IMG/VR virus record: IMGVR_UViG_3300020162_002681
Coordinates: 82,233-146,232 of that record
From: a virus
DNA: 64,000 bases
Direction: 5' to 3' (one strand)
Positions 1-64,000 of this stretch are shown here, piece by piece; position 1 is the first letter of the stretch, and every line of letters starts with the position of its first letter. The notes under the pieces are model-generated. The model made no database searches, had not been told where the DNA came from, and saw only the letters and a program-made list of their open reading frames with translations. The translations under genes were made by a program, and so were the position numbers.

Positions 1-1127
1 CTTGCAGTAGATGCAGCGTCATATTTGTAAGGTCTGTTGACCGATTCAACCAAGCGTACTTGTCCAGATTTGTACTGAACAGAGTTGAGTGACTTGAGAG
101 CCGCTATGTTGTCTACTGGCGCATCCCAGAAAAGAAGGTCTTGTAAAAGTGCGTAATTGACCAGCTTAGGGTAGATACTAATGAAACTCTGTGCCGATAC
201 CCCATCTAGAAGCTGTGAAGATGGTGTGACCTCGATTACTACTGCTGAGCCATCGGGAATACCTTTGTTGAGCGCAATATCAAGTGTTGGGTACTCTTGC
301 ACCACTCCGAGGTTGTCGATGCCAGTAGTGTCCAAGGCGAAGGAACTGAGACTGATGTAGCCAATGATTTTAACACCAAAGACGAGCCTGATAGCTGGGT
401 CAGAACTGTATTCGCTTAGGTTAAGTCGCAAGCCAGTCAGAGTGCCGCCAGTGTCGTTCACAATCCAGTATTTGATAGGCACTGGTATGGAATTGATATT
501 TTCGAGTGGGGCAACGAGTAATGTATCTTGGTCAGCGCTGATTACGTCTATTTCGGCTAGGGCGGTCGTTTCATAGAGGCTAGCTTCTCTTGTCTTGAAC
601 CACCTGCCGCTTGAGTGCGTGAGGATTGTTACGTTATCAATCTGAACTACCGAACCGCTAACAAATTCGTAGCAAAAACCATTTCCGTTGAGCAGTACCC
701 TGAAGCCTGTTAATAGACCTGTGAGCGCACTGATGTCTGCGGGATTAGAGTAGCTAGTAGGACTGTTTAAAGTGGCGTTAGCAGTGATTACTACGTCACT
801 GGGAGTGATTGGAGTAACGTAGTCATCTTCAAAGTGCGAGAACTTGTAGATGATTCGTGAAGAAGCGTAGTCATTGGTGGTGGATACGCTGATTAGGGTT
901 TCATGGATGTCTTCGTATGAGAGGGCAGTGAAATTTTCAGATTCGAGGGTAATGCTGCCGCTTGCGCCTACGACAAGAGATTTTACAGGGCTTTCAGTAG
1001 TATACCCAGCTCTGTTTCTTTTTACAACCCAGAAAAAATATGTGTCTGCATCGATTGACCCACCAGATGTGGTTGTGATGGTGGGAGCTACAAGTGTTTT
1101 GCTGGAGGCGTAGATTGTTTTAGACAT
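1..1127 (-). CDS. tail fibre-like protein, C-terminus outside window
   Basis: This minus-strand reading frame starts with ATG at 1127 and stays open to the left edge, so only about 375 N-terminal residues are visible. The protein is rich in Thr, Ser, Asn and Val and looks like beta-structured modules. The last visible part contains an ALKSLNS...VRLVESVNRPYKYD stretch, like the short linker modules of phage tail fibres. It follows the baseplate genes and its start overlaps the stop of the preceding small gene by 8 bp. A role as a distal tail fibre or host-recognition protein is inferred from position and composition; no enzymatic domain is visible. Confidence 0.8.
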   Translation of the reverse strand, partial: MSKTIYASSKTLVAPTITTTSGGSIDADTYFFWVVKRNRAGYTTESPVKSLVVGASGSITLESENFTALSYEDIHETLISVSTTNDYASSRIIYKFSHFEDDYVTPITPSDVVITANATLNSPTSYSNPADISALTGLLTGFRVLLNGNGFCYEFVSGSVVQIDNVTILTHSSGRWFKTREASLYETTALAEIDVISADQDTLLVAPLENINSIPVPIKYWIVNDTGGTLTGLRLNLSEYSSDPAIRLVFGVKIIGYISLSSFALDTTGIDNLGVVQEYPTLDIALNKGIPDGSAVVIEVTPSSQLLDGVSAQSFISIYPKLVNYALLQDLLFWDAPVDNIAALKSLNSVQYKSGQVRLVESVNRPYKYDAASTA

Positions 1128-1278
1128 TTCGAGCTAATTTCTCAGTTTCTTTTGTAATATATGCTAACCAATCTCGACCTTCAGCCACTTTTAGTTGTGG
1201 GTACTCAGGCTTGAAGGACTCGGCACGTTCTAGCCAGTCTTGGTCTATTTTACAGAGGTTATTTATGGCTTTTGGCAT
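1120..1278 (-). CDS. small protein of 52 residues, possible tail fibre accessory factor
   Basis: A 52-residue frame with ATG at 1278 is preferred over an upstream start at 1335, because it begins right after the stop of the 187-residue gene. It is charged and helical in character, with many Lys and Glu residues. Residues 34-41 read GRDWLAYI, an octapeptide also present at residues 46-53 of the major capsid protein and encoded there by different codons. It overlaps the fibre gene start by 8 bp, so translation is probably coupled. No known family was recognised; a small fibre-assembly chaperone is one possibility. Confidence 0.6.
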   Translation of the reverse strand: MPKAINNLCKIDQDWLERAESFKPEYPQLKVAEGRDWLAYITKETEKLARNV

Positions 1279-1282
1279 ATTG

Positions 1283-1846
1283 TTAGTAACGAATACGGGC
1301 TTTAGGCATTCTAACACCTGTAGATACCATGTCAACAGGTTCTTCCATCATTCCACCCATTCCTTTGTATGAGTCAGTTCTAAATCCTAAGTATCCTGTT
1401 GGACTTGCAGCTTCATCGGTTGTTTTGCGAATATCTGTGAAGCCTTTAGTGTCTGGGGTTTTCACGTAATCTCTTTTTAGTGGGTCAGGTGCATAGAGGT
1501 CTTTATATTCGTACCCTTTAGGCTTACGCATTAGTTGTGGTAATCCAGCCTCTTTTCTTAGTCTGGTTCTATTGCCGCCTCGGTCGTTATACCACTCATC
1601 CTTTAAAAGAGTATTTCCACCATCTCTAGTATCGAAACTATAAGGCTTTAATGACTCTCTAGCTACTCTAAGTGTATTTGCAGGTTTAGTCTGGCTTCCA
1701 AACGGTTTTAGTTTCTCATTTAGAGTGTCTTCTACTCCCTTACCGTACTTTTTTGTATATATTTCGTCAGCTTTACCTAATTGAGCATTTCTTTTCAGTT
1801 GTTTGTTTTGCTGCTTGATTACACCAAAATCTGCGAAGTGTTGCAT
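1283..1846 (-). CDS. hypothetical basic structural protein
   Basis: 187 residues, basic and rich in Lys, Arg and Tyr, with no membrane segment and no recognised domain. It opens with MQHFADFG, nearly the same as MQHFANFG inside the kinase-like glycine-zipper protein at 40.8-41.8 kb. The first 14 coding bases are identical in both places. That motif resembles the candidate prohead-protease site found across the head proteins. The gene sits among tail fibre genes, so it may be a virion component processed near its N-terminus, but this is only an inference. Confidence 0.75.
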   Translation of the reverse strand: MQHFADFGVIKQQNKQLKRNAQLGKADEIYTKKYGKGVEDTLNEKLKPFGSQTKPANTLRVARESLKPYSFDTRDGGNTLLKDEWYNDRGGNRTRLRKEAGLPQLMRKPKGYEYKDLYAPDPLKRDYVKTPDTKGFTDIRKTTDEAASPTGYLGFRTDSYKGMGGMMEEPVDMVSTGVRMPKARIRY

Positions 1847-1848
1847 AG

Positions 1849-2001
1849 TTATTTAATATCCAATAGTGTATTTGCGCCCCTTTTAAAACTCACCCAAGCA
1901 TGGTAGGGGATATTCACAAAACTTTTGTAAGGTACACCAGAAAGTCGCTCATCAGGGATAGTGAGGTCAACTTTTAGCTGCTTAGTTCTTTTTCTGTGCA
2001 T
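1849..2001 (-). CDS. small hypothetical protein, 50 residues
   Basis: An ATG at 2001 opens a 50-residue frame ending with TAA at 1849. The product starts MHRKRTKQLKVDLTIPDE and is basic. The gene fits tightly between its neighbours: it begins 2 bases after the stop of the 56-residue gene and ends 2 bases before the next start. The tight packing is the main reason to believe it is real. No family was recognised. Confidence 0.55.
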   Translation of the reverse strand: MHRKRTKQLKVDLTIPDERLSGVPYKSFVNIPYHAWVSFKRGANTLLDIK

Positions 2002-2003
2002 AT

Positions 2004-2174
2004 TTATTTCATGATTGTAGAGGAGGTCACTGGAGGAGAGATATTGAAAACGAACGTGTCGCTGCCTTGGACTAAAGTTACTTTGTTGCCAGAGACTTGA
2101 ACCCTCGGTAAAACGTTTTGAAAACCTTGCTTGATGTCGGCTAATGCTTGTGCGTAATCGATGTTTTGTGCCAT
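2004..2174 (-). CDS. small hypothetical tail-region protein, 56 residues
   Basis: An ATG at 2174 opens a 56-residue frame ending with TAA at 2004. The product starts MAQNIDYAQALADIKQG and continues with beta-like V/T-rich sequence, in the style of a small phage structural or trimerisation module. It is the first minus-strand gene after the isolated plus-strand gene. A TATACTTA element lies only a few bases upstream of its ATG, so any transcript from there would be almost leaderless. Confidence 0.6.
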   Translation of the reverse strand: MAQNIDYAQALADIKQGFQNVLPRVQVSGNKVTLVQGSDTFVFNISPPVTSSTIMK

Positions 2175-2178
2175 TTAT

Positions 2179-2188
2179 TAAGTATACC
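2179..2188 (-). promoter_or_regulatory. candidate late promoter, -10-like TATACTTA
   Basis: Read on the minus strand, the sequence GGTATACTTA lies just upstream of the ATG at 2174. The same TATACTTA octamer precedes other minus-strand units at 14.8, 39.35 and 43.96 kb. Here the TG of an extended -10 box is missing and the distance to the ATG is very short, so this copy is less certain. Confidence 0.3.
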
Positions 2189-2248
2189 GCAGGAGGTTGA
2201 CAGGTTGTATTAGCTAAGATAGACTTAGATATCTTATAAATAAAGTAT

Positions 2249-2680
2249 ATGATTATTATCGATGATGTAATTGTTCCACCTCCGACATCAGAACAAAAAG
2301 CAAGTATGCTCAGGCTGTACCAAGAACATTTGCGATTTGACTATCTAAATGTTCTTGGTATTTCTAATTACAATCACAATTTTGGGGTTGCTAACACTGC
2401 TGAGCTATAGAATAGACTTGCCGCTAAGAAGCTAGACGAAGAGCTATGCGAGAAATTCAGAATCCGTCACGCAAATTCAGAACAAGAACTGCAAAAAATG
2501 TGGGGTTGCAACGAGATTTACCGCAACTTTGGTACAAGACTTATTCTCCTTAATATCGAAGAAAGCTTTTTACGAATTACGACTAATTTTGGTGTGTTGG
2601 AATTTTTTGCAAAGCCAGAAGAGGAATTTTTTCGAGGAAAAGACCGTAGTTTACCCGTAGTAAGTTTGATTGATTATTAA
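2249..2680 (+). pseudogene. plus-strand gene interrupted by an in-frame amber codon
   Basis: An ATG at 2249 opens a frame that reads 53 codons to a TAG at 2408-2410 and then stays open in the same frame to TAA at 2680. The two halves read like one soluble protein of about 143 residues. The sequence around the stop is ANTAEL-stop-NRLAAKKLDEEL, so CAG-to-TAG is the simplest origin. A TTGACA at 2197-2202 with TAGACT 17 bases later may be its promoter. It is either a recently broken gene or one read through at amber. The stop overlaps the convergent baseplate gene stop by 4 bp. No family was recognised. Confidence 0.6.
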
Positions 2681-5367
2681 AGTCCACTTCCTCCATTATC
2701 GACCCAGCGCCCAAAACCAGCACTGATTCCACTGATGTCATTGCCAATCAAGTTCGGTAAATTTGTAACTTCAACAGTAGTCACCAATCCACCCTTGATA
2801 GTATTTAGCGCCGTAGCGGTCGTGCTGACTGTCGTGAGGCTAACTGGTATCACTTCCCCAAATGTGACGTTGACAGGCTGATTAAGCGCACTTCCGTTGA
2901 TAATCTGCGTAGTGAACGTACTCGACTTGGCAGCCCACTTTTGCCCGAAGTATTGAAACACGCTATTTGGCTTCACCGCGTTTTGTGTCCATGTAAAGGA
3001 TGTGCTCAGGCTGGCTCCATCGAACACATCTTTATGCAGCTTGAATGTAGCTCCCTTAATTGCTTCTTGTATGTTGTTTGCTCCAGTGATTGTTACGTCA
3101 CTCAGTATGTTGCGGTCACGTACATTTGAGGTTATATAGGTCAGCGAGTCCTTAAGTCCATCCTTATCCTGCTTGGGGTTTAGCTGATTGATTGGCTTAC
3201 GAACTGTGGCACTAGGAGGTCGCCCAAGAGCTGTACTGAAACTCGAACTCTGTATATTGCCTTTAAAGCTTGCATCTGCAACGGTACGGATAGTCCCATA
3301 GACAGAATAAGAATCATCCTTAAAGCTGGCATCATTACTTGCAGTCGAATAGCTTGGAATTGTGTCAGGGTCTTTCTTCTGTTGTGTAGCAATAACTCTG
3401 CTAGTATCAATAGTCGGTAGCACACCAGTACCAATAACTGCATTGTCAGGGACATTCATATAACTGAAAGGTCTATAGAACGTGCCAGTGTATAGCTGAT
3501 TCTGGTCAATTGAAGTCAGTAGACCGCCAAGGTCATTAAAAGTTTCGTAAATCCTGTCAATATTTGGTTTAGTCGTCTTGCTAGGACGAATCATGTAGCG
3601 AGTATGTTCGTAAACCTCTTCACCAGTGGTCAAATAAATAGGATTCTTGCCCCATAAACTTGCAGCTTGGTCATTATACTCAGGATTCCCGCTAACACCC
3701 GCAGAAATTGAATATCGGGACTTAGCGACAATCATCAAGTTGGGAACCCAGTCAGGACTAGGGAACAGTACTGCTACAGGGTCTTGGGTACTCGCTACAT
3801 TAGGTAATTGTGCTTTGGGAATATACTCAACATTCCAATCAACTTTGTCGCCATCTTTGTAATATTTGCTGAATGGTTCAATAAAGTAATCGACACGCTC
3901 AGTAATAGGTATTTTGCGGTATAGGAAGCTTTCAAGAGCACACTTCGCCTTGTAGACAGAAAGATAGTAGTATTGAAGGCTTATTGGGTCATTAGCGACC
4001 AGACTGCCAATTTCAAGCAGGTATGTCAGCCGTATCCATGCTTCGATACTTCCTTTTGACCAGTTAGCCGCATCTTCATTAGCAAACCGCTTCACAGCCC
4101 AACCTTCAGACTGCTCAGCTACTAGAACTTGAGAATGGCACTTGAGCAGATTGTCGAACTGAGGGGGAACTGTAGTTGCAACATAATTGCCGTTGGCATC
4201 TCTGACTTGCGGTTTAATGTTGAGGTCAAGATTCTGATAAAGGAAATCTGTCTGTTTAATACTCGTAACGCGCCACACAATAGGTCTTGCAAAGATATTC
4301 GCACCAACCATACCCATCGCACTATTAGCAAGGTCTTTGAGTAGTCCACCGAATGCATTTGCTTGAGCTGCTGGATTACTTTGCATCCTATCGAGAATAG
4401 AATAATCGATGTTGAGTGGAGCTAGAGGATTGCTAACTAATTCGAGCGCTGAGTGACTAAATCCGTAAGTGCCAGATATTTCCGAGCTTGGTTGCCCATA
4501 TTTATACAGCGTAATCTTGAATTGCTTGCTCAGACCGCCATTATCTACAAATACACTGAGGTCGCGAGGAACCAAACTTCCATCCCCAACTTCTACTGGA
4601 GGTAAGTGAGGATTGCTATCACCTTCATATAGCACATATTCATCATCAGTTACTTGGACGTAGGTGTTTTGAAGCGCGTAGTTAGTCCCACCATTCCAAT
4701 TCAATAAGGTGTTCTTATAGCAAGGCGTTTCATTATCAGATAAAGTTACCTCAGTAAGTGGTGCTGAGGTAATGGCGCGACCTGACCCCAAATCAACATA
4801 ATCAATACCTGACTTGGAGAAAACTGCTACTTTGGCATCTAGGGCAGCACGTTCATCAAGAAAAGAGCGAAGCGTAAAGAAATCCGTGTTAGCTGGTCGG
4901 TAAGGTAGATTGACAAAACCACTAAGCCCTGTGATTGGGCAAGTGATGCCAGTAAATGCCGAAACTTGAGCTAGTAAGCCTGAAAGCGGAAAGCGATAAA
5001 ACTGTTCGCCAATGATTTGAGCCGACCGCCCATAAGCCAAAACAAACTTAGCTGTATTAATTCCTTTTTCTGTAAACAGCTTGCTGACATGGGCGTAGCT
5101 GAGAGAAACTTCGTACCGAACAACTGCATTACCTATCTTTTGTACTTGAGGAGATTCTTTATAGCTGTAATTGGTTAGATAGAAATCGTAGTTACCAAAT
5201 GTCAAGTCACTTCCCAAATTTGGCACATCTTCAAGAGTTGCAACATAAATGATGGCAGAAAGAGATGGAGGTTGGTTAAGCTCCTGATTTAAGGTGTAAG
5301 TGCCTACAACGGCTCTGAGAGGATTTTCGGCGCTACTGGATAGATTATTTGCTACGGGCACAGGCAC
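2677..5367 (-). CDS. large baseplate or tail-tip protein
   Basis: 896 residues, no membrane segment, rich in Asn, Ser, Thr, Tyr and aromatic residues. The first roughly 200 residues (LRAVVGTYTL..., EVSLSYAHVSKL, FYRFPLSGLLAQVSAFTGI) look like the beta-barrel hub fold used by tail-tip proteins. The length suits a hub or central fibre component. It lies downstream of the tape measure in transcription order and overlaps the preceding gene by 16 bp, as expected for a tail-tip operon. The specific assignment as hub is inferred from position. Confidence 0.75.
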   Translation of the reverse strand: MPVPVANNLSSSAENPLRAVVGTYTLNQELNQPPSLSAIIYVATLEDVPNLGSDLTFGNYDFYLTNYSYKESPQVQKIGNAVVRYEVSLSYAHVSKLFTEKGINTAKFVLAYGRSAQIIGEQFYRFPLSGLLAQVSAFTGITCPITGLSGFVNLPYRPANTDFFTLRSFLDERAALDAKVAVFSKSGIDYVDLGSGRAITSAPLTEVTLSDNETPCYKNTLLNWNGGTNYALQNTYVQVTDDEYVLYEGDSNPHLPPVEVGDGSLVPRDLSVFVDNGGLSKQFKITLYKYGQPSSEISGTYGFSHSALELVSNPLAPLNIDYSILDRMQSNPAAQANAFGGLLKDLANSAMGMVGANIFARPIVWRVTSIKQTDFLYQNLDLNIKPQVRDANGNYVATTVPPQFDNLLKCHSQVLVAEQSEGWAVKRFANEDAANWSKGSIEAWIRLTYLLEIGSLVANDPISLQYYYLSVYKAKCALESFLYRKIPITERVDYFIEPFSKYYKDGDKVDWNVEYIPKAQLPNVASTQDPVAVLFPSPDWVPNLMIVAKSRYSISAGVSGNPEYNDQAASLWGKNPIYLTTGEEVYEHTRYMIRPSKTTKPNIDRIYETFNDLGGLLTSIDQNQLYTGTFYRPFSYMNVPDNAVIGTGVLPTIDTSRVIATQQKKDPDTIPSYSTASNDASFKDDSYSVYGTIRTVADASFKGNIQSSSFSTALGRPPSATVRKPINQLNPKQDKDGLKDSLTYITSNVRDRNILSDVTITGANNIQEAIKGATFKLHKDVFDGASLSTSFTWTQNAVKPNSVFQYFGQKWAAKSSTFTTQIINGSALNQPVNVTFGEVIPVSLTTVSTTATALNTIKGGLVTTVEVTNLPNLIGNDISGISAGFGRWVDNGGSGL

Positions 5368-6017
5368 ACATCCCCATTAAGCTTGAAGAAGGTATTTTTA
5401 GGGAAGTCTAAGTATTTGTCGAAGCGATAGACTTGACCGTAATAGCTGACTGTATTTGAATTAGGGGCAACACCAACAATTTTCAGCAGCTTCTTTTTTC
5501 GTATAAATGGGGAAAAACCTAAGAATGGGTAAAATAAATCAAAACTAATGCGTACTCGAATAGTTGTTCGGTCAGTTATGGACAAGCCTTTGAGGTCGGC
5601 TACTTTATACTGTGTGGGTTCTCGGTCTTTGTAGATTGCCGCTTCATTGGCGTAATAATTCACCCAATCCAAGTCTCGGTAGCTGTTGAGGTCTGTAAAG
5701 TAAAACTCCAGTTCCGCTTGTTTTGATGTAGGAAAATCTCCAATAGTCAAGTAATAGCAAGCATTGAGGTCAACGGTAGGTCGTCTCGAAGCCGAGTTGT
5801 TGTATCCATCTACACCGAGATTGGTAACTAAAAATCCCGCTAGAAATGGCAACTTACTTTTCTGCACGAAGTTCATGGTAGTCAGGTAAGAAGCTTGTGC
5901 TTCGTAGCTGTTGAGTGAAATGGTTTCTGTAGTTAGAGAAGCATCATAAGGAGACAAGGATGTACCGCCTACCCAAGTTGGTAATCGTTTGGGAGTGTCT
6001 TGAAGAATTTTCCACAT
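5352..6017 (-). CDS. tail-tip associated protein
   Basis: 221 residues, no membrane segment, rich in aromatic residues (many Tyr and Phe). It contains a basic patch near residue 175 (FIRKKKLLKIVG) and ends in a Cys-containing tail. It sits between two small genes and the 896-residue tail-tip gene and overlaps the latter by 16 bp, so the two are probably translated together. A role as distal tail or hub-connecting protein is inferred from gene order only. Confidence 0.7.
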   Translation of the reverse strand: MWKILQDTPKRLPTWVGGTSLSPYDASLTTETISLNSYEAQASYLTTMNFVQKSKLPFLAGFLVTNLGVDGYNNSASRRPTVDLNACYYLTIGDFPTSKQAELEFYFTDLNSYRDLDWVNYYANEAAIYKDREPTQYKVADLKGLSITDRTTIRVRISFDLFYPFLGFSPFIRKKKLLKIVGVAPNSNTVSYYGQVYRFDKYLDFPKNTFFKLNGDVCLCP

Positions 6018-6026
6018 GAGTCTCGC

Positions 6027-6398
6027 CTACTGTATCGTAAATTCTGGGGTATTGATTTCAACTGCTTGGAGTGTATATGTTCTATAGCACTGGTCGGCTC
6101 CGATAGTATAAATACCTCCATAGTCTATTCCAGTAACTACCCAAGTCTTGCCCCGAAAGGTGAACGTTTGATTTCCAAAAGTAGTTAGTGTAGGTTTCTC
6201 GAAAGGGATATCTGCAACTTTGATTCCCTCAATTGTTACCGAGATTGTCTGATAGGAGACAACTCCAGCAAGCAAAGTCGAGTTGTTGAGTAGGAAGAAG
6301 GCGTTCGCGTTTTGAGCATTAATTTTCCCAAAAGAAATTGCCCCCGATTTTAAGGGGTAGCCAAATAACTTCTCTTGGGAAAAACTAAGCCCAGCCAT
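6027..6398 (-). CDS. small tail protein
   Basis: 123 residues with alternating hydrophobic and Thr/Gly-rich stretches that suggest a beta-sandwich. No membrane segment or catalytic motif is visible. It lies 3 bases downstream of the 135-residue gene and 9 bases before the next, inside the tail operon after the tape measure. It could be a distal tail protein or a tail-tip adaptor; sequence alone does not decide. Confidence 0.7.
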   Translation of the reverse strand: MAGLSFSQEKLFGYPLKSGAISFGKINAQNANAFFLLNNSTLLAGVVSYQTISVTIEGIKVADIPFEKPTLTTFGNQTFTFRGKTWVVTGIDYGGIYTIGADQCYRTYTLQAVEINTPEFTIQ

Positions 6399-6401
6399 AG
6401 G

Positions 6402-6809
6402 TTAACCCAGTTTACCGATATATTTGTTAGTGACAAAAGTAACGGGAAACGATTTGAGGGTTTCTTCAGTCGCTCCTACACGAATACCACCAGTTTCCTC
6501 ATATTGGTAAGGGTACATGGTGTTACCGCGATAGAGAATACCTCCAGTCAAGCCAGTACCAGCAGTCAAGTTTACCTGACCTAATAGCATAGCTTCTTGG
6601 TTGGCATCGCAAATAGCTTGGATGTCTTCAGCAGCAGAAAGAGAGATACCACCGATATCGAAGGTGTAAGTACGGGCAGAGATGTTACCAGTAGCAACAA
6701 AGTCGCCAAGGTTAGCAACTGTAGAGTCGATAGATAGTTCACCAGCAGTAATTTTGTCTGCGGGAACAGGGATGCCATAAATCTTTGTTTGTTGAACGTT
6801 TAGAGACAT
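6402..6809 (-). CDS. small tail protein, first gene after the tape measure
   Basis: 135 residues starting with ATG at 6809, beta-rich in character (SIDSTVANLGDFVATGN, YTFDIGGISL). It is the first gene downstream of the tape measure and is preceded by a near-consensus promoter at 6839. A separate promoter suggests that the product is needed in quantity, as for a tube-like or tail-tip ring protein. The function is not recognised. Confidence 0.7.
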   Translation of the reverse strand: MSLNVQQTKIYGIPVPADKITAGELSIDSTVANLGDFVATGNISARTYTFDIGGISLSAAEDIQAICDANQEAMLLGQVNLTAGTGLTGGILYRGNTMYPYQYEETGGIRVGATEETLKSFPVTFVTNKYIGKLG

Positions 6810-6838
6810 TTATTTTAGTTTGTTCACTATTTTCTCCA

Positions 6839-6848
6839 ATTATACCAC
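6839..6848 (-). promoter_or_regulatory. candidate extended -10 promoter for the tail-tip genes
   Basis: On the minus strand the sequence TGGTATAAT carries a perfect TATAAT with the upstream TG of an extended -10 box. TTGTCA lies 15 bases further upstream, a 5-of-6 match to the -35 consensus. The predicted start would lie about 20-25 bases before the ATG at 6809. This is the best sigma70-like promoter on the minus strand in this window. Confidence 0.5.
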
Positions 6849-6869
6849 CGAGGAAGGATTGACAAAAAG

Positions 6870-9800
6870 CTACACTCCAAAGGCAGTTTTAGACAAGTCA
6901 AGAAATTGTTTGCCAAAATCATTGAATGCCTTAGAAATAACATCACCACTCTTACCGACAGCAGCACCAACTTTATTAAGGCTATCTCCACTAAACGAAG
7001 TCTTAACTCCATCAAGGCTAATAGTGTTGTTAACGACTACAGATAGATTTTGCTGACTAGAAGCTGATGCGGGGTTCTGAGGCTTGTTAGGAGATGCAGC
7101 AGCAAACTCATTGGTGATTTTCTTTGCATCTTTTTGCAGGAATGCTTGGTACTCTTGAGCTTGCTGTTTTATAGTATCTCTAGTGTTTCCGCCAATACCT
7201 TGCAGTTCCTTTTGTGTTTGGTCAAACGAAGCACCAAAAGGCTTGCGCTCCTCTATTTGTTGAATAGGTTGCTGCCTAGAGAGGTTGATTCCATTGCGTA
7301 ACGCTGCAAAGACTTCGGGCGAACCTAAGCCAGCCGTAGGATTATTTTTAGCAATTTCCAAAATTTGAGACTGACCACTCAAATCAATGTTACGGATTTT
7401 GCTTTGAGTTTCCTGTCTAACTACGTTTTGAGTATCAGTATTCAGTGCTAATGACTTAGCTGTTTGTGCTTGCGCGTCAGCAATGTTTTTTGGTATGTTT
7501 CCGATAACTTGATTGACTGAACTGATGTCGCCAACTTGAATACCGCTTGTAGGGTCAATTTTTTCTACGAGTTTGCCTAGCAACTGAGTCTGAGTCAACG
7601 CATTAGTCAACATCAAATTCTCAGTCAGTAATTGTTGGCGCTGAACTTCTAGTGTATTGAGTTCTTTTTCCCCAGTTCGACCAGCTTCATTCTTATCGGC
7701 TTTTGTTTTGTCGATTGTACCGAGAATTTCGTTGCGTCCAACTAAGGCTTGAGCCGCAGGGTTGTTTTGTCCAAACAAGCCAAGAACTGAGTTGCTGAAA
7801 CCTCTGGTAGCCTGATTACTTTGTAGTGTAGTCTGTTCTCTTCGTCCTTGCAGGTCTAGCCGCGCATTAGCTAGATTGGCAACCTTATCAAGTTTGTCTG
7901 CCCCTTCTTTAGCAATTGCGCCAAATCTTTCAAGGGAAGCGTTTACTCCTTCGAGAATAGTGCGTTGCTTGATATACTGCAAGTCACGGTCGGCTTCAGC
8001 TTTAGCAGTCTTAAGTTGTTTTTCAATATCCTTTTGTTGTTTTTCAAGGTCAGGATTACTTACACCACTTTTTTTAGCATCGGCATTGGCGCTAGCTACT
8101 CGGTCACGAACAACTTGAACTGTGTTTAGTCGAGCAGTTATTTTGCTGATTTCTTTGTTGGCATCAAGAAGTACTTGACCAGTCCTATCGGATAGCTTAG
8201 AGCCAATATTACTAAAGACAGAGCCAAGCGAAGAGGCAGAAAAGAGAGACGAGGCAGTGGAGCCAAGCGAACTAAATGCATCTCCTATACCTTTAGAGAT
8301 ATCTATTAGACGTTGTTGCCCAGCAAAGCTTGCGTCAATGGCAGCTTCATTACGTGCAATAGTCTCAGCTAACGCCCCAATCTCTTGTTTGAGGCGATTA
8401 GCTACGACTGTGAACTTAAGGTCTTGCTCAGCTTGCTGAACGACTTTCTTGGCACTTTCGAGGTCTATGCTATTCACACGCTCTTTAAGTTGGTCAGAAG
8501 CGCCTACTACATCGCTAGCACGTTTTTTTGCGGAGTCTATATCAGATTGTTTAGAGCTTTCTGATTTTTGAGTGTTTGCAAGCAATAAGTCAGCTATTTT
8601 TGTTGCTTCATCGCCTTGACCATTACCTAAGTTTTGAAGTTCTCTCAAATTAATAAATTTGCCGTCTTCATTAGAGGTAACTATGCTATTGACCTTTTCA
8701 TTAGCAATCTTATCTACTTTAGCTGTATTGCTTACCCTACCTGAATTACGAAGCTTAGTCCTTTGCTCTTCTATTAGGGTAGTTATTTGCGAATCATCAA
8801 TTTTGACTAAACCTTTATCGGTAGCCTCTCTGCTTTTTTGCAAAGACTGTTCAGCTAAAGTCTGGTCTTTTTTAGCTGTATCTTTTACTTGTTGCACTGC
8901 TTGGGTATTTGCCAAGTCAATTTTGGTATTTGCTGCCCCACTTGAGCTAGAATCTTCTACTGAAATATTTCCAGATTTCAAGACTTGTTGCAGTTGTTTT
9001 TGCCTGTTACCCAGTTCAGCTTGTGCAGCTTCAAGAATATTGTTTTTCGTGATTTCTTCTTCTCGCGCCGAGATAGCCAAAGACTCTTGCTTGACAGACA
9101 ATTCCTTTTCTGCCGCAGCCAGCTTAGCTTGTGCCAATGAGACACTAAAGGAGCCAAATTTACTTTCTTGTGCAAATACAGAGACAATATTTTTCTGAAC
9201 TTCAAGCAAGCCTTGATTGAAAGTCAATAGTTGCTTACGTTTACCAAGTTCTTCGCTAATTTGCCCAGAATTTTTTACACTAAAAGCTTCGGCACTTAAA
9301 TCCGCAATCTTACTTAATCTATCTGCATAGTCCTGAGCGCTAATGTTGGGAGCAGCAAGAGAGGCACGAAGAGCTTCGATGTTACCTTTAATGCCTTGAA
9401 GACTTTTCTTAGTCGCACTGCCAATAGCTTCGCCCCCAACAGCACCAGCCCCTGAAATTACTGAGAATAATTTTGTGTAAGAATTTGTTACGGTGTTGTT
9501 GTAGCTAAGTATTTTATCAGTGGCAACCTTAAAGGCTTCATCCATTGCTTTTTGAGCAGTGGGGTCTGAAGCAACAAATTGCATCACTCTAACATCTTTA
9601 GTTAGTCTTTGTAGACCTTCTATAGCTCCTTTAGGGTCTATATCCGCTTGAACGGTAATATTGCTCAAAACACCCTGTAATTTAGGAAGTATCTTGGAAA
9701 ACTCTTGTGGGTCTACTTTAGAGATATCAATTTTATCTATAACAAAAACTTTATCCAGAGTTTCTTTTAGTTGATTAAATTGAGCCTTTGCTGAACTGTT

Positions 9801-12641
9801 AAATGCTACGCTGGTACTTACTGCAATAGGAACTGCACTATTAAAACTTTGGAGTTTCCTTAGTTGACTAGAAAGGATAATTCTTTTTTGTTCATTATCC
9901 GCAGCTTTCTCTTGTTCTTTACTTTGAGCTTGTAAGGCTTGTAGTTGGTCTTGAAAATCTTGAACTCTTTCCCGACTTCCAATACCACCCTTCTCTTCTT
10001 CACTCTTTATTTTTGCGCGAATACCTTCAAGACGTTTTTCAATTATATCTTTCTGACCTTCAAAAGAACTCTTGACAGCTTGAACATCTTCTTCATTAAG
10101 AACAATCCCAAGTTGAATTTTCTGCTTTACAGTTTTTTCAGACTCTGTAATAGCTTTAAAATCGCCAGTCTTTATATTTGCTTGGTCAGTATTGATTTGG
10201 GAAGTTAACAGTGCTGTTGACTGGTCTATCTTCTTTTGGAATACGTCATTTTGAGCAGCATTACCATTGAGTATATTGAAACTTTGACCTAGGTTACTGA
10301 TTACAGTATTGAGTACTCTCGCTTCTTCGCTCATAGCTTTTAGTTGAGAGCGAGTATCTGTAATACCTTTTACAAAGTCGTCAAGTCCTGCAACACCCTT
10401 AAGTTCCTTTAAATTCTCAGTAAGCTCCTGTACTTCGGGAATACTAGCAGCATTACTATAAGCGTTGAAAGCTGTGATACCTCCAGCTATCGCTGTGGTG
10501 GCGAGGGCAATCCCTCCTCCGACAAGACCTGTAGACAAGGCAAAACTTCCAAGCTCTTTAGCCGCACCGCCAATAACGTTACGAATTGGTGCAGTAGCTT
10601 TACCTAATTTGCTTATTGCTCCCCCTGCTTTATTAAGTAAATCATTATCGCCAGAAGCCAACCCAATAACACCACTTACAGTACCTTTGACAGTATTCCC
10701 TACTGCTCGACCAGCACGTAGAATTTCACTGCGCTCTGTTATAGATGCAGGATTTTTAACGGGGGCAGGTTTTGTGACTACAGGAGAAGTTTGTGGTGTC
10801 TGTACTTGGGGGGAAGATATAACATCGGCAGCTACTTTTGCGGTATCACTGCCAACCTTAGCAATTTCGTCATTAACTTGAGTTACAAGCCCCTTAACTC
10901 TCTTTACTACAGCACTAGCTAGACGAACTACAGCATCTTCAATCTTTTGAGCTAAGGTCTTAACATTAATATCCCCCTCATCAAGTTTCAATGCAGATTT
11001 AATTGTCTGACCTAAACGACCAAGATTCTTAAACAGAAAGGAGAAAAATGCAAGAGGAGCGACCACACTGAATACGCTACCGATAAACCCAGAGACAGCT
11101 TGAAACTTATTAGCTATACCATCAAGTTGACCTGCAAATGTACCAAAACTACTGCTGCTCTTAGTCGCAAGAACACCAAGCAATGTATTGGTATCTTGGA
11201 GGTTCTTTTTGACTTCTTCCCCTACACCAGAGCCAAAATCTTCTACAGCAGCTTGAGACTTATTAAACGAAGACCTAAATGCTCCTTCAAGAGTTTGCCC
11301 TCTTTCTTTGGAGCTTTGGGTTAATTTATCTTGACCTTGAGTAGTTCCAGCCTCCTCGATAGTGGCTCGGAAGTTCTTACGGTTTTCACCGCCAGATTGC
11401 AACAATGCGTTAGCGGCTTTGACTGCTTCGCTTGAACCAAAGACTTTATTAAGAGCATCACGACTTCCTCCAGTCGCTTTACCCAAACGTTCAATAAGTT
11501 TTACCAAACCCTCTTCTTTAAGAGCGCCAAAACCAAATTGAATAGGCTTACCAGCTTCGTCTCTTAAAGTACCAAGAGCTTCCTGAGCCTTAGAGCTATT
11601 ATTGACAATTTCGTTGACAAGAGATTTAATTGCAGTAGAGCCTTCCCCTGCTGAAATACCTTGGGTAGTAACAAGAGCTAACGAGGTAGCCATTTCCTCA
11701 AAGGAAACTCCAGCAGACGCACCAGTTGAGGTTAATTCAGCCGCCTCAGCATTTAATTGGTCAAGGGTGAGAATACCTACCTTAGTCGTTGCAAAGAGCT
11801 GTGCAGCCCGTTTGTCGGCATCTCTAAAGCTGTCACCAAGATTCTTGTTTGCAGCAAGTATTTTAACAATACCTTCGTTAGTTCCTTCCAGATTACCGAA
11901 ACCAACTTCCGAAAGATTTACGGAAGCTTTACCGACACTTTTTTGAGCTGACTTAGAGTTAAAGCCAGCAGAAGCAATATCATACTGAGCATTTAAGGTT
12001 TGTGCAGAATTAGTTGCAAAGTTTGTTTCGCGTTGCAATTCTCGTAATGCTTTGATACGAGCGCCAACCACACTCAAGGCAGACTCCTCTGACGAGGTGG
12101 TGATTGTGGCAAGTCGGAATGCTGCACTCTCTACTTTGCTGTAAGCTGCAACTGCGCCAATAGACCATTTTTGATACGATTGGTTGTCAAAGATAATTTG
12201 ACTGGCAGTACTGATACGGTTGAACGTGGTATCAGAAGTTTCTTCAAGAATTTTAATGTTGGCAGCAAATTCTTTTGTCCCTAGAATCGCTTCACTGAAA
12301 CTAATGCTTTTACTTACACCCGCAAGACTTTTTAAAGATTGCGCAGCCGCATCTATAATGCTTTTTGCACCTTGAAGCTTACTAAAGGCACTACTAATAT
12401 TTGCAATACCGAATGTGGCATTTACCGCAATAGAGCCAACCGCAGTGAGAGATGTACCTAGCTTAGCCGTTTGACTTATATTAGACGACCAAGCCCCTGA
12501 TAACTTTGTAAGCCCTTTTTCAAGCTCTACAACGTTACCAAGCGTACCTTTAATATCGTCCCCAATATTTAGAGTGCCTTTATTGATGGCATCTCTAAGC
12601 CCTAACTGAGCTGGAGTTGTATCTATTGCTGGCGCTGCCAT
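6870..12641 (-). CDS. tail tape measure protein
   Basis: 1,923 residues, the longest gene in the window. The N-terminal 500 residues carry the typical tape-measure core (SSEESALSVVGARIKAL, LNAEAAELTSTGASAGVSFEEM, GISAGEGSTAIKSL), as in TP901-type tape measure proteins. Around residues 515-545 and 680-735 there are hydrophobic, Ala/Gly-rich segments that may enter the host membrane. The rest is long Gln/Lys/Glu-rich coiled coil. It follows the frameshifted tail chaperone genes, the classic position. Length predicts a tail of about 290 nm. No peptidase or lysozyme domain was recognised inside. Confidence 0.95.
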   Translation of the reverse strand: MAAPAIDTTPAQLGLRDAINKGTLNIGDDIKGTLGNVVELEKGLTKLSGAWSSNISQTAKLGTSLTAVGSIAVNATFGIANISSAFSKLQGAKSIIDAAAQSLKSLAGVSKSISFSEAILGTKEFAANIKILEETSDTTFNRISTASQIIFDNQSYQKWSIGAVAAYSKVESAAFRLATITTSSEESALSVVGARIKALRELQRETNFATNSAQTLNAQYDIASAGFNSKSAQKSVGKASVNLSEVGFGNLEGTNEGIVKILAANKNLGDSFRDADKRAAQLFATTKVGILTLDQLNAEAAELTSTGASAGVSFEEMATSLALVTTQGISAGEGSTAIKSLVNEIVNNSSKAQEALGTLRDEAGKPIQFGFGALKEEGLVKLIERLGKATGGSRDALNKVFGSSEAVKAANALLQSGGENRKNFRATIEEAGTTQGQDKLTQSSKERGQTLEGAFRSSFNKSQAAVEDFGSGVGEEVKKNLQDTNTLLGVLATKSSSSFGTFAGQLDGIANKFQAVSGFIGSVFSVVAPLAFFSFLFKNLGRLGQTIKSALKLDEGDINVKTLAQKIEDAVVRLASAVVKRVKGLVTQVNDEIAKVGSDTAKVAADVISSPQVQTPQTSPVVTKPAPVKNPASITERSEILRAGRAVGNTVKGTVSGVIGLASGDNDLLNKAGGAISKLGKATAPIRNVIGGAAKELGSFALSTGLVGGGIALATTAIAGGITAFNAYSNAASIPEVQELTENLKELKGVAGLDDFVKGITDTRSQLKAMSEEARVLNTVISNLGQSFNILNGNAAQNDVFQKKIDQSTALLTSQINTDQANIKTGDFKAITESEKTVKQKIQLGIVLNEEDVQAVKSSFEGQKDIIEKRLEGIRAKIKSEEEKGGIGSRERVQDFQDQLQALQAQSKEQEKAADNEQKRIILSSQLRKLQSFNSAVPIAVSTSVAFNSSAKAQFNQLKETLDKVFVIDKIDISKVDPQEFSKILPKLQGVLSNITVQADIDPKGAIEGLQRLTKDVRVMQFVASDPTAQKAMDEAFKVATDKILSYNNTVTNSYTKLFSVISGAGAVGGEAIGSATKKSLQGIKGNIEALRASLAAPNISAQDYADRLSKIADLSAEAFSVKNSGQISEELGKRKQLLTFNQGLLEVQKNIVSVFAQESKFGSFSVSLAQAKLAAAEKELSVKQESLAISAREEEITKNNILEAAQAELGNRQKQLQQVLKSGNISVEDSSSSGAANTKIDLANTQAVQQVKDTAKKDQTLAEQSLQKSREATDKGLVKIDDSQITTLIEEQRTKLRNSGRVSNTAKVDKIANEKVNSIVTSNEDGKFINLRELQNLGNGQGDEATKIADLLLANTQKSESSKQSDIDSAKKRASDVVGASDQLKERVNSIDLESAKKVVQQAEQDLKFTVVANRLKQEIGALAETIARNEAAIDASFAGQQRLIDISKGIGDAFSSLGSTASSLFSASSLGSVFSNIGSKLSDRTGQVLLDANKEISKITARLNTVQVVRDRVASANADAKKSGVSNPDLEKQQKDIEKQLKTAKAEADRDLQYIKQRTILEGVNASLERFGAIAKEGADKLDKVANLANARLDLQGRREQTTLQSNQATRGFSNSVLGLFGQNNPAAQALVGRNEILGTIDKTKADKNEAGRTGEKELNTLEVQRQQLLTENLMLTNALTQTQLLGKLVEKIDPTSGIQVGDISSVNQVIGNIPKNIADAQAQTAKSLALNTDTQNVVRQETQSKIRNIDLSGQSQILEIAKNNPTAGLGSPEVFAALRNGINLSRQQPIQQIEERKPFGASFDQTQKELQGIGGNTRDTIKQQAQEYQAFLQKDAKKITNEFAAASPNKPQNPASASSQQNLSVVVNNTISLDGVKTSFSGDSLNKVGAAVGKSGDVISKAFNDFGKQFLDLSKTAFGV

Positions 12642-12671
12642 TCCTACCTACATTCTTTTCTGCCTCTGTTT

Positions 12672-12681
12672 ATTGTACCAT
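12672..12681 (-). promoter_or_regulatory. candidate extended -10 promoter before the tape measure
   Basis: On the minus strand ATGGTACAAT (TG, one base, TACAAT) lies about 30 bases before the tape measure ATG at 12641. It matches the extended -10 pattern seen before other late units, but no -35 box is apparent and it is close to the chaperone stop, so support is modest. Confidence 0.3.
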
Positions 12682-12685
12682 CAGG

Positions 12686-13096
12686 CTAATTGAAAAACTC
12701 AAAGCTGTATTTCTTGATACCTCTTAATGTCTTTTTCTGTTCAAGTCCTCGCCAAGAGAAAGGTTTGTCGGACACTTCATCCAACAGCTCGTTGAATTTT
12801 TCATTCTTCAATTCTTGGATTTTAATATCGGGAGAACGTGCAGATTCGCGCTTAAGGGCTAAAAGTGTGCGAATTTCCCAGTAATCGAGAGTTCTCCACA
12901 ACTCCAAAGCATTCTCTGGATATGCAGAGAGAAGGCAGTCGAGTATAATATCGCTGCCCTCAAATTCTACAGGGTCTTGAAACTGAGGGAAATACGGTTC
13001 GGTTAGTTTGCTTCTGTTTTTGGTTTTGACGCTTCCACCAGAGTCTCCAGTTCCTTCTCTCTGTCCAGAAGAATCTTGCCTTGACTCAATCTCCAC
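12686..13096 (-). CDS. tail assembly chaperone, frameshift extension
   Basis: This frame overlaps the upstream chaperone gene by 94 bp in the -1 frame and has no good ribosome binding site of its own. It lies directly before the tape measure gene, exactly where G/GT-type tail chaperones are found. An A-rich site CCA AAA ACA (13015-13023, minus strand) allows Lys-tRNA to slip back one base near the end of the first frame. That would give a fusion of about 282 residues: 172 from the first frame and 110 from this one. The C-terminal part is acidic and basic mixed and rich in Trp, Leu and Glu. The internal ATG at 13096 is probably not used. Confidence 0.7.
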   Translation of the reverse strand: MEIESRQDSSGQREGTGDSGGSVKTKNRSKLTEPYFPQFQDPVEFEGSDIILDCLLSAYPENALELWRTLDYWEIRTLLALKRESARSPDIKIQELKNEKFNELLDEVSDKPFSWRGLEQKKTLRGIKKYSFEFFN

Positions 13097-13533
13097 TGAT
13101 GCCAGTGAATTTGGAGTTGAGACTGGAAGGGCAAAAAATGTAATTTACTTACCTCTGGTTCGGTAGCACCTTCTACATATGCGCGAGTTTTTTCGTCAAT
13201 TGAACCGTTAAAAATTAGCTTAACAAGTTGCTCCCAATTGTCTTTGATGTCTTCATAATCTAAATAAACATCATTGTTGTCTGCATCTTTTTTACCTTGT
13301 ACTGGAAGTAGCCCCACATATTCTCTGATAAGCTCTACTACATCGTCCTCTACAAAAAGTTCAGCAATAGCACCATTGGATTGTACATACTTGCCAGTCA
13401 ATTCACTTTGTAATTCAATAAGCCGTTTCAAATTGCTTTGAGGTGTACGTTTAACTCGGCATTTAGTTCCATCATCTAGAACGACTTCGAGGGTTTGGTA
13501 AGATGGTTTGCTTGATACTGATGAGGCTGCCAT
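13003..13533 (-). CDS. tail assembly chaperone, G-like
   Basis: 176 residues starting with ATG at 13533. The N-terminus (TLEVVLDDGTKCRVKRTP) and the middle (LRLIELQ-type helix, FVEDDVVELIREYVG) resemble tail chaperones that bind the tape measure before tail tube assembly. It overlaps the preceding gene by 62 bp and the downstream -1 frame by 94 bp. In many siphophages a small share of ribosomes shifts frame here to make the longer GT-type protein. Function is assigned by position and the overlapping-frame architecture. Confidence 0.75.
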   Translation of the reverse strand: MAASSVSSKPSYQTLEVVLDDGTKCRVKRTPQSNLKRLIELQSELTGKYVQSNGAIAELFVEDDVVELIREYVGLLPVQGKKDADNNDVYLDYEDIKDNWEQLVKLIFNGSIDEKTRAYVEGATEPEVSKLHFLPFQSQLQIHWHQWRLSQGKILLDREKELETLVEASKPKTEAN

Positions 13534-13909
13534 AGAATTGTCCTAGTTCTGTTTTTTCGTTGAGTAAAGTATTGTTTTGTAAAATCAAGTCTGGCTGGAA
13601 GCTGTATATTCCTTTATAGCCATAAGACTCATTTCGAGGCTCTTCAGTCTGATGCACAGACCTTAGAAAGAAGGTTTCTATTTTTCCGTCAAAAGATATA
13701 ACGTAGAAAAATAAGTCAAATATGTAGTCCAATACGAGTGGACTTTCGTAGTAACTACTATAGCATAGCTCTATGGTGCTATTTTTCTTGAAGTCAGACT
13801 CGATAATTACACTGTAAGGTGAAGGAAATGTAAAAAAATTGCCATCAATATCTCTAATAAAGAGGCTACTGATGGCAAAGTATTTAGTTCCAAGGCATTC
13901 GATAGCCAT
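13472..13909 (-). CDS. hypothetical tail-region protein
   Basis: 145 residues, strongly aromatic (many Phe and Tyr), with a middle segment YIFDLFFYVISFDG that is hydrophobic but probably a beta strand, not a membrane helix. It sits between the tail tube candidate and the chaperone gene and overlaps the latter by 62 bp. The C-terminal end PNPRSRSR falls in the overlap. No family recognised; probably a minor tail protein. Confidence 0.65.
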   Translation of the reverse strand: MAIECLGTKYFAISSLFIRDIDGNFFTFPSPYSVIIESDFKKNSTIELCYSSYYESPLVLDYIFDLFFYVISFDGKIETFFLRSVHQTEEPRNESYGYKGIYSFQPDLILQNNTLLNEKTELGQFYGSLISIKQTILPNPRSRSR

Positions 13910-13915
13910 GCATTA

Positions 13916-14767
13916 TTATACGCCAGTTGGAGCAGCTACACCAGCAAGAGTGCGGTAGGTGTCGAGGTCAGTTTCATAACGACCGATGTTGTTGTAGGTC
14001 AGGCTGTCGTATACCAAGCCGTTAAATCCCTCAGTACTACCCTTAACTTGAGAACCGTTAAGTGCTGTAGTGTCAATGGTAATAACTGCTTTGGCAGTTG
14101 TCAAGCTATCGACTGGAGTTACTTTCAATACGGTGAATACTCCATCAATTGCGCCACCCTTGATAGTAACGTTGCCAGCAACACCAGTAGTTGCTACCGT
14201 AGAGTCGAAATCAACTTCGTTAGGGTTAGAGGTTGCTGTGCTCTTGCGAACGGCTGTGACACGAATTTTAGGGGTAATGGTGAGGTCAGCAATCTTACTT
14301 TCCGTAAGTGTTTTGTCAACGTAAATTTTCCTAGCTACATAATCAATCTTAGTAACAATTGTACTAGCTGGGATGCCAGTACCCGCAGAAGCTACTGTAA
14401 TTGCGTCACCAGATTTCACACCAAGGTTGGTGCTGTTATAAGTTTCGTCGAAGGTAATCTCTTTCAGTCCAGAAGCGAGGTAAGCGTCAGCAACAGTAAC
14501 GTTGCTCTTTGCGGTCAGCGAACCAGTAGCAACCGCAGTAATAAAATCGCCTACACGAACACCATCAAATGCACCAGCAACTTCAGCCTTCAGCTTGGAT
14601 TGAGTAGCGATAGGGATGACCGACGCAGTGATGTCAGCTTGAGCAAGAGCGATAGTGATAGGGATGTACTCAGAATCACCAATTGTCTTAATTGGGTTAG
14701 TACCGAAGTCTAGAGTTGTGAGAACTTTAGGGTTAGCTACGCCCAAAGCAATTTGAATATTTGACAT
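13916..14767 (-). CDS. major tail (tube) protein candidate
   Basis: 283 residues, rich in Thr, Val, Ala and Gly with repeated beta-strand patterns and no Cys-rich or membrane segments. It is preceded by its own extended -10 promoter candidate at 14800 and followed by the chaperone and tape measure genes, the usual place for the tail tube gene. The middle of the protein (residues 60-230) looks like an inserted Ig-like or similar beta domain. No sheath gene is seen beside it, which supports a non-contractile tail. Assignment by position and composition. Confidence 0.7.
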   Translation of the reverse strand: MSNIQIALGVANPKVLTTLDFGTNPIKTIGDSEYIPITIALAQADITASVIPIATQSKLKAEVAGAFDGVRVGDFITAVATGSLTAKSNVTVADAYLASGLKEITFDETYNSTNLGVKSGDAITVASAGTGIPASTIVTKIDYVARKIYVDKTLTESKIADLTITPKIRVTAVRKSTATSNPNEVDFDSTVATTGVAGNVTIKGGAIDGVFTVLKVTPVDSLTTAKAVITIDTTALNGSQVKGSTEGFNGLVYDSLTYNNIGRYETDLDTYRTLAGVAAPTGV

Positions 14768-14799
14768 TTAGTTTTTGTTCTTATCGATAAGATTTACTT

Positions 14800-14810
14800 T
14801 AAGTATACCA
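14800..14810 (-). promoter_or_regulatory. candidate late promoter, extended -10
   Basis: On the minus strand ATGGTATACTTA contains the TG-N-TATACT extended -10 pattern and the TATACTTA octamer shared with 39.35 and 43.96 kb. It lies 33 bases before the ATG of the tail tube candidate at 14767, a good distance for a short leader. No clear -35 box is visible. Confidence 0.45.
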
Positions 14811-14815
14811 TTTGC

Positions 14816-15298
14816 TTAATAGGCAAACACAGCGCAATTAATTTTAGCGTAATCGTATACAAGGTCAGTAGTTGTAGATGATTCATATTTGATAGTGATA
14901 CCTTTCTCTTTGTCGATAGTAAAAGGTATAACATCGTCAACTTCACTATTTTGAAGAATGCGCTTAATTTCTTTAGCTACATGAAAAGTTAGTCCTGATG
15001 CTGTATCTTTGGCACTGTAGGCTAACACATAAGCGATAGTGAGACTGACTATATCTCCATTACCAATTTGAAATAGAGAAGATTCCTCATTTCTAAATAT
15101 CTTCAAAAGGGGGTAGATATTCGTCCCTAGAGGCAGTTTATTAGTATTGTCTACTGTGTAACTAGAGATAGCTTTCTTGCCACCTAGAGCCGTATTAAAC
15201 GTAATGTTGACTTCATTACGGATATAAGCTGCAATAGTTTGTAAATCTACATCAGGGAATTTATAGTTAGCTACATAGTTGGGGCGCTCAATAAACAT
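14816..15298 (-). CDS. tail terminator or minor tail protein candidate
   Basis: 160 residues from ATG at 15298; a TTG start 9 bases upstream is less likely because the ATG follows the preceding stop as TAATTATG. The size and gene position (between the connector gene and the tail tube gene) match tail terminator or neck proteins. The protein mixes helices and strands, with a central IVSLTIAYVLAYSAKDT core and basic helix VAKEIKRILQNS. Function inferred from order. Confidence 0.65.
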   Translation of the reverse strand: MFIERPNYVANYKFPDVDLQTIAAYIRNEVNITFNTALGGKKAISSYTVDNTNKLPLGTNIYPLLKIFRNEESSLFQIGNGDIVSLTIAYVLAYSAKDTASGLTFHVAKEIKRILQNSEVDDVIPFTIDKEKGITIKYESSTTTDLVYDYAKINCAVFAY

Positions 15299-15300
15299 AA

Positions 15301-15999
15301 TTACCAAAAGCTCACTGTATCTTGGTTACGCATATCAGCAGAGTAGTATGGGTAGCGCGTTCGTCTTGTTTGTACATTATTTCTGATAAATTCACCATCC
15401 ATGCCGCCCACTGACTCACTAAAATCATCCGCACAGTAAAAGCTAGGTTCTATACTATTTCGTTTGAAAATATCTGTGTCGCCGTTACCATCATTGTTAT
15501 AGTCATAACCAATGTAGTCCTTAAGAACTTCACCAGCAAGTACAATATTTTTATTAGCTAGTTGAGGTGCGTTGGCATCATTCTGAATAGCTTGTAGACT
15601 AGCATTTGCACCAGCTACAAAGATGCCTGTACCAGCAAATAGCGATTGCAAGCGGTCTAAGCCACGTTGTAGAGTTACCTGACTAAATCCATCGTTATTG
15701 GCATCTCCATCGGTTTGACGCGGAAATTTGAAATCGACGATTTTGGCAATAGCTAGGTCTTCAGCAATCATCTTCAGATAGTTGACCGTAGATGCTTCTG
15801 TAAGCTTTAGAGGAAATTCATAGAGCATTTGAAGGTGAGTATCCATATCTCCAATTTCTACTTCCTCTACAAGCATTTCTACAGTAGCTTCATCGATTTC
15901 TTGAGTAGCAATTCCTGTGATGCCAGAGGTCTCTTGTTCTACAACTTCGAGACGACCTTTGAGTTTGCGTGTGAGTGAAACTAGATTTGCGTATTTCAT
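15301..15999 (-). CDS. head-tail connector candidate
   Basis: 232 residues. The N-terminal 80 residues are helical and acidic (EIDEATVEMLVEEVEIGD), and the middle and C-terminal parts carry Asp/Asn-rich turns (YDYNNDGNGDTDI) that may bind divalent cations. It lies between the head genes and the tail tube candidate and ends 2 bases before the next start. This position suits an adaptor or stopper protein, but no specific family was recognised. Confidence 0.65.
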   Translation of the reverse strand: MKYANLVSLTRKLKGRLEVVEQETSGITGIATQEIDEATVEMLVEEVEIGDMDTHLQMLYEFPLKLTEASTVNYLKMIAEDLAIAKIVDFKFPRQTDGDANNDGFSQVTLQRGLDRLQSLFAGTGIFVAGANASLQAIQNDANAPQLANKNIVLAGEVLKDYIGYDYNNDGNGDTDIFKRNSIEPSFYCADDFSESVGGMDGEFIRNNVQTRRTRYPYYSADMRNQDTVSFW

Positions 16000-16533
16000 T
16001 TAACCGTACAGTAATTTTCCAGCGTAGGGTAGATAACCTTGACGAATTGCAGACTTACCTTCCCTAAAGGTGTCTAACTTGGCTCGATAGTTAGCACGTT
16101 GGTTAGCACTCTCACGGATTTTATTCTTGGCTTCCACTTCTTGCTGACGATGGATTGCTTCGTTAATCTGTTGGTCAGACATTTCCGCTAGTTCGTCGTC
16201 AGGAATGTCGTCGATGCTGTAGTATCTTTGACGACCTGTTAGGTTGAGAAATTCGGCTACTCCGCTACGCTCCGAGGCAGAAAAAAGAATTGAGGGCTTG
16301 CCAGAACTGAAAGAAGTGATGTCGGTATTCATGAATGCGAATGTCATGTTTTTGCCCATACCTTCTGAGATAACACCTTTGCGGCGTTTTACGACTGGCG
16401 CTGTGAAACCACCGCTTTTCTTGTTGGTTGCGTTGGGACGAGACTGGGGCAACCGTTCACCGAACATCGGTTTCATTGCCCCTTGCTTCATCTTGTTGGG
16501 TAGCGAGTTAGTTGGAAGTTGATTGGTTAGCAT
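16000..16533 (-). CDS. hypothetical head-tail region protein
   Basis: 177 residues, basic at the N-terminus (PNKMKQGAMKPM, APVVKRRKG), with a helical Gln/Glu-rich middle (DDELAEMSDQQINEAIHRQQ). No membrane segment. It directly abuts the connector gene (stop at 16000, next ATG at 15999) and overlaps the HhH gene by 26 bp. It may be a minor head or neck protein. No family was recognised. Confidence 0.65.
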   Translation of the reverse strand: MLTNQLPTNSLPNKMKQGAMKPMFGERLPQSRPNATNKKSGGFTAPVVKRRKGVISEGMGKNMTFAFMNTDITSFSSGKPSILFSASERSGVAEFLNLTGRQRYYSIDDIPDDELAEMSDQQINEAIHRQQEVEAKNKIRESANQRANYRAKLDTFREGKSAIRQGYLPYAGKLLYG

Positions 16534-17041
16534 TGATATTCTCTGCGGTGTAGCCGAATGTCTTTAAGCCTTCATAAACTAGACCTACTGTGGGGTCGGG
16601 TAGTTCAAAGTCGATAACGGCGATGTCTTCCCATTTCTTGCTTTTAAGTGGGGAAATTTTGTCTAGTTGACTGTATGATTCAATCTTAGCATCTTTACGA
16701 TATTCGACAATTTTTTGGGTTGCTACTTTTCCTACGAACTTAAGAGCTTCGATTTCGGATGCGGCGCAAGAGTTAATCTTCAGCTTTTTGACACTGGCGA
16801 TGACTGGAACGTTTTGGAACGAGACATCGTTGCTGGAGACGAAGTTGATGTCAGGTGCTGCGGTTGTGGGTTGGATGGACTGGAAGTCTGAGGCATTCAC
16901 TAAGATTGCAGTGGACTTAGCTCTAGCTTCTGCAATGTCGATTTCATATTCTTTATACTCACCTGCTAAGACAGTGTGACCATCTGAGTTGATGTACGCA
17001 GGGAAGATGCGGTAGATGCGTGGAGGTGTTTTTTGGGTCAT
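16508..17041 (-). CDS. helix-hairpin-helix (ComEA-like) protein
   Basis: 177 residues from ATG at 17041; a longer frame up to 17134 is rejected because it runs into the end of the homing endonuclease. Residues 87-140 carry a tandem helix-hairpin-helix domain: KINSCAASEIEALKFVG, then KIVEYR, then SQLDKISPLKSKKWEDI. This is the ComEA-type pattern (IN.A...EL...G...A..II.YR) that binds DNA without sequence preference. The N-terminal half looks like a beta domain. Its place between capsid and connector genes suggests a protein near the DNA exit channel. Confidence 0.7.
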   Translation of the reverse strand: MTQKTPPRIYRIFPAYINSDGHTVLAGEYKEYEIDIAEARAKSTAILVNASDFQSIQPTTAAPDINFVSSNDVSFQNVPVIASVKKLKINSCAASEIEALKFVGKVATQKIVEYRKDAKIESYSQLDKISPLKSKKWEDIAVIDFELPDPTVGLVYEGLKTFGYTAENINANQSTSN

Positions 17042-17063
17042 TTTTGTATAAGTATAGATGTAT

Positions 17064-17880
17064 CTATGATAGCAGAGATTGGAGAGCTTCTTGCCTAGCG
17101 GTATAAGCAAGTTCTGGTGTATCAAACGTACCAATATAGATTTTTTGTTTGTTTACGACTAATCGAGCTTCATACTTGTCGTATTTACCTTTTTTATACA
17201 CACCAGACGGTAGCTTTCGGGATTTTTTGGGGCTGGTCAGTTGAGCCTTATCTAATTCTTCTTTTACAGAGCTATCTTTGTCCCAGTAAAATTTTTCAGC
17301 TAAGATTCTAACATAACAAGCTTCTTTCTCTGTTTCGTAAGACCCCAGATAGATTGATTTTTTTATTTACCTTAATACTTGTTTCCCACCTTGCACCTTC
17401 GGATTTCCTATAGGCACTATCTCCCCTCTTTCTTCTCGATTCTATCATAAGCGTCTTATTTTCTTCTGAATGAGTTTTTCCGTAAAAGGGATTATTCTTA
17501 CCTAATGTTTGCTGTTTCTTTTTTATTTTTCTGTGAGGCTCATCTTCAGATATTTTACCAAAAGCTCTAGTAGACCTAGTTTGGTTGTAGCAAAGTTTCC
17601 AATCTGTAATTGAATCTAGGTAAGTTTGTTCAATATCTAATAAATCCTCATTGCTCTTATTTTCACAATTTTCTAAAACTTCTATATTAAAAATAGAATC
17701 CCCATGCAGATTGAAAACTCTTTGTAAATGCTTATTATTGTGTGTCTGCTTCCTTAATTTGTAAAAATGCTCCCTAATCCTAATTCTAATGTTTTGGCTA
17801 CTGCCAATGTAGAAGAATTTAGAGTCTGTATTGGTTATTTTGTAAATACCTTTAATATTAGGTATATTGTTTAAATCCAT
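17064..17880 (-). pseudogene. GIY-YIG homing endonuclease with AP2-like repeats, frameshifted
   Basis: The frame from ATG at 17880 encodes a GIY-YIG nuclease (KGIYKITN near residue 10, FYIGSS near 23) followed by a NUMOD3-like motif NPFYGKTHSEENK. It stops at 17308. Near residue 175 the sequence changes abruptly after a run of seven T on the plus strand (17358-17364, A on the coding strand). Removing one base gives VNKKSIYLGSYETEKEA and then a second copy SGVYKKGKYDKYEARLVVN...IYIGTFDTPELA up to TAG at 17064. These are two AP2-like DNA-binding repeats. The gene is therefore broken, read by slippage, or affected by a homopolymer sequencing error. It is a free-standing homing endonuclease next to the capsid gene, A/T-richer than its neighbours. 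Confidence 0.8.
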
Positions 17881-17973
17881 AATTTTTTTACTGGTTAATC
17901 TGGAAAATTAAAAAGTGGCAGGGTTCCAGAAACCTTTTCCCGTAGCTATCGGTATCCACATACCTATAATAAC

Positions 17974-18012
17974 AAAAATCCCTCAACCAACAATCTGTCG
18001 GAAGAGGGATTT
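17974..18012 (-). terminator. rho-independent terminator after the major capsid gene
   Basis: The arms AAATCCCTC (17976-17984) and GAGGGATTT (18004-18012) form a perfect 9-bp stem on the minus strand, followed by TTTTTGTT. It lies 25 bases after the major capsid stop codon, so it probably limits read-through into the homing endonuclease and connector genes. Confidence 0.8.
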
Positions 18013-18036
18013 AATTTTTGATTATCTCAACTAAGA

Positions 18037-19272
18037 TTAGGAGATGATTGTTTGACCCCTAGAACTATCGAAAGTCAGGAAGTCTGCAAGAGAAATAGAC
18101 GACGCAATATTTACATTTTTTGCAACCTTACGTGCCATTCCGCATTTCGCGATAGTCGGACACGCTATGAGCTGCATCGAGACCGACTCAGAAATATCTA
18201 AAATTGGGGTCTTAGACCATGTTCTTTGGAAAATTCCTGCCCGTTGATTGTTCTCGATAGTTCCGCCAAGAATACGGTTAAATTGTCCTTGACGAGACAA
18301 GAATACAACAGTACCTTCATCCAACAAACGAGTCGGTGCTGAAGCGCCATTCGCATCACTAAGCTCAACTTGTCCATCTTCAAGAACAAACTTAGGCAAG
18401 AAACGACGACTCATTACTTCGTTAAGTTGGTCAATAGAAGGTGTGCCAGTGATTACGTTACCAATAACGTTAGCAGCAACTACAGCTTCTTTAACAGACT
18501 TACAACGAGCAATATTCAAAAGCAAGCGCTCAGAGATTGCAATTTCGTCAGCAGGGAAACCATTAGTGTACTTGTACTGAGTGTGCATATCTGCAAGGTC
18601 TTGCAGAGGGTCAGCAGTTTCGTGCTGAGTCCAATCACGCTTCAATGAGTCAACAGTTTCAGTCCCAGCAAAGTCGGTTTGGTAGATTGGAAATGGAAAG
18701 TGGTTGGCGCGAATGCCGATTGCCTTTGTCCAGTCCAAGTCTGCGCGTAGACCTGTACGTTGGTCAGTGTACTGCATCTTACCAGTCTGCAATGTCTGCC
18801 AAGCCAAGTAGTCGATAAGGTTAATGTGACCGCGAACAAGCGAAGCAAGAGTACCAAAGATATTCTTGGCGAGTTCGTTATCTTGACCGAGTTGAACCTT
18901 ACCTTCCGAAACTTGAATGTTCTGAATGGTGATGTTGCGAATCTTAGCAAGCTCAGAAACCTCAGCCATTCTCCATTGGGTATCTTCATCCCAGTGGTAA
19001 GCAATCGCAGCTTTGTAGTTACGAGCTTGAATTTTGCTGAAGTCTCCTTTTTTAGCTTCAGGATAATCTTGTCCTGTAGCTACGAGAGACGCAATGGGGT
19101 CAACAGTTGTCGAGATGTAAGCAAGCCAGTCACGACCAGTCTTCTCAACCAAAGGAACGTAAGTATTGAGAACCTTAGAGCGTTCCTTCAACTGACGGAG
19201 GGTGTTGTTTACAACGAGGTCGGCAGCTTTAGCAGCGCGTCCTTCTTTTAAGAAATTTTCAATGTATGCCAT
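18037..19272 (-). CDS. major capsid protein
   Basis: 411 residues, located after scaffold and decoration genes and followed by a strong terminator. The sequence fits the major capsid protein E type (lambda gpE-like), with the NLIDYLAWQTLQTGKMQY segment around residues 150-165 and DFAGTETVDSLKRDW near 205. The N-terminal 40 residues are helical and basic. Residues 46-53 read GRDWLAYI. The C-terminal end RKVAKNVNIASSISLADFLTFD contains a motif somewhat like the N-F processing sites in the neighbouring proteins, so trimming at maturation is possible. It assembles the icosahedral shell. Confidence 0.85.
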   Translation of the reverse strand: MAYIENFLKEGRAAKAADLVVNNTLRQLKERSKVLNTYVPLVEKTGRDWLAYISTTVDPIASLVATGQDYPEAKKGDFSKIQARNYKAAIAYHWDEDTQWRMAEVSELAKIRNITIQNIQVSEGKVQLGQDNELAKNIFGTLASLVRGHINLIDYLAWQTLQTGKMQYTDQRTGLRADLDWTKAIGIRANHFPFPIYQTDFAGTETVDSLKRDWTQHETADPLQDLADMHTQYKYTNGFPADEIAISERLLLNIARCKSVKEAVVAANVIGNVITGTPSIDQLNEVMSRRFLPKFVLEDGQVELSDANGASAPTRLLDEGTVVFLSRQGQFNRILGGTIENNQRAGIFQRTWSKTPILDISESVSMQLIACPTIAKCGMARKVAKNVNIASSISLADFLTFDSSRGQTIIS

Positions 19273-19290
19273 TTTTTGTATTATTCTCCG

Positions 19291-20202
19291 TTATTTGTTG
19301 AAGTATGGTTTAATGTGCAAGTGCAGACCAAACAAACGCTTCAATTGGCGGTCAACGTAGGGCAAGTTATTTTGGTAGACTCCTGCAATCTCAGAGATAA
19401 CTGCAAAGTCCCGTTTAGGTTCGCCAGTCAAATCTACAGGGTCAGGATATAAGCCAAGAACTTCAGCAACATCGATACCAACAATAGAGTTGATAGGTAG
19501 AGCTTGAGCAGCATTAGCAGCCAAAGTTACAACACGAACACCAGTGGTAGCATTTTCAGCACCAATTGCAAGAATCGTACCAAGAGGAGTGAGGTTGTTA
19601 CCTAAGAAACCAGCTTCAGTGGTTTGAACTACGACTTGACCAGCAGCTCCTGTTGTTGCGAAGTAAATATCGTAACTATCGTCAGCGTAAATGGTAGCAG
19701 CAGCCGTCGAAGAGACTTGAGCGATTGTGATGCCAGCAGCCAACAGAGCAGCAGCATTAGCAGTGATAAAGTCAGCAACAGCACCAGCACCAGTTTGAGT
19801 AGCACCAACAGTAGCCGAGTAGGTCACACCAGCGATACGAGCAGTGATAACATCAGAAGTTGCAAAAGTACCGATGAACTTAACTAGAGCGTAGCAATGC
19901 TTTGCGTATAGAACGTCGCCCACTTTAAATTGAGAGCAAGGAGACTTGAGAGAAACAGAAGCCGAGTTAGTTGCGGTTGCAGCAGCAAGGCGAGTGCGAG
20001 GCAAGAAACGTGCGACTCTAGAGCCAGAGACACCAGTAGTAGCGATAAATGAACCTTCGGGAGCTACAGTCTTCCCTTCGGCATTAAGTAGGATATCGGC
20101 GCTATTAATCTGAACGGCATCGATTGCAACTTTCTTAGCTGCGGCGTTGAAGATAATAGCTCTACCGTTTTTGGTAATTGCTTGAGTTGTTAAATAAGTC
20201 AT
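19291..20202 (-). CDS. head decoration protein candidate
   Basis: 303 residues, Ala/Thr/Val-rich with beta-strand character and no catalytic motif. It lies between scaffold and major capsid genes, the usual place of lambda gpD-type decoration or cement proteins. It is larger than gpD, and residues about 100-220 look like an added domain (TARIAGVTYSATVGATQTG, TIYADDSYDIYFATTG). The N- and C-terminal parts (VAPEGSFIATTGVSG, RDFAVISEIAGVYQ) are more typical of decoration proteins. Function inferred from position and composition. Confidence 0.65.
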   Translation of the reverse strand: MTYLTTQAITKNGRAIIFNAAAKKVAIDAVQINSADILLNAEGKTVAPEGSFIATTGVSGSRVARFLPRTRLAAATATNSASVSLKSPCSQFKVGDVLYAKHCYALVKFIGTFATSDVITARIAGVTYSATVGATQTGAGAVADFITANAAALLAAGITIAQVSSTAAATIYADDSYDIYFATTGAAGQVVVQTTEAGFLGNNLTPLGTILAIGAENATTGVRVVTLAANAAQALPINSIVGIDVAEVLGLYPDPVDLTGEPKRDFAVISEIAGVYQNNLPYVDRQLKRLFGLHLHIKPYFNK

Positions 20203-20217
20203 TGTGTTTTATGCTCC

Positions 20218-21099
20218 TTATAGTCCGAAATCCAGACCCATAGCAATCAAGTCACCTTTGGCGGCTTCTTCAAGGCTAGATGAGAAATTAGCAGTTGCAA
20301 CTTCTTCAGCACTAACACTGAAATCGGTGAACTGAGTAACATTAGCAATATTACGGAGCAAGCTATAAGCGAACTCCGACATATTAAGTTGTTCTTGCAA
20401 GTCACGCGCACCGTTAGTTTGAGCGATACCACTAAACTGAGCTACTCGTTGGCGAGGGTCAGAGAAGTTACCGATAAGAGCTTCCTTCATTGCTGGGGTA
20501 ATAACACCATCAACAACGTCTTGGCTAATACGTGCGTTCAAGTCGCTCAACGCTTGGGAAAGTTGTGCTTCAAAGTTAGCTTGTGCAAAGTTAGCTTCAA
20601 GAGCTTCTTTTTCTGCGCGTAGCTTTTGAATTTCACTAACTACAGTCTTATTAAAGTTAGCTTGGATTGCGGGGTTATAAGCAGCCGCATAATCTGCTCC
20701 TTCTTGTGCCATATCTGGTTCTACGCCTCCTTCAGCGTCATCCGTATCATATTGAGCTTCTAGAGCTTGTTTATCCTGTTCTAAGACTCCATCAGCAACT
20801 TCGATAATTTGTTCAATATCTTCATCGTTAGCGTCAGGGAAAGCTCCAATCATTGCTTCGAGAATATTGACATCATCAACAATGTTTTCACCGCTAATGT
20901 AGCCAGTTACATCTTCTTCACTCAGTCCAGTAGATTGAACGAGAGCTTGAATACCAGCATCAATGTCGCCTTCATATTGGGCTTCAATTAAGTCTAGAAG
21001 TAATTCGCCAAAAGCATTGGTTGGATTGAGTTCGGTCATTTCCTGACCTGCCCCTTCCATACCAGCGTCCTGAGCGCCTAAATCTTGTTCTTCATCCAT
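20218..21099 (-). CDS. capsid scaffold protein
   Basis: 293 residues, very acidic at the N-terminus (MDEEQDLGAQDAGMEGAG), with a long Glu/Gln/Ala helical middle (SEIQKLRAEKEALEANFAQA). It sits just upstream of decoration and major capsid genes, the standard scaffold position. It contains several A-N-F tripeptides (QANFNK, EANFAQANFEAQ, TANFSSS) matching the motif proposed here as the maturation protease site. That would allow its breakdown before DNA packaging. Confidence 0.8.
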   Translation of the reverse strand: MDEEQDLGAQDAGMEGAGQEMTELNPTNAFGELLLDLIEAQYEGDIDAGIQALVQSTGLSEEDVTGYISGENIVDDVNILEAMIGAFPDANDEDIEQIIEVADGVLEQDKQALEAQYDTDDAEGGVEPDMAQEGADYAAAYNPAIQANFNKTVVSEIQKLRAEKEALEANFAQANFEAQLSQALSDLNARISQDVVDGVITPAMKEALIGNFSDPRQRVAQFSGIAQTNGARDLQEQLNMSEFAYSLLRNIANVTQFTDFSVSAEEVATANFSSSLEEAAKGDLIAMGLDFGL

Positions 21100-21127
21100 T
21101 TTTATTATTTTCGTTTTTTAGGATTAA

Positions 21128-21166
21128 AACAATAATGCCACACTAATTTCTCAGCATGGCATTATT
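21128..21166 (-). terminator. terminator hairpin after the glycine-zipper operon
   Basis: AATAATGCCA (21131-21140) and TGGCATTATT (21157-21166) form a perfect 10-bp stem; on the minus strand the stem is followed by GTTTTAATCC. It lies just after the stop of the 550-residue protein and before the scaffold gene. A run of T also follows on the plus strand, so it could work in both directions. Confidence 0.65.
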
Positions 21167-21189
21167 TATGGTTTTTTCCCGTAAGTGGA

Positions 21190-22842
21190 TTATTCTATAG
21201 GAATGTTAGGAATTTTACCCCTTTCTTGGGGGTTTGGGTTGGTTTTTGCCATACCTTTATTTTTACTTCTCCAGTCTTGCAGTTGCTTTTGATTGAGTCC
21301 GTAGCCAGCCGCCGAACCAACTCCACGACCCACAGCTCCCCCAGCAGCACCTAGTCCAAGCACTTTACCAGCACGCCCAACCAAACCTGTACTTCTGCGT
21401 TGCTCTTCTGTCTCATTAATCCCAGCTCCCTCAAGAACCCCCAAACCAGCACCTACAGCAGTACCTACATTAGCAGGGTTAATTTGTGGAGAGAGATTCA
21501 TAAAACGTTTTGCAGTTCCAGCAGCAGCCTTTTGAGCGCCTTGAACCAGACCCGTAGGAATCATGCCAAATGATGCAGACTTACGAACTGTCTTATTGTA
21601 ACGAGCTTCATCTTCCTTTTTTCTTAGCCCATTAGCGGCAAGCAATCCACCACCAGCAAGTGCAGTACCACCAACTCCGATAGCAGCAAGTCGAGCAGCT
21701 TTATCAGTGTCAAGAACCTTGGCAGCACCTTGTAATGCATCGTAAGTACCAGCAGCCGCCTTGTTAGCTCCTCCATTGAGTCTAGAGCCAATAATAGGAA
21801 TACCACCTAAAAATTTATCTGTGGTGTTGATTTTGCCAGCAGCCTTACGAACTGCTTTAGCTGCGGGTTGTGTGATATACTTACCTGCCGAGGTCAACGC
21901 ACTGTTAATTTGTGCACCAATTCCAAAATTCGCTTCTTGTTGGTGTTTTAGGAAGTTTGCAGATTTGCGGATTTCTTTATTAAAGTACTTACCAGTTGGC
22001 TTGCCAGATTCAATCATCGAGTTGATGTCCTTAACTCCCATGCTTGCTGGGATTTTAGGTTCTCTCAACTTCTTTTTCTGCATCTTACCTTTAAGTGTTG
22101 TTTCAAGGGTAACAACTCCAGTATTGTCTTGAGGGATATAGGTACTACCTTTTTGGATTAGTCTTTGAATTGTAGCTGGGTCTTGGAAATTAGCCGCTTT
22201 GCGAATTGATTTGCTCATATCTATTGTTTGTCCATTAAGTCCTTGGTTAGTTGCTCCTGTTGGCTTGCGTCGAAACACATTACCAAAGAATTGCTTAGTT
22301 GTTTCAATGTCTTGTTGTGCTTTACCAGCAGCCCTGTCTAGAAGTGAAGGTTGACTACCACTAGACTGACGTTGTAAATCTTCATTCATTCTAGCTTCAC
22401 GTTGCTCTAGATTAGGATTAACAATCTTTTGAACTTCCTGCTTAACATTCTGAATTTCGTCACTTACAGCTCTTCCAGTATCTTTGACTACTTTAACTGC
22501 TTTACGGATGCCTCTAGGGTTAGCTGCTTCATGTTCAGCCACAACAGCTTCTCTACGTTGTAACTCTCTTTCTGGAGCTTTAGATAAATTGTAGCGATTA
22601 GCCGCATATCCAGCACCAGCCCCCAGTCCAGCACCTACAGTCGTGCTTGTCAGTACTTTACCTAAACGATTGCCAACATTAGTAGCTTTCTTTTCTGCAT
22701 CTGACTCCAGAACTCCAGAGCCTTGTAGCAATCCAACTCCAGCACCAACACCAGCACCAATTTTCACTGCGTTAGGGAGGGCAGAAAGGAGGGATGGTTT
22801 GGCAAACTCAGCTTTTTTTTGTAGTAGTGATTTTTTATTCAT
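21190..22842 (-). CDS. glycine-zipper repeat protein, candidate processed ejection protein
   Basis: 550 residues from ATG at 22842, which overlaps the preceding stop as TAATG; the longer frame to 22944 lies inside the upstream gene and is rejected. Gly/Ala-rich zipper segments lie at residues 29-80, 388-405 and 462-513. The first and third are copies of one domain (G-x-G repeats, then an E-[ST]-[DE] cap, then GR-x-GKVLG). Short motifs precede the zippers and linkers: KAEF (10-13), KAANF (215-219), KSANF (293-297), EANF (303-306) and KSASF (421-425). It lies four genes upstream of the capsid gene and next to the prohead protease. A polyprotein cut into membrane-active pieces is inferred. Confidence 0.8.
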   Translation of the reverse strand: MNKKSLLQKKAEFAKPSLLSALPNAVKIGAGVGAGVGLLQGSGVLESDAEKKATNVGNRLGKVLTSTTVGAGLGAGAGYAANRYNLSKAPERELQRREAVVAEHEAANPRGIRKAVKVVKDTGRAVSDEIQNVKQEVQKIVNPNLEQREARMNEDLQRQSSGSQPSLLDRAAGKAQQDIETTKQFFGNVFRRKPTGATNQGLNGQTIDMSKSIRKAANFQDPATIQRLIQKGSTYIPQDNTGVVTLETTLKGKMQKKKLREPKIPASMGVKDINSMIESGKPTGKYFNKEIRKSANFLKHQQEANFGIGAQINSALTSAGKYITQPAAKAVRKAAGKINTTDKFLGGIPIIGSRLNGGANKAAAGTYDALQGAAKVLDTDKAARLAAIGVGGTALAGGGLLAANGLRKKEDEARYNKTVRKSASFGMIPTGLVQGAQKAAAGTAKRFMNLSPQINPANVGTAVGAGLGVLEGAGINETEEQRRSTGLVGRAGKVLGLGAAGGAVGRGVGSAAGYGLNQKQLQDWRSKNKGMAKTNPNPQERGKIPNIPIE

Positions 22843-23291
22843 TAGTTGTTCCAGTGATGTGCTACAGTATTTCCGAGTAGACCTGTTACAGCACCTAATC
22901 CAGTATAGCTTGCTTGTTGACCTAAGCCTTTTAGACCAGCCCAACGTTGCAGTTTAGCGGATTCATAGTCAGCTTTAGATTGTGCTTTTTCGATTGCCGA
23001 AGCACGTTGCTTAGGGTCTTCAAGTTGTTGTGCAGCCTCCAGTTGAGCAGTTAAGGCTTGGTTGTGACGCTCAGTGGGGTCAGCACTACGTCTCAGAGCT
23101 TTCGCTTTGGTTTGAGCAGCAGCAGCCCGACCTACTTCAGAGCCAGCAAGACCTCCTAAAGTAGTACCAAGATAATCACCAACACCTTCACTTACTAAGG
23201 CTGAAGGGTCGAAGAAGTTTGCAACCGCTTTATCGTATGCACGTTTGAACTGCGAGTAAGTTGAATTATGTTTGCGAAAGAATTTAGCCAT
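22842..23291 (-). CDS. glycine-rich head protein with an ANFFDP motif
   Basis: 149 residues. A basic N-terminus (MAKFFRKHNSTYSQFKRAY) is followed by AVANFFDP at residues 22-29, then a Gly/Leu-rich segment GVGDYLGTTLGGLAGSEVG around 36-54, then a charged Ala/Gln-rich helix and a second hydrophobic Gly-rich end (GLGAVTGLLGNTVAHHW). The same ANFFDP occurs in the 442-residue protein upstream. The gene is translationally coupled to the next by TAATG. It looks like a shorter member of the same virion protein family. Confidence 0.75.
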   Translation of the reverse strand: MAKFFRKHNSTYSQFKRAYDKAVANFFDPSALVSEGVGDYLGTTLGGLAGSEVGRAAAAQTKAKALRRSADPTERHNQALTAQLEAAQQLEDPKQRASAIEKAQSKADYESAKLQRWAGLKGLGQQASYTGLGAVTGLLGNTVAHHWNN

Positions 23292-23299
23292 ATATTTTC

Positions 23300-24628
23300 C
23301 TATTGTAATGCCTCCCAGTTAGCACGTTTTAATCCAGTCCTAAGTACTGACCTAACATCTCCATTGAGAACTGAATCAATAATTCTATTCTTGGAGTCAT
23401 CATCGATAAACCTATTCTGAGCTTTGTTTAGCAGTCCTCGGCGCAGTTGCTTATCCTTAATACCATCAAGAGCAGCTAACTTCTGAGCTTCAAACACTTC
23501 ACTCTGTTCATCTGCGGCTTTCTTTTTGTTGTAAATACCATAAGCTGCACTACCGATAGCTAGGCTAGGGGTAATGAAAGGGTCGAAGAAGTTGGCAGTC
23601 TTACTTGTACCTCTAGAGTATTTAGCAGTACCTTTAGGTTTAGCTTGTTGTTGTGCAGGAGTTAGTCTATCAAGGGGATTGTCTGTAACACTAGCTAACA
23701 AAGGATTACCAGTAATATTAGCAGCCTCACGAATCAGATTATCTGCGTGGTACTGAGGACTGTCGAAATAATTAGCCGCAAAGTCTTGGGCATTCTTATC
23801 TTTGAGGCTATTTACCTTGTAAGCATCCAACGCTCTTTGCTTATTGAGCTTAGATAACAAACCGTACCCAGCTACTAAGGTTCCCCCAACAGCAGCTAAA
23901 GGCAGAGCTTTTTCTTTTTTAACGAAGAAAGGATTGCGAACACCAATTTTAGGGAATGCAAAATTCGCTGGAGCCACTAAAGGCGCAGCACTGAAGAAAT
24001 TGTAAGGTACTTTAGGCTGAGTAGATTGTTGTTGTGCTTGTCTTTGTTCCAATAGCAGATTCCTCTTTGCAATAATTTCAGCCACCTTATCTCGATGACC
24101 TTGTGCCTGTGCTTGCTTTTCTTGTTCGACTTCTTTGTTTTTGTTATTTTGGTATATGGCTGTACCTGCGGCGATAGGGGCAAGGGTCAGTCCTCCTAAA
24201 GTTCCGTAGATGGCATTCTCACCAAAGCCTCTATCAATCAACTTATTGGCGACATGATTGACGACAGGAGTGACCAGAGGAATTCCACCACCACCCGAAA
24301 ATTTGTCCCGCAGTCTTTGAGTTTCTGCATCGGCAAGCGCAGCTCTCTTAGCAGCTACTCTTTGACCTTGAGCACTACCTATCTCTGCTTGTGTGGGAGG
24401 GACTACAGGAGGCGCAGGAGGATTTAATTCTTGCAACCTCTTGTTATATACATCTTTACCCTCGGCTTGCAATCTTTTTTGTGCGAGAAACTTCTCAGCC
24501 TCAGTCATTGCAGAAGGTACTGGGTTTGCAGTAGCTTGCAACCTTCTCTTCTGCCTCATCCCAGCATTATAAATGAGAGCAGACTTCCCGCCTCTAGGAT
24601 TTTGTCTCACAGCAAATTCGCTTAGCAT
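23300..24628 (-). CDS. large head protein with ANF motifs and membrane-like segments
   Basis: 442 residues, starting in overlap with the protease stop (ATGCTAA-type junction). Hydrophobic Gly/Ala segments lie at residues 139-160, 241-259 and 351-366. The second and third are preceded by PANF (220-223) and KTANFFDP (343-350). Further similar peptides are AANYFD near 284 and KRANW near the C-terminus. Between the segments are Gln/Lys-rich coiled-coil stretches and Pro-rich linkers. It is placed directly after the prohead protease gene. A processed internal head protein that crosses the host envelope is inferred; no enzyme domain is visible. Confidence 0.75.
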   Translation of the reverse strand: MLSEFAVRQNPRGGKSALIYNAGMRQKRRLQATANPVPSAMTEAEKFLAQKRLQAEGKDVYNKRLQELNPPAPPVVPPTQAEIGSAQGQRVAAKRAALADAETQRLRDKFSGGGGIPLVTPVVNHVANKLIDRGFGENAIYGTLGGLTLAPIAAGTAIYQNNKNKEVEQEKQAQAQGHRDKVAEIIAKRNLLLEQRQAQQQSTQPKVPYNFFSAAPLVAPANFAFPKIGVRNPFFVKKEKALPLAAVGGTLVAGYGLLSKLNKQRALDAYKVNSLKDKNAQDFAANYFDSPQYHADNLIREAANITGNPLLASVTDNPLDRLTPAQQQAKPKGTAKYSRGTSKTANFFDPFITPSLAIGSAAYGIYNKKKAADEQSEVFEAQKLAALDGIKDKQLRRGLLNKAQNRFIDDDSKNRIIDSVLNGDVRSVLRTGLKRANWEALQ

Positions 24629-25644
24629 TTAGCTGCACTTCCTCTTACATACTTTTTGACAGTACCTTTCGATAGGTTAAACAGAGCCAACTTATTAGTC
24701 CCCCGCTTGTATGTGGTTTGTTGTTGTAACTGAGGGATAGTCATCCCACTCTCAGTCCCTCCTTGCAACTGTGCTTGGGTCTGTGCCGCTTGGTCTTGAG
24801 GAGTCATTACCCCAGCCTGTGCTTGCTGATTCATTTGTTGCATCAACTGAGTCAAACCGAGTAGTTCGATAATCTTGACGCTGAATCCATTCAATTGTGA
24901 GTAAATCAACTGCAATAGAACTTCGGGGCTGTCAATGTTAATCGCATCATTGTCGTAAGCGTTCTTGAGTAGGAGCCAAAGCTTTTGGCAGACATCATTG
25001 TACTCTTCTTGCAAGTCATCGATTTGTTGGTCACTAGCATCAAGCTCGTCCCAAGTTACAGCATTCGAGGAGTCTGGAATACCTGTAAAGTTAGCAGTCA
25101 TTGCTTTGCTTACTTTCTTGTGGAAAAGCCCCATGTTAGGGATTGCTGGAATAGGTACTAGAGACAGCTCCATAATACGATGTTCATTTGGGTCAAGGTT
25201 TAATCCCATGCTGACGCTCTTAACACCACTACGCAATGCTTCGATTCCTTTGGCTGCTGCAACTTTAACACCAGACAAGAACATTCCAAGCTTACCAACT
25301 AGATGCTGAGAATTTTGGTTAGGTAAATCTTCTTCTGTGATAACTTTGGTGTAAGCGCGTCCACTAATGCTTCCGATAGTATTTGGAATATCTTTCTTGT
25401 GGTCTGCACAAACGGGAACGACAGTACCGCTATCAATAGCTCGATTAGTATGCTCAACGATTGTATTTAAACGTTCGGCACTAAAATCGTGTTCAATATC
25501 TGTAGAGTCGGTGAACTTACCCTCAGTGGCAACGAGTGCGGTATATTCACTTTTAATTGGAGTGCCAGATACCAACACCTGCCCCAACTCAAAGTTGGCT
25601 CTTGATGCTGGGGCTTTAAAATAGGCGATGTTGGTTTTCTTCAT
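24622..25644 (-). CDS. prohead maturation protease
   Basis: 340 residues. The first 180 residues fit the phage prohead serine protease family (HK97-like, S78): CADHKKDIPNTIGSISG with candidate catalytic His82, and SVSMGLNLDPNEHRIMELSLVPIPAIPN with candidate catalytic Ser145 in the usual S-x-G-x context and the ELSLV-P motif. The second half is a Gln-rich, helical region that could act as a scaffold-like part. It carries ANF at residues 16-18 and 184-186, which would let the enzyme free its own catalytic core. Glycine-rich head proteins follow, then scaffold and capsid. Confidence 0.8.
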   Translation of the reverse strand: MKKTNIAYFKAPASRANFELGQVLVSGTPIKSEYTALVATEGKFTDSTDIEHDFSAERLNTIVEHTNRAIDSGTVVPVCADHKKDIPNTIGSISGRAYTKVITEEDLPNQNSQHLVGKLGMFLSGVKVAAAKGIEALRSGVKSVSMGLNLDPNEHRIMELSLVPIPAIPNMGLFHKKVSKAMTANFTGIPDSSNAVTWDELDASDQQIDDLQEEYNDVCQKLWLLLKNAYDNDAINIDSPEVLLQLIYSQLNGFSVKIIELLGLTQLMQQMNQQAQAGVMTPQDQAAQTQAQLQGGTESGMTIPQLQQQTTYKRGTNKLALFNLSKGTVKKYVRGSAAKC

Positions 25645-25668
25645 TGTCAGTTAATAGGTCTTTAGATT

Positions 25669-25680
25669 AATTATATACCA
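25669..25680 (-). promoter_or_regulatory. candidate promoter before the protease operon
   Basis: On the minus strand TTGGTATATAATTAA overlaps the end of the endolysin gene and lies about 25 bases before the protease ATG at 25644. It has a TG and a TATAAT-like box. It could give the head operon its own late transcript. No -35 box was found. Confidence 0.35.
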
Positions 25681-26453
25681 AACGCTTGCTTAGCTTTAGT
25701 TAGGTATGCTAATCTATCATCCCAACCATTTGTCCCACCATTTATGATGCGGGTGATACTCTCGAAATCATCTGCATCTGCGTAATCATTTAGGTTTCGA
25801 CTTGACCAGAACCACCCTGCACCAATAGGGGCAAGTTCGTCCGTTCCTAGCAACGAAGGGTTAGCTACCAAGTTAATACCCTTGTACTTAGGGTCAAGGT
25901 CAAGGTAGTCAGTCAATTCCTGATAGTTAGCTCTCCCAGTTACTTGAATAAAACTGCGTCCTTTAAAACGTACACCATCACCTTTATAATTATTGCCGAG
26001 GTCGCGCCGCCATTCGTAGTCAGCACCACTTGCATACTCTTCATTAGTATTGAAGCCGTCACTCTCATGGGCAATTTGGGCTAAAAAATGACAAATACGA
26101 AGAGGTGTATTGATTCCGTACTTAAAAAGAGCTGCGTTGATTGGTTCGAGTATAGCTTCTATCCTTTCCCATCCAACATGTGTAGCAATGTTCCCTAGTT
26201 GCTCACGCGACAGAAAAAAAGGTTTGATGAATTTAGGGTCGTTAAGCTCAATGTGGAGTCTCCACGCATACACGTAAACATTCTCAGCTACTTCAAGTTG
26301 TACATGACCATCATCAGTGTCACTCCAAGATAGAAACTCACCAACCTTTTGACCTTCAAGAAATTCGCGCTTCTCTCCTTCTTTCAACGCAGAGGATTGA
26401 AGCGGTTTTAGCTTGAACCAAGTGTTCTCTTTGATAGTTGCTATGTATTTCAT
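25671..26453 (-). CDS. endolysin, GH19 chitinase-like
   Basis: 260 residues. The C-terminal 175 residues match glycoside hydrolase family 19 endolysins: HFLAQIAHESDGF with the catalytic Glu, the second acidic stretch NEEYASGADYEWRRDLGN, and the conserved FKGRSFIQVTGRANYQ. The N-terminal 80 residues look like a beta-barrel (SH3-like) cell-wall binding domain. It would cut the glycan strands of peptidoglycan at lysis. No signal peptide is present, so release needs a holin, and the gene just upstream is a good candidate. Confidence 0.9.
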   Translation of the reverse strand: MKYIATIKENTWFKLKPLQSSALKEGEKREFLEGQKVGEFLSWSDTDDGHVQLEVAENVYVYAWRLHIELNDPKFIKPFFLSREQLGNIATHVGWERIEAILEPINAALFKYGINTPLRICHFLAQIAHESDGFNTNEEYASGADYEWRRDLGNNYKGDGVRFKGRSFIQVTGRANYQELTDYLDLDPKYKGINLVANPSLLGTDELAPIGAGWFWSSRNLNDYADADDFESITRIINGGTNGWDDRLAYLTKAKQAFGI

Positions 26454-26457
26454 CTTT

Positions 26458-26871
26458 TTACTTGATGAGCTTCAAAAGGTTGAGAGGGTTCTTGACAACA
26501 TCAACTACTTCTTGTGCATCATCAATCACATCTTGCACAGTATTCAGTGTAGTATCTACAACTACATTCACAGACTCATCTTTGCCTAGTGGCAAGCTGA
26601 TTGTTTGGACTTCTGGGTTTTCAAGCACTTGCGATTTACTCTTCCCAAGAGGTTCCCAATTTGGCGTATAAAGATTAGGCTCATTCTTCATTTTTTCAGC
26701 ACTAACTCCAAGTCCCGCTAAAACTACAACTAGTAAATTCAAGTACTTATCTACTGTCCCGCCATTTTTAATGATGTCACTGATATTGGGGGTAGATGCA
26801 GTTATTAGACCTATTGCCAAAGAAATAAAAGTGTTGGTAGTGAACAGATTTCTAGGTTGAGGAGTAGACAT
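26458..26871 (-). CDS. holin candidate
   Basis: 137 residues with two hydrophobic segments near the N-terminus (around residues 15-30 and 45-60, TFISLAIGLITAS and LNLLVVVLAGLGVSA), separated by a short polar loop, then a polar acidic C-terminal tail. It stands 4 bases upstream of the endolysin gene, the classic holin-endolysin pair. The long soluble tail is unusual for a class II holin; a different inner-membrane role cannot be excluded. Confidence 0.65.
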   Translation of the reverse strand: MSTPQPRNLFTTNTFISLAIGLITASTPNISDIIKNGGTVDKYLNLLVVVLAGLGVSAEKMKNEPNLYTPNWEPLGKSKSQVLENPEVQTISLPLGKDESVNVVVDTTLNTVQDVIDDAQEVVDVVKNPLNLLKLIK

Positions 26872-26911
26872 GAGGGATACGCTATTATAGGTATATGGTC
26901 TTTATTTTATC

Positions 26912-27154
26912 ATGAACGACAAATTACTATTTAACCAGCAAGTCGGAGAGAAGCTGCGTAGCTTACGCAAGGCTAGGAATAAGTCTCAGGCTAGTGTTGC
27001 GGCAGATTTTGCTTTCGGGCAAGATGTTGTTAGTGAAATTGAGCGTGGGGTTAAAACAATTAGTGCATTTGAGCTGGTAGCTTTCAGTGCATATTACGAA
27101 AAACCGATTACCTACTTCTTTATGAACTCGGCGCTACCCACTAAAAATTCTTAA
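26912..27154 (+). CDS. XRE-family helix-turn-helix regulator
   Basis: 80 residues with a Cro/CI-type helix-turn-helix over residues 10-65 (VGEKLRSLRKARNKSQASVA...GQDVVSEIERGVKTISAFEL). It lies on the plus strand, opposite to its neighbours, and starts about 40 bases from the divergent holin gene. It therefore may bind the shared upstream region and control the lysis genes. The C-terminal part is short, with no peptidase domain. Its 3' end overlaps the convergent 194-residue gene by 14 bp. Confidence 0.85.
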   Translation: MNDKLLFNQQVGEKLRSLRKARNKSQASVAADFAFGQDVVSEIERGVKTISAFELVAFSAYYEKPITYFFMNSALPTKNS

Positions 27155-27725
27155 AATGTTTGAACGAACTAGACATCGGTGCTATTTGAGGGGAACCTTT
27201 TCCACGTAATTTAGACAATACTCCGCCAGCACTTTTTATAGCTGCTAAACCTATCTTTGGCGCATCATGAAAGTACATCTTAGGTCTTGTCACTATTTGC
27301 TTTTTAGCCGTCTCTAGTGCAGCTTTACCAGATTCCTGCATAACCTCTCTTGGCGTTAATTTACGTCCAAGCTGTTTACTTTTATCCGCAACTCCTCGAA
27401 CATTTCGATAGGTTGCCGCCATACCATCAGCAATCGGATTTCCCCAGCCTTCACTATCACGCAACACATGACCACCAGTTTCAAGTGCTGCCTTAGCAAC
27501 TCGTTGTGGCAGCTTATCGCCAGCATTGGCTTGGTAAGTGTCTTTAGCTGTCTTTGCCCATTTAGGGAAGTTAGGGGCATTCATGGCTACGGGAAGTGCA
27601 CTCATGTCACCAAAACTAGGATGATAACTATATACCGCATTTCTAGCTGCATCAAAAGCTGAAGGAATATCAACGTGTTGCAGAGCTTGAAGCCCCTCAA
27701 ACATAAAGTCAGCTTGTCTGGTCAT
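27141..27725 (-). CDS. hypothetical head-region protein
   Basis: 194 residues, basic, Ala/Lys-rich in the second half (SGKAALETAKKQIV, GLAAIKSAGGVLSKLRGKG). It includes NAPNFPKW near residue 50 and ends KHFKNF, both loosely like the N-F motifs in the glycine-zipper proteins. It lies between MuF-type and holin genes. It may be another internal virion protein. No recognised domain. Confidence 0.65.
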   Translation of the reverse strand: MTRQADFMFEGLQALQHVDIPSAFDAARNAVYSYHPSFGDMSALPVAMNAPNFPKWAKTAKDTYQANAGDKLPQRVAKAALETGGHVLRDSEGWGNPIADGMAATYRNVRGVADKSKQLGRKLTPREVMQESGKAALETAKKQIVTRPKMYFHDAPKIGLAAIKSAGGVLSKLRGKGSPQIAPMSSSFKHFKNF

Positions 27726-27810
27726 GGGTGTAAGTGTTGAAGCAAGTAAAGTAGCGCATAAAATAATCTCGCTAAGTTAATTCTATCAGGGTCGGGAGGA
27801 AAGACCAATA

Positions 27811-27834
27811 GAAAAAGTAGGGCTATACCTACAC
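27811..27834 (-). terminator. terminator after the MuF-type gene
   Basis: On the minus strand GTAGG (plus-strand 27828-27832) pairs with CCTAC (plus-strand 27817-27821) across a 6-base loop, followed by TTTTTC. It begins at the stop codon of the MuF-type gene. The stem is short but the U-run and location support a terminator. Confidence 0.6.
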
Positions 27835-29429
27835 TAAAAGTGACTGACGATTTGGACACTTCGAGCCACGTTATTAACTATATTTTTTTCTGCCCCAACA
27901 AAGTTGAGTGCCTCTATTCCTGATTCTACTATTCGGGGTAAGTTAGCTGCATCAGGTGACGGTAATCTAGGTGTTGTGAAAGTCGAGTATATGGCTTTGG
28001 CTGTTGCATTTCCTAGTGATTTATTAGAGGCAAGTAGTGCAAGTCCAGCAACGAATGCAGTAGCTGCAATAGCAATCTTAATTGGTGTACCTAAACCGCC
28101 TTGAGGTGGTCGATTAGGAGGTTGTTTCTTAGGGTCGAAATCTTCTTCATCAACGTCTTCCACTAGAGTCCAGAAGCACTGGCACTGTACATGAAAAGGT
28201 ATAGAAGGTTTGCTGTGATTACGCCACACAGTTCCCCCGCCTTTTTTATAATTAATAACGTCACCTGCACTTCTTTGGTTTTCAAGTATCTCAAATAGGA
28301 AATACTCAAGTCCATCTTGAAGTTCACAATCTTCACATGGTACAGGGTCAGTTCTTTTACTGCCGCTTGCTAATCTTTTGTAACGACTAATCAGCGCATA
28401 CTCTCTATCAACATTCCATCTGAACCTCTTGTATCTATCAGCTTTTCCTCCAAATGCAGCTATCTTCCCAAAATTGTATGCGATGTTCAATTCAGTCTTT
28501 ACAATGACATCTGGCGATTGTTGCTTAAATGCACCTTGCAAGCCAGTTTGGTCTTTGTTAATAATATTGCGAATACGCACTTTTAATAGGTTGAGGTCAT
28601 ATTCATATTTGTTTCGTTGAGACTTGATGTTGGTGATGTACTCGCGGTTGTCTGCGAGAAATAGTGCGACAGCTTTGCGGATTTGCTTATTGCTTTCAGT
28701 CGAGTAAGAGGCTTGTAATACTCGACGGCGCTTACCTAAATAGTTGCTCGATATGAAGTTCTGTTTCTCGTCACTACTACCATACAAAAAGTTCATCATG
28801 GCAGCTTTACCTGCATTGGTGCTATCACTTATCTTGTTGAGCATATAAACGTTGCGGGATACTTCATCGGCTATTTTGACTCGCTCTTGCACGTTGGCTA
28901 AGTCATTAATATTAGTTTGCTCGGCTCGTTGCTTCAGCAGGTTGTTGACGGCATTTCTGGTCAAGCTATACCTTGCTCGATTTTGCATATTTTGCCCGTA
29001 ATCATCATTGGCTGCAAACTCAGCCGCTAACTCTTTAGTGTCTTCTGCAATAACTACACTGTCAAAATACTTGCGAATATCGTCATCACCATACTCATAA
29101 AGATAGTCATACATCTGATGCCTCAGCGCCAACTTAATCATCGACTCAAAATTAGTGGTCAATACCTTGTTAAACTCAACTTGCACCTTTAGAAAGTACT
29201 TGTCGGTAACATCGCTTACATTCTTTTCTGCAAACTTGTCAAACAATTGGTCTGGCACTTCATAAATACTTGCATTCGATTTAGCAATCCACTTAGCTAG
29301 TTCATCGACAAACGTGGTCTTAGCAAACTCACTATTAATTGCCATACGAACACCCAAAATAGATTCAGCCAAGGCTTTGAAGTACTCTTGCGTCTTAAAC
29401 TCTTTGAAACTATTGGACTGTCTACGCAT
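27834..29429 (-). CDS. MuF-type head morphogenesis protein with membrane-like C-terminus
   Basis: 531 residues from ATG at 29429; an earlier in-frame start at 29474 would overlap the divergent gene. A long helical N-terminal part is followed, around residues 320-430, by the SPP1 gp7/Mu F signature: ELNIAYNFGKIAAFG, WNVDREYALISRYKRLAS, PCEDCELQDG, then FHVQCQCFW with paired Cys. The C-terminal 100 residues contain a hydrophobic segment KIAIAATAFVAGLALLASN. MuF proteins sit near the portal inside the head and often carry C-terminal effectors. This one ends with a possible membrane-inserting helix. Confidence 0.75.
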   Translation of the reverse strand: MRRQSNSFKEFKTQEYFKALAESILGVRMAINSEFAKTTFVDELAKWIAKSNASIYEVPDQLFDKFAEKNVSDVTDKYFLKVQVEFNKVLTTNFESMIKLALRHQMYDYLYEYGDDDIRKYFDSVVIAEDTKELAAEFAANDDYGQNMQNRARYSLTRNAVNNLLKQRAEQTNINDLANVQERVKIADEVSRNVYMLNKISDSTNAGKAAMMNFLYGSSDEKQNFISSNYLGKRRRVLQASYSTESNKQIRKAVALFLADNREYITNIKSQRNKYEYDLNLLKVRIRNIINKDQTGLQGAFKQQSPDVIVKTELNIAYNFGKIAAFGGKADRYKRFRWNVDREYALISRYKRLASGSKRTDPVPCEDCELQDGLEYFLFEILENQRSAGDVINYKKGGGTVWRNHSKPSIPFHVQCQCFWTLVEDVDEEDFDPKKQPPNRPPQGGLGTPIKIAIAATAFVAGLALLASNKSLGNATAKAIYSTFTTPRLPSPDAANLPRIVESGIEALNFVGAEKNIVNNVARSVQIVSHF

Positions 29430-29467
29430 GGTGCTAAGATTATTAAGAATATGTATATCTATATAGT

Positions 29468-30025
29468 ATGACACAACCTACACCACTCCAACCTTACGTC
29501 GATACTGTAAGGAAGCAGAAAGAGAAAGACCTTATCAATGTCACGAAGAGGACTCGTAAACACATCCCTGCATATGTGTTTCAAGCTCATGCCAACTTGC
29601 TCGCCCGATTCCCAGATACAGGTAGTTTCTTGACACCAGCATTCGTCTATCAAACTCTGAGAGAGATTACCAAAGCTATTGAAGCTCAGCTATGTGCTGA
29701 TGAAACTGCGCCTATCGATATCTTTGGTCTTGGGAAATTCATACTACTTCGTAAGAAAGCCTACAGAAGTGAGGATAAAACAAAAGAACAACTTTACCTT
29801 AAGTTTCGCCACTCTCAAGTCTTTTTGTATAAGCTGAGACGACATCATGGTACAGCTACACCAGCAGAACTAAAGACGTTGCAGAAGTCAGATAACTACA
29901 TGAAAGAGTTGAAAGCCAAACGCGAGAAGTTTTTGCGCGAACGGGAGATGAAGCGGAAAGGAGAGTTGGACGAACTTGACCCAAGCAATTACGTTGCTCA
30001 GTTTTCAAGTATCTTAGAACTCTAA
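29468..30025 (+). CDS. HU/IHF-like DNA-binding protein
   Basis: 185 residues on the plus strand. Residues about 50-125 resemble the HU/IHF fold: a helical N-terminal part (FVYQTLREITKAIEAQL), then IDIFGLGKFILLRKKAYR like the conserved gfG.F.v..R beta arm, and a second arm ending LKFRHSQVFLYKLR. The C-terminal 50 residues are a Lys/Arg/Glu-rich helix. HU-like proteins bend DNA; in a phage this could aid packaging, replication or regulation. It is divergent from the MuF-type gene, and its stop overlaps the convergent fibre gene stop by 4 bp. Family match judged by eye. Confidence 0.6.
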   Translation: MTQPTPLQPYVDTVRKQKEKDLINVTKRTRKHIPAYVFQAHANLLARFPDTGSFLTPAFVYQTLREITKAIEAQLCADETAPIDIFGLGKFILLRKKAYRSEDKTKEQLYLKFRHSQVFLYKLRRHHGTATPAELKTLQKSDNYMKELKAKREKFLREREMKRKGELDELDPSNYVAQFSSILEL

Positions 30026-33000
30026 ACTGCATAAGCACTACTAGGTAGGGCAAAACTTGTACCATTGTAAAGTGAAATCCGCCTGTACACCACAAATGAA
30101 TCTAAATTGATGTTCAAGCCACTTGTAGTTATTGCAGTGGCTTGCCCTATTTGTGCGTTAGTGTTCCAGTCACGATACTCATAGTCGTCAGCAGCTTCGT
30201 ATACTCGTACTCCACCAACATACAATCTAAGTGTTCCATCCTGTCTTGTAAGAGCAATATGATTGAACACAGTTGAGGATATAGGCAAAGCTATAGAGAA
30301 GAGGGCAAATCCAAGTATTAATGAGCGCCCCAAGTATAGTCGGTCGGCTGAAAAGAAGAGGCTGAGTCCTTGTTGTGTGTAGATGTTGATAACTTCGCTT
30401 CCAGTGGTAGCTCGGTCAGTAAGTAACCAACCTGCAACTGTGAAATCATCCAACAGAAAAGAGAAATCTGAGTCATTAGGTATTTGCACATAGGCTGGCG
30501 CACTGTTCTTGCTAATAGGGAAACTGGCGGCTCCAAACTTCTTGGTCACGGTGTCCAGTATAGAGATGTTGCTAGTCAGGGTCTTAGCGCGGTAACTCTG
30601 GTCAATGATACTACTATCGAAGTTCAACAACGTAACTATCTTAGCTGGCTGGTAATAGTCTCGAATGCTTCGCTCGATGGCAGAAAAAGAAGTTGGGCTT
30701 ATCTTGTAGTCAATGATGCAAAACATGGCTACGCTACCTTTCACGCTTCTATCGTCAAACACCCTGTCCTTGGCAATAGAGTTAATGGTCACTAGGTCGG
30801 TCGAATTGAATATCACTACACTTAGAGATTCTTCAGGTAGCACATAATCACGTTCTCTTTCTGCCCCGTTTGCCCAAACGTCACCAAAAAAGTCTGTTGC
30901 TAGGAGTTCGCCGTCATTGCCAGAGTTGAATATGTTGTTGCTGGCTTGCCCGAATAAGAAAGCTGCTCCAGTTTGCCCTGCTTTGCGAATGTATGCCATG
31001 ATAAAGCAATAACCACTACTGCTGCTAGGTGTGCCAAAGTCTAGCCGTGAAGAGCCATCTATGTTAAATCTAGCTGCGGGTAGCCCGTCAAGTTGTGCTG
31101 GTGTGATGTAGTTGACTGCGTTTGCTCCAATTAGTTCTTGACCATTAGTTCTATATTCAACTAATTGCATAATGTTGCCACTGGATAAGGTGACAACATC
31201 AGGGGTGACGATGAAGAATGAGCTGAAGGTATTAAGGAGAGTTTTGAGATTGATGTAGAGTTGGTTAGTTAGTAATGTGATACTGATGTTGAAACTGAAT
31301 GTGAGTGATTCAGTGCTAGTGTAGGCGCGAATAGTGAAGCTAATGAAGTCGTCGGTCGGGCAAGTGAATGTGAGGTCGTTCCCAGTTATCGTTGCTGAGT
31401 AGTGATTAACAAGTATCTCGTAGTCTACAGTGTTGCCAGCTATCTCAGTGACTTTCTTGTTGAGGTTAACAATAACGTCTTCAGTGTATCGAAATTCTGT
31501 CTCGGTACTAAAAAGCAATAACGTAGAGTCAAAGAATTTATTTGCAAGAAGATGAGTCGCCTCTGCTAGTTCGCTATCATTCAAAGCAACTGACCAGCCT
31601 ATAAAGTATAGCAATTCTCCTTTTAGCTGTGAAGTAAAACCATTGAAAGGTATTGCGGCTCCAGTGTTTGTAGCTGTAATGATTGCTCCATATTCAGTGG
31701 GAAATTGGTAGTTAAAGGCATTGACCCCAATTTTGTTCACCTTCGTATTTAATTGGGTTACGGCTGTTGTGCCGAATATCTCTTCACTAGTGGGAGTAGT
31801 CCATAGAACTCCATTAGCAAATATGTCTGGAAAGCCATTCGCAATGAAACGTTCCCCAATTTGTTTCTGCTTGTATACCCAGATGTAGGTCTTGCAGTTG
31901 ACTGATGTGCCAGATAGTGATTTGGGGTTGAGAGAACTGTTGGTAATGAAAGATGCTTTGACTCCATCGTAAGTAATCTGGTTAACTCCTACGTCACTTG
32001 CTATGTAAAGAGGCTTGCTAGGCAGTCGTCGGCAGTCTTCCCACTGAACTATATTGCCAAACGTATCAGTATAAATCCCGTAAGGAATGTCGTCACCATC
32101 TTTAAGTGTTGATAGGGACGCTGCAATATTAAATTGCTGAGGGAAATCAAGAATAAAAGGGTCTGCTATTACAGTTTCTAGCGAAAAACTAAAATAAGAC
32201 ACCATAGAGTTGCTATTAGTGATGCTGATAGTGAAGTTACCGTCAAAGACCTCTGGGATATAGCCCGATAGAACTGAGCCTGTAAAACTAAGTCCTAGAC
32301 CACTAGGAGATATGTAGGTGTAAGTAGTGATATCAAAGAACTCATCGACAGCAATAGTCGCAAAGTCAAAGCTGAAAAATGCATCAACAAAATTTCTGAA
32401 TGAAGGTTGAGACGAAATTACTACACCGTTGTAGTTGACATATATCTCTGCTAACTTAGCTTCCACTGCTGCCAATGTAAGCGATGGACAAGGCGATTCA
32501 GCCGTGATGATTGCTGCAATTTTTCCTCTTACACTCAGCCCTCCAGTAACTGCGCTTCCACCGAATCCGCCGACTATTTCATATTCGTTTGCATTATCTA
32601 TATTAGTGACACTAAGTATTCTTGGATTGTTGGTCGGTATGAAGGCTGTAGGAGGCACACTGCGACTATTGATTCGTGAAGTAGCATTATATACAGAGTT
32701 ACCAGCTAGAGGTGCTTCAGCCCACAAGGTAGTACTACCTGAACGAAAGATGTCAAAGTATGTCGGTGGGTCACCCGCAATAACTCCAGAAGAAGCTATG
32801 GGAAAACTTCCAGCAACTCTTGTAAGGTATACGAGTATTAATGTACCTACCTTAACTGGGCTGCGGAAAACTAAGGACTGATTACCGTTATCTGCAAAAT
32901 CTATACTGGGTTGACCGTTAAACTGACTATCACTAGTAACCAGAGTGGGAGGATTACTGGAAGCTTGCAGGAAATTTCCATCAAATAAAAGGTTGTAGAT

Positions 33001-33171
33001 GGTTTGAACTTGGTTAGCTCCGTTAGACCCTATCTTTGAAAAGGTCAGATATTCTGGGTCACATAAATATAATCCATTCAAGTTGGGAATTAGTTTTGCA
33101 ACATCATACACCTGACTCGCGTATGAATAGCCAGCAGAAAAGGAATGATTATAAGCTGCCGATAATTTCAT
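30022..33171 (-). CDS. large tail fibre with LamG-like domains
   Basis: 1,049 residues. Several beta-rich modules follow each other. The last 190 residues form a concanavalin/LamG-like domain (LLNFDSSIIDQSYRAKTLT at its start, then DFTVAGWLLTDRA, FNHIALTRQDGTLRLYVGG). Two or three similar lectin-like modules appear upstream (SIDFADNGNQSLVF, ARFNIDGSSRLDFGT) separated by cadherin-like SFTGSVLSG / TCPTDDFISFTI stretches. Such modules bind surface glycans. The protein is probably an adhesin on the tail that recognises the host envelope or sheath polysaccharide. Confidence 0.8.
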   Translation of the reverse strand: MKLSAAYNHSFSAGYSYASQVYDVAKLIPNLNGLYLCDPEYLTFSKIGSNGANQVQTIYNLLFDGNFLQASSNPPTLVTSDSQFNGQPSIDFADNGNQSLVFRSPVKVGTLILVYLTRVAGSFPIASSGVIAGDPPTYFDIFRSGSTTLWAEAPLAGNSVYNATSRINSRSVPPTAFIPTNNPRILSVTNIDNANEYEIVGGFGGSAVTGGLSVRGKIAAIITAESPCPSLTLAAVEAKLAEIYVNYNGVVISSQPSFRNFVDAFFSFDFATIAVDEFFDITTYTYISPSGLGLSFTGSVLSGYIPEVFDGNFTISITNSNSMVSYFSFSLETVIADPFILDFPQQFNIAASLSTLKDGDDIPYGIYTDTFGNIVQWEDCRRLPSKPLYIASDVGVNQITYDGVKASFITNSSLNPKSLSGTSVNCKTYIWVYKQKQIGERFIANGFPDIFANGVLWTTPTSEEIFGTTAVTQLNTKVNKIGVNAFNYQFPTEYGAIITATNTGAAIPFNGFTSQLKGELLYFIGWSVALNDSELAEATHLLANKFFDSTLLLFSTETEFRYTEDVIVNLNKKVTEIAGNTVDYEILVNHYSATITGNDLTFTCPTDDFISFTIRAYTSTESLTFSFNISITLLTNQLYINLKTLLNTFSSFFIVTPDVVTLSSGNIMQLVEYRTNGQELIGANAVNYITPAQLDGLPAARFNIDGSSRLDFGTPSSSSGYCFIMAYIRKAGQTGAAFLFGQASNNIFNSGNDGELLATDFFGDVWANGAERERDYVLPEESLSVVIFNSTDLVTINSIAKDRVFDDRSVKGSVAMFCIIDYKISPTSFSAIERSIRDYYQPAKIVTLLNFDSSIIDQSYRAKTLTSNISILDTVTKKFGAASFPISKNSAPAYVQIPNDSDFSFLLDDFTVAGWLLTDRATTGSEVINIYTQQGLSLFFSADRLYLGRSLILGFALFSIALPISSTVFNHIALTRQDGTLRLYVGGVRVYEAADDYEYRDWNTNAQIGQATAITTSGLNINLDSFVVYRRISLYNGTSFALPSSAYAV

Positions 33172-33685
33172 TTAGTTTAGTGTTGGTGTATGCCGTCAAC
33201 AGATTGGTTACTGTTTGCTTAGAGTAAGTGAACCCAAACTCTTTCCATATCTGTAAAAAAGTGAGCCAACCTTCGTCTTGAGTCACATGATTCTTAATTT
33301 GGTCAGCTTCACTTCGGGTTAATAAGGTAGGAGAAAAATACCCTGCGATTCCATTTACTTTAGGTAAGGGGGGTATATCAGCACTCATATTTATTTCTGG
33401 AAGGTTCCTTACTATCCAACGCCACGCTTCTACGGCAGCTTTAGTTTCTTCAGATAGATGTGCTGCACCAATTATCCAATCAACACTTGTTAAGGCAGCT
33501 TTTCTTTGTTCTTGTGTGGCAGTCTGGCTAACTGTGTTAGTTAGGTCTAGGGCAGGAAAAAATCCATACAAGGATAGTGTGTCATCATCAATGTAGGCTG
33601 GCTGAACTACACTGCCAAGTTGAGTAAGTATGTTGACAATAGCCGAAGCACGACTAAAAATACTACCATCTTTTCTATATAACAT
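33149..33685 (-). CDS. hypothetical fibre-associated protein
   Basis: 178 residues, mostly helical (KAAVEAWRWIVRNLPEINM, WLTFLQIWKEFGF). It begins one base after the stop of the membrane GAF-like gene and overlaps the start of the big fibre gene by 23 bp. The composition and the position between two tail-fibre related genes suggest a fibre chaperone or a connector. No domain was recognised. Confidence 0.65.
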   Translation of the reverse strand: MLYRKDGSIFSRASAIVNILTQLGSVVQPAYIDDDTLSLYGFFPALDLTNTVSQTATQEQRKAALTSVDWIIGAAHLSEETKAAVEAWRWIVRNLPEINMSADIPPLPKVNGIAGYFSPTLLTRSEADQIKNHVTQDEGWLTFLQIWKEFGFTYSKQTVTNLLTAYTNTKLNEIIGSL

Positions 33686-34459
33686 CTAAACAATCCTCAG
33701 CTTTTTCTTGAACCAATCCGCAACTTTAGTGAAACGGGATGTCCCCCTATCGTATATTAAGCTGTTAACTTGCATGGCTTTATCATAGGCAGCTTCTCTT
33801 GTGATGTCGCTCCATCCAACTTCAGATTCGTTTTGAACTTCGCATTTTTCTCGACTATCATACTGAACAAAAATAATTCCATGAGGGTCTTCTGCCACAT
33901 CATCTACAAGTAACATCACATACTGCCCAAACATGTAGCAGGTAGATAAAAACCTCTTTTGTTTGTTAGATATCGTGGGTAAGTCTTGGTGGGTATGTAT
34001 AAATGCTTTTGCAGCTTGTAATTTGTCTAGGTATTGGTAATCTGCTAAGGACATTATAGAGAAAGTATCTACATCTTTTAGCTTAGTTCCTACAGGCTCT
34101 ATGCCAAGTCTGGTTGCCTCGGCTAATACTGACACTCTCTTCCAGTGGTAGACTGCGTTTTGTTTACCATTATGGAAACCAGCAATCAACACTCGGTCAG
34201 CTTTAGTGACTTCTCTTAACTCTACTGCAATATCATCAAGACTCTCAAGCAACTCTAAGTCCGAACCTCGGAGCAGGTCAATTGCAAACTCTACTGGCTT
34301 GGACTTGAATAATGATATAAGTCTCTCAAGAACCATCAATAGTATAATGATGTTGGTTATATTTGAGGGTAAGGTTATAGTTGTCCCAAACAAATCGAAC
34401 GATGGAGCATCACTAGGGTTAGGTGTAGGTTGGACTTCGTACTGTTTAGTTGTTGCCAT
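33686..34459 (-). CDS. membrane-anchored GAF-like protein
   Basis: 257 residues. A hydrophobic segment at about residues 33-48 (ITNIIILLMVLERLISLF) is followed by a domain of about 150 residues: ELREVTKADRVLIAGFHNG, FVQYDSREKC, resembling GAF-type sensor domains. The first 30 residues are polar, so the domain would lie on one side of the membrane. Placed among tail fibre genes. Possible roles are host signal interference or superinfection exclusion; both are guesses. Confidence 0.65.
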   Translation of the reverse strand: MATTKQYEVQPTPNPSDAPSFDLFGTTITLPSNITNIIILLMVLERLISLFKSKPVEFAIDLLRGSDLELLESLDDIAVELREVTKADRVLIAGFHNGKQNAVYHWKRVSVLAEATRLGIEPVGTKLKDVDTFSIMSLADYQYLDKLQAAKAFIHTHQDLPTISNKQKRFLSTCYMFGQYVMLLVDDVAEDPHGIIFVQYDSREKCEVQNESEVGWSDITREAAYDKAMQVNSLIYDRGTSRFTKVADWFKKKLRIV

Positions 34460-35429
34460 TGGTGAATGCTTCCATATTGCGGTTTTTGTAAAGAATTATC
34501 ACCTTTAGTTTAACATCATCCTTATATACCAGTAGAGTGTAGGTATTGTCGAGCTTGCTTATTTTAGGTAGATAACCATTTTCAAAAACTATATCCGCAT
34601 CAGCGCTGAAGCTAAGTATTCCAACAAAGTTGATTATGTTGAGTGTGAAGAACTTCAAGTGAGATTGGTTAACTAATACATTAAGTGATAGCACTTTAAC
34701 AGTGTCGGCGCAGACTATATTTGTTTCGTTATATGTGATTGTGTCAATAGAGGCGCTAGATAAAGGTAGTATAGCTTCGATGTCTTGGCACTGATAGATT
34801 AGATTGTTGAGTACTTTACCGTTGCAATCAAGTGCACCGCCTAGAATGGGCGACCTATCCCAACTAATATTTAAAGGTAGTATGCGGTAAGATTCTCCAA
34901 ATCCTCCAGTGCCAGAGGGCGCGAAGAAGGACACAAAAACCCCATACGCAGGTGTAGAAAACGTGACATCATCAAATCTTCCGAGAGCGGAAGCTTCGGG
35001 TCTATATTCCCAACTTACTCCGTTATAGGTAAGAGCATATTTGTTAGGTGCAACAGTATCTACTACATCGCTCAGCTCACTGACACTATATTCTTTTCTG
35101 CTTACGTTAGTGACAGTGCCAAGAGTGGTGACTGCAAGATAATCTCCAGCTCCGCCAATGACAGTACCTTCAATATCTCGGAGGTATATGTTAGGGACAG
35201 TAGTAGTAAGTTTGCCGTTCTCAAATCGAAGTATTGAGCCATCGCTGTACGAATAATACTCTATGAAGTCCTTGAGATTACGTTTGCTATTACCTGCAAT
35301 GATTACTGTATTCTTGTATGTCTTTGTAGTAATATTCCTAGAAGTGAATCCTAAGAGTAAAGTTCCTACTGGAACTAGGTTGTAGTCGGCTTCGCTCTCG
35401 TTGATAGTATGTGGAAATATGGTGCTCAT
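34446..35429 (-). CDS. tail fibre protein, short paralogue
   Basis: 327 residues. The start MSTIFPHTIN matches the start MSTILKHTLN of the next 614-residue protein, and both have SDVV or LDDV-type repeats followed by beta-rich domains, so they are paralogues. It contains RFDDVTFSTPAYGVF and ISWDRSPILGGALDCNGKVLNN. The latter recalls SPQLGGNLNANGNYF of the 614-residue protein. It is a likely subunit of a branched or heteromeric fibre. Confidence 0.75.
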   Translation of the reverse strand: MSTIFPHTINESEADYNLVPVGTLLLGFTSRNITTKTYKNTVIIAGNSKRNLKDFIEYYSYSDGSILRFENGKLTTTVPNIYLRDIEGTVIGGAGDYLAVTTLGTVTNVSRKEYSVSELSDVVDTVAPNKYALTYNGVSWEYRPEASALGRFDDVTFSTPAYGVFVSFFAPSGTGGFGESYRILPLNISWDRSPILGGALDCNGKVLNNLIYQCQDIEAILPLSSASIDTITYNETNIVCADTVKVLSLNVLVNQSHLKFFTLNIINFVGILSFSADADIVFENGYLPKISKLDNTYTLLVYKDDVKLKVIILYKNRNMEAFTNGNN

Positions 35430-35431
35430 TG

Positions 35432-37276
35432 CTATGAAAATATCTGGTTCCCAATACTTCGGTGAAAGTAGTTGAATGATTGAGAGTGAACCACATCTTC
35501 AAGACCACCTAAGCGCCCAAACCTCATAGCTGGTGGTTGGTAAACTGCATCAGTATAGCGCCCCTTACCTACTGTCAGACGTACAGAGTCAATACGCCCA
35601 AGCATACTTATTTCTGCTGATGCAATAGCCAAGTTAGTAGCAGGAGAATCAGTAGCAAGCCCAGACTTCTCCGTAAGCAACTGACCATCACAATGTACCT
35701 TGATGCTCGTCCCAACTCGCGTGACAGAAAAGAATATGTAGCGACTGTTTTGGTATCTAAAAAGGCGATTGGCGTTATCAAATGTGTAGGTGTTAGCACC
35801 GATGGTTACAATAAGCGTTAGATTCTGAGTGCTGGTGGTTAGTTGACCTGTGTAGCTAATGCTGAAGTTGGTGGAGCTGAAATAGTCATGGGTAAGTGTT
35901 GTTACCGATTCATAAAAAGCTGTGTCTTGATATTGTAAATAGAACTCGTAAGTAAAGTCTCCAGTTACATTGATGGTGGAAGCGGGAGCGATGGTGATGG
36001 TGTCAATTACATTATCAAACTCGGCAATTTGATTAGGAATACCAAAGGTGATGATGTCTGTATCTTGTTGGGTCACTCCTAGTATTGTTACTGGAACTGA
36101 CAGACTACTTTTATCCTCGTACCAAAGTTTATCTCGCCATTCCTGAGCCTCAAAGTCGAGCAAGAGTTTGACATATTTGAAATAATCATCATAAAGTTTA
36201 GGAGCTGCTAGGAGTTGAGTCTGGTTGTCGTCGATGTTATAGCGCCAAGCAGGTATGCCCCCCTGACCTAGAGCAGCTATGTTAAGTGCAGTGGCGGTGA
36301 CGTATGTAGTTATTACTCCAGCTACGTTTTGGACAGATATTGTGATGATATCTGTTTTCCCAGCGCCAGACAACCGAATAGCTTTACCGTCTTCATATTT
36401 GACGTTAGTAAGCCCACCAATCAAGATTTGTCCAGTGTCTTGTCTTATCTCAATGAGCATCACGGCTGCTTGATTGGTACTGGGAGATAACTGCGGTAAC
36501 AAAATGCACTGAGCTTGAGTAGCTACAGGTAATCCAGTGACTATCCAATAATCTGAAGTAGCATAAGGCAGATTAACAGTAGCGGCGTTACCCACCACTG
36601 TAGAAATATTAGTAAAAGAATTATAAAAATAATTACCATTGGCGTTGAGGTTCCCACCTAGTTGTGGTGATGTGTCACGGACAATGTGCAGGTCTTGATT
36701 GCTCCAAACAGTCCCGCTAGCATCAAGCGAGAGTATCTGGTGTCTATGTGGGTCGCCTTCGGTTCCTGCTGTCGGTACTAGTTCTACGTCATCGAGTTGG
36801 TTGACAAGATTAAGTCGAGTTCGGGGTCGCCATCGCGCAGTAGGTAAGTCCCAATAGAGTGTCTGATTGTTAGTAAGACCTGCTAGATTTACGTCTGTAA
36901 GCTGAGATAGAGCGTAAGCTGGGCTTGCATTAACATACGCTTCTTTGAGGGGGTCATAGCGCAGGTACTGACCATCTACAGGTGACACTATCTCAAGGTC
37001 ACTCAGTCGGTTGAGGTTGCCAATCTGCGAAGCTGCTGTAAACTCGTTACCATCCTTAACAAAGAAATCGCCATCACGCGCATTGGTTATGTTTACATCT
37101 TGAAGCTCAGTAAACTTCTGTACGCCCTTGCCAATCTCGAATACTTTGCCAGTGAAGTCCTTAGTGTATAGGACTGCTTGCTCATCCTTAAGTGCTAAGA
37201 CAAGTTCACCAACAGCAATTTCATAGGGTGCTGGAAGTGAATCGTTGTTAAGGGTGTGCTTAAGGATTGTTGACAC
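35432..37276 (-). CDS. tail fibre protein with repeated modules and LamG-like end
   Basis: 614 residues from GTG at 37276. The N-terminal third carries repeated blocks of the type L-x-D-V-x-[DG]-x-L-x-[WY] (FTELQDVNITNARDGDFF, LSDLEIVSPVDGQYLRYD, LTDVNLAGLTNNQTLYWD, LDDVELVPTAGTEG), as in phage fibre shafts. Then SPQLGGNLNANGNYF starts the next part. The C-terminal 240 residues look like a LamG or concanavalin domain (YVKLLLDFEAQEW...FTYEFYLQYQD). It probably binds host surface sugars. Start overlaps the preceding gene by 17 bp. Confidence 0.8.
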   Translation of the reverse strand: MSTILKHTLNNDSLPAPYEIAVGELVLALKDEQAVLYTKDFTGKVFEIGKGVQKFTELQDVNITNARDGDFFVKDGNEFTAASQIGNLNRLSDLEIVSPVDGQYLRYDPLKEAYVNASPAYALSQLTDVNLAGLTNNQTLYWDLPTARWRPRTRLNLVNQLDDVELVPTAGTEGDPHRHQILSLDASGTVWSNQDLHIVRDTSPQLGGNLNANGNYFYNSFTNISTVVGNAATVNLPYATSDYWIVTGLPVATQAQCILLPQLSPSTNQAAVMLIEIRQDTGQILIGGLTNVKYEDGKAIRLSGAGKTDIITISVQNVAGVITTYVTATALNIAALGQGGIPAWRYNIDDNQTQLLAAPKLYDDYFKYVKLLLDFEAQEWRDKLWYEDKSSLSVPVTILGVTQQDTDIITFGIPNQIAEFDNVIDTITIAPASTINVTGDFTYEFYLQYQDTAFYESVTTLTHDYFSSTNFSISYTGQLTTSTQNLTLIVTIGANTYTFDNANRLFRYQNSRYIFFSVTRVGTSIKVHCDGQLLTEKSGLATDSPATNLAIASAEISMLGRIDSVRLTVGKGRYTDAVYQPPAMRFGRLGGLEDVVHSQSFNYFHRSIGNQIFS

Positions 37277-37709
37277 AAGCTTGTGGTACTAATTGTACTT
37301 GTAAGCGTTCGAGATACTCTAGGCAGGTAAGGTCGTGTTCAATTGGTGTAAGTATGCGGATGATGCCATAGAGGTCATCTATATCAGCTAAACGATTCAA
37401 CTCATACTTCTTCCAGCTGTTTGCAAGTTTGTATAGTAAGTCAAAGTCATTCTGATACAAGAACTCGCCAGTTAGATACAAAGCATTAGACAGAAAATAA
37501 AGCTGACGTTGAGGTGTGGTTAGTTCGAGCGCCACTACTAGGTCGCGCCAATGCATCATGAACATCCTCACCTTAGCCATAGGGAAGGATAGGCAAGCTT
37601 TATACACAATTTGGTCAGTGATAAGTTCGGTGTTACTAGAAGCTGATACCATTGATGTCGTCGCAGTTGGGGAAGGTGTCGGTGAATATGAGGAGGTCAT
37701 TTGCTTCAT
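37260..37709 (-). CDS. hypothetical protein following large terminase
   Basis: ATG at 37709 gives 149 residues; this overlaps the end of the terminase gene by 74 bp. A longer frame to 37793 is open but would overlap even more. The first 20 residues are Ser/Thr/Pro-rich and the rest is helical with many aromatic residues (MFMMHWRDLVVALEL, YLTGEFLYQNDFDLLYKLA). No domain recognised; perhaps a chaperone for the following fibre gene. Confidence 0.6.
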   Translation of the reverse strand: MKQMTSSYSPTPSPTATTSMVSASSNTELITDQIVYKACLSFPMAKVRMFMMHWRDLVVALELTTPQRQLYFLSNALYLTGEFLYQNDFDLLYKLANSWKKYELNRLADIDDLYGIIRILTPIEHDLTCLEYLERLQVQLVPQACVNNP

Positions 37710-39327
37710 TATACTCTGAGCTGTACTTACGAGCAAACGCATCAGCCGCCCAATATTCGTCTTCAGTAAGGAGGTTATTCTTGTCATCGCCAAATATCAT
37801 TATAGTGTTGTTGCTTGTTTTTTGGCTGAGGTAGCCTATAGCATACGCTGTGCAATCTACCCACTCGTTAGTTGAAAACAGAGGAAATCCAACCAGCTCG
37901 TTGATAGCGTGGTCAGGGTCGTAAGTTTCATCTAAGGTGTAGTCCGTCGAGTGAGGTTTGTAAAAATATAGTTGCCCATTCTTGATGAAGGGTACAGCCG
38001 CACCAAATCGCTTTTCTTTGTCAGCTTGTGCCTTACCCCCCCATTCGCTAGGTCTGAAAGGGACAATGTTGGGATACTCACTGGCAAGCAATCGCATCAC
38101 TGCTTCACCATTAGCTTTTGCCTCAACACCAATTTCAGCTTCAGGATACTTCTTGGCTAACTTTTTGATAGCAGTCATTTGCCCCACAATATCCAGCTTA
38201 GCTCGAATACCGTCAATCACATAATAGCTGTCTTCTTTTCTGCCCACCACAGCACCGAGGTTCCAGCTCGTAGAAGCGGTTGATGCCGAAAAGGTTAAGT
38301 CCCACATAATAATCATCGAGTCCATCTTAGTCGGCTTCTGAGACACAATGCGAATATCTTTCTCGTCGAGCGTGATGCCCTTACCACCACCTGAAGGGTC
38401 TTGCTGGAATAAGGTCTTGCGTCTAATTGGGTTGATTGTGTTGAGATAACTGAGAGGTAGGCGTATTTTGTCCATAAGCTCACCTTCAGTCTTACGTGGG
38501 TCGTTCCACTTAGCTCCAAGAGGGGAAAAGTATGTCTTACGAGCAGCAAACTCAGCAGGGATACAAAGCTCGAAGAAGCCGTCTTCACCTCTGTATTTCT
38601 CGAATAAGTGAGCAATCAAGTCATCATCACCAAGACGCTGACAAATAGCTATCTTGATGTCTTCATTAACATCATTGGTACGCCCGAATAACTGGTCAGT
38701 CACCCATGAGTTTCTGTCTCTTCGGATACTCTCATTTTTGTACATTGTCTCATCAATAATATCGTCGATGAGGAAGACTGTTGCTCCATTACCAATAATC
38801 CCAGTCTCAGGTGAGGATATGTTAATTGCACCATATGCAGTGTTTGTTACTTCTTTTTTAGTTGATTGGTCATCAGATAACTTAAAGGAGTATTGAGGAC
38901 TATTTGGATTACAGTATCTATCCTTGTACTTAGGGTTGTTGATAATATTTCTAGTCCCAAGTAAGTTTTTGGTACATAGGTCTAGTTTGTGGGACGACAG
39001 GAAGAAACGCTCTTCGGGATGACTAATCCATCTATATGCAGGGGCTGAAACCGAGGCTATTGTTGACTTTGAGCTGCGGGGTGATACAGTAATTGCAAGC
39101 TTTCTTATCTGTCTATTTAGTGCTGCCTCGATATGTTCAGCAATACAATCAATGTGCCAATTAGATGTTAAGTTTGTACCTTGATGAAATCCCCATGACC
39201 AAGGAAAGAAATGTCGTAGCTTCTTACTCGCTTTTTCTGCCAACACATCATCGAGCGCATCAGTCATCTGCCGAAGTTCAGCTTCGCTCATGTCATTAGA
39301 TTGTTTTTGTGTGGTTCTTGCTGCCAT
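37636..39327 (-). CDS. terL: large terminase subunit (ATPase-nuclease)
   Basis: 563 residues. The ATPase domain has Walker A at residues 83-89 (PRSSKST, with Ser in place of the usual Gly), and Walker B VFLIDDI at 184-190. The C-terminal RNase H-like nuclease shows WDLTF (Asp343), EAKANG (Glu402) and VDCTAYAIGYL (Asp491) as metal-binding positions. It pumps DNA into the prohead through the portal and cuts concatemers. It is the first gene after a candidate late promoter. Unusually, the small subunit lies on the opposite strand, in a divergent unit. Confidence 0.92.
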   Translation of the reverse strand: MAARTTQKQSNDMSEAELRQMTDALDDVLAEKASKKLRHFFPWSWGFHQGTNLTSNWHIDCIAEHIEAALNRQIRKLAITVSPRSSKSTIASVSAPAYRWISHPEERFFLSSHKLDLCTKNLLGTRNIINNPKYKDRYCNPNSPQYSFKLSDDQSTKKEVTNTAYGAINISSPETGIIGNGATVFLIDDIIDETMYKNESIRRDRNSWVTDQLFGRTNDVNEDIKIAICQRLGDDDLIAHLFEKYRGEDGFFELCIPAEFAARKTYFSPLGAKWNDPRKTEGELMDKIRLPLSYLNTINPIRRKTLFQQDPSGGGKGITLDEKDIRIVSQKPTKMDSMIIMWDLTFSASTASTSWNLGAVVGRKEDSYYVIDGIRAKLDIVGQMTAIKKLAKKYPEAEIGVEAKANGEAVMRLLASEYPNIVPFRPSEWGGKAQADKEKRFGAAVPFIKNGQLYFYKPHSTDYTLDETYDPDHAINELVGFPLFSTNEWVDCTAYAIGYLSQKTSNNTIMIFGDDKNNLLTEDEYWAADAFARKYSSEYNEANDLLIFTDTFPNCDDINGISF

Positions 39328-39349
39328 GTGTATATTGTGATATATTGTG

Positions 39350-39360
39350 TAAGTATATCA
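39350..39360 (-). promoter_or_regulatory. candidate late promoter before the large terminase
   Basis: On the minus strand ATGATATACTTA has the TG-N-TATACT extended -10 pattern and the shared TATACTTA octamer, 22 bases before the terminase ATG at 39327. It lies within the 48-bp gap between two divergent genes, so the plus-strand small-terminase unit may be controlled from the same spot. Confidence 0.45.
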
Positions 39361-39375
39361 TTAGGATGAATTTGA

Positions 39376-39618
39376 ATGGTTCCAGACTATTTTCACCAAA
39401 AAGCTGCATACAATCATAAAAAAGATGATAACGTTGCTGTATCTAAAGGTTTCCAAGATTTTATAGATACGTTACCTAAGACTTATGAACCTAAAGATAT
39501 TCGGATTGGTTCTAAAGTACCCATGACCTACAAAGAGCGTGTAAAGTACTTGCACAATTCTGAGTTAGGTAAATTAATGGGTTTTAAACAAGATGGCTCG
39601 ATTCAAAGTTCAGATTAA
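39376..39618 (+). CDS. hypothetical protein upstream of small terminase
   Basis: 80 residues, polar and basic, with SKGFQDFIDTLPKTYEPKD and MTYKERVKYLHNSE. It is the first of four plus-strand genes that end with the small terminase, and it overlaps the next by 26 bp. An early role in packaging initiation or DNA maturation would fit its location, but no motif supports a specific function. Confidence 0.65.
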   Translation: MVPDYFHQKAAYNHKKDDNVAVSKGFQDFIDTLPKTYEPKDIRIGSKVPMTYKERVKYLHNSELGKLMGFKQDGSIQSSD

Positions 39619-39940
39619 AGGCAGCATACTCAAGCAGCCAATGAAGCGCTACATTCCTCCAGATGTTATTGGTGTGCAGTTCTTGATTGATTTTGCTAAG
39701 TGTGATGCTAAGAATCCTCATACTATTGAATACTTGAAGGTCATAGTACCGACAGAAAAGAATGTGGTAGCTGCCAATGCCGTAATGGTGTGGACAGTAT
39801 TGCATAAAGAGCTAGACTTGAAGCTCTATAGCCCTAAGCAGAGCGTGGTAGACTACATAGACAATCACCTCACTCCGTTCGGGGTGCAGAAAAAAGAGAT
39901 TAGGAGATGTGAAGCTAGTGGCACAATACAGAGTAACTAA
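39593..39940 (+). CDS. hypothetical protein in the small-terminase operon
   Basis: 115 residues, basic at both ends (MARFKVQIKGSILKQPMKR, KEIRRCEASG) with a central mixed alpha/beta part. Overlaps both neighbours (26 and 32 bp), which indicates coupled translation in one operon. No domain recognised. Confidence 0.65.
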   Translation: MARFKVQIKGSILKQPMKRYIPPDVIGVQFLIDFAKCDAKNPHTIEYLKVIVPTEKNVVAANAVMVWTVLHKELDLKLYSPKQSVVDYIDNHLTPFGVQKKEIRRCEASGTIQSN

Positions 39941-40127
39941 GCTCGATGATGAGTTGTGGGGTGTTCAGCAAAAGGTATTGTTATGGTGGCTAAACTACAG
40001 CGTTGTACAGTGGGTGTCTGAGAACAATTTCCATTCTGTACCTGAGAAGATGGCAGTTGTCTTTTTGTCTGAGCGAGAAGCTGAAGATTTTGTCGAATTA
40101 ATGAATAAGAGGGAATTAAATGTCTAG
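39909..40127 (+). CDS. small hypothetical protein in the small-terminase operon
   Basis: 72 residues from GTG at 39909, supported by TAGGAG just upstream. Contains a Trp/Leu-rich segment VLLWWLNYSVVQWV followed by a helix VFLSEREAEDFVELM. Eight bases overlap the terminase start. It might be a small adaptor; no match to a known family. Confidence 0.6.
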   Translation: MKLVAQYRVTKLDDELWGVQQKVLLWWLNYSVVQWVSENNFHSVPEKMAVVFLSEREAEDFVELMNKRELNV

Positions 40128-40845
40128 TCCAATCGAGCAAAAGTTAAAATCACTACGCAACTTGAATAGTGGTCAGCCCGAATTACAAAAGCTAACTATT
40201 CACAAACTCAGCAAGACAAGCTGGGTCAACTGGAATCATATTAGGCAAGCGTATATTCTTGGCAAGCGTATTGAAGAGTTCGACGAGGAGACGGGGCATA
40301 CACGAATTTGGTCTGAGAGCTACAACTTAGAGGAACTGGCACGAGAGTTTGGTGTTGGTGTCAGTCAGCTAACGAAGAAATCTGCAATTGAAGGTTGGGG
40401 TGGATTGCGCGATAGCTATTTGGCGCGAGTACAGGAGGAGGCGCTTGGTACTGAGCTTGGCTATTTCACTAATGAGGAGAGCGAGACTGAGGCAAACAGC
40501 TTGGCTATCATTCGTAAGGGTATGAAGCTGATTAACTTGGGACTTGAGCAAGAGTACGGAGACTTACTTGAGGCTGTGGACGCTGATGGTGATGTGGACT
40601 TGCGTGAATATAGTAAGGTCAACTTGAAGGCTTTAGCTGAGGGAATCAAGGGGTTGAAAGCACTGCATGAACTACATGGCAAGATAATGGAAAATGCCCC
40701 TAAAACTAATCAGGAGCTGCTAGAACAATTGAATCGCAGTAAGACGGTGGAGAGACTAAAGAATCCTAAAGAACGTGAGAAACTGCAAAAGGAGCTACAA
40801 AAGAAATTGCAACTCCTTAGTCAGATTGAAGAGGATGAGGACTAA
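40120..40845 (+). CDS. terS: small terminase subunit candidate
   Basis: 241 residues. Residues about 35-100 look like a terminase small subunit helix-turn-helix region (WNHIRQAYILGKRIEEF, then LEELAREFGVGVSQLTKKSAIEGWGGLR, a classic winged or homeodomain-like HTH). The rest is helical, ending in a Glu/Lys-rich coiled coil (QNRSKTVERLKNPKEREKLQKE-type) suited to ring assembly. It would recognise the packaging site and load the large subunit. It is the last gene of a plus-strand unit; its stop overlaps the convergent gene stop by 4 bp. Confidence 0.75.
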   Translation: MSSPIEQKLKSLRNLNSGQPELQKLTIHKLSKTSWVNWNHIRQAYILGKRIEEFDEETGHTRIWSESYNLEELAREFGVGVSQLTKKSAIEGWGGLRDSYLARVQEEALGTELGYFTNEESETEANSLAIIRKGMKLINLGLEQEYGDLLEAVDADGDVDLREYSKVNLKALAEGIKGLKALHELHGKIMENAPKTNQELLEQLNRSKTVERLKNPKEREKLQKELQKKLQLLSQIEEDED

Positions 40846-41816
40846 GCTAAGTTGTCCATGTCTTGATATGCTTTACGTCTCTTGTACATGGTGTTGCTAA
40901 CCCTTGCGGCGTTCTCACCAGCAAGACCTAAACTTCCGCCGACAACTCCACCAGCAGCAGTGTTACCAAGAACTTTGCCAAGCCGACCTAATCCTGTAGT
41001 GTTAGCTTTTTCTTCTTCTGTCTCACCAATGCCAGCTCCTCTAGCCAGCCCAGCAGCAGCCCCAAGCCCTGCGCCAATCTGTACACCTCTAGTTGCACCA
41101 AATGCTTGAGCCGTATCCTTAAGTGCGCCTCCAGCAGCTTTAGCGTTGTTTAAGTAAGGCTGAGCTTTGTTTAGCATTGAAGGTAATGGGTTTGTAAAAC
41201 CGAAGTTAGCGAAGTGTTGCATGTTTTTGTGTTGTGTGAAATTGATTCTACTATTGTAGCCTGTCATAAATGGCTTGCCTAATCTCTTAGCCGCATATAG
41301 GTTCTTTACTTCAGCTTCGTCATACTTATCTTTAATATTCTCAATTGCTGCATTATCGATAAGCCTAGCTTCGCGACGCTTTGGGTTGGGGTGTACTATA
41401 TTTCCTTCGTGTATATCGACATGACCAAGATTTTGCTCACGTAGACGATTTTGGATACGACCAACTTGGCTCCCCAGTTTATACTGCTCCTTTGGTGCTA
41501 TACCTTTTAATTTGTTAGGTAGAGGTTGACCAGCGTAATCTTGCGTGTAGGAGGTCATATTGCCACGTTCACGGTAGTTTTGCACTGGAGGCACTAGTCC
41601 TGTCGTTGTAGCTGCTTTACCTGCATTTGTATATTCTTTTCTACTGGCTTTTATGGCTGCTGCTCTGACTTGAGGTGACTCAGGGTAGTAAGTACCGTCA
41701 GGGAGAATGTTGTCGATGCGTACCTTGTTTGTGGCAGGGAAATGTAGTACACGCTTATCTGGTGTGAGAAGAAGTGCTTTGGCGTTACGGATACGAGCGA
41801 AGGATGAGATGTTCAT
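40842..41816 (-). CDS. kinase-like and glycine-zipper fusion protein
   Basis: 324 residues in two parts. Residues 50-160 have a protein-kinase-like catalytic region: YTQDYAGQPLP hinge-like, then GHVDIHEGNIV (His132, Asp134, Asn139) and RLIDNAA (Asp154), like the H-x-D-x4-N and D of aminoglycoside/choline kinase-type folds. An N-lobe Lys is not certain. Residues 196-205 (HKNMQHFANF) carry the same N-F motif as the other head proteins. Residues 248-300 are a Gly-zipper domain (IGAGLGAAAGLARGAGIGETEEE...GRLGKVLG) homologous to the two copies in the 550-residue protein. The simplest model is a virion protein cut between the halves, with the kinase part delivered to the host. Confidence 0.75.
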   Translation of the reverse strand: MNISSFARIRNAKALLLTPDKRVLHFPATNKVRIDNILPDGTYYPESPQVRAAAIKASRKEYTNAGKAATTTGLVPPVQNYRERGNMTSYTQDYAGQPLPNKLKGIAPKEQYKLGSQVGRIQNRLREQNLGHVDIHEGNIVHPNPKRREARLIDNAAIENIKDKYDEAEVKNLYAAKRLGKPFMTGYNSRINFTQHKNMQHFANFGFTNPLPSMLNKAQPYLNNAKAAGGALKDTAQAFGATRGVQIGAGLGAAAGLARGAGIGETEEEKANTTGLGRLGKVLGNTAAGGVVGGSLGLAGENAARVSNTMYKRRKAYQDMDNLA

Positions 41817-41818
41817 GT

Positions 41819-42184
41819 TTAAAATACTTTGTAGAGGATGTCGGGATTCAGCTCCATAATTTTTAACGACTCTCTGCTAAGAGGTGTCCTGTCTGAGGTA
41901 CAGAAATATAACTTAGTACGTGATTCGTTGTAATGCATTGCGTAGTGCCTGAGCTGGGAAATTGCAGACTTCAAGCTATTTGAATCATTCTTTCTCTTGC
42001 ATTCGATAATGTGCCAACAAACACCGCCATTAGGCAAGTATTCGCGCACCAAGCAATCTATACGTCCTGTGGGTACTTTTACCTCAGTCTGCACAACAAA
42101 GCCGCTAGAGCGCATAAAACTGGCAACTGCGTCTCTGGTATATTTCTCAAGCGGTATATTACTTGTTTTGCGCTTAGCAGCCAT
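41819..42184 (-). CDS. PD-(D/E)XK nuclease-fold protein
   Basis: 121 residues with the catalytic core of a restriction-type nuclease: FVVQTEVKVPTGRIDCLV (Asp after a GRID turn) then WHIIECKRKN (E-x-K). It ends with LRHYAMHYNESRTKLYFC, as in small VRR/Hjc-like or type IV-like nucleases. It could be a Holliday-junction or recombination nuclease, or a defence-type enzyme. It directly precedes the kinase-like gene by 2 bases. The family is confident; the substrate is unknown. Confidence 0.8.
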   Translation of the reverse strand: MAAKRKTSNIPLEKYTRDAVASFMRSSGFVVQTEVKVPTGRIDCLVREYLPNGGVCWHIIECKRKNDSNSLKSAISQLRHYAMHYNESRTKLYFCTSDRTPLSRESLKIMELNPDILYKVF

Positions 42185-42408
42185 TAGCTTTTGATACGTT
42201 CGATGAGTTCTTTAGATTGATTCTGTTTAGCTAACGCCTTGGGCATGAGAGGGGGCTTGGCGACTTGCTTCTTCATTGCTTTGTCGGCTTTTTTGCCTGT
42301 GAACGATTTGAGGTCGGTTAGTGATGGTGGGAAGATGCTGGGTAGCTTGGTGTCTGGCTTCTTGGTCGTTGTTGGGGTGATGTCGTTCATATTTATGGTT
42401 AGGGGCAA
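42184..42408 (-). CDS. small basic protein, TTG start possible
   Basis: 74 residues if translated from TTG at 42408, which has AGGAGA a few bases upstream; an ATG at 42390 gives 68. Lys- and Pro-rich throughout (KKPDTKLPSIFPPSLTDLK, KKADKAMKKQVAKPPLMPK), likely unfolded and nucleic-acid or protein binding. It overlaps the lipoprotein gene by 10 bp upstream and the nuclease gene by 1 bp downstream. No family recognised. Confidence 0.6.
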   Translation of the reverse strand: MPLTINMNDITPTTTKKPDTKLPSIFPPSLTDLKSFTGKKADKAMKKQVAKPPLMPKALAKQNQSKELIERIKS

Positions 42409-42806
42409 GTGTCTCCTATGTTTATTCTATCGTACTGAGCTTCGGGCAAGTCTTTGCGAGTCTGGTCATCACACTCAATGATGTAGCTGAAATCTTGAGT
42501 GAAGAACTTGCGCGATACTTTTGCTGCTGGAGGTGTGAAGGTGGTAACTGTCTTGCTGTCGCCAATCTTAACCGAGTTGTAGGTCGCTTGCGTTACTAGG
42601 TCGTAAGAGCCGTCGCTATAGTAGAGGTAATATTTGTCAGGTAAGGTGAATTGCTTGGCTGTGACGTTGACATGAGCGGATGAAGTAGTGGAAGACGAAG
42701 TGGAGCTGTTTAGTCCTCGGTTGAGTTCGTCGAGTTCGGGGCAACCTACTAAAAGGGGCGTGAGCAAGAGGGCGAGAATTGACGAAGTGGGGAGTAGCTT
42801 AATCAT
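42399..42806 (-). CDS. phage-encoded lipoprotein
   Basis: 135 residues with a signal peptide and a lipobox: MIKLLPTSSILALLLTPLLVGC, where Cys22 would be lipidated after cleavage by signal peptidase II. A Ser/Thr-rich linker follows, then a beta-rich domain of about 80 residues with a Cys-containing end (YIIECDDQTRKD, GDTCP). Phage lipoproteins often act in superinfection exclusion or as outer-membrane spanins. It is far from the lysis genes, so exclusion is a reasonable guess. Start overlaps its upstream gene by 8 bp. Confidence 0.75.
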   Translation of the reverse strand: MIKLLPTSSILALLLTPLLVGCPELDELNRGLNSSTSSSTTSSAHVNVTAKQFTLPDKYYLYYSDGSYDLVTQATYNSVKIGDSKTVTTFTPPAAKVSRKFFTQDFSYIIECDDQTRKDLPEAQYDRINIGDTCP

Positions 42807-43221
42807 ATTTGAATTTGTTGCTGTGTTGTTGTTGAACTAATGTGCTGATGTAGTTGAGGATTGAGAACATAGTATTCTTAACGATTTCTTCTCGAAGAAG
42901 TTCTGAGTAAAACACGTTGTTGTACTCAGGAATGTTTAGCTTGCCTAGTTGTTTAATTGTACCTTCAAAGTCCACTTCTTTAGGCAGCTCGAACCACTCG
43001 TTGAAGAAGTCGAAGGTATCGGATAGTTCTTGCTCGGTGAGAAATTCCTCGAAGGCAAGGAGCATGTTGGGTGTTCCGTTGTCCCAGATGGGAGGTACTG
43101 GTAGATGCATGAAAGCAGCTTGGACTAGAGGGGCTTGACCTAATGCAACGTAAGCCAGTTTTTTGCTGGGATGCAGGAATATTTGGATTTGCTGTTTGCG
43201 GGTGATTTTAGTGGTGTTCAT
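42799..43221 (-). CDS. hypothetical protein
   Basis: 140 residues. The N-terminal part is basic with a hydrophobic central stretch (LAYVALGQAPLVQAAFMHL), then acidic, Phe-rich helices (FEEFLTEQELSDTFDFFNEWFEL). No catalytic motif or signal peptide. It lies 36 bases after the first minus-strand gene and is coupled to the lipoprotein gene. Confidence 0.65.
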   Translation of the reverse strand: MNTTKITRKQQIQIFLHPSKKLAYVALGQAPLVQAAFMHLPVPPIWDNGTPNMLLAFEEFLTEQELSDTFDFFNEWFELPKEVDFEGTIKQLGKLNIPEYNNVFYSELLREEIVKNTMFSILNYISTLVQQQHSNKFKYD

Positions 43222-43257
43222 GGTTTTGGTTTTAGATTAGGTAGATAAATGTCTGTG

Positions 43258-43938
43258 TCATGACTTTGTGTAGTAAATAGCTCTAGATGTGTCTTTGCGT
43301 TCTGTGTAGCCTAAATCTTCCATAATAGATTTAAGGAGCTTCTGTGTACTGTCTGGATAGCCTTCGCAAGCTTTCTTGATATCTTTAAGGAAGATGCGAG
43401 TACGTTTTTTTGTTGTGTAGGTTGAGAAATAGTTTTCAAGATACTCTTCGACGAAATTAACAAGGATATTATCTTGTCTACGCAAAATTGCAAAATACCT
43501 CTTAATTCCAGTTAATAGTACTCCGTAAGGTATATGCCCAGAAAAATAGTTTTGTAAGTCTATTGACAAGAATGCTATACAGTCGTCTCCATCTTTTATT
43601 GGAGAGTTTTTGTAGAGTAGCCGCTTATCTTCTGCATCATAGCTAAATTTGTCTACAAGGTGGGGGGCAGTCACAAAAAACTTAGCTAACTTGGTTTCGG
43701 TTACTCTGGTATCTTTGGCACTTTCAATTAACTCACGTAATTGTGCGTTAGTTTGTTCCTGATTCTTAACTACACTATCTAAATTTTTTACTGTCTCAGC
43801 AAGAGTACCTAGAACTACGCTAAGAACATACCTGTAGTTTTCAGTGTTGGCAGCTTCTAAAATTGCCTCACTGTCTATGGGTCTGGTAGCAAGTGATGTT
43901 TCAATTGTATCAGCCTCTATGGGGTTTGCATACTTCAT
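43258..43938 (-). CDS. hypothetical protein, first minus-strand gene
   Basis: 226 residues, starting 22 bases after a candidate extended -10 promoter. A helical N-terminal 90 residues (LAETVKNLDSVVKNQEQTNAQL coiled-coil-like) is followed by a mixed domain with KRYFAILRRQDNIL and a basic C-terminus (IFLKDIKKACEGYPDSTQK, MEDLGYTERKDTSRAIYYT). The end may be a small winged-helix DNA-binding module. As first gene of the late strand it could be a regulator, but this is speculative. Confidence 0.6.
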   Translation of the reverse strand: MKYANPIEADTIETSLATRPIDSEAILEAANTENYRYVLSVVLGTLAETVKNLDSVVKNQEQTNAQLRELIESAKDTRVTETKLAKFFVTAPHLVDKFSYDAEDKRLLYKNSPIKDGDDCIAFLSIDLQNYFSGHIPYGVLLTGIKRYFAILRRQDNILVNFVEEYLENYFSTYTTKKRTRIFLKDIKKACEGYPDSTQKLLKSIMEDLGYTERKDTSRAIYYTKS

Positions 43939-43960
43939 ATCTATCTTTATTACTATTTAA

Positions 43961-43971
43961 TAAGTATAGCA
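43961..43971 (-). promoter_or_regulatory. extended -10 promoter for the minus-strand genes
   Basis: On the minus strand ATGCTATACTTA contains TG-C-TATACT and the TATACTTA octamer. It lies about 23 bases before the ATG at 43938. A perfect inverted repeat (ACAGCATAG, AAAAA, CTATGCTGT; 43978-44000) covers the place where a -35 box would be, so a repressor or activator may bind here. Confidence 0.45.
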
Positions 43972-43973
43972 TA

Positions 43974-44490
43974 ACCAACAGCATAGAAAAACTATGCTGT
44001 CTTTTTCTGTTTGTAAACTATTGGTAGTCGAGAAAAAGCTAGCGGTATGTCAGGTGTTTGCTGCCTATACTTTCAAATTTGCATACTTATTGAAGTGCCT
44101 CAAACGTCGAGAAATCGTTGAATAACCATTGTTTTTGGTGCGCCTTATATTACTGCTTCTTCTTCTGGTAATCCAAACTTCTACTACTGCTAGGTATGTT
44201 TTAGCCATGCGGCGCTTGAGCCAGTACCTCAGTATCTTCCCTATTTAGCATATGAATCTACCCGTTTTGCCGTACTATCTATGTCATTTCACGATATGTA
44301 TGAAAGCCCGTCGGCGGTGAGACAATGCTGTGATGGCGCAAACTCGTTGGTATATGTGTAGATGATTGCAATTGCAACTATGTTGAGGCTGAAATGTAGA
44401 GTAGGTTGAAGCAAGTGGGGCAAACTATCATCTCTCGTTTAACTCTCGTATATACGAAGATAACATAGTTCTCCATTATCCCTCATATCG
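43974..44490. other. divergent intergenic control region without genes
   Basis: About 500 bases without a supportable gene separate the leftward late genes from the rightward early genes. It begins with the inverted repeat at 43978-44000 followed by CTTTTTC. No further strong repeat was found by eye; there are short G/C-rich islands (CCCGTCGGCGGTGAG near 44310) and GATTGCAATTGCAAC near 44365. It is a natural place for promoters, operators or a replication origin, none of which can be proven here. Confidence 0.6.
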
Positions 44491-44499
44491 TGCTATAAT
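44491..44499 (+). promoter_or_regulatory. extended -10 promoter for the rightward genes
   Basis: TGCTATAAT carries a perfect TATAAT at 44494-44499 with the TG of an extended -10 box. A transcript would begin near 44506 and have a 60-base leader ending with AAGGAG before the ATG at 44568. There is no clear -35 box, as usual for extended -10 promoters. It is the best candidate for the first early promoter. Confidence 0.6.
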
Positions 44500-44567
44500 C
44501 CTTACAGTGAAAGCGTTACAGCCTAATCACTACTCTCTCACACAAACATTACTAAGGAGAAATTAAA

Positions 44568-44981
44568 ATGTATTCAGTAAATATTCGTTCAATAAATAGC
44601 ATATTCAATTTGTTGCATAGCCTAAAAATCGCTCTCATGACTTGCGAGTTAGTAAATGCCCAAACATACCTAAAGACATTTTTAAGTAGCTTAGCGGTCA
44701 AACTGCATAATACAGAATTACATATATGCAATTGCAAGAAGTGCACATACAAAATCTTGAAACATGTACGCGCTATATATGTTAATACGAAATTTACGGG
44801 ACAAAAAAGAATTTTCAAACTTTTTTCTCTATACGCTGTAAGACTTTCAGGCACTTTTAAACGGGTACATACTGTAAGGGGGGTTTACATTCTACGCGAT
44901 AGGGTTTATATTGATTCACATGAGATACGAGATAAGCAAAGCCAAGCGGTTAAACGCAAAGTCAAGCTCTCTATCCTATAG
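44568..44981 (+). CDS. first early gene, small basic protein
   Basis: 137 residues after a strong ribosome binding site (ACTAAGGAG at 44549-44557). The product is very basic and rich in Lys, Arg, Ile and Cys, for example HICNCKKCTYKILKHVR, KRKVKLS. As the first gene behind a strong promoter it may be a host-takeover protein binding nucleic acid. The opposite-strand frame (44552-44854) is a shadow. No known family recognised. Confidence 0.65.
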   Translation: MYSVNIRSINSIFNLLHSLKIALMTCELVNAQTYLKTFLSSLAVKLHNTELHICNCKKCTYKILKHVRAIYVNTKFTGQKRIFKLFSLYAVRLSGTFKRVHTVRGVYILRDRVYIDSHEIRDKQSQAVKRKVKLSIL

Positions 44982-45439
44982 CTGACTTGGTTTCTAGCTA
45001 ACCTGAAAAAGATTTATTCAAAAAGGGTTGACATTCAAAAAGAAACCTACTAAGCTACTAAAGCGAACTAAAAAATCGCAAAACAACAAAAAAGAGCGCT
45101 TAACTCTTAAATATTAAGCGATTGAACCTTGAAAACTGAATATAGACTAGCGTTAAATCGCATCAAGTAATCAGTCTTGAGCGTCAAAACTTAGTACCTG
45201 TGTAAAAGATATCCTGTGATAAGGTTACGAGTGGAAAAGTACGGTTAGTCAGCTTATCTAGATAGCCTAGCAAACTACTAGAGACGCTTGCATTATTGCT
45301 TAGTGTGAGGCTGAAAAGCTTGTAACACTTATAAAGAGAAGGGTAGGCGTTATTCAACCGCTAAACCTTAAAAAGTTTTTTCGGAAAAATTTCGCTAAAC
45401 CTCTTAGTCGTGCTTACTGTGCTGTTAGGGACTAACGAT
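44982..45439 (+). other. long untranslated stretch with repeat and hairpins
   Basis: No gene is supportable here. TTGACA at about 45027 could be a weak -35 box. CGCTTAA (45097-45103) and TTAAGCG (45114-45120) form a hairpin. At 45312-45359 lies a 48-base element, similar to 46511-46558. A CTGTGCTG element lies at 45417-45424, just before the next start. A structured leader or small RNA is possible. Confidence 0.45.
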
Positions 45440-45682
45440 ATGTTAACTACCGAACAATACAAATTACTAGAAACATTATCTAGCGATGACATCAGACTAA
45501 TCAAGAGCGCTGTTACTTCTGACAACGTTCTAAACAAAACACGCTTTATTAAAATAGGCGATGCAATGAAAACCCATAAACTCATAGAGAGAGGGATTAT
45601 TGAGTCATACACAATAGACGGAAAATATAAAACAAGCGTTACAAAGGAATATTTTTCTTTGGCTTGCAGACTAGCATCATAA
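45440..45682 (+). CDS. hypothetical early protein
   Basis: 80 residues from ATG at 45440; a GTG 30 bases upstream is possible but lies within the CTGTGCTG element. A weak TTAGGGAC precedes the ATG. The protein is a mixed helical domain, MLTTEQYKLLETLSSDDIRLIK at its start and YKTSVTKEYFSLACRLAS at its end, suggestive of a small winged helix. Function unknown. Confidence 0.6.
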   Translation: MLTTEQYKLLETLSSDDIRLIKSAVTSDNVLNKTRFIKIGDAMKTHKLIERGIIESYTIDGKYKTSVTKEYFSLACRLAS

Positions 45683-45843
45683 AACACCAATTATCAACAG
45701 CACAGCAAACACGATTAAGAACTCTCTATAAGTCACACTGTAAGCGCTTAAAACATTCTGAGAATATAGCGCTATATAAAACACTGTTACTTCTTTCTGT
45801 ATTCCATACTGTGCTGTATAACTACACATAGGAGAATACCAAA
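45683..45843 (+). promoter_or_regulatory. structured leader with CAGCACAG / CTGTGCTG pair
   Basis: CAGCACAG at 45698-45705 can pair with CTGTGCTG at 45809-45816, closing a loop of about 100 bases, shortly before the ribosome binding site ATAGGAG. The part 45785-45820 is also nearly the reverse complement of 46070-46105 in the next leader. This suggests two alternative RNA structures. Confidence 0.5.
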
Positions 45844-46065
45844 ATGACTGATATACAAGCAATTGAAAGAAAGATTAAAAAGAAAGATGGACTACTAAAC
45901 AGTTTTTGTGACGACTTAAAACAAGAGCGTTTAGATGGTATCAATACTACATCTACAGAAAAGATTATCAATGAAATATCTGATGAGATTGAAATACTAG
46001 AAACAAACCTATATAATTTGATACAGTTTGAATCATCCGCTAATTCTAGCTTATCGTTTGTATAA
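45844..46065 (+). CDS. small coiled-coil protein
   Basis: 73 residues after a strong site (ATAGGAG, 45828-45834). The whole protein is predicted helical and charged (IERKIKKKDGLLNSFCDDLKQE, IINEISDEIEILETNLYNL), a coiled-coil hairpin in character. It is flanked by 36-base near-perfect inverted repeats, one in each leader. Function unknown; small early coiled-coil proteins often bind host proteins. Confidence 0.7.
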   Translation: MTDIQAIERKIKKKDGLLNSFCDDLKQERLDGINTTSTEKIINEISDEIEILETNLYNLIQFESSANSSLSFV

Positions 46066-46266
46066 ACACTTTACAGCACAGCATAGAGTATAGAAAGAAG
46101 TAACTAAGACAATGACACACTTAACTTAAAACAGTTAAGGTGAGCTATAGGCTACTAGCTGCAAGATTGCTAGGTTAAACTATCCTTGCTACTGTAACTT
46201 GGTTAAGTTAGTCTAGTCCTAACTGTGCTGTAAAGCTTATCACTTGAAAATATAGGAGATAAGACA
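46066..46266 (+). promoter_or_regulatory. structured leader with long inverted repeats
   Basis: CTTTACAGCACAG at 46069-46081 can pair with CTGTGCTGTAAAG at 46223-46235 (13 bp), closing about 140 bases. The same 5' segment (46070-46105) is also nearly complementary to 45785-45820, upstream of the previous gene. The two pairings exclude each other. The next ribosome binding site follows the second arm. Confidence 0.5.
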
Positions 46267-46464
46267 ATGTTAGAATCACTACAACTTTTCTACGGTTGGT
46301 TAGCAATAGCTATAACGTTAGAAATACATCATAATTCGTATATCTGCGAGTTACCTGATAATTTGCACTGTAAAGATATAGAATTTCATTGTATAGAACA
46401 AAACCTTAAATCGGATAGATGGTTAGCAGCAGCTAACGAATTACACAATAAGTTATTTAAGTAA
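46267..46464 (+). CDS. hypothetical early protein
   Basis: 65 residues after TATAGGAG. A hydrophobic start (FYGWLAIAITLEI) and a Cys/His-rich middle (YICELPDNLHCKDIEFHCIEQN) suggest a possible metal-binding mini-domain. It sits between two structured leaders. No recognised family. Confidence 0.6.
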   Translation: MLESLQLFYGWLAIAITLEIHHNSYICELPDNLHCKDIEFHCIEQNLKSDRWLAAANELHNKLFK

Positions 46465-46510
46465 ACATAGCTACGGTACAGCTAAGACTAGCACTGCTAG
46501 TTCGTATGAG

Positions 46511-46558
46511 TGAAAAGCTTGTAACATTATGGGAGAAGGGGTGTACCCTTATTCAACC
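46511..46558 (+). repeat. 48-base leader element, second copy
   Basis: The first 16 bases (TGAAAAGCTTGTAACA) and the last 10 (TTATTCAACC) are identical to 45312-45359, and the middle is similar. Both copies are 48 bases long. A third, weaker relative is at about 50476-50512. The core GGGTGTACCC can form a hairpin. Just before the next gene, CTTGGTT and AACCAAG form another hairpin at 46593-46608. Confidence 0.5.
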
Positions 46559-46619
46559 CTATCTCATAATTTCTAAAAATTCTATCCAATAATGGCTTGG
46601 TTTTAACCAAGATAGAAAA

Positions 46620-46910
46620 ATGAATCAATTCTACGGTTTTTATGACGATTCTACTGATACAAGCTTAGTATTTGAAGCTGAGAACGGTAAGCAAGCTAAT
46701 AATTTAGCCTGTGATGAAGGTATCATTTTTGAAAATACCCATACTTGCGGTTGCTGTTCTAATGAAGTTTACAGATATGATGATGATGAAGAAGGGGGTA
46801 CTTGGGAAGAGCTTTTAGAGAGTTATCAAGAACATCCCAAAACTATAGAATATTATCGTCTAAAAGTTCATTTTTTAGATGATACTGTAAAGTATCTCTA
46901 TTCTAAATAA
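46620..46910 (+). CDS. hypothetical early protein with Cys motif
   Basis: 96 residues, acidic. The sequence THTCGCCSNEVYRYDDDEEGG has a closely spaced Cys cluster that could bind zinc. There is no clear ribosome binding site: a hairpin (CTTGGTT, AACCAAG) lies right before the ATG, so translation may be controlled. The end VHFLDDTVKYLY resembles the C-terminus of small phage modulators. Family unknown. Confidence 0.6.
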   Translation: MNQFYGFYDDSTDTSLVFEAENGKQANNLACDEGIIFENTHTCGCCSNEVYRYDDDEEGGTWEELLESYQEHPKTIEYYRLKVHFLDDTVKYLYSK

Positions 46911-46922
46911 TTGATTTTTCCT

Positions 46923-46967
46923 AGCTGTATCGTATCGCATGGTACAGCTAAGAGCAATCAAGCTCTT
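46923..46967 (+). promoter_or_regulatory. tandem hairpin leader
   Basis: Two hairpins follow each other: AGCTGTA (46923-46929) with TACAGCT (46943-46949), and AAGAGC (46950-46955) with GCTCTT (46962-46967). The block TTGATTTTTCCTAGCTGT before it matches the leaders at 48.4 and 50.2 kb. The next gene starts at 47006. It could be a translational or transcriptional control element. Confidence 0.5.
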
Positions 46968-47005
46968 TTCATCCGTACTGGCTAGTCTATAAGGCTAGAT
47001 GATTT

Positions 47006-47314
47006 ATGCAATATCACGCTTTAACTCTCGGTCGCAATATAGGCGATACAGTTGACGCAATTCCTGTAGAGTCTGCTGTACAGTTTGTAGATTCTGAACT
47101 AAATGCACAATACGGTATAGATTGTTTCTCAGTCTATGAAGGTTGTGGGTATTGGTGCGGTAGTCGTGAAAATACTATTCGGTTTGAGATATTTGGGCTG
47201 TCTGATAGTAATGCTAGACAGTTAGCAGCTACTATCGCTACTCGCTTTAATCAGGAAGCTGTAATGCTCTTGTCTATCAACTCACGCCCAAAATTCATTA
47301 AAGGAGATGAGTAG
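47006..47314 (+). CDS. hypothetical early protein
   Basis: 102 residues. It contains DCFSVYEGCGYWCGSRENTIRF, with three Cys close together, followed by a helix SNARQLAATIATRFNQEA. The fold seems alpha/beta. It follows the tandem hairpin leader and is directly followed by a tiny membrane protein gene. Family not recognised. Confidence 0.6.
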   Translation: MQYHALTLGRNIGDTVDAIPVESAVQFVDSELNAQYGIDCFSVYEGCGYWCGSRENTIRFEIFGLSDSNARQLAATIATRFNQEAVMLLSINSRPKFIKGDE

Positions 47315-47482
47315 ATGGAAGCTTTAATCGGTGCTGTCTTGTTTGGTGCTGTTGCTCCTAGCTTTGTAGCCTTGAATCTGTTTATTTCTGGTATGCAAAA
47401 AGATGACAAAATTCGGAATCTTGAAACAAAGATAGAGACGTTTGAGACGGTTCTATCTGTAATGAAAAAGAAAGAATTTTAA
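47315..47482 (+). CDS. tiny membrane protein, paralogue A
   Basis: 55 residues: a hydrophobic segment ALIGAVLFGAVAPSFVALNLFI followed by a charged helix and the end VMKKKEF. A second copy with clear similarity is at 49081-49251, also ending VMKKKEF. Each copy is directly upstream of a larger gene, with overlap or near overlap. GGAG lies upstream. Function may be to disturb or anchor at the host membrane, but there is no proof. Confidence 0.65.
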   Translation: MEALIGAVLFGAVAPSFVALNLFISGMQKDDKIRNLETKIETFETVLSVMKKKEF

Positions 47483-48270
47483 TGAGTTCTCCTATGCGGA
47501 TAGTCTTGTACTATCCCGTTAAGAGCATTCATTTTGCTGAATGTTTCTACTATCCTTTATGGCTTGGCTACACAGTCAAGATAGTTATGTCGCCTAAAAT
47601 CAGTTTTATTCTCGCTAACGTAAATGAAAGCGTTATTCGTTCTCAAGTTGAGAAGTATTACAATCTATCTGTACAACATTATGCAGATACTAAAGATTGG
47701 TACGTTTCAGAATTTCACGAAACAGCAAAATTCTGTCACGCAGTTAACCCGAAGTTTACTTTGATTCAATGGTGTGGCGTTATTGCTGCCCTATCCCCCT
47801 CTACTTCTTGGGATAAAAATGTCTACTATGCGATAAAACTAGCAGAATTGACACAAGCAGAAATCAGTGAACCTGATACGCTGTACAACTTTGGGGTGAG
47901 GGCAATGTATCGGCTATCCTTGAAAAAATCCTTGCAAATTCTATCTATTGAACAAAATGAGTTGCAAGAATCTGCTATTTTGAAAATTTTGAACGCCCCA
48001 AAAACGTCTCATTTTTTCTTGAACGGGTTGTATCCTAATCAAGAAACAGGTAGCACTATAGACAGTCACATGGCACAAATCTTTTGCCCTGACTTAAAAG
48101 GGAGTCTGTCGCCTACTCTCGCCGCCTATCGTGAAAGTGAGAAAATCTTCAATCGTATTGCTAGGGAGAAGGGCTTGCTAAGTCATCAGCTTCAAGCTAT
48201 GGTATGGTGTGCGAAAGTGTATGGTGTGCCACGTCCTAAGCAGCTAAAACTTGACATCAACTTGGTGTAA
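47482..48270 (+). CDS. conserved phage protein, DUF7178-like
   Basis: 262 residues from ATG overlapping the previous stop (TAATG); an internal ATG at 47587 is an alternative. The middle reads LIQWCGVIAALSPSTSWDKNVYYA, then HFFLNGLYPN, TIDSHMAQIF, and near the end HQLQAMVWCAKVYG. This order of motifs (aGvIAaLSP..W..N, F..nl, TiD.H, QA..W) is common to a conserved phage family of unknown function, possibly a helical DNA-glycosylase-like fold. The family name is my recollection and should be checked. Confidence 0.65.
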   Translation: MSSPMRIVLYYPVKSIHFAECFYYPLWLGYTVKIVMSPKISFILANVNESVIRSQVEKYYNLSVQHYADTKDWYVSEFHETAKFCHAVNPKFTLIQWCGVIAALSPSTSWDKNVYYAIKLAELTQAEISEPDTLYNFGVRAMYRLSLKKSLQILSIEQNELQESAILKILNAPKTSHFFLNGLYPNQETGSTIDSHMAQIFCPDLKGSLSPTLAAYRESEKIFNRIAREKGLLSHQLQAMVWCAKVYGVPRPKQLKLDINLV

Positions 48271-48274
48271 TATC

Positions 48275-48391
48275 ATGAAAAACGAAGATTTAATTGATAG
48301 ATGTATAGGTGTAAGCATATTCCTTATAAGTGCTTACTTATTTACAGCTTGTTTAGCAGATATTATCATTCACATTGCAGCTAAAACTTGA
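48275..48391 (+). CDS. tiny membrane peptide, 38 residues
   Basis: Starts ATG at 48275 and ends TGA at 48391. One hydrophobic segment (VSIFLISAYLFTACLADIIIHIAA) and few charges. It has no strong ribosome binding site but follows the previous gene by 4 bases, so it could be coupled. Small membrane peptides are frequent here. Confidence 0.45.
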   Translation: MKNEDLIDRCIGVSIFLISAYLFTACLADIIIHIAAKT

Positions 48392-48441
48392 GGTAAAATT
48401 GTGAAAACTTGGGAATATACTAAACGCTCTTGACTATTCCT

Positions 48442-48485
48442 AGCTGTATAGTGTAAGCTTCTATACAGCTAAGAGTATTCACTCT
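48442..48485 (+). promoter_or_regulatory. tandem hairpin leader
   Basis: AGCTGTATAG (48442-48451) pairs perfectly with CTATACAGCT (48461-48470), followed by AGAGT (48472-48476) with ACTCT (48481-48485). The block TTGACTATTCCTAGCTGT before it is shared with the leaders at 46.9 and 50.2 kb. The next gene starts at 48519 after CGGAG. Confidence 0.55.
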
Positions 48486-48518
48486 AAATTGTTCATTACT
48501 AAATCGGAGATGACAGCT

Positions 48519-49037
48519 ATGTTACAAGAACTAGCAGACAGATATATTGAGGGTAGGGATGAGACTTCTTTTCTGCCCAAACTTACAGGCGAAATTCTGT
48601 CGGGTTGGATTAATCATGACTATGATGAAATTATCGATAAGGGCTTGCAAGTTGAGTTAACCGCAAATCCTGCAAGTTACAAAACCACGCAAGAGCTATT
48701 TGACGATATTGCTCAAAACAATCATGTATTTATTTTCTCTCTTTACAATCAACATCCTTTATGGGATGAAGCAACCAATCAAAAGTTGAGAGCAGTACAC
48801 GATTATCGTCATCACTTTGAGTCTGGCAAGAGTTCGCTAGGGTTTAGTCTGTACGGTGAGTTTGAAGCTTACCAGAAAGCAAAAACTGATTTGCATGACT
48901 ACTTGTGGAAACATGAAAGCGTACCTACACTAGAACTCTATCCTACACTTGACAAAATCTTGTTTAGCGAGATAGTCCTACAAGCTGCTGTAAAGCATTA
49001 CACTGGTGAATTTGCAGCACAAAAGATTGTGTTCTAG
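48519..49037 (+). CDS. hypothetical early protein
   Basis: 172 residues from ATG at 48519, chosen because GGAG lies 9 bases upstream; earlier in-frame starts at 48489 (TTG) and 48510 are too close to or inside the leader. The middle reads LRAVHDYRHHFESGKSSLGFSLYGEFEAYQKA, with a His/Asp cluster like metal-dependent phage proteins of unknown function. The rest is helical. A metal-binding enzyme is possible; not recognised further. Confidence 0.65.
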   Translation: MLQELADRYIEGRDETSFLPKLTGEILSGWINHDYDEIIDKGLQVELTANPASYKTTQELFDDIAQNNHVFIFSLYNQHPLWDEATNQKLRAVHDYRHHFESGKSSLGFSLYGEFEAYQKAKTDLHDYLWKHESVPTLELYPTLDKILFSEIVLQAAVKHYTGEFAAQKIVF

Positions 49038-49080
49038 TTCACTCGCTTCTACTCGTTAATTAAAAGGAAAATAAAATAAA

Positions 49081-49251
49081 ATGACTGAATTATTTATCAC
49101 AGGTGCGCTTTTCGGTGCTGTAGTACCTAGCTTTCTAGCTTTCAATCTTCTCATCACTGGTATTTCCAAAGATGAAAAAATTCGACTTCTAGAAGTTGAG
49201 ATTGCTTGCACCGACAAAATCTTGGGTGTTATGAAGAAAAAGGAGTTTTAG
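49081..49251 (+). CDS. tiny membrane protein, paralogue B
   Basis: 56 residues with a hydrophobic segment LFITGALFGAVVPSFLAFNLLI, then a charged helix and the end VMKKKEF. It shares GALFGAV-type, PSF-A-NL and DEKIR/DDKIR motifs with 47315-47482. It follows AGGAAAATAAAATAAA and is directly followed by the next gene at 49252. The pair suggests a segment duplication. Confidence 0.65.
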   Translation: MTELFITGALFGAVVPSFLAFNLLITGISKDEKIRLLEVEIACTDKILGVMKKKEF

Positions 49252-49851
49252 ATGGCTATTACAAGACTGCAACCACATCGCATGAATTTTTTGGGATTCA
49301 TTGAAAATCTCGACATATTCTTATCAAGTCTCCCAAAAGGTTTTGTGCATGGTAACGAGAAACACATAGCACAGTTGCCACATAATGAGAGTATCAAGGC
49401 GCATTATCGCTTCTGGCTTGAGAATGTACAGCCAACTTGCTATCGTGTCGTGGAGATTGAACCAGAGCTATTCCTTTGCATCCGAGATACTAATTCTACA
49501 ATCAATAAATGTGTAGTTCATAAAACTAGCGATTTTGTTGACTTCCATTCTGGGCGCTATTTTGAAGATGAGATTGCCGCAAACGAATACATCGATAAAG
49601 AATTGGAGAAAGCAAAAAAACCTAAACTGACTCTAAGAGATGGTACGCCCTACAATAAAGGAACTAGGGTAAAACACTACGATAGATTCGAGCGAGACAG
49701 TATAAAAACCCGTCTTGACTATATCGGTGAAGTAGTTTCTATAGAGTATTCTGTACATGGTGCTGACTATGTAGGCGTTTTGATTGATGGTGATATTCGC
49801 CACTTCTTTAGTAGTGAATTAATCCCTGCTGACAAGTACGTTAAACAATAG
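49252..49851 (+). CDS. hypothetical early protein
   Basis: 199 residues. An alpha/beta N-terminal part (NEKHIAQLPHNESIKAHYRFW) is followed by a Lys-rich linker (KELEKAKKPKLTLRDG) and a small beta-barrel-like C-terminal domain (GTRVKHYDRF, YIGEVVSIEYSVHGADYVGV), similar to small SH3-like folds. Start directly follows the previous TAG. Function unknown. Confidence 0.65.
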   Translation: MAITRLQPHRMNFLGFIENLDIFLSSLPKGFVHGNEKHIAQLPHNESIKAHYRFWLENVQPTCYRVVEIEPELFLCIRDTNSTINKCVVHKTSDFVDFHSGRYFEDEIAANEYIDKELEKAKKPKLTLRDGTPYNKGTRVKHYDRFERDSIKTRLDYIGEVVSIEYSVHGADYVGVLIDGDIRHFFSSELIPADKYVKQ

Positions 49852-49859
49852 GTAAGATT

Positions 49860-50066
49860 ATGCTCAACATTCAAAAGAAAGCATTCAAAAAAGAACTCAC
49901 TGAACTCCTCAGAAAATACAACGTCTCAATCAGTACAGGTGGTTATGGCGATTATTTTGAGGTTAAGGAGATTGGAACTAATCAAGATATTCTAATCATC
50001 AATGAGATTGAAATAACCTCCTCACAACTCGACAATAATTGTGAAGTAGTCATTAAAGAGGTATGA
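49860..50066 (+). CDS. small hypothetical protein
   Basis: 68 residues, Lys-rich N-terminus (MLNIQKKAFKKELTELLRKY) then a beta-rich part with Asn and Glu. Its stop overlaps the next start by ATGA. No motif recognised. Confidence 0.55.
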   Translation: MLNIQKKAFKKELTELLRKYNVSISTGGYGDYFEVKEIGTNQDILIINEIEITSSQLDNNCEVVIKEV

Positions 50067-50479
50067 CTATGGCTTACTGTGCTTGTAGGATGTGCAATGG
50101 CAATGGTTTGGTTACCTTGCCTAATAGACCCAACTTAGTTTGGAAAACATACAGATGTAGTCACTGCAACGCCACTGGTTGCGATGTAGAAGCTACAAAA
50201 AAACTTGACTTTTCCTATCTGTTCGTGAGAAGCTTACCCTTAACGAACAGACAAGAGCAGTCACGCTCTAACACAAACCATTCACACAATCGGAGTTATT
50301 ACATCATGTCTCAAAATTCACCTTCTCGCGAAGCATTTCTAAATCTTGAACACGCAAAGCTAACAGGCAATCTTCCTGATGTAGCTATCATCCGCAACAA
50401 TGCTCACCGCAAGTCTTGGGAACTGCGCGAAGCATCAACACTGAACACCGAAGCATCACATCCGCTAATCAAATCTTGA
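50063..50479 (+). CDS. zinc-finger protein, frame continues through a leader
   Basis: Open from ATG at 50063 to 50479 (138 residues). Residues 6-40 have two C-x2-C pairs (ACRMCNGNG and YRCSHCNATG), like a DnaJ-type zinc finger. After about residue 50 the frame runs through a tandem hairpin leader (50218-50269) into the start of a second gene at 50306. Thus the zinc-finger gene may really be short, or be fused in frame with the downstream gene. Neither stop nor start decides this from sequence. Confidence 0.55.
   Translation: MTMAYCACRMCNGNGLVTLPNRPNLVWKTYRCSHCNATGCDVEATKKLDFSYLFVRSLPLTNRQEQSRSNTNHSHNRSYYIMSQNSPSREAFLNLEHAKLTGNLPDVAIIRNNAHRKSWELREASTLNTEASHPLIKS
50218..50269 (+). promoter_or_regulatory. 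tandem hairpin leader inside the open frame
   Basis: TCTGTTCGT (50218-50226) pairs with ACGAACAGA (50243-50251), and AGAGC (50254-50258) with GCTCT (50265-50269). The block CTTGACTTTTCCTATCTGT before it matches the leaders at 46.9 and 48.4 kb. CGGAG follows before the ATG at 50306. Confidence 0.55.
50306..50479 (+). CDS. small hypothetical protein, second start in the zinc-finger frame
   Basis: 57 residues from ATG at 50306 after CGGAG, in the same frame as the zinc-finger gene. The product starts MSQNSPSREAFLNLEHAKLTG and is polar. The leader before it is of the same type as before other separate genes, so it is probably translated alone. Unknown function. Confidence 0.55.
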   Translation: MSQNSPSREAFLNLEHAKLTGNLPDVAIIRNNAHRKSWELREASTLNTEASHPLIKS

Positions 50480-50489
50480 AACATTACTT

Positions 50490-50523
50490 GAGAGGGTACG
50501 CCCCTTAATTCCCCCTCTCTTTC
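50490..50523 (+). terminator. hairpin with short T-run after small gene
   Basis: GAGAGGG (50490-50496) pairs with CCCTCTC (50513-50519), followed by TTTCTGCC and later TTTTTCGG. It overlaps the weak third relative of the 48-base leader element. It may be an attenuator or leader hairpin instead of a terminator, since the next gene starts at 50547. Confidence 0.4.
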
Positions 50524-50546
50524 TGCCAACTTTTTCGGAGAAAATT

Positions 50547-50864
50547 ATGCCACAAGACACTAGACTCCCTTTTCAAATCGAAGCTGACAAGCAATTCATT
50601 CGAGATTTTGGTACGACTTATTTTGATGGCACTTACCCTTCTTTGGGTAATCCTAATCCTTTACCAGAAATAGCTAAATGTTGTGACATCGAACCCAACA
50701 TCGTAAAACAGACAGAAGTGTTTGTAAACGAATTACTTCCTTATATTGTAATCTCTTGCCCTACTTGCGGTAGACAATCATTTAAGATGTATACAAAGTT
50801 TGGTGTCAAATCTCAGCTACCTTCCGAACCACAAATTAGATATTGGAATAGTGGAAAAACGTGA
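50547..50864 (+). CDS. hypothetical early protein
   Basis: 105 residues after TCGGAG. A C-x2-C pair (SCPTCGRQSF) in the second half suggests half of a zinc ribbon. It contains LPEIAKCCDIEPNIV and ends YWNSGKT. It overlaps the next gene by 4 bases. Family unknown. Confidence 0.6.
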   Translation: MPQDTRLPFQIEADKQFIRDFGTTYFDGTYPSLGNPNPLPEIAKCCDIEPNIVKQTEVFVNELLPYIVISCPTCGRQSFKMYTKFGVKSQLPSEPQIRYWNSGKT

Positions 50865-51124
50865 ATAAAAAATATAATGGACACGCCAACAAAGATACTA
50901 ACGATGTAATTCAAGCTATCTTTGAAGATGATGCTGAATTAACTTTCTATTGCACACACCCCAGACTAGAGTTCGCTTGTAAGTTGAATCAAGACTACAA
51001 ACTTAAATTCCCTCTTGTAGATTTTCTAGAAGTGATGGAATACTTCGAGAGAATGAAGTCTTACTGGAAAAACTATGTACGGTCTGAATGGGGTGATTTC
51101 TATGGAGATTATACAGGATTATGA
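50861..51124 (+). CDS. hypothetical early protein, GTG start
   Basis: 87 residues from GTG at 50861, acidic, with FEDDAELTFYCTHPRLEFACKL and an aromatic C-terminus (WKNYVRSEWGDFYGDY). It overlaps both neighbours by 4 bases. No motif recognised. Confidence 0.6.
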   Translation: MNKKYNGHANKDTNDVIQAIFEDDAELTFYCTHPRLEFACKLNQDYKLKFPLVDFLEVMEYFERMKSYWKNYVRSEWGDFYGDYTGL

Positions 51125-51528
51125 CTAGACCAAAAGAGTTTGGATATTGGGATGTAACCCCAACTAAGCCAAAACCCAAACCAAGAATTAGCAAGCACAA
51201 AGCAAGGCTAAACGATAAGCTTTTAGTTATCACATTAACTAAAACAGAAAGTCATCATGATTTTTCTATCAATTATGATGGTCAAGACTTAGATACATGG
51301 GAGTTTGAGCGATTGATATTTCCTGACCTCTCAGACTTATCTCGAAGTCATCTCAATTTGTTTTCGCCTTGGTTTGTAAATATCTTTGCTCCTGCAAGAT
51401 ATGCACCAGACTACGAAGAGGCAGAAAAGAATAAATTCCCCTCTACTTTCAAAGTAGACCACTGGAATGTTGCTTTGCATATTGTAGAGCGTGTCGAAGT
51501 CGTTTTTAAGGTATTGCAAAATGAGTAG
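51121..51528 (+). CDS. hypothetical early protein
   Basis: 135 residues. Pro/Lys-rich start (TPTKPKPKPRISKHKARL), then a mixed alpha/beta domain with a C-terminal helix (VALHIVERVEVVFKVLQNE). It overlaps its upstream gene by 4 bases and the next by 8. No family recognised. Confidence 0.6.
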   Translation: MTRPKEFGYWDVTPTKPKPKPRISKHKARLNDKLLVITLTKTESHHDFSINYDGQDLDTWEFERLIFPDLSDLSRSHLNLFSPWFVNIFAPARYAPDYEEAEKNKFPSTFKVDHWNVALHIVERVEVVFKVLQNE

Positions 51529-51709
51529 ACTCGTATCAATTCAAGTCAAAGGCATTTCCAAGTTCAAGAAGCGTAGACAGTACGGCTCTTTGTACGGTAT
51601 TAAATTCGACCATTGCCTCGAATCTGACAGAGATTATGTAGAAAACAATATGGCACTTTGCATCGAATTTCTAGACACTCTTGAAAGAAGGAAACCCAAG
51701 CCAAAATGA
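51521..51709 (+). CDS. small hypothetical protein
   Basis: 62 residues from ATG at 51521, preferred over an upstream start at 51491 because of the overlap with the preceding stop. Very basic (VKGISKFKKRRQYG, RRKPKPK) with VENNMALCIEFLDTLE. Could bind nucleic acid. It overlaps the next gene by 4 bases. Confidence 0.55.
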   Translation: MSRLVSIQVKGISKFKKRRQYGSLYGIKFDHCLESDRDYVENNMALCIEFLDTLERRKPKPK

Positions 51710-51870
51710 ATATTACTAAACTCACTCTTTCCTACCACATCGGAGTGGCAGAAAAAGACGCTAACAAGGCAAAGAACGAGACTAACCTTTGTAGGATAGC
51801 CTCAACACTCCAACAACGCTCTAACAACGCATTACTAGCAAGCATAGGAGAATTTTTAAATGGAACGTGA
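51706..51870 (+). CDS. small hypothetical protein, 54 residues
   Basis: ATG at 51706 overlaps the previous stop by 4 bases, as usual in this operon, and the frame ends TGA at 51870, overlapping the next gene by 11 bases. The product is Asn/Ala/Lys-rich and helical (NITKLTLSYHIGVAEKDANK). It could also be a leader. Supported mainly by the overlap. Confidence 0.45.
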   Translation: MNITKLTLSYHIGVAEKDANKAKNETNLCRIASTLQQRSNNALLASIGEFLNGT

Positions 51871-52141
51871 TAACCAAGTACGAAACACTCGCTACAAGGT
51901 CAACAAAAACTGGCGAGTCGATATTCGCGAACCCATTGCTGCTGGTAGAAGACCTTATCTAGTTGTTATTGGTGAGTTCGTTCATAAGTATGGTGTAATC
52001 GATTACCCTATCCACTACAACACTTCTCCTGACTCTATTGCTTACGACTATCCCGAAAGCATTCCTCAGTTCGTCAAAAACAAGGTAACTGACTTGTACG
52101 AGAAATTCCCAGTCCTAAAATGTGAGAATAAACCATCGTGA
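51860..52141 (+). CDS. hypothetical early protein
   Basis: 93 residues after ATAGGAG. Basic start (RNTRYKVNKNWRVDIREP), beta-rich centre and FVKNKVTDLYEKFPVLK at the end. It overlaps the next gene by 4 bases. No family recognised. Confidence 0.6.
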   Translation: MERDNQVRNTRYKVNKNWRVDIREPIAAGRRPYLVVIGEFVHKYGVIDYPIHYNTSPDSIAYDYPESIPQFVKNKVTDLYEKFPVLKCENKPS

Positions 52142-52605
52142 AAATCTATAACGGACTACTGGTAGATATCTACATCTATCATCCTTCCCAAACGACTTGG
52201 CAAGTCAACCCTGAGACTGGTGAAAAACGAGAGTTTCTCACAAAATGGTGTGTTCCTCCTGTACTAACATACCCTGTTGCTGGTGTTGGCGTTTGCCTCA
52301 AGGGGGCTTCCAAAGTAGTCCCTTATCTCGAAAGAGTCAGAAAAGAAATCCCTCTTACAAGCACTGTCTACGCCTATGCAGACGAGTTGCCAAGTGGTTA
52401 CGACTTCTATATCGTTTACCCTGCCTACTACGAAGCTAGAGCGCAATTACGCAAGAGTACAGCGAAGCTAATCATGCCTTGCACTCCTGTATATCGCTTT
52501 GACACTACTAATCAACTAGAAGGTTTCTTGAACTTCACCAACTCACCCAACAAGGCTTTCGATTTCTCCCAAGACAATTATCACTATAACCAAAACTTTA
52601 AATAA
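52138..52605 (+). CDS. hypothetical early protein
   Basis: 155 residues from GTG at 52138. Mixed alpha/beta with many Tyr and Pro, for example DIYIYHPSQTTWQV, GYDFYIVYPAYYEARAQL. No catalytic motif or membrane segment. One base separates it from the next gene. Confidence 0.6.
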   Translation: MKIYNGLLVDIYIYHPSQTTWQVNPETGEKREFLTKWCVPPVLTYPVAGVGVCLKGASKVVPYLERVRKEIPLTSTVYAYADELPSGYDFYIVYPAYYEARAQLRKSTAKLIMPCTPVYRFDTTNQLEGFLNFTNSPNKAFDFSQDNYHYNQNFK

Positions 52606-52606
52606 A

Positions 52607-53068
52607 ATGAAAGCAATTCAAGTTTCCTATTCCAGTATCACTCACAAGTATCGCGCTAAAGCTGAAGGTGTTCCCGCTATCTTTCGCAGTGTCGAACAAG
52701 ACGGTGGCTATACTGCTTCGCGCATCGCTCAAGAGCTTGCAGATAAGTACAACTGGCTAACGTTCAACGGCGTAGTCAAGTATCGCCTAGAGCATGGATT
52801 CTTGCCTAACGGTGATGATGTGTTTGTGTTTGTCGAATTACCAAAAGAATTTGCCCCTGATATTCGCAGAGACTTCCGCAAGCTTCTCGAAAAATACAAT
52901 GCTCAGTTGGTTGCAGTGAATAATGACGACCATCAGCCTAGTATAGATGTGGCGCTGAGAATTGAAAGTACTGGAAAGTTTCCCAGAGATATATTGATTG
53001 AATTTCGTTACCCAGTTGTTAATATTGGTGACTACGAATTATCGGAGGAAGCAATCGCTGATGACTAA
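52607..53068 (+). CDS. hypothetical early protein
   Basis: 153 residues. Motifs: QDGGYTASRIAQELADKYNW and DVFVFVELPKEFAPDIRRDFRKLLEKYN, alpha/beta in character. It overlaps the next gene by 8 bases. No known family. Confidence 0.6.
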   Translation: MKAIQVSYSSITHKYRAKAEGVPAIFRSVEQDGGYTASRIAQELADKYNWLTFNGVVKYRLEHGFLPNGDDVFVFVELPKEFAPDIRRDFRKLLEKYNAQLVAVNNDDHQPSIDVALRIESTGKFPRDILIEFRYPVVNIGDYELSEEAIADD

Positions 53069-53741
53069 CAAACATTATTACTTTGAGACTACACCTATGG
53101 CATTATCCACAGTACCGATTAAAGAGTATTTAAAGACAATGGCTAAAACTAATCTCTCACGCGAACAACTCCTCGATTCTTTTCTGCACGGAGCTTGCGA
53201 CCTCTCTTCCAGTGGCTTGCAAATCGACCTTCAAGGCTATCTCTATGCCTCTGGCGAAATGATAGCCGCTTGGCGAGGTTATGGTCTTGGCGGTACTCTG
53301 TTCATCGATTGCGGTTCATCTAAGGTATGCAATCGTAGAGCCGCTAACGACCTCAAAGAGTTGGCAGAAAAAGAAGGCATTGTGTATGTTCCTTACAATA
53401 CACATTCATACATCATCTCGCCTGAATTTCAGTTTGCTGAAAGGTTAGTGTCATATACCATCTGGGCTACTCCTAAAGTAGTGAATCCTGAAAATATCTT
53501 TGCTCAATCCAAAAAAGTACTTGACAAAGCAGTGGAGAAGGCAATAAGCTTGGATTCGATTCACACATTGGTTACACAGACACAACACATTGCATCGTTA
53601 TTTAATTTTGATTTCGATGCATCACGTTACACATCACAAGCGACACAAGGAGCGCTTAACGCAAGAGCAGCAAAGCAATTACTAGCACAACATTATCTAC
53701 AACAATATCAACGCATCACACAGGAGCTAGAAGCATCATGA
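53061..53741 (+). CDS. hypothetical early protein, helical
   Basis: 226 residues from ATG at 53061; a longer frame to 52998 lies in the previous gene. The N-terminal half is alpha/beta with an Arg/Gly stretch (AAWRGYGLGGTLFIDCGS), and the C-terminal 90 residues are a long helix with Gln/Ala (AAKQLLAQHYLQQYQRITQ). It ends in overlap with the next gene. Function unknown. Confidence 0.65.
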   Translation: MTNKHYYFETTPMALSTVPIKEYLKTMAKTNLSREQLLDSFLHGACDLSSSGLQIDLQGYLYASGEMIAAWRGYGLGGTLFIDCGSSKVCNRRAANDLKELAEKEGIVYVPYNTHSYIISPEFQFAERLVSYTIWATPKVVNPENIFAQSKKVLDKAVEKAISLDSIHTLVTQTQHIASLFNFDFDASRYTSQATQGALNARAAKQLLAQHYLQQYQRITQELEAS

Positions 53742-53956
53742 AAGCCTACCTAAGTCTAATTCCACATCCTACTTACCTAGAAGCTAACAAACAGACTCTA
53801 GAGGTTTGCACAGACTTGACTAACCACTGCTACCAATCTCAAGGGTTCATCAAAGTCTTAACTATTCCTGATTTACTTTCTTTTCTGCAAAACAAGTACA
53901 AAGAAAAGTTTCCGCTAGCTAATTACATCGCAGTTGCCAATTACATTCGCAAATAG
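53738..53956 (+). CDS. small hypothetical protein
   Basis: 72 residues, with Tyr/Leu-rich segments (AYLSLIPHPTYLEAN, LLSFLQNKYKEKFPLANYI). The start overlaps the previous stop. No motif recognised; followed by a tandem hairpin leader. Confidence 0.55.
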   Translation: MKAYLSLIPHPTYLEANKQTLEVCTDLTNHCYQSQGFIKVLTIPDLLSFLQNKYKEKFPLANYIAVANYIRK

Positions 53957-53966
53957 ATTCTCTCTC

Positions 53967-54003
53967 GCTGGATTAGCTCTCCAGCCAAAGGTAATCTCTT
54001 ACC
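53967..54003 (+). promoter_or_regulatory. tandem hairpin leader
   Basis: GCTGG (53967-53971) pairs with CCAGC (53981-53985) and GGTAA (53990-53994) with TTACC (53999-54003). The ribosome binding site TAAGGAG and the ATG at 54033 follow. Same layout as the leaders at 46.9, 48.4, 50.2 and 56.7 kb, without shared sequence. Confidence 0.45.
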
Positions 54004-54032
54004 CCAACCAACTACACTAAGGAGCAATTCCA

Positions 54033-54599
54033 ATGACTATCATCACCGTAAAAGAAACCAAAAATCAATGGCAAGACCCTTTCTTCACTTTGTTCATTGA
54101 TGACAAGCAATCTGACTTTTCGTATCACAGTTCTCGCTTGCTGACCAACACTTGCAACGAAGACGGTGGTGGTATTTTCAACACAGAGGATACTGTTGTG
54201 AAATTCAAACGCAAGGACACTTGGGTTACTGTTACTTTCGATTTGTCTTGGGATGCAAAAGATTACAACGACCCCGCAAGAGAAATCAAGCGCCGAATCC
54301 AAGATGTAGAAGAAGCGTTTGAAGCTGTCTCTGAGGGTTACGAGAAAGTTTGGACTGTGAATCTCGGTGATGATAACGAATACATCGAAAAACGCAAGGC
54401 AGAAGCAGCACAAGCGACTCATTACAACGATGGTCTAATCGAATACAAAGTTGATGATTACTTGGCTGATGATGAAGACGAAAACGGTAACGATTGTTTT
54501 CGAGTTGTTAGTGCCGAAGGTTATGACGATACTCACTTGATTGCATTCTGCGACATTCCCCAAGAAGCCTACTTCCTAAAACTCACACGCATCGAGTAA
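54033..54599 (+). CDS. hypothetical early protein, paralogue of the 58.9 kb gene
   Basis: 188 residues after TAAGGAG. A block of about 45 residues, FDLSWDAKDYNDPAREIKRR...VEEAFEAVSEGYEKVW, is recognisably related to a block in the 167-residue gene at 58.9 kb (W-x6-Y-x-[DN]-P-x-x-EI[KR]RR, then a VxExF helix and VW). The C-terminal 60 residues are acidic (YLADDEDENGNDCF). The pair may have arisen by duplication. Function unknown. Confidence 0.65.
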   Translation: MTIITVKETKNQWQDPFFTLFIDDKQSDFSYHSSRLLTNTCNEDGGGIFNTEDTVVKFKRKDTWVTVTFDLSWDAKDYNDPAREIKRRIQDVEEAFEAVSEGYEKVWTVNLGDDNEYIEKRKAEAAQATHYNDGLIEYKVDDYLADDEDENGNDCFRVVSAEGYDDTHLIAFCDIPQEAYFLKLTRIE

Positions 54600-54663
54600 T
54601 CACAAAAGCTGACCTATCGGCTAGACGGGGATATTCGCTCACACTACTTTTCAGGAGAACAAA

Positions 54664-54951
54664 ATGACACTCGCAACTTTACCCAAAAACCCTCTCACAC
54701 ACAAAGAATTTAGCCTTCACGACCTGTTTCTCCGCCAAAGTCTAGAATGTACCTTTGGCAAGCTTGCAACGGGCTACAAGCCATCTAAAATCGCTGGTAA
54801 GCCTTTCACTGTCAAAGAGTTTATTCTCTTGCATACCGAAAAAGAATTGGTGCTGCTCTACAGACATTCAGGACGCTTGATTGAGAAAGTGTTTACCGAT
54901 GTTGACGCTTGCCTTGAATTTGCTCAAACTAGATTTGGAGTGACACTGTAA
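54664..54951 (+). CDS. hypothetical early protein
   Basis: 95 residues after TCAGGAG. Contains LFLRQSLECTFGKLATGYK and LVLLYRHSGRLIEKVF, alpha/beta-like. A tiny frame of 14 residues starts at its stop and is not called. No family recognised. Confidence 0.6.
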   Translation: MTLATLPKNPLTHKEFSLHDLFLRQSLECTFGKLATGYKPSKIAGKPFTVKEFILLHTEKELVLLYRHSGRLIEKVFTDVDACLEFAQTRFGVTL

Positions 54952-55019
54952 TGAAAGAATTAGAAGCTGTCTGGCAAATTACCAAAGTAGATTTGTAATC
55001 TACTGGCAGAAAGATAAAT

Positions 55020-55265
55020 TTGGCTGAACTCTCTTGGAAACTATCTGAGGAGGGACGCTTTACTGCTCAAGGTGGTATTTGGAACTCGAAACAAACTGAT
55101 TACATTACTTGCGGTCAGATGGTAGATAGAGTCGCTAAGTTCTTTCCTGACAATGCTTTGGTGCAAGAGATACTACAGGTTTGGGAAGTTTGGCACTTGA
55201 AGACTGGTCTACCTAAAGACGTAATCAAACAAATTAAATCATGGGAGAAAAAGACTGATGATTAA
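55020..55265 (+). CDS. hypothetical early protein, TTG start
   Basis: 81 residues from TTG at 55020 with AGAAAGA a short distance upstream. Trp-rich (ELSWKLSEEGRF, VWEVWHLKTGL) with a helical end. Overlaps the next gene by 8 bases. The TTG start is uncertain. Confidence 0.5.
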   Translation: MAELSWKLSEEGRFTAQGGIWNSKQTDYITCGQMVDRVAKFFPDNALVQEILQVWEVWHLKTGLPKDVIKQIKSWEKKTDD

Positions 55266-55659
55266 GAACATTCAAGACTTCGCCGCCTACTTCGGTGCTA
55301 CAACACCGACCGAACTGCATTGTGCTTTATGGAAGCACGATAGCTACATCTCATCTGCCACGTTAGAAGAGGCAGAAGGAGGAAAGACTTATAGAACTGC
55401 TTACGACCCTGAGTATGAAAAGCTGACTGAGTTTCCTTCGGGTATAGTTTCAGTTTACTTTAGTGCAATTAAAGAGGGTTGCGACTACGAACCAACAATG
55501 ACTCCTTTGGTCTTCCCTTTCCCAGAAGAAGATATCGATGAAGCTATTGATTATCTCAACTCAGAACTCAACCTTGCTGACGATTGGGGTGAAGATTTCA
55601 TTGAGCAATATGCCACAGACCACTCAGTTCCTTTACACGACAAATGGAAGGTAAAATGA
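55258..55659 (+). CDS. hypothetical early protein
   Basis: 133 residues, acidic. Begins with IKNIQDFAAYFGATTPTEL; the C-terminus is acidic (FPEEDIDEAIDYLNSELNLADDWGEDF). Overlaps the next gene start by 4 bases. No motif recognised. Confidence 0.6.
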   Translation: MIKNIQDFAAYFGATTPTELHCALWKHDSYISSATLEEAEGGKTYRTAYDPEYEKLTEFPSGIVSVYFSAIKEGCDYEPTMTPLVFPFPEEDIDEAIDYLNSELNLADDWGEDFIEQYATDHSVPLHDKWKVK

Positions 55660-55853
55660 CAATCCGCGTAACCATCTCAGGTGAGCCTGAATCTTTGCTA
55701 AGAGACTTATCTAAACTTTTAGGCAAAGACCTCAACCAAACATTTCGCAAAGCCTTGGCGACCGAAGCCTACTTCGCTAAACACGCTAAGGTTGGCTACA
55801 AAATTCTATTACAAGCTCCTGACGGAGAACTACGAGAGGTACTTTTAAAATGA
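55656..55853 (+). CDS. ribbon-helix-helix-like protein of cyanobacterial type
   Basis: 65 residues from ATG at 55656 (ATGA overlap with previous stop). It reads TIRVTISGEPESLLRDL, then LNQTFRKALATEAYFAKHAKVGYKILL and DGELREVLLK. This strand-helix-helix order with an RKALATE-like helix is common in small cyanobacterial regulatory proteins. It could be a DNA-binding regulator or antitoxin-like protein taken from a cyanobacterial host. Resemblance is by eye. Confidence 0.6.
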   Translation: MTIRVTISGEPESLLRDLSKLLGKDLNQTFRKALATEAYFAKHAKVGYKILLQAPDGELREVLLK

Positions 55854-56338
55854 CCACTACCACATCACTACACCACCGTCAAACCGCACCTCGCAAGTTC
55901 CGCGACCCTTACATTATCGCTCAGCAACTTGCGCTACTCACTCGCGCACAGAAAGACCTCATCCTCTCTTATCACGCTAAGAAGAAGCAAAATAAGTATC
56001 ACTGGTCAGATGACTATGTTGCAAGAGATGGGCAGGGATTTTGGGTTTCCCTTGAAGATTCCACATCTATCCAAGACCACACCCTCTTTTCTGCCCTCCT
56101 AGCGGAAGCGAATGACGAAAACATCTTCGAGATTGTTTTGAATACCGACTACGAAGTGGCTAAACTCGCCCTTCGGATAGATTTACCAACTAGCCCTGAT
56201 ACCGATATCATACTGGTATTAGCTGGTGAGCTAGAACCAGACCGACTCGAATACCAAGATGTGCGACTGGTCACTTGGTACTTGAACGACAAAGCTGATA
56301 GACATGCAACACTACAGAAAGATAGGTACAGCCAATGA
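55850..56338 (+). CDS. hypothetical early protein
   Basis: 162 residues. Basic N-terminus (TTTTSLHHRQTAPRKFRDPY), then helical and alpha/beta parts (LALLTRAQKDLILSYHAKKKQ, IILVLAGELEPDRLEYQDVR). No motif recognised. Starts and ends in 4-base overlap with neighbours. Confidence 0.6.
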   Translation: MTTTTSLHHRQTAPRKFRDPYIIAQQLALLTRAQKDLILSYHAKKKQNKYHWSDDYVARDGQGFWVSLEDSTSIQDHTLFSALLAEANDENIFEIVLNTDYEVAKLALRIDLPTSPDTDIILVLAGELEPDRLEYQDVRLVTWYLNDKADRHATLQKDRYSQ

Positions 56339-56553
56339 TTACTACAATTGAGCAAGTCAAAGAACACATCGTACAGAATCACGAACGTAGCTTAGAGTTC
56401 CCAATCACAGTGACGACTAGCTCATCAGGAGAATTTGTAGAGCTTCGTAATGAATACGACCACGAACTCATTGAGCTACCTATTTCCGAGCAAGATTTGA
56501 GTTTTGCTATCGAATCTATTGAAGAAAACGCTATCGAATTTTCGCAGGGGTAA
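56335..56553 (+). CDS. small acidic protein
   Basis: 72 residues, acidic with beta-rich centre (LEFPITVTTSSSGEFVELRN) and an acidic helix at the end (IESIEENAIEFSQG). Could be a protein-mimic or inhibitor; this is a guess from charge alone. Confidence 0.55.
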   Translation: MITTIEQVKEHIVQNHERSLEFPITVTTSSSGEFVELRNEYDHELIELPISEQDLSFAIESIEENAIEFSQG

Positions 56554-56682
56554 CTTCATGACACACAACACATTAGCACGACCTCCTCCGATATACAGGC
56601 AGTGCCTTAAAAGATTTTCAAATTTGGTAAAGATAAATCGCGACACTTAATTCTGAATGGAACTGGTGAAACTTATGCGAAC

Positions 56683-56714
56683 GCCGTTAAAAGCGGCACA
56701 CCATCTAACGATGG
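56683..56714 (+). promoter_or_regulatory. tandem hairpin leader
   Basis: GCCG (56683-56686) pairs with CGGC (56694-56697), and CCATC (56701-56705) with GATGG (56710-56714). TCAGGAG and the ATG at 56739 follow. The stretch 56554-56738 has no better gene: a 30-residue frame at 56558-56650 is not supported. Confidence 0.45.
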
Positions 56715-56738
56715 CTTCAATCAATCAGGAGCAAAGCC

Positions 56739-56978
56739 ATGCAACTTCTTAAATTTACCTCTTTAGTTAGATGTTATTTAATAGCTCTTGCTGAGACAGT
56801 TAAAGAGAACACCACACCAGCTACAAATTATGGTTGGCAACATCTCATAGTCAACGCTGCTCTGAATCCTTACTGGCAATTTCCAGAGGGACTATACAGA
56901 GCGCACATCGATTTGTATTGCGAAATTTACTATTATTTAGGATACCCACAACCTCATGAAACTAAATCAACTCATTGA
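56739..56978 (+). CDS. hypothetical early protein
   Basis: 79 residues after TCAGGAG, helical and Tyr-rich (LVRCYLIALAETVKEN, LYCEIYYYLGYPQ). The C-terminus overlaps the next gene by 23 bases. No motif recognised. Confidence 0.6.
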   Translation: MQLLKFTSLVRCYLIALAETVKENTTPATNYGWQHLIVNAALNPYWQFPEGLYRAHIDLYCEIYYYLGYPQPHETKSTH

Positions 56979-57327
56979 CCGATTCACACCTTCATATCGT
57001 ACAGTAGAAGCAATTAAGGGTGGACTAGCTATTCTAGGCATTGTTGGCGCAGTAGGCGGCTTCATCTACATCTTTGGCACTGAATCGCTCAAAGCTCACG
57101 ACCGAGCTTATGGGAACTTGGTACAATTCTCTCGCGCCAACAACTTGACTGCTGGCACTTGTAATCAGTGGGACACCGACAATGACGGACGAATCTCCTG
57201 CACAGCTACTGACAAACAAGGGCGCTTCATTCAACTAGAGTGCGGTGCTAACTGGCTCTCCGAAAATACGGCTTCTTGCAATCTCCCCAAGCTACGCATT
57301 CAACCCACCTCTTCTTCCTCTAACTAG
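56956..57327 (+). CDS. membrane-anchored protein
   Basis: 123 residues with one hydrophobic segment (GLAILGIVGAVGGFIYIFG, about residues 24-42) preceded by a basic stretch, then a Cys/Asp-containing domain (TCNQWDTDNDGRISCTATD, a calcium-loop-like DNDGRISC, then CGANWLS). The domain would face outside or the periplasm. Could act at the host envelope. No known family. Confidence 0.65.
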   Translation: MKLNQLIDRFTPSYRTVEAIKGGLAILGIVGAVGGFIYIFGTESLKAHDRAYGNLVQFSRANNLTAGTCNQWDTDNDGRISCTATDKQGRFIQLECGANWLSENTASCNLPKLRIQPTSSSSN

Positions 57328-57334
57328 GCTCACT

Positions 57335-57421
57335 ATGTTTTTCCCCTTCATCGGTTTCTGGACTGTATCGGCTGGTTTTTGTCTTATTGTCTGCTTTCTA
57401 TCACCTCCTAAAACTAAATGA
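57335..57421 (+). CDS. tiny membrane peptide, 28 residues
   Basis: ATG at 57335, TGA at 57421. The sequence FFPFIGFWTVSAGFCLIVCFL is one membrane segment. The stop overlaps the next start as ATGA. Support comes from this overlap and from other tiny membrane genes nearby. Confidence 0.4.
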   Translation: MFFPFIGFWTVSAGFCLIVCFLSPPKTK

Positions 57422-57576
57422 ACCTCGTCAAATTAATTACTAGCTTTGCACTTCCAATTGGGGTCGCTATCGCCTTGTTTCACCCCAACAGCGACAACTT
57501 AGGCAGAGGTTTAGCTCTTGGCTCAACCATTCTTTTCTGCACCGCAACCGCGATTGAAACATTTACTCAGGATTAA
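57418..57576 (+). CDS. small membrane protein, 52 residues
   Basis: ATG at 57418 overlaps the stop of the preceding peptide. Two hydrophobic segments (ITSFALPIGVAIALF and GLALGSTILFCTATAIE) with a short polar loop (HPNSDN). It ends 4 bases before the DUF932 gene. Holin-like shape, but far from the endolysin. Confidence 0.5.
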   Translation: MNLVKLITSFALPIGVAIALFHPNSDNLGRGLALGSTILFCTATAIETFTQD

Positions 57577-57580
57577 ATAA

Positions 57581-58693
57581 ATGATAACAGACACTCTCGC
57601 CATTGACAACACCCCAAAATCTCTCCACATTAGTACCACAGGGGCATTCGGTCAGCTCGAAACATCTAAGGTAGTTCCTCACATTACCCCTGATGACATC
57701 ATCGAACAAGCTGAACTCGAAAAGTGGCAAGCATTCATGTATCCCAACATGAACGAAGATAATTTACCTGTAAATGAACTCAAGTCTAACTATATCCGCC
57801 AAGAATTTCTTAAAGAAGATGCAGTTGGTATCAACCCCATTTACCTAGAACAAGGACACATTGACCATCATGGGCGCAATTTCGCCCTCAAGGTTCCCAG
57901 TAAATATCGCATCATCCAATACCAAGATGGTTTGCGTTGGCTTGAAAGCTACACAATGGAAAGCTTGATTGAGATTCAAGATTGGCTTCTACTCGACTCT
58001 GGCGCAATTCTAGCGGTCAACAACCTCATTCCCGATGAAGTCCTCACGATTCAAGGCGAAGCAGACAAAATCACACCTTACATGATTTTCTGCTTATCTC
58101 ATGATGGAACGACACCTCGCGCAGTCTTCTTCAGCTCGTTTCGAGCGATTTGCAAGAACACTCTAATGATGGCTCTAGCTTCTGCGAAAGGCACTGAAAA
58201 GTTCTTTGGATTCGACCCCAAAAAAGGTAGTCACAAGTCACCGCAAGAACTCATGGCGATGGCTAAGAAGAACATCGACTTGGCTAAAACTAAGTTCCAC
58301 GATGAGACTGCTCCGCACCTCGAAGCTCTGCGTGACCTTCAACTTGACGAAAAAGTGGTTGACACACTCACTCGCGACCTCTTTGCAATCCGCCGCACAC
58401 AAGAAATTCCTTTGTTCCTCGATGAGGATGAGACTTATCCTAGCTCAATCAAGAACTACCACAAGTTCATGGACATCTACAGAAGCTTGTCTGATGTTGA
58501 TATCTTCGATGCAAGTCAGCACACTGGATACCGTTACGCCAATGCTGCGACCTCTTTTGTCAAGACTACTGGCAAGGATAATGGATTTGACCCTCTAGCT
58601 GGCTTCAAGGGCAATATGTTTGGCAAAGTTCGCAAAAATGCATCCGACTACCTAAGCGAGTTGCTACCTACAAAACACATCGGCGCGGCTTAA
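57581..58693 (+). CDS. DUF932-family protein
   Basis: 370 residues. The middle matches the DUF932 phage/plasmid-like family: RNFALKVPSKYRIIQYQ, then LSHDGTTPRAVFFSSFRAICKNTLMMAL, and a helical C-terminal part with LAKTKFHDE. Members are often near replication or anti-restriction genes, function not settled. It is one of the largest genes of the early region. A terminator candidate follows at 58796. Confidence 0.8.
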   Translation: MITDTLAIDNTPKSLHISTTGAFGQLETSKVVPHITPDDIIEQAELEKWQAFMYPNMNEDNLPVNELKSNYIRQEFLKEDAVGINPIYLEQGHIDHHGRNFALKVPSKYRIIQYQDGLRWLESYTMESLIEIQDWLLLDSGAILAVNNLIPDEVLTIQGEADKITPYMIFCLSHDGTTPRAVFFSSFRAICKNTLMMALASAKGTEKFFGFDPKKGSHKSPQELMAMAKKNIDLAKTKFHDETAPHLEALRDLQLDEKVVDTLTRDLFAIRRTQEIPLFLDEDETYPSSIKNYHKFMDIYRSLSDVDIFDASQHTGYRYANAATSFVKTTGKDNGFDPLAGFKGNMFGKVRKNASDYLSELLPTKHIGAA

Positions 58694-58795
58694 GTCTTTA
58701 GGTGGATGCGTTGCCGCAAAACGTGTAGTAAATTAGCACAGAACCCGAAAAAGACGGCTTGCGCTGAGCAAGAGTCGCAGTTACCCGTATCCAAC

Positions 58796-58841
58796 AAAGA
58801 ACGGTTGACGGCTGCTATAGGTTCTTTTCTCTTCTTTTTGT
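58796..58841 (+). terminator. terminator candidate after the DUF932 gene
   Basis: AAAGAAC (58796-58802) pairs with GTTCTTT (58821-58827), 7 bp with an 18-base loop, followed by TCTCTTCTTTTTG. The gap from 58694 to 58865 has no supportable gene; TTGACG and TATAGG occur in the loop but too close to form a promoter. Confidence 0.55.
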
Positions 58842-58865
58842 AATTAGCTATCAGGAGTATTCATT

Positions 58866-59369
58866 ATGTCTTACGCTAGAGTTCGAGTTGAAAAAATCGG
58901 TACATATTTCCAGTTAGAGATTGATGGCAAGGTTGCTAAGTTTGGTACAGATTCATCTAATATCTTGACAGGGGATATTAAGTCTGGCTCTGAATTTAAT
59001 GGAATTTTTTCTTCTAACTACGAAGTCCCTTTCTATAAGGGTTCCGTAAAACTACACATCAACTTCACAATGCCTTGGAGTATCGGGAATTATGTGGATA
59101 ACCCACTTGCAGAAATCCGCCGCAGAGTTCGATTGGTGCAAGAAACTTTTGCCAAAGCAGAGGCAGAAAAGGAAGTGTGGGAAGGTATTGTTGTGGGTTC
59201 ACTACTTACTGAGCCTGAGAAGCCAGAAACGTTTACTATCATCTACACTGGTAGTCAAGGTGAAGGGTACAAGTACGTTACCACAATCTCACGCTCTTTA
59301 TTACAAAACAAACTTTCCGAGTTCTCCAATCCAATTTTCGTATTCAAAGGTATACCTGAAACTGTATGA
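58866..59369 (+). CDS. hypothetical early protein, paralogue of the 54.0 kb gene
   Basis: 167 residues after TCAGGAG. The block FTMPWSIGNYVDNPLAEIRRR...VQETFAKAEAEKEVWEGIV matches the block of the 188-residue gene at 54.0 kb in spacing and key residues (W, Y, DNP, EIRRR, VQETF, VW). The rest is less similar. Small-protein family in early regions; function unknown. Confidence 0.65.
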   Translation: MSYARVRVEKIGTYFQLEIDGKVAKFGTDSSNILTGDIKSGSEFNGIFSSNYEVPFYKGSVKLHINFTMPWSIGNYVDNPLAEIRRRVRLVQETFAKAEAEKEVWEGIVVGSLLTEPEKPETFTIIYTGSQGEGYKYVTTISRSLLQNKLSEFSNPIFVFKGIPETV

Positions 59370-59512
59370 GAAAGTTTACTGGCTTTGGCAAACGTGTATC
59401 TGGTATTACGTCCAAGCCACCAGTCCCAACCCCAACCAAACTCGAAATGAAGCGACCTCCTACTACGCCTCTAGAAGAAATGGCTCAGATATTCCGACTC
59501 ATTACTCGATAA
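59366..59512 (+). CDS. small basic protein, 48 residues
   Basis: ATG at 59366 overlaps the preceding stop (ATGA). Basic and Pro/Thr-rich (RKFTGFGKRVSGITSKPPV, LEMKRPPTTPLEEMAQ), so probably flexible. The overlap and following hairpin support it as a gene. Confidence 0.55.
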   Translation: MRKFTGFGKRVSGITSKPPVPTPTKLEMKRPPTTPLEEMAQIFRLITR

Positions 59513-59520
59513 TCACTCTC

Positions 59521-59545
59521 GCGGTACTTAGAAGGCAAGTACCGC
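59521..59545 (+). promoter_or_regulatory. leader hairpin
   Basis: GCGGTACTT (59521-59529) pairs perfectly with AAGTACCGC (59537-59545). ATAGGAG and the ATG at 59568 follow within 25 bases. A strong hairpin just upstream of a ribosome binding site could control translation or protect the transcript end. Confidence 0.5.
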
Positions 59546-59567
59546 TTCATTTAATATAGGAGATATT

Positions 59568-59747
59568 ATGTTTGACGTTATTGAAGTTGCGATTGATTCT
59601 AGTAAAGTTCTTGCATTCATGACAGAGAATAAAACCGAAAAAAATGCTCAAGCTGTTGTGCAGATGGCTGTCTACCGTAGAGGTGTTGAAGCTAGCTTTT
59701 ATGCTGTTGTCGAAGCTGGTAAATATAAAATTGGAGATATATACTAA
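59568..59747 (+). CDS. small hypothetical protein, 59 residues
   Basis: ATG at 59568 after ATAGGAG, ending TAA at 59747, which overlaps the next start by one base. Contains FDVIEVAIDSSKVLAFMTEN and VVQMAVYRRGVEASFYAVVE, alpha/beta. The opposite frame is a shadow. No family recognised. Confidence 0.65.
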   Translation: MFDVIEVAIDSSKVLAFMTENKTEKNAQAVVQMAVYRRGVEASFYAVVEAGKYKIGDIY

Positions 59748-59935
59748 TGTCTTATCCAAACTGGACTACCGAACCTTGCCTCAATTGTGGTGGTGATGTC
59801 CAAACTTATAGAACCACCACGACACCTTCAGATATAAAGTTGGTGTGTTTCAAGGACGATAGAAGTTTAGAGGTACATAAGAAAATCAAAAAAGTTTGTT
59901 GCGGTGATTGCAGTAAAAAGGTGCTAAATGTATAG
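59747..59935 (+). CDS. zinc-ribbon protein
   Basis: 62 residues with two Cys pairs: EPCLNCGGDVQTY and KVCCGDCSKKV. This is a complete zinc-ribbon arrangement of phage regulators or RNA-polymerase-binding type. Basic at the end. Overlaps both neighbours (1 and 8 bases). May bind nucleic acid. Confidence 0.7.
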   Translation: MSYPNWTTEPCLNCGGDVQTYRTTTTPSDIKLVCFKDDRSLEVHKKIKKVCCGDCSKKVLNV

Positions 59936-60674
59936 ACTTAATGTTTGCAACTTGTCTGGTACTTTTGAGAAGAGTTTCGGGCTGAATGGTTTCTCTGAAG
60001 ATTACTATGCGTTGCTAAATGGTTTTAGAGATTTGGAAGGGTCTGTAAATACCTTTTATTGCAGTACAATGTCTGACAAAACGAAATTACGAGACTGGCT
60101 CACAAACTACAGGCTCTTCTGCAAGTTGTCGCATTTCTTCGATGACTTCAACTTCTTCATCAATGAGAGTGTAAGAACAAGAGCCGAACACGACTCGAAG
60201 CACTCGGTTGACAGACGTTTGCATGACTTCATTCGGCGCGTTGAGAGTATGAAAATTCCTCAGCAGACTCAAGATACTATTGCAGGTTTCTTGAAAATGC
60301 AGAGGGCGAAAGCTGCACTTATGGCTACAAGGGAAAATTCGTGGCTAGTTCCTGAAGGATTGCCTCAAGGCAAATTAAATATTTGGCACAGCAAAGCTAA
60401 ACTATACATCACCGACACTCACTTAGAAAAGCTTGGAGCAGCACTAAACAAAGAAGCTGAGATAGGCGAAGACGGACTGAACCAATTCGACCGAACTCGC
60501 ACCCAACTTTTGCAACAACTTGCTACTACTTTGCAGAAATTTCCTTACATGAGATTGGGTCAACTACTCTCAAATTCTCTTCCTGAAGGTACTGACATTT
60601 TCTATGTAACCGATGCTAGATTGATTCAACTACTAAAAGATTTCGAGGCGCAACATGGGAATCGAGATAAGTAA
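59928..60674 (+). CDS. hypothetical early protein
   Basis: 248 residues, mainly helical in the middle (TDKTKLRDW-type, LHDFIRRVESMKIPQQTQDTI, KLGAALNKEAEIGEDGL) with an Arg/Lys-rich surface. No catalytic motif. It overlaps the nucleotidyltransferase gene by 20 bases, so the two are probably coupled and could act together. Confidence 0.65.
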   Translation: MYRLNVCNLSGTFEKSFGLNGFSEDYYALLNGFRDLEGSVNTFYCSTMSDKTKLRDWLTNYRLFCKLSHFFDDFNFFINESVRTRAEHDSKHSVDRRLHDFIRRVESMKIPQQTQDTIAGFLKMQRAKAALMATRENSWLVPEGLPQGKLNIWHSKAKLYITDTHLEKLGAALNKEAEIGEDGLNQFDRTRTQLLQQLATTLQKFPYMRLGQLLSNSLPEGTDIFYVTDARLIQLLKDFEAQHGNRDK

Positions 60675-61428
60675 AGATTTCAGCTCTAGGGATATCAAGT
60701 TTATTACAAAGTGGTTCGATATTCAATTTTGTTTCCAAGGTATCCGATATTGGTCTTGGCAATTTAGAGTTGAAACTTCAGATTACCTAACTTTCATCGC
60801 ACTACCTACTTTAGACATTTACTTTTGGAGCAAAAAAACTAATATGGCTAGTACATCTTCTCTCATTGTGTGGCAACAAAGCGTAGCTGACTCCCTGCTT
60901 GCAAGATTGGAAGCGATTGACTCTCACTGCATCATTGCGGGAGGCGCTCCTAGAGACTGGTATTTAGGTCGTCAGGCTAAGGACTTGGACGTTTACCTCT
61001 ATGTGCCTCGAAACTCTTTACTAAGACACTTCAAGACGCAATTGGCAGCTATCGGCATTACTAACATCGAGCAGTCTACGCTTTCAATGGATGACGCTCG
61101 GTACATTATCAATCCACTTGTGCGCTGGGTTTTCAATTACGAAGAGGATGGTGAAAAGGTTCAGTTGATTGTGATGAAAGAGTCAACTTACACTAGCGTT
61201 GTGCAACACTTCCCACTCTCGATTTGCAAGGTTTGGTACAAGGGCGGTAAAATTATTCCGTATTCTCGCCAATTCACCGAGACAACTGACCGCAAAGCAA
61301 TCGTAAAAACTGGTACTGAGTATTCGTCTGATGGTTGGTACATCGACAAGATTCTGGCTAAATTCCCTGAGTTCACTTACTATGAATCGATGAGTGACTT
61401 TGTACTTGCTAACGACCTAACTACCTGA
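60655..61428 (+). CDS. nucleotidyltransferase-fold protein
   Basis: 257 residues. Residues 92-114 carry a nucleotidyltransferase signature: CIIAGGAPRDWYLGRQAKDLDVY, where GG-x-x-RD and D-x-D (Asp110, Asp112) would hold metal and nucleotide, as in CCA-adding or antibiotic/MNT-type enzymes. The C-terminal 140 residues are a helical/alpha-beta part (FSIC-type not found, but TTDRKAIVKTG and YIDKILAKFPEF present). An ATG at 60844 would give a shorter protein but keep the domain. It may nucleotidylate host protein or RNA. The fold is moderately confident, the substrate unknown. Confidence 0.65.
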   Translation: MGIEISKDFSSRDIKFITKWFDIQFCFQGIRYWSWQFRVETSDYLTFIALPTLDIYFWSKKTNMASTSSLIVWQQSVADSLLARLEAIDSHCIIAGGAPRDWYLGRQAKDLDVYLYVPRNSLLRHFKTQLAAIGITNIEQSTLSMDDARYIINPLVRWVFNYEEDGEKVQLIVMKESTYTSVVQHFPLSICKVWYKGGKIIPYSRQFTETTDRKAIVKTGTEYSSDGWYIDKILAKFPEFTYYESMSDFVLANDLTT

Positions 61429-61456
61429 AAAACTAACATAGACTACAAGCAAAATC

Positions 61457-61630
61457 ATGAAACTCTACATATTCTTTTCTGCCCTAGCTGCGCTGGCTCT
61501 AAAGTTAGCGCACGATGTTCTTCCCGAAGTTCGCTTCGAGTTCCAAATCGATTGGTTCTGGTTCTGGGCGCTTCTTATTGTCGATGCTTGGATTATCTAC
61601 TCTGTTGTTTTCTTTCTACTTCAAGGGTGA
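61457..61630 (+). CDS. small membrane protein, 57 residues
   Basis: ATG at 61457, TGA at 61630. Two hydrophobic segments: LYIFFSALAALALKLA and FWFWALLIVDAWIIYSVVFFLL. It is 4 bases upstream of the next gene start. Aromatic-rich transmembrane segments. Possibly a membrane modifier of the host. Confidence 0.5.
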   Translation: MKLYIFFSALAALALKLAHDVLPEVRFEFQIDWFWFWALLIVDAWIIYSVVFFLLQG

Positions 61631-61634
61631 TGAC

Positions 61635-61925
61635 ATGGAGTTTGATTTTTCTCAACTCGAAAATTATGTTGCACCAATTGCAAATAATTGCAGATGGTTT
61701 GTTCAGTGGAACTCATACACCTACGACAAATCTTCCCCTCAGTATGGGCAGTGGCAAGATGCTAAAAACTGGAATACTGGAAGGTTTGGCTCAGATGAGT
61801 TTGGTGGTCACACTTCAGAAATCATGGCTCATGCATATGCTGCTGAAGCGAGTGAGTGGGGGGAGATTATCAAACCGAGTGAAGATACGAAACAGTACAT
61901 TAGAAATAAACATTGGCGCTATTAG
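61635..61925 (+). CDS. hypothetical early protein
   Basis: 96 residues from ATG at 61635; the longer open frame before it overlaps the membrane protein gene and is rejected. Trp/His-rich (CRWFVQWNSYTYDKS, WNTGRFGSDEFGGHTSEIMAHAYA). The pattern resembles small proteins of unknown function; no known motif. Confidence 0.55.
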   Translation: MEFDFSQLENYVAPIANNCRWFVQWNSYTYDKSSPQYGQWQDAKNWNTGRFGSDEFGGHTSEIMAHAYAAEASEWGEIIKPSEDTKQYIRNKHWRY

Positions 61926-61926
61926 T

Positions 61927-62496
61927 ATGTCTCCAGAACCAGACAGCATTCTTTCCTCATCTGTTTCCCTAGTCATTGATAACCATCACTGGTTTCGTCA
62001 GACTCACGGTGACAATATCACTTGGATTCCGATGTTCGCAGATTATTACTATGCCTATCGCGCAGTAGAAAAGCAGTGGTGGTACGTTGACGGGGAGAAG
62101 AAATTCAAAGTCGATGCAGTACCAGATACTGAAATTATCTACTGGAATCTTGTAATTCCTAAGCAAGAGCCATCACTCCCAAAACCTGAAGTTGATTTTC
62201 AAATCATTACTCCTGCCTACTGTCGAAAAATTTCCAACATTCAGTACTCCAATTTTGCTTGTAGGCATAAAGGGGTTTATTGGGTGAGACATTGGGAATT
62301 ATTTAGAGGCAATGTTAATTTTGTTCGTTGGCACTCCCCTGAAACCTCAGTAGAATATTTCTTTTCACTGAACGATAAATTCCAAAATGTTTGGCACACT
62401 AAGTCTGAGCCTGAAGCAGAGTTTGTTGAGATTAAAGAGATTCCAGATATTGAATTACAATACCAAGCAATTTATCAGGAGACGAAAAAGCCGTGA
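61927..62496 (+). CDS. hypothetical early protein, Trp-rich
   Basis: 189 residues from ATG at 61927; a longer open frame upstream is a shadow. Many Trp, Tyr and His: IDNHHWFRQTHGDNITWIP, KQWWYVDG, CRHKGVYWVRHWELFRG. Beta-rich in character. It overlaps the next gene by 4 bases. Not recognised. Confidence 0.6.
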   Translation: MSPEPDSILSSSVSLVIDNHHWFRQTHGDNITWIPMFADYYYAYRAVEKQWWYVDGEKKFKVDAVPDTEIIYWNLVIPKQEPSLPKPEVDFQIITPAYCRKISNIQYSNFACRHKGVYWVRHWELFRGNVNFVRWHSPETSVEYFFSLNDKFQNVWHTKSEPEAEFVEIKEIPDIELQYQAIYQETKKP

Positions 62497-62690
62497 GTCA
62501 ACCACAGTATCGCCTCGTATCTCGCGGTCAGTCCTTCACTGGTGAAGAAGTAATCGAGCTTCACGTTTACAGTCAGTCTCGCGGTATATATCAAAAAATG
62601 CCAGTGAAAGTTACTATTAATCCAGAGTGTGTAATCAAGACACTCGAAGAGCTTGAGAATTGGGCTAAAGAGAGCTGGAGTACCCACTAA
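62493..62690 (+). CDS. small hypothetical protein, GTG start
   Basis: 65 residues from GTG at 62493 (overlap with the previous stop). Mixed beta and helix (YRLVSRGQSFTGEEVIELHVY, CVIKTLEELENWAKES). No family recognised. Confidence 0.55.
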   Translation: MSQPQYRLVSRGQSFTGEEVIELHVYSQSRGIYQKMPVKVTINPECVIKTLEELENWAKESWSTH

Positions 62691-62920
62691 TGAACGTAAA
62701 ACGTGTAGTTATAGTTGTCGAGCATGAAGATAGAGAGTGGAGTCGTACAGGCTCCGAGGAGAAAACTACTTGGGCAGAGAGTGTTAATGGTCTTCAGTAT
62801 CAAAAAATAGGTGAAGCAGACTGGCAACACACCTGCAATCGCGGATTGTCTTGGTTGAATTGCAGCAGCACTCCAATAATTGAGAAAGAATATCAGAGAA
62901 AGATTAATGAGTCAGTTTAA
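62690..62920 (+). CDS. small hypothetical protein
   Basis: 76 residues, Trp-rich (EDREWSRTGSEEKTTWAES, DWQHTCNRGLSWLNCSST). The start overlaps the previous stop by one base. No recognised motif. Confidence 0.55.
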   Translation: MNVKRVVIVVEHEDREWSRTGSEEKTTWAESVNGLQYQKIGEADWQHTCNRGLSWLNCSSTPIIEKEYQRKINESV

Positions 62921-63161
62921 AGAGTTAGAATGCGTGACTGATGTTGTTTTTAAGGGTAATCATTGGAATCGTAGACAACTAGACAATTATATTCATTGGT
63001 GTTGCATTGAAGTAACTCACGAATATAAGTATGATGACCCTAGAGATGGTTGGCTATTCAGAAAATCCGTAAACCACTATTGGGATAGCTGCAACGTGCC
63101 TGAGATTGAGACTTTACATAGAAAAGCGGTAGCTAAATATGAGCAATTACAGTCAGCTTGA
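62907..63161 (+). CDS. hypothetical early protein, Trp/His-rich
   Basis: 84 residues from ATG at 62907; a start at 62880 would lie inside the previous gene. Contains FKGNHWNRRQLDNYIHWCCIEVTHEYK and NHYWDSCN. Its style (Trp, His, Cys) resembles the neighbouring genes, which may be a family of small early proteins. Confidence 0.6.
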   Translation: MSQFKELECVTDVVFKGNHWNRRQLDNYIHWCCIEVTHEYKYDDPRDGWLFRKSVNHYWDSCNVPEIETLHRKAVAKYEQLQSA

Positions 63162-63462
63162 GTTTTGTCAAGTAGAAGAAGTGCGAGTTGTGACCCCCAA
63201 GAAAATCCACATCATTCACTGCCCTGAGCAAAAAGCGTTCAAAGTAATAGGTTCTTCCAGAGACATTACTAAATGTCTCTCAGAGCTTCAGAAAGGGAAT
63301 CCAATTACTTTGACCTGTTACGTAAGTTTTCACGGCACTAATGATACCAAGTGGACTATCCTCGATGATTGTAAAGAGTTCTCACTTCATGGTGATTGGC
63401 TGCAAGATAATGAGTCAGTTCGAGCATACCTCAACTCACAATTAAATATTTTGGTGAACTAA
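63139..63462 (+). CDS. hypothetical early protein
   Basis: 107 residues, with EVRVVTPKKIHIIHCPEQKAF and KFTWT-like beta stretches. Overlaps the previous gene by 23 bases; the next gene begins directly after its stop. No known family. Confidence 0.6.
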   Translation: MSNYSQLEFCQVEEVRVVTPKKIHIIHCPEQKAFKVIGSSRDITKCLSELQKGNPITLTCYVSFHGTNDTKWTILDDCKEFSLHGDWLQDNESVRAYLNSQLNILVN

Positions 63463-63837
63463 ATGGAAATTTTGAAAACTATCACAACAGTGAATGCAGT
63501 TGGAGTATTTAACCAACTACGCCGTTATGAATATCCCAGTGGAATCATTGATTGGGTTACATTATCTCCTAGAAAAGAGTACAAACTTGAAAACGGGCAC
63601 TGGTCTTTATTTAACGAAGAAATTTGGAAGTATGAACCCCTAACCGAAAAACCTCCAACTTGGGAGCAAGAGTATCAAGAAGCACTTTTGTCACAACACC
63701 CCTTTGAAAAACGTGTCCGTGAGATTATCTCTACTGTATCTAAAGACATAGAGAATAGAGTCAACCATATCATGTGTGAAATAGCTGATGATGTAGACTT
63801 TGAAGACTTAGTTTCGGAGTATTTAGCAAAGACATGA
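63463..63837 (+). CDS. hypothetical early protein
   Basis: 124 residues. The N-terminal part has aromatic, Pro-rich sequence (LENGHWSLFNEEIWKYEPL). The C-terminal 60 residues are helical and acidic (EIISTVSKDIENRVNHIMCEIADDVDFEDLV). The stop overlaps the next start (ATGA). Function unknown. Confidence 0.6.
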   Translation: MEILKTITTVNAVGVFNQLRRYEYPSGIIDWVTLSPRKEYKLENGHWSLFNEEIWKYEPLTEKPPTWEQEYQEALLSQHPFEKRVREIISTVSKDIENRVNHIMCEIADDVDFEDLVSEYLAKT

Positions 63838-64000
63838 TTACCATAACCTACGAGTTTCAGTACCACCCTGAATGGGATTGTGTCGAAGAAGCAGATAATT
63901 GGCTTTTTTCCACAGAAGGGAAGGAGCTAGATGCTATTGAGATTGCAACCCTCATTAATTCCAAGAAATTGAAGGTACTAAGTCATCCTGTAGCAACAAA
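63834..64000 (+). CDS. early protein, C-terminus outside window
   Basis: ATG at 63834 overlaps the previous stop by 4 bases and the frame is open to the window end (about 55 residues visible). It reads ITITYEFQYHPEWDCVEEAD and an acidic helix (STEGKELDAIEIATLINSK). The style matches the preceding genes. Not recognised. Confidence 0.6.
   Translation, partial: MITITYEFQYHPEWDCVEEADNWLFSTEGKELDAIEIATLINSKKLKVLSHPVAT

Follow-up and report, generated by a model that had tools for sequence, protein, structure and literature searches.

The question raised by this locus is whether the complementary sequences that lie on either side of small phage genes fold those genes into loops of the early transcript, and, if so, what such loops might be for. 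The window, the whole 64,000-nucleotide stretch analysed here, represents positions 82233-146232 of a 146,232-bp IMG/VR phage contig, the relatives of which are the phages Pam2 and PA-SR01 of the cyanobacterium Pseudanabaena as well as several other IMG/VR contigs (L054 to L063 where named below). It carries an array of small genes on the + strand, directly downstream of a conserved promoter-like box that is also found at the equivalent site upstream of the slots in L054, L055, L056, and L060. A first-pass annotation had proposed that one of these genes lies inside a giant stem-loop and that its arms take part in mutually exclusive pairings, resembling a riboregulatory switch or a long-range RNA fold.

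Inverted repeats around three small genes

Three gene-enclosing sites, designated slots A, B, and C, were recognized in the window:

45028-45057, + strand: promoter-like box preceding the array of genes, TTGACA-N17/18-TAAGCTA
45402-45426, + strand: slot A 5′ arm, a 25-nt inverted repeat with 45696-45720
45440-45682, + strand: slot A open reading frame, 80 aa, no family match
45696-45720, + strand: slot A 3′ arm, pairing with 45402-45426
45786-45818, + strand: slot B 5′ arm (the first element of the first-pass annotation), pairing with 46072-46104
45805-45808, + strand: 5′ side of a conserved double mismatch in which C45805 faces A46085 and A45808 faces C46082
45830-45834, + strand: putative slot B Shine-Dalgarno AGGAG, from the sequence and an accessibility model
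45844-46065, + strand: slot B open reading frame, 73 aa, no family match
46072-46104, + strand: slot B 3′ arm, its core beginning 7 nt past the stop codon
46105-46212, + strand: stretch separating slots B and C, also a conserved RNA fold
46213-46232, + strand: slot C 5′ arm, nearly invariant in relatives
46267-46464, + strand: slot C open reading frame, 65 aa, with other gene families at this place in relatives
46472-46491, + strand: slot C 3′ arm ACGGTACAGCTAAGACTAG, pairing through two G-U

The near-complementarity originally placed at 45785-45820 and 46070-46105 is present as the 33-nt slot B stem (29 Watson-Crick, two G-U, and two A-C), which with a score of 27 outranks every other inverted repeat within 1 kb across the whole 146-kb genome. 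The slot A stem, a gene-flanking pair absent from the first-pass annotation, scores 20.5 over 25 nt (22 Watson-Crick, one G-U, and two A-C). By comparison, the top stem among 40 copies of the full 146-kb genome generated with a first-order Markov model scored 20.0 (mean of maxima 15.7), and the next-best real stem in the rest of the genome reached only 15.5. Single-strand folding gave z = -6.3 for slot B (45780-46110) and z = -5.6 for slot A as a stand-alone fold. The slot C stem is weaker than the other two, with two G-U in place of Watson-Crick pairs, and the array of the window holds two strong stems and a weaker third. The short complementarities reported earlier are all exact, namely CTGTGCTGT at 45417 and 45809 and ACAGCACAG at 45697; these 8-nt cross-pairs are a by-product of a core common to all arms.

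Partition-function folding of whole early stretches gave about 30 expected pairs of 33 for slot B in five genomes, with 26.4 in Pam2 and 26.8 in L056. For slot A of the window, 21.8 pairs are expected between the arms. Slot C has 8.0 expected pairs in the window and 11.6-17.1 in relatives, and its stem in the window fails to form in some of the truncated transcripts folded. A duplex of about 20 bp or longer in the slot transcript is thus predicted by folding, and is backed by the covariation described below.

The proteins encoded in slots A, B, and C of the window gave no match in Pfam or PHROGs, and searches of viral contigs with the slot proteins found no relatives, as expected for fast-swapping genes. 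With Rfam 15, nothing reached gathering score in the loci of seven relatives, and the window gave chance-level sub-threshold matches only.

A number of other features were observed nearby. Some 1.2 kb at 44200-45400, in which little coding sequence is evident, lies between divergent gene blocks and is partly conserved with PA-SR01 and Pam2. Shortly 3′ of the promoter-like box, amid otherwise variable noncoding DNA, sits the leader sequence ACCTTGAAAA(CT)TGAATA (45123-45140), which is conserved also in Pam2, L055, L056, L058, and L060. A second repeated intergenic element, AAAGCTTGTAACATTATGGGA..GGGTGTACCC..ATTCAACCC, recurs 3′ of small genes (45312-45371 and 46511-46570 in the window) and is present in L060, L056, L058, L063, and Pam2 (L001 6575-6620); it varies yet keeps a hairpin-like shape and is possibly another structured RNA. 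Directly 5′ of the slot B 5′ arm lies an AGCGCT...AGCGCT hairpin (45745-45780), the L056 counterpart of which is altered on both sides (ATCGC...GCGAT) in a manner that looks compensatory. A strong sigma-70-like site (TTGAAA-N17-TATAAT, 11/12 matches, + strand) is found within the slot B gene.

Gene exchange between conserved arms

The search for the same pattern in relatives, which the first-pass annotation had put forward as a check, found the architecture again in Pam2, PA-SR01, and the IMG/VR contigs, with arms that are still complementary. Slot B is filled in seven genomes by four unrelated genes: the gene of the window has unrelated replacements in Pam2 and L055, in L054, L056, and L063, and in L057. 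Ten genomes carry a gene in slot C (L062 has two such slots), and these genes fall into about seven families as grouped by BLASTP. The L062 contig (IMGVR_UViG_3300035190_001334) has tandem slot C units with different genes and identical arms, which suggests that slots multiply by duplication and exchange genes afterwards. Pattern queries consisting solely of the core of the 3′ arm, or of its flank, retrieved 8 and 22 extra contigs, which serve as negative controls; a matching stem was present in none of them. A search of cellular genomes returned a single match, likely due to chance.

Although the enclosed genes are unrelated, their distances to the arms are close to constant. The core of the 3′ arm begins 7-11 nt past the stop codon, mostly 8 nt, in 17 of the 19 filled slots, the exceptions being slot A (14 nt) and L062_C1 (28 nt); in the latter an inner stem extension, AAATGAACG, begins nearer the stop as judged by eye. 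On the other side, the core of the 5′ arm ends 26-48 nt upstream of the start codon in 18/19 filled slots and 14 nt upstream in slot A. The L057_B spacings (26 and 9) were read by hand, the script having chosen a wrong start. In slot B the flanks differ in sequence while the distance is kept, and in slot C the constant spacing derives partly from shared ancestry of the right flank. These distances thus put the stem immediately beyond the stretches covered by a ribosome that terminates or initiates.

The reading we prefer, with a probability of roughly 45%, is a tandem array of gene-enclosing RNA domains in the early transcript, serving in processing, insulation, and end protection. In the + strand transcript, the arm 5′ of the ribosome-binding site of a gene would pair with the arm about 8 nt past its stop codon, leaving the gene as the loop, and each stem would make its own gene a separate domain within a polycistronic early mRNA. 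Genes are exchanged or dropped at these sites while compensatory mutations preserve the stem, and an empty slot collapses to a compact hairpin. The 20-33 bp duplex could be a target for RNase III-type enzymes of the host, comparable to pre-rRNA and T7 early mRNA; alternatively, it may shield the mRNA at both ends and keep the gene insulated from those next to it. As a consequence, a new gene arriving in a slot would be expressed correctly regardless of its sequence.

A related formulation, which we hold a little more tentatively, is that covarying long-range stems loop each interchangeable gene at distances matching a ribosome footprint, the outcome being either closed-loop translation or monocistronic RNA domains that are autonomous within a polycistronic early transcript. 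Closed-loop or insulated translation taken by itself, in which the stem joins the stop codon to the ribosome-binding site of the same gene so that ribosomes re-enter it and spare the neighbours, needs no nuclease. The spacings on both sides are as tight as ribosomes allow, and the inner extension in L062_C1 holds about the same distance even though the core there is 28 nt away. However, the constancy in slot C is in part the shared ancestry already mentioned, and a bacterial precedent of this kind was not found in a limited literature search; we consider this explanation on its own rather unlikely.

A further alternative is that the arms act at the level of DNA, as sites of recombination or gene exchange or as terminal inverted repeats, their identity being maintained by inverted-repeat correction with no role for RNA. 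It is in keeping with this that the swapped genes are flanked by arms, and palindromes are known deletion hot spots. Against it stand, in the first place, the empty sites. Slot C of both Pam2 and PA-SR01 has no gene and forms a compact hairpin, slot B of PA-SR01 has shrunk to a short symmetric hairpin (GTTATTTCTT..AAGAAGTAAC), and slot B of L059 to a short remnant. As the empty sites in Pam2, PA-SR01, and L059 retain the arms wholly or in part, the arms are a property of the site rather than of the gene inserted there, and are not the ends of an insert. Ordinary terminal-repeat transposition is excluded by the same observation.

The mismatches also speak against a purely DNA-level element. Two A-C mismatches occur at fixed positions in all 21 slot and empty-slot stems (C-NN-A in the 5′ arm opposite C-NN-A in the 3′ arm), the 5/5 stems of the counted slot B alignment included, and correction would erase them. 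One tentative possibility is that the C-A mismatch prevents a perfect Shine-Dalgarno from arising in the 3′ arm (TAAGA versus TAGGA). Fixed mismatches aside, the non-Watson-Crick events in cognate stems comprise 10 G-U against 3 A-C as read on the + strand, an excess pointing to probable selection on the + strand sense RNA. Together with the near-fixed spacing to stop codons, these features make an exclusively DNA-level role unlikely, and the arms could nonetheless be homogenised in part at the DNA level, as inverted repeats.

Covariation and choice of pairing partner

Covariation in relatives, the absence of which the first-pass annotation had named as evidence against a fold, is present. In the slot B alignment, 93.3% of cells are paired and 7/33 pairs have changed on both sides; the covariation score was reached by 0/500 shuffles, and all six slid registers of the alignment gave zero compensatory pairs. 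The counted alignment consists of five equal-length stems and excludes L055 and L056, in which MAFFT misplaced indels. In L055 the indel is matched on both arms (CTTATGT/ACATAAG), the L056 stem contains a bulge, and in L057 the outer arm of the stem is rewritten on both sides. The covarying set as a whole comprises seven sequences from about four independent lineages, with one core change common to three related genomes. The region between slots B and C has 27 consensus pairs, of which 6 are changed on both sides, its covariation term being weak overall in a gappy alignment.

The core change just mentioned is in L054, L056, and L063, where CTGTGCTGTA/TACAGCACAG is replaced by CTGCGATGTA/TACATCGCAG through two compensated pairs. 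The slot C 5′ arm of these genomes is still CTGTGCTGT, and cognate pairing can therefore be told apart from the alternative proposed earlier. In every genome having both slots with distinguishable arms, the cognate arms outmatch the non-cognate ones; in L062 the slot arms are identical and the comparison is impossible.

Slot B could also act as a translation switch in which the 5′ arm masks the Shine-Dalgarno until the 3′ arm, once transcribed, pulls the 5′ arm away. The AGGAG of slot B falls within sequence that is complementary to the 5′ arm (GTATTC/GAATAC), and Pam2 has a perfect 9-bp TATTCCTTA/TAAGGAATA. In 6/7 slot B genes the modelled accessibility is 0.01-0.32 without the 3′ arm versus 0.50-0.81 with it. 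However, the shuffle p-values range from 0.01 to 0.30 over homologues that are not independent, the 5′ arm is nearly invariant here and hence lends no covariation support, and TCCTA occurs in gene-less compact hairpins too. The effect is not seen in L057_B, nor in slot C with the one exception of L060, and a Shine-Dalgarno switch was rejected as a general mechanism. Even for slot B such a switch, as modelled, seems a decidedly unlikely account of the stem. Both closed-loop translation and a switch confined to slot B are compatible with the preferred reading of gene-enclosing domains and can act jointly with it.

Least probable is the riboregulatory switch of the first-pass annotation, in which the slot B 3′ arm alternates between its upstream arm and 46223-46235. 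The alternative pair 46069-46081/46223-46235 does exist in the window as a perfect 13-bp complementarity, with 16.8 expected pairs if the transcript starts 3′ of the slot B 5′ arm, and the promoter-like site at 45989-46017 in gene B makes such a truncation conceivable there. When the complete transcript of the window is folded, however, its expected pairs number 0.0. Folds lacking the upstream arm show it in the window and in Pam2 but not in the other five of the seven genomes, and its complement is destroyed in L054, L056, and L063. Conservation of two states is thus not found and mutually exclusive pairing is not supported, while the gene in a giant stem-loop stands by virtue of compensatory changes, cognate arms, and folding. 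On the basis of cognate pairing, covariation, gene turnover, empty states, and spacing, a real, conserved, and unusual gene-enclosing RNA architecture is well supported.

Compact hairpins and known systems

Hairpins with the slot signature (TTCCTA ... AAGAG, with the C-A mismatch) are also found between other small genes on the same strand of each genome, a scan matching 2-3 per genome, repeated in the gene-shuffling region. In the window these are:

46911-46961, + strand: compact intergenic hairpin of the slot-stem family, no gene inside
48431-48481, + strand: compact hairpin of the slot-stem family, with TTGACT...TAAGCT inside
50206-50263, + strand: compact hairpin of the slot-stem family

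Several of them contain TTGACW-N17-19-TAAGCTA, the box of the leader promoter, which is not clear in the slots. Counts of this promoter motif genome-wide are near chance and show no enrichment, and with respect to putative promoter activity the hairpins and their box are suggestive only. The arms of slot C are alignable by eye with the compact hairpins. The two kinds of element look homologous, and the slots look like promoter hairpins whose loop may have taken in a gene.

A known system reminiscent of this is that of the promoter early stem-loops (PeSLs) of T4-like phages (Arbiol 2010; Comeau 2014), described in PMC4503421 as repeated intergenic stem-loops combined with an early promoter and subject to intense gene shuffling. 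Here too intergenic stem-loops are repeated in a shuffling region, several compact hairpins carrying the TTGACW...TAAGCTA box. However, PeSLs are local structures between genes, whereas each loop of slots A-C contains an entire gene, across which the arms covary.

Pre-rRNA is a case in which a long-range duplex encloses a functional RNA, and in the early transcript of phage T7 intergenic duplexes are RNase III sites. The likeness lies in the long-range duplex or in the duplexes of an early phage transcript; the slots differ in enclosing protein-coding genes and in their two fixed A-C mismatches, and we infer a possible processing role, cleavage included, only by analogy. Cyanobacteria do possess RNase III-type enzymes (PMC10989914).

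Pairing between both ends of one bacterial mRNA is known from icaR of Staphylococcus aureus, where the 3′-UTR pairs with the Shine-Dalgarno of the 5′-UTR and blocks translation, the duplex being an RNase III substrate (PMC3868564). In contrast, the 3′ arm here pairs upstream of the Shine-Dalgarno, which in slot B is modelled as more accessible with the 3′ arm present. In the fold-back inhibition of hok of plasmid R1, as described in the same source, an interaction joins the 5′ end of a small-gene mRNA to its 3′ end; hok is a single toxin gene, whereas the slots are interchangeable and their predicted effect on the ribosome-binding site is the opposite. The paper on PA-SR01 gives seven predicted rho-independent terminators and does not mention inverted repeats, hairpins, or promoters, and neither inverted repeats nor stem-loops or hairpins are mentioned in a paper on five Pseudanabaena phages.

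Both Pam2 and PA-SR01 exist as isolates, PA-SR01 having been published with its host, and the idea is therefore directly testable. Early regions of phages hold many tiny, fast-swapping genes, which raises the question of how newcomers gain workable expression. In the arrangement proposed here it would be the site, and not the gene, that supplies the RNA architecture, unrelated genes entering a conserved stem, and the arms would single out the slot genes as candidates for screens of host-takeover or anti-defence activity.
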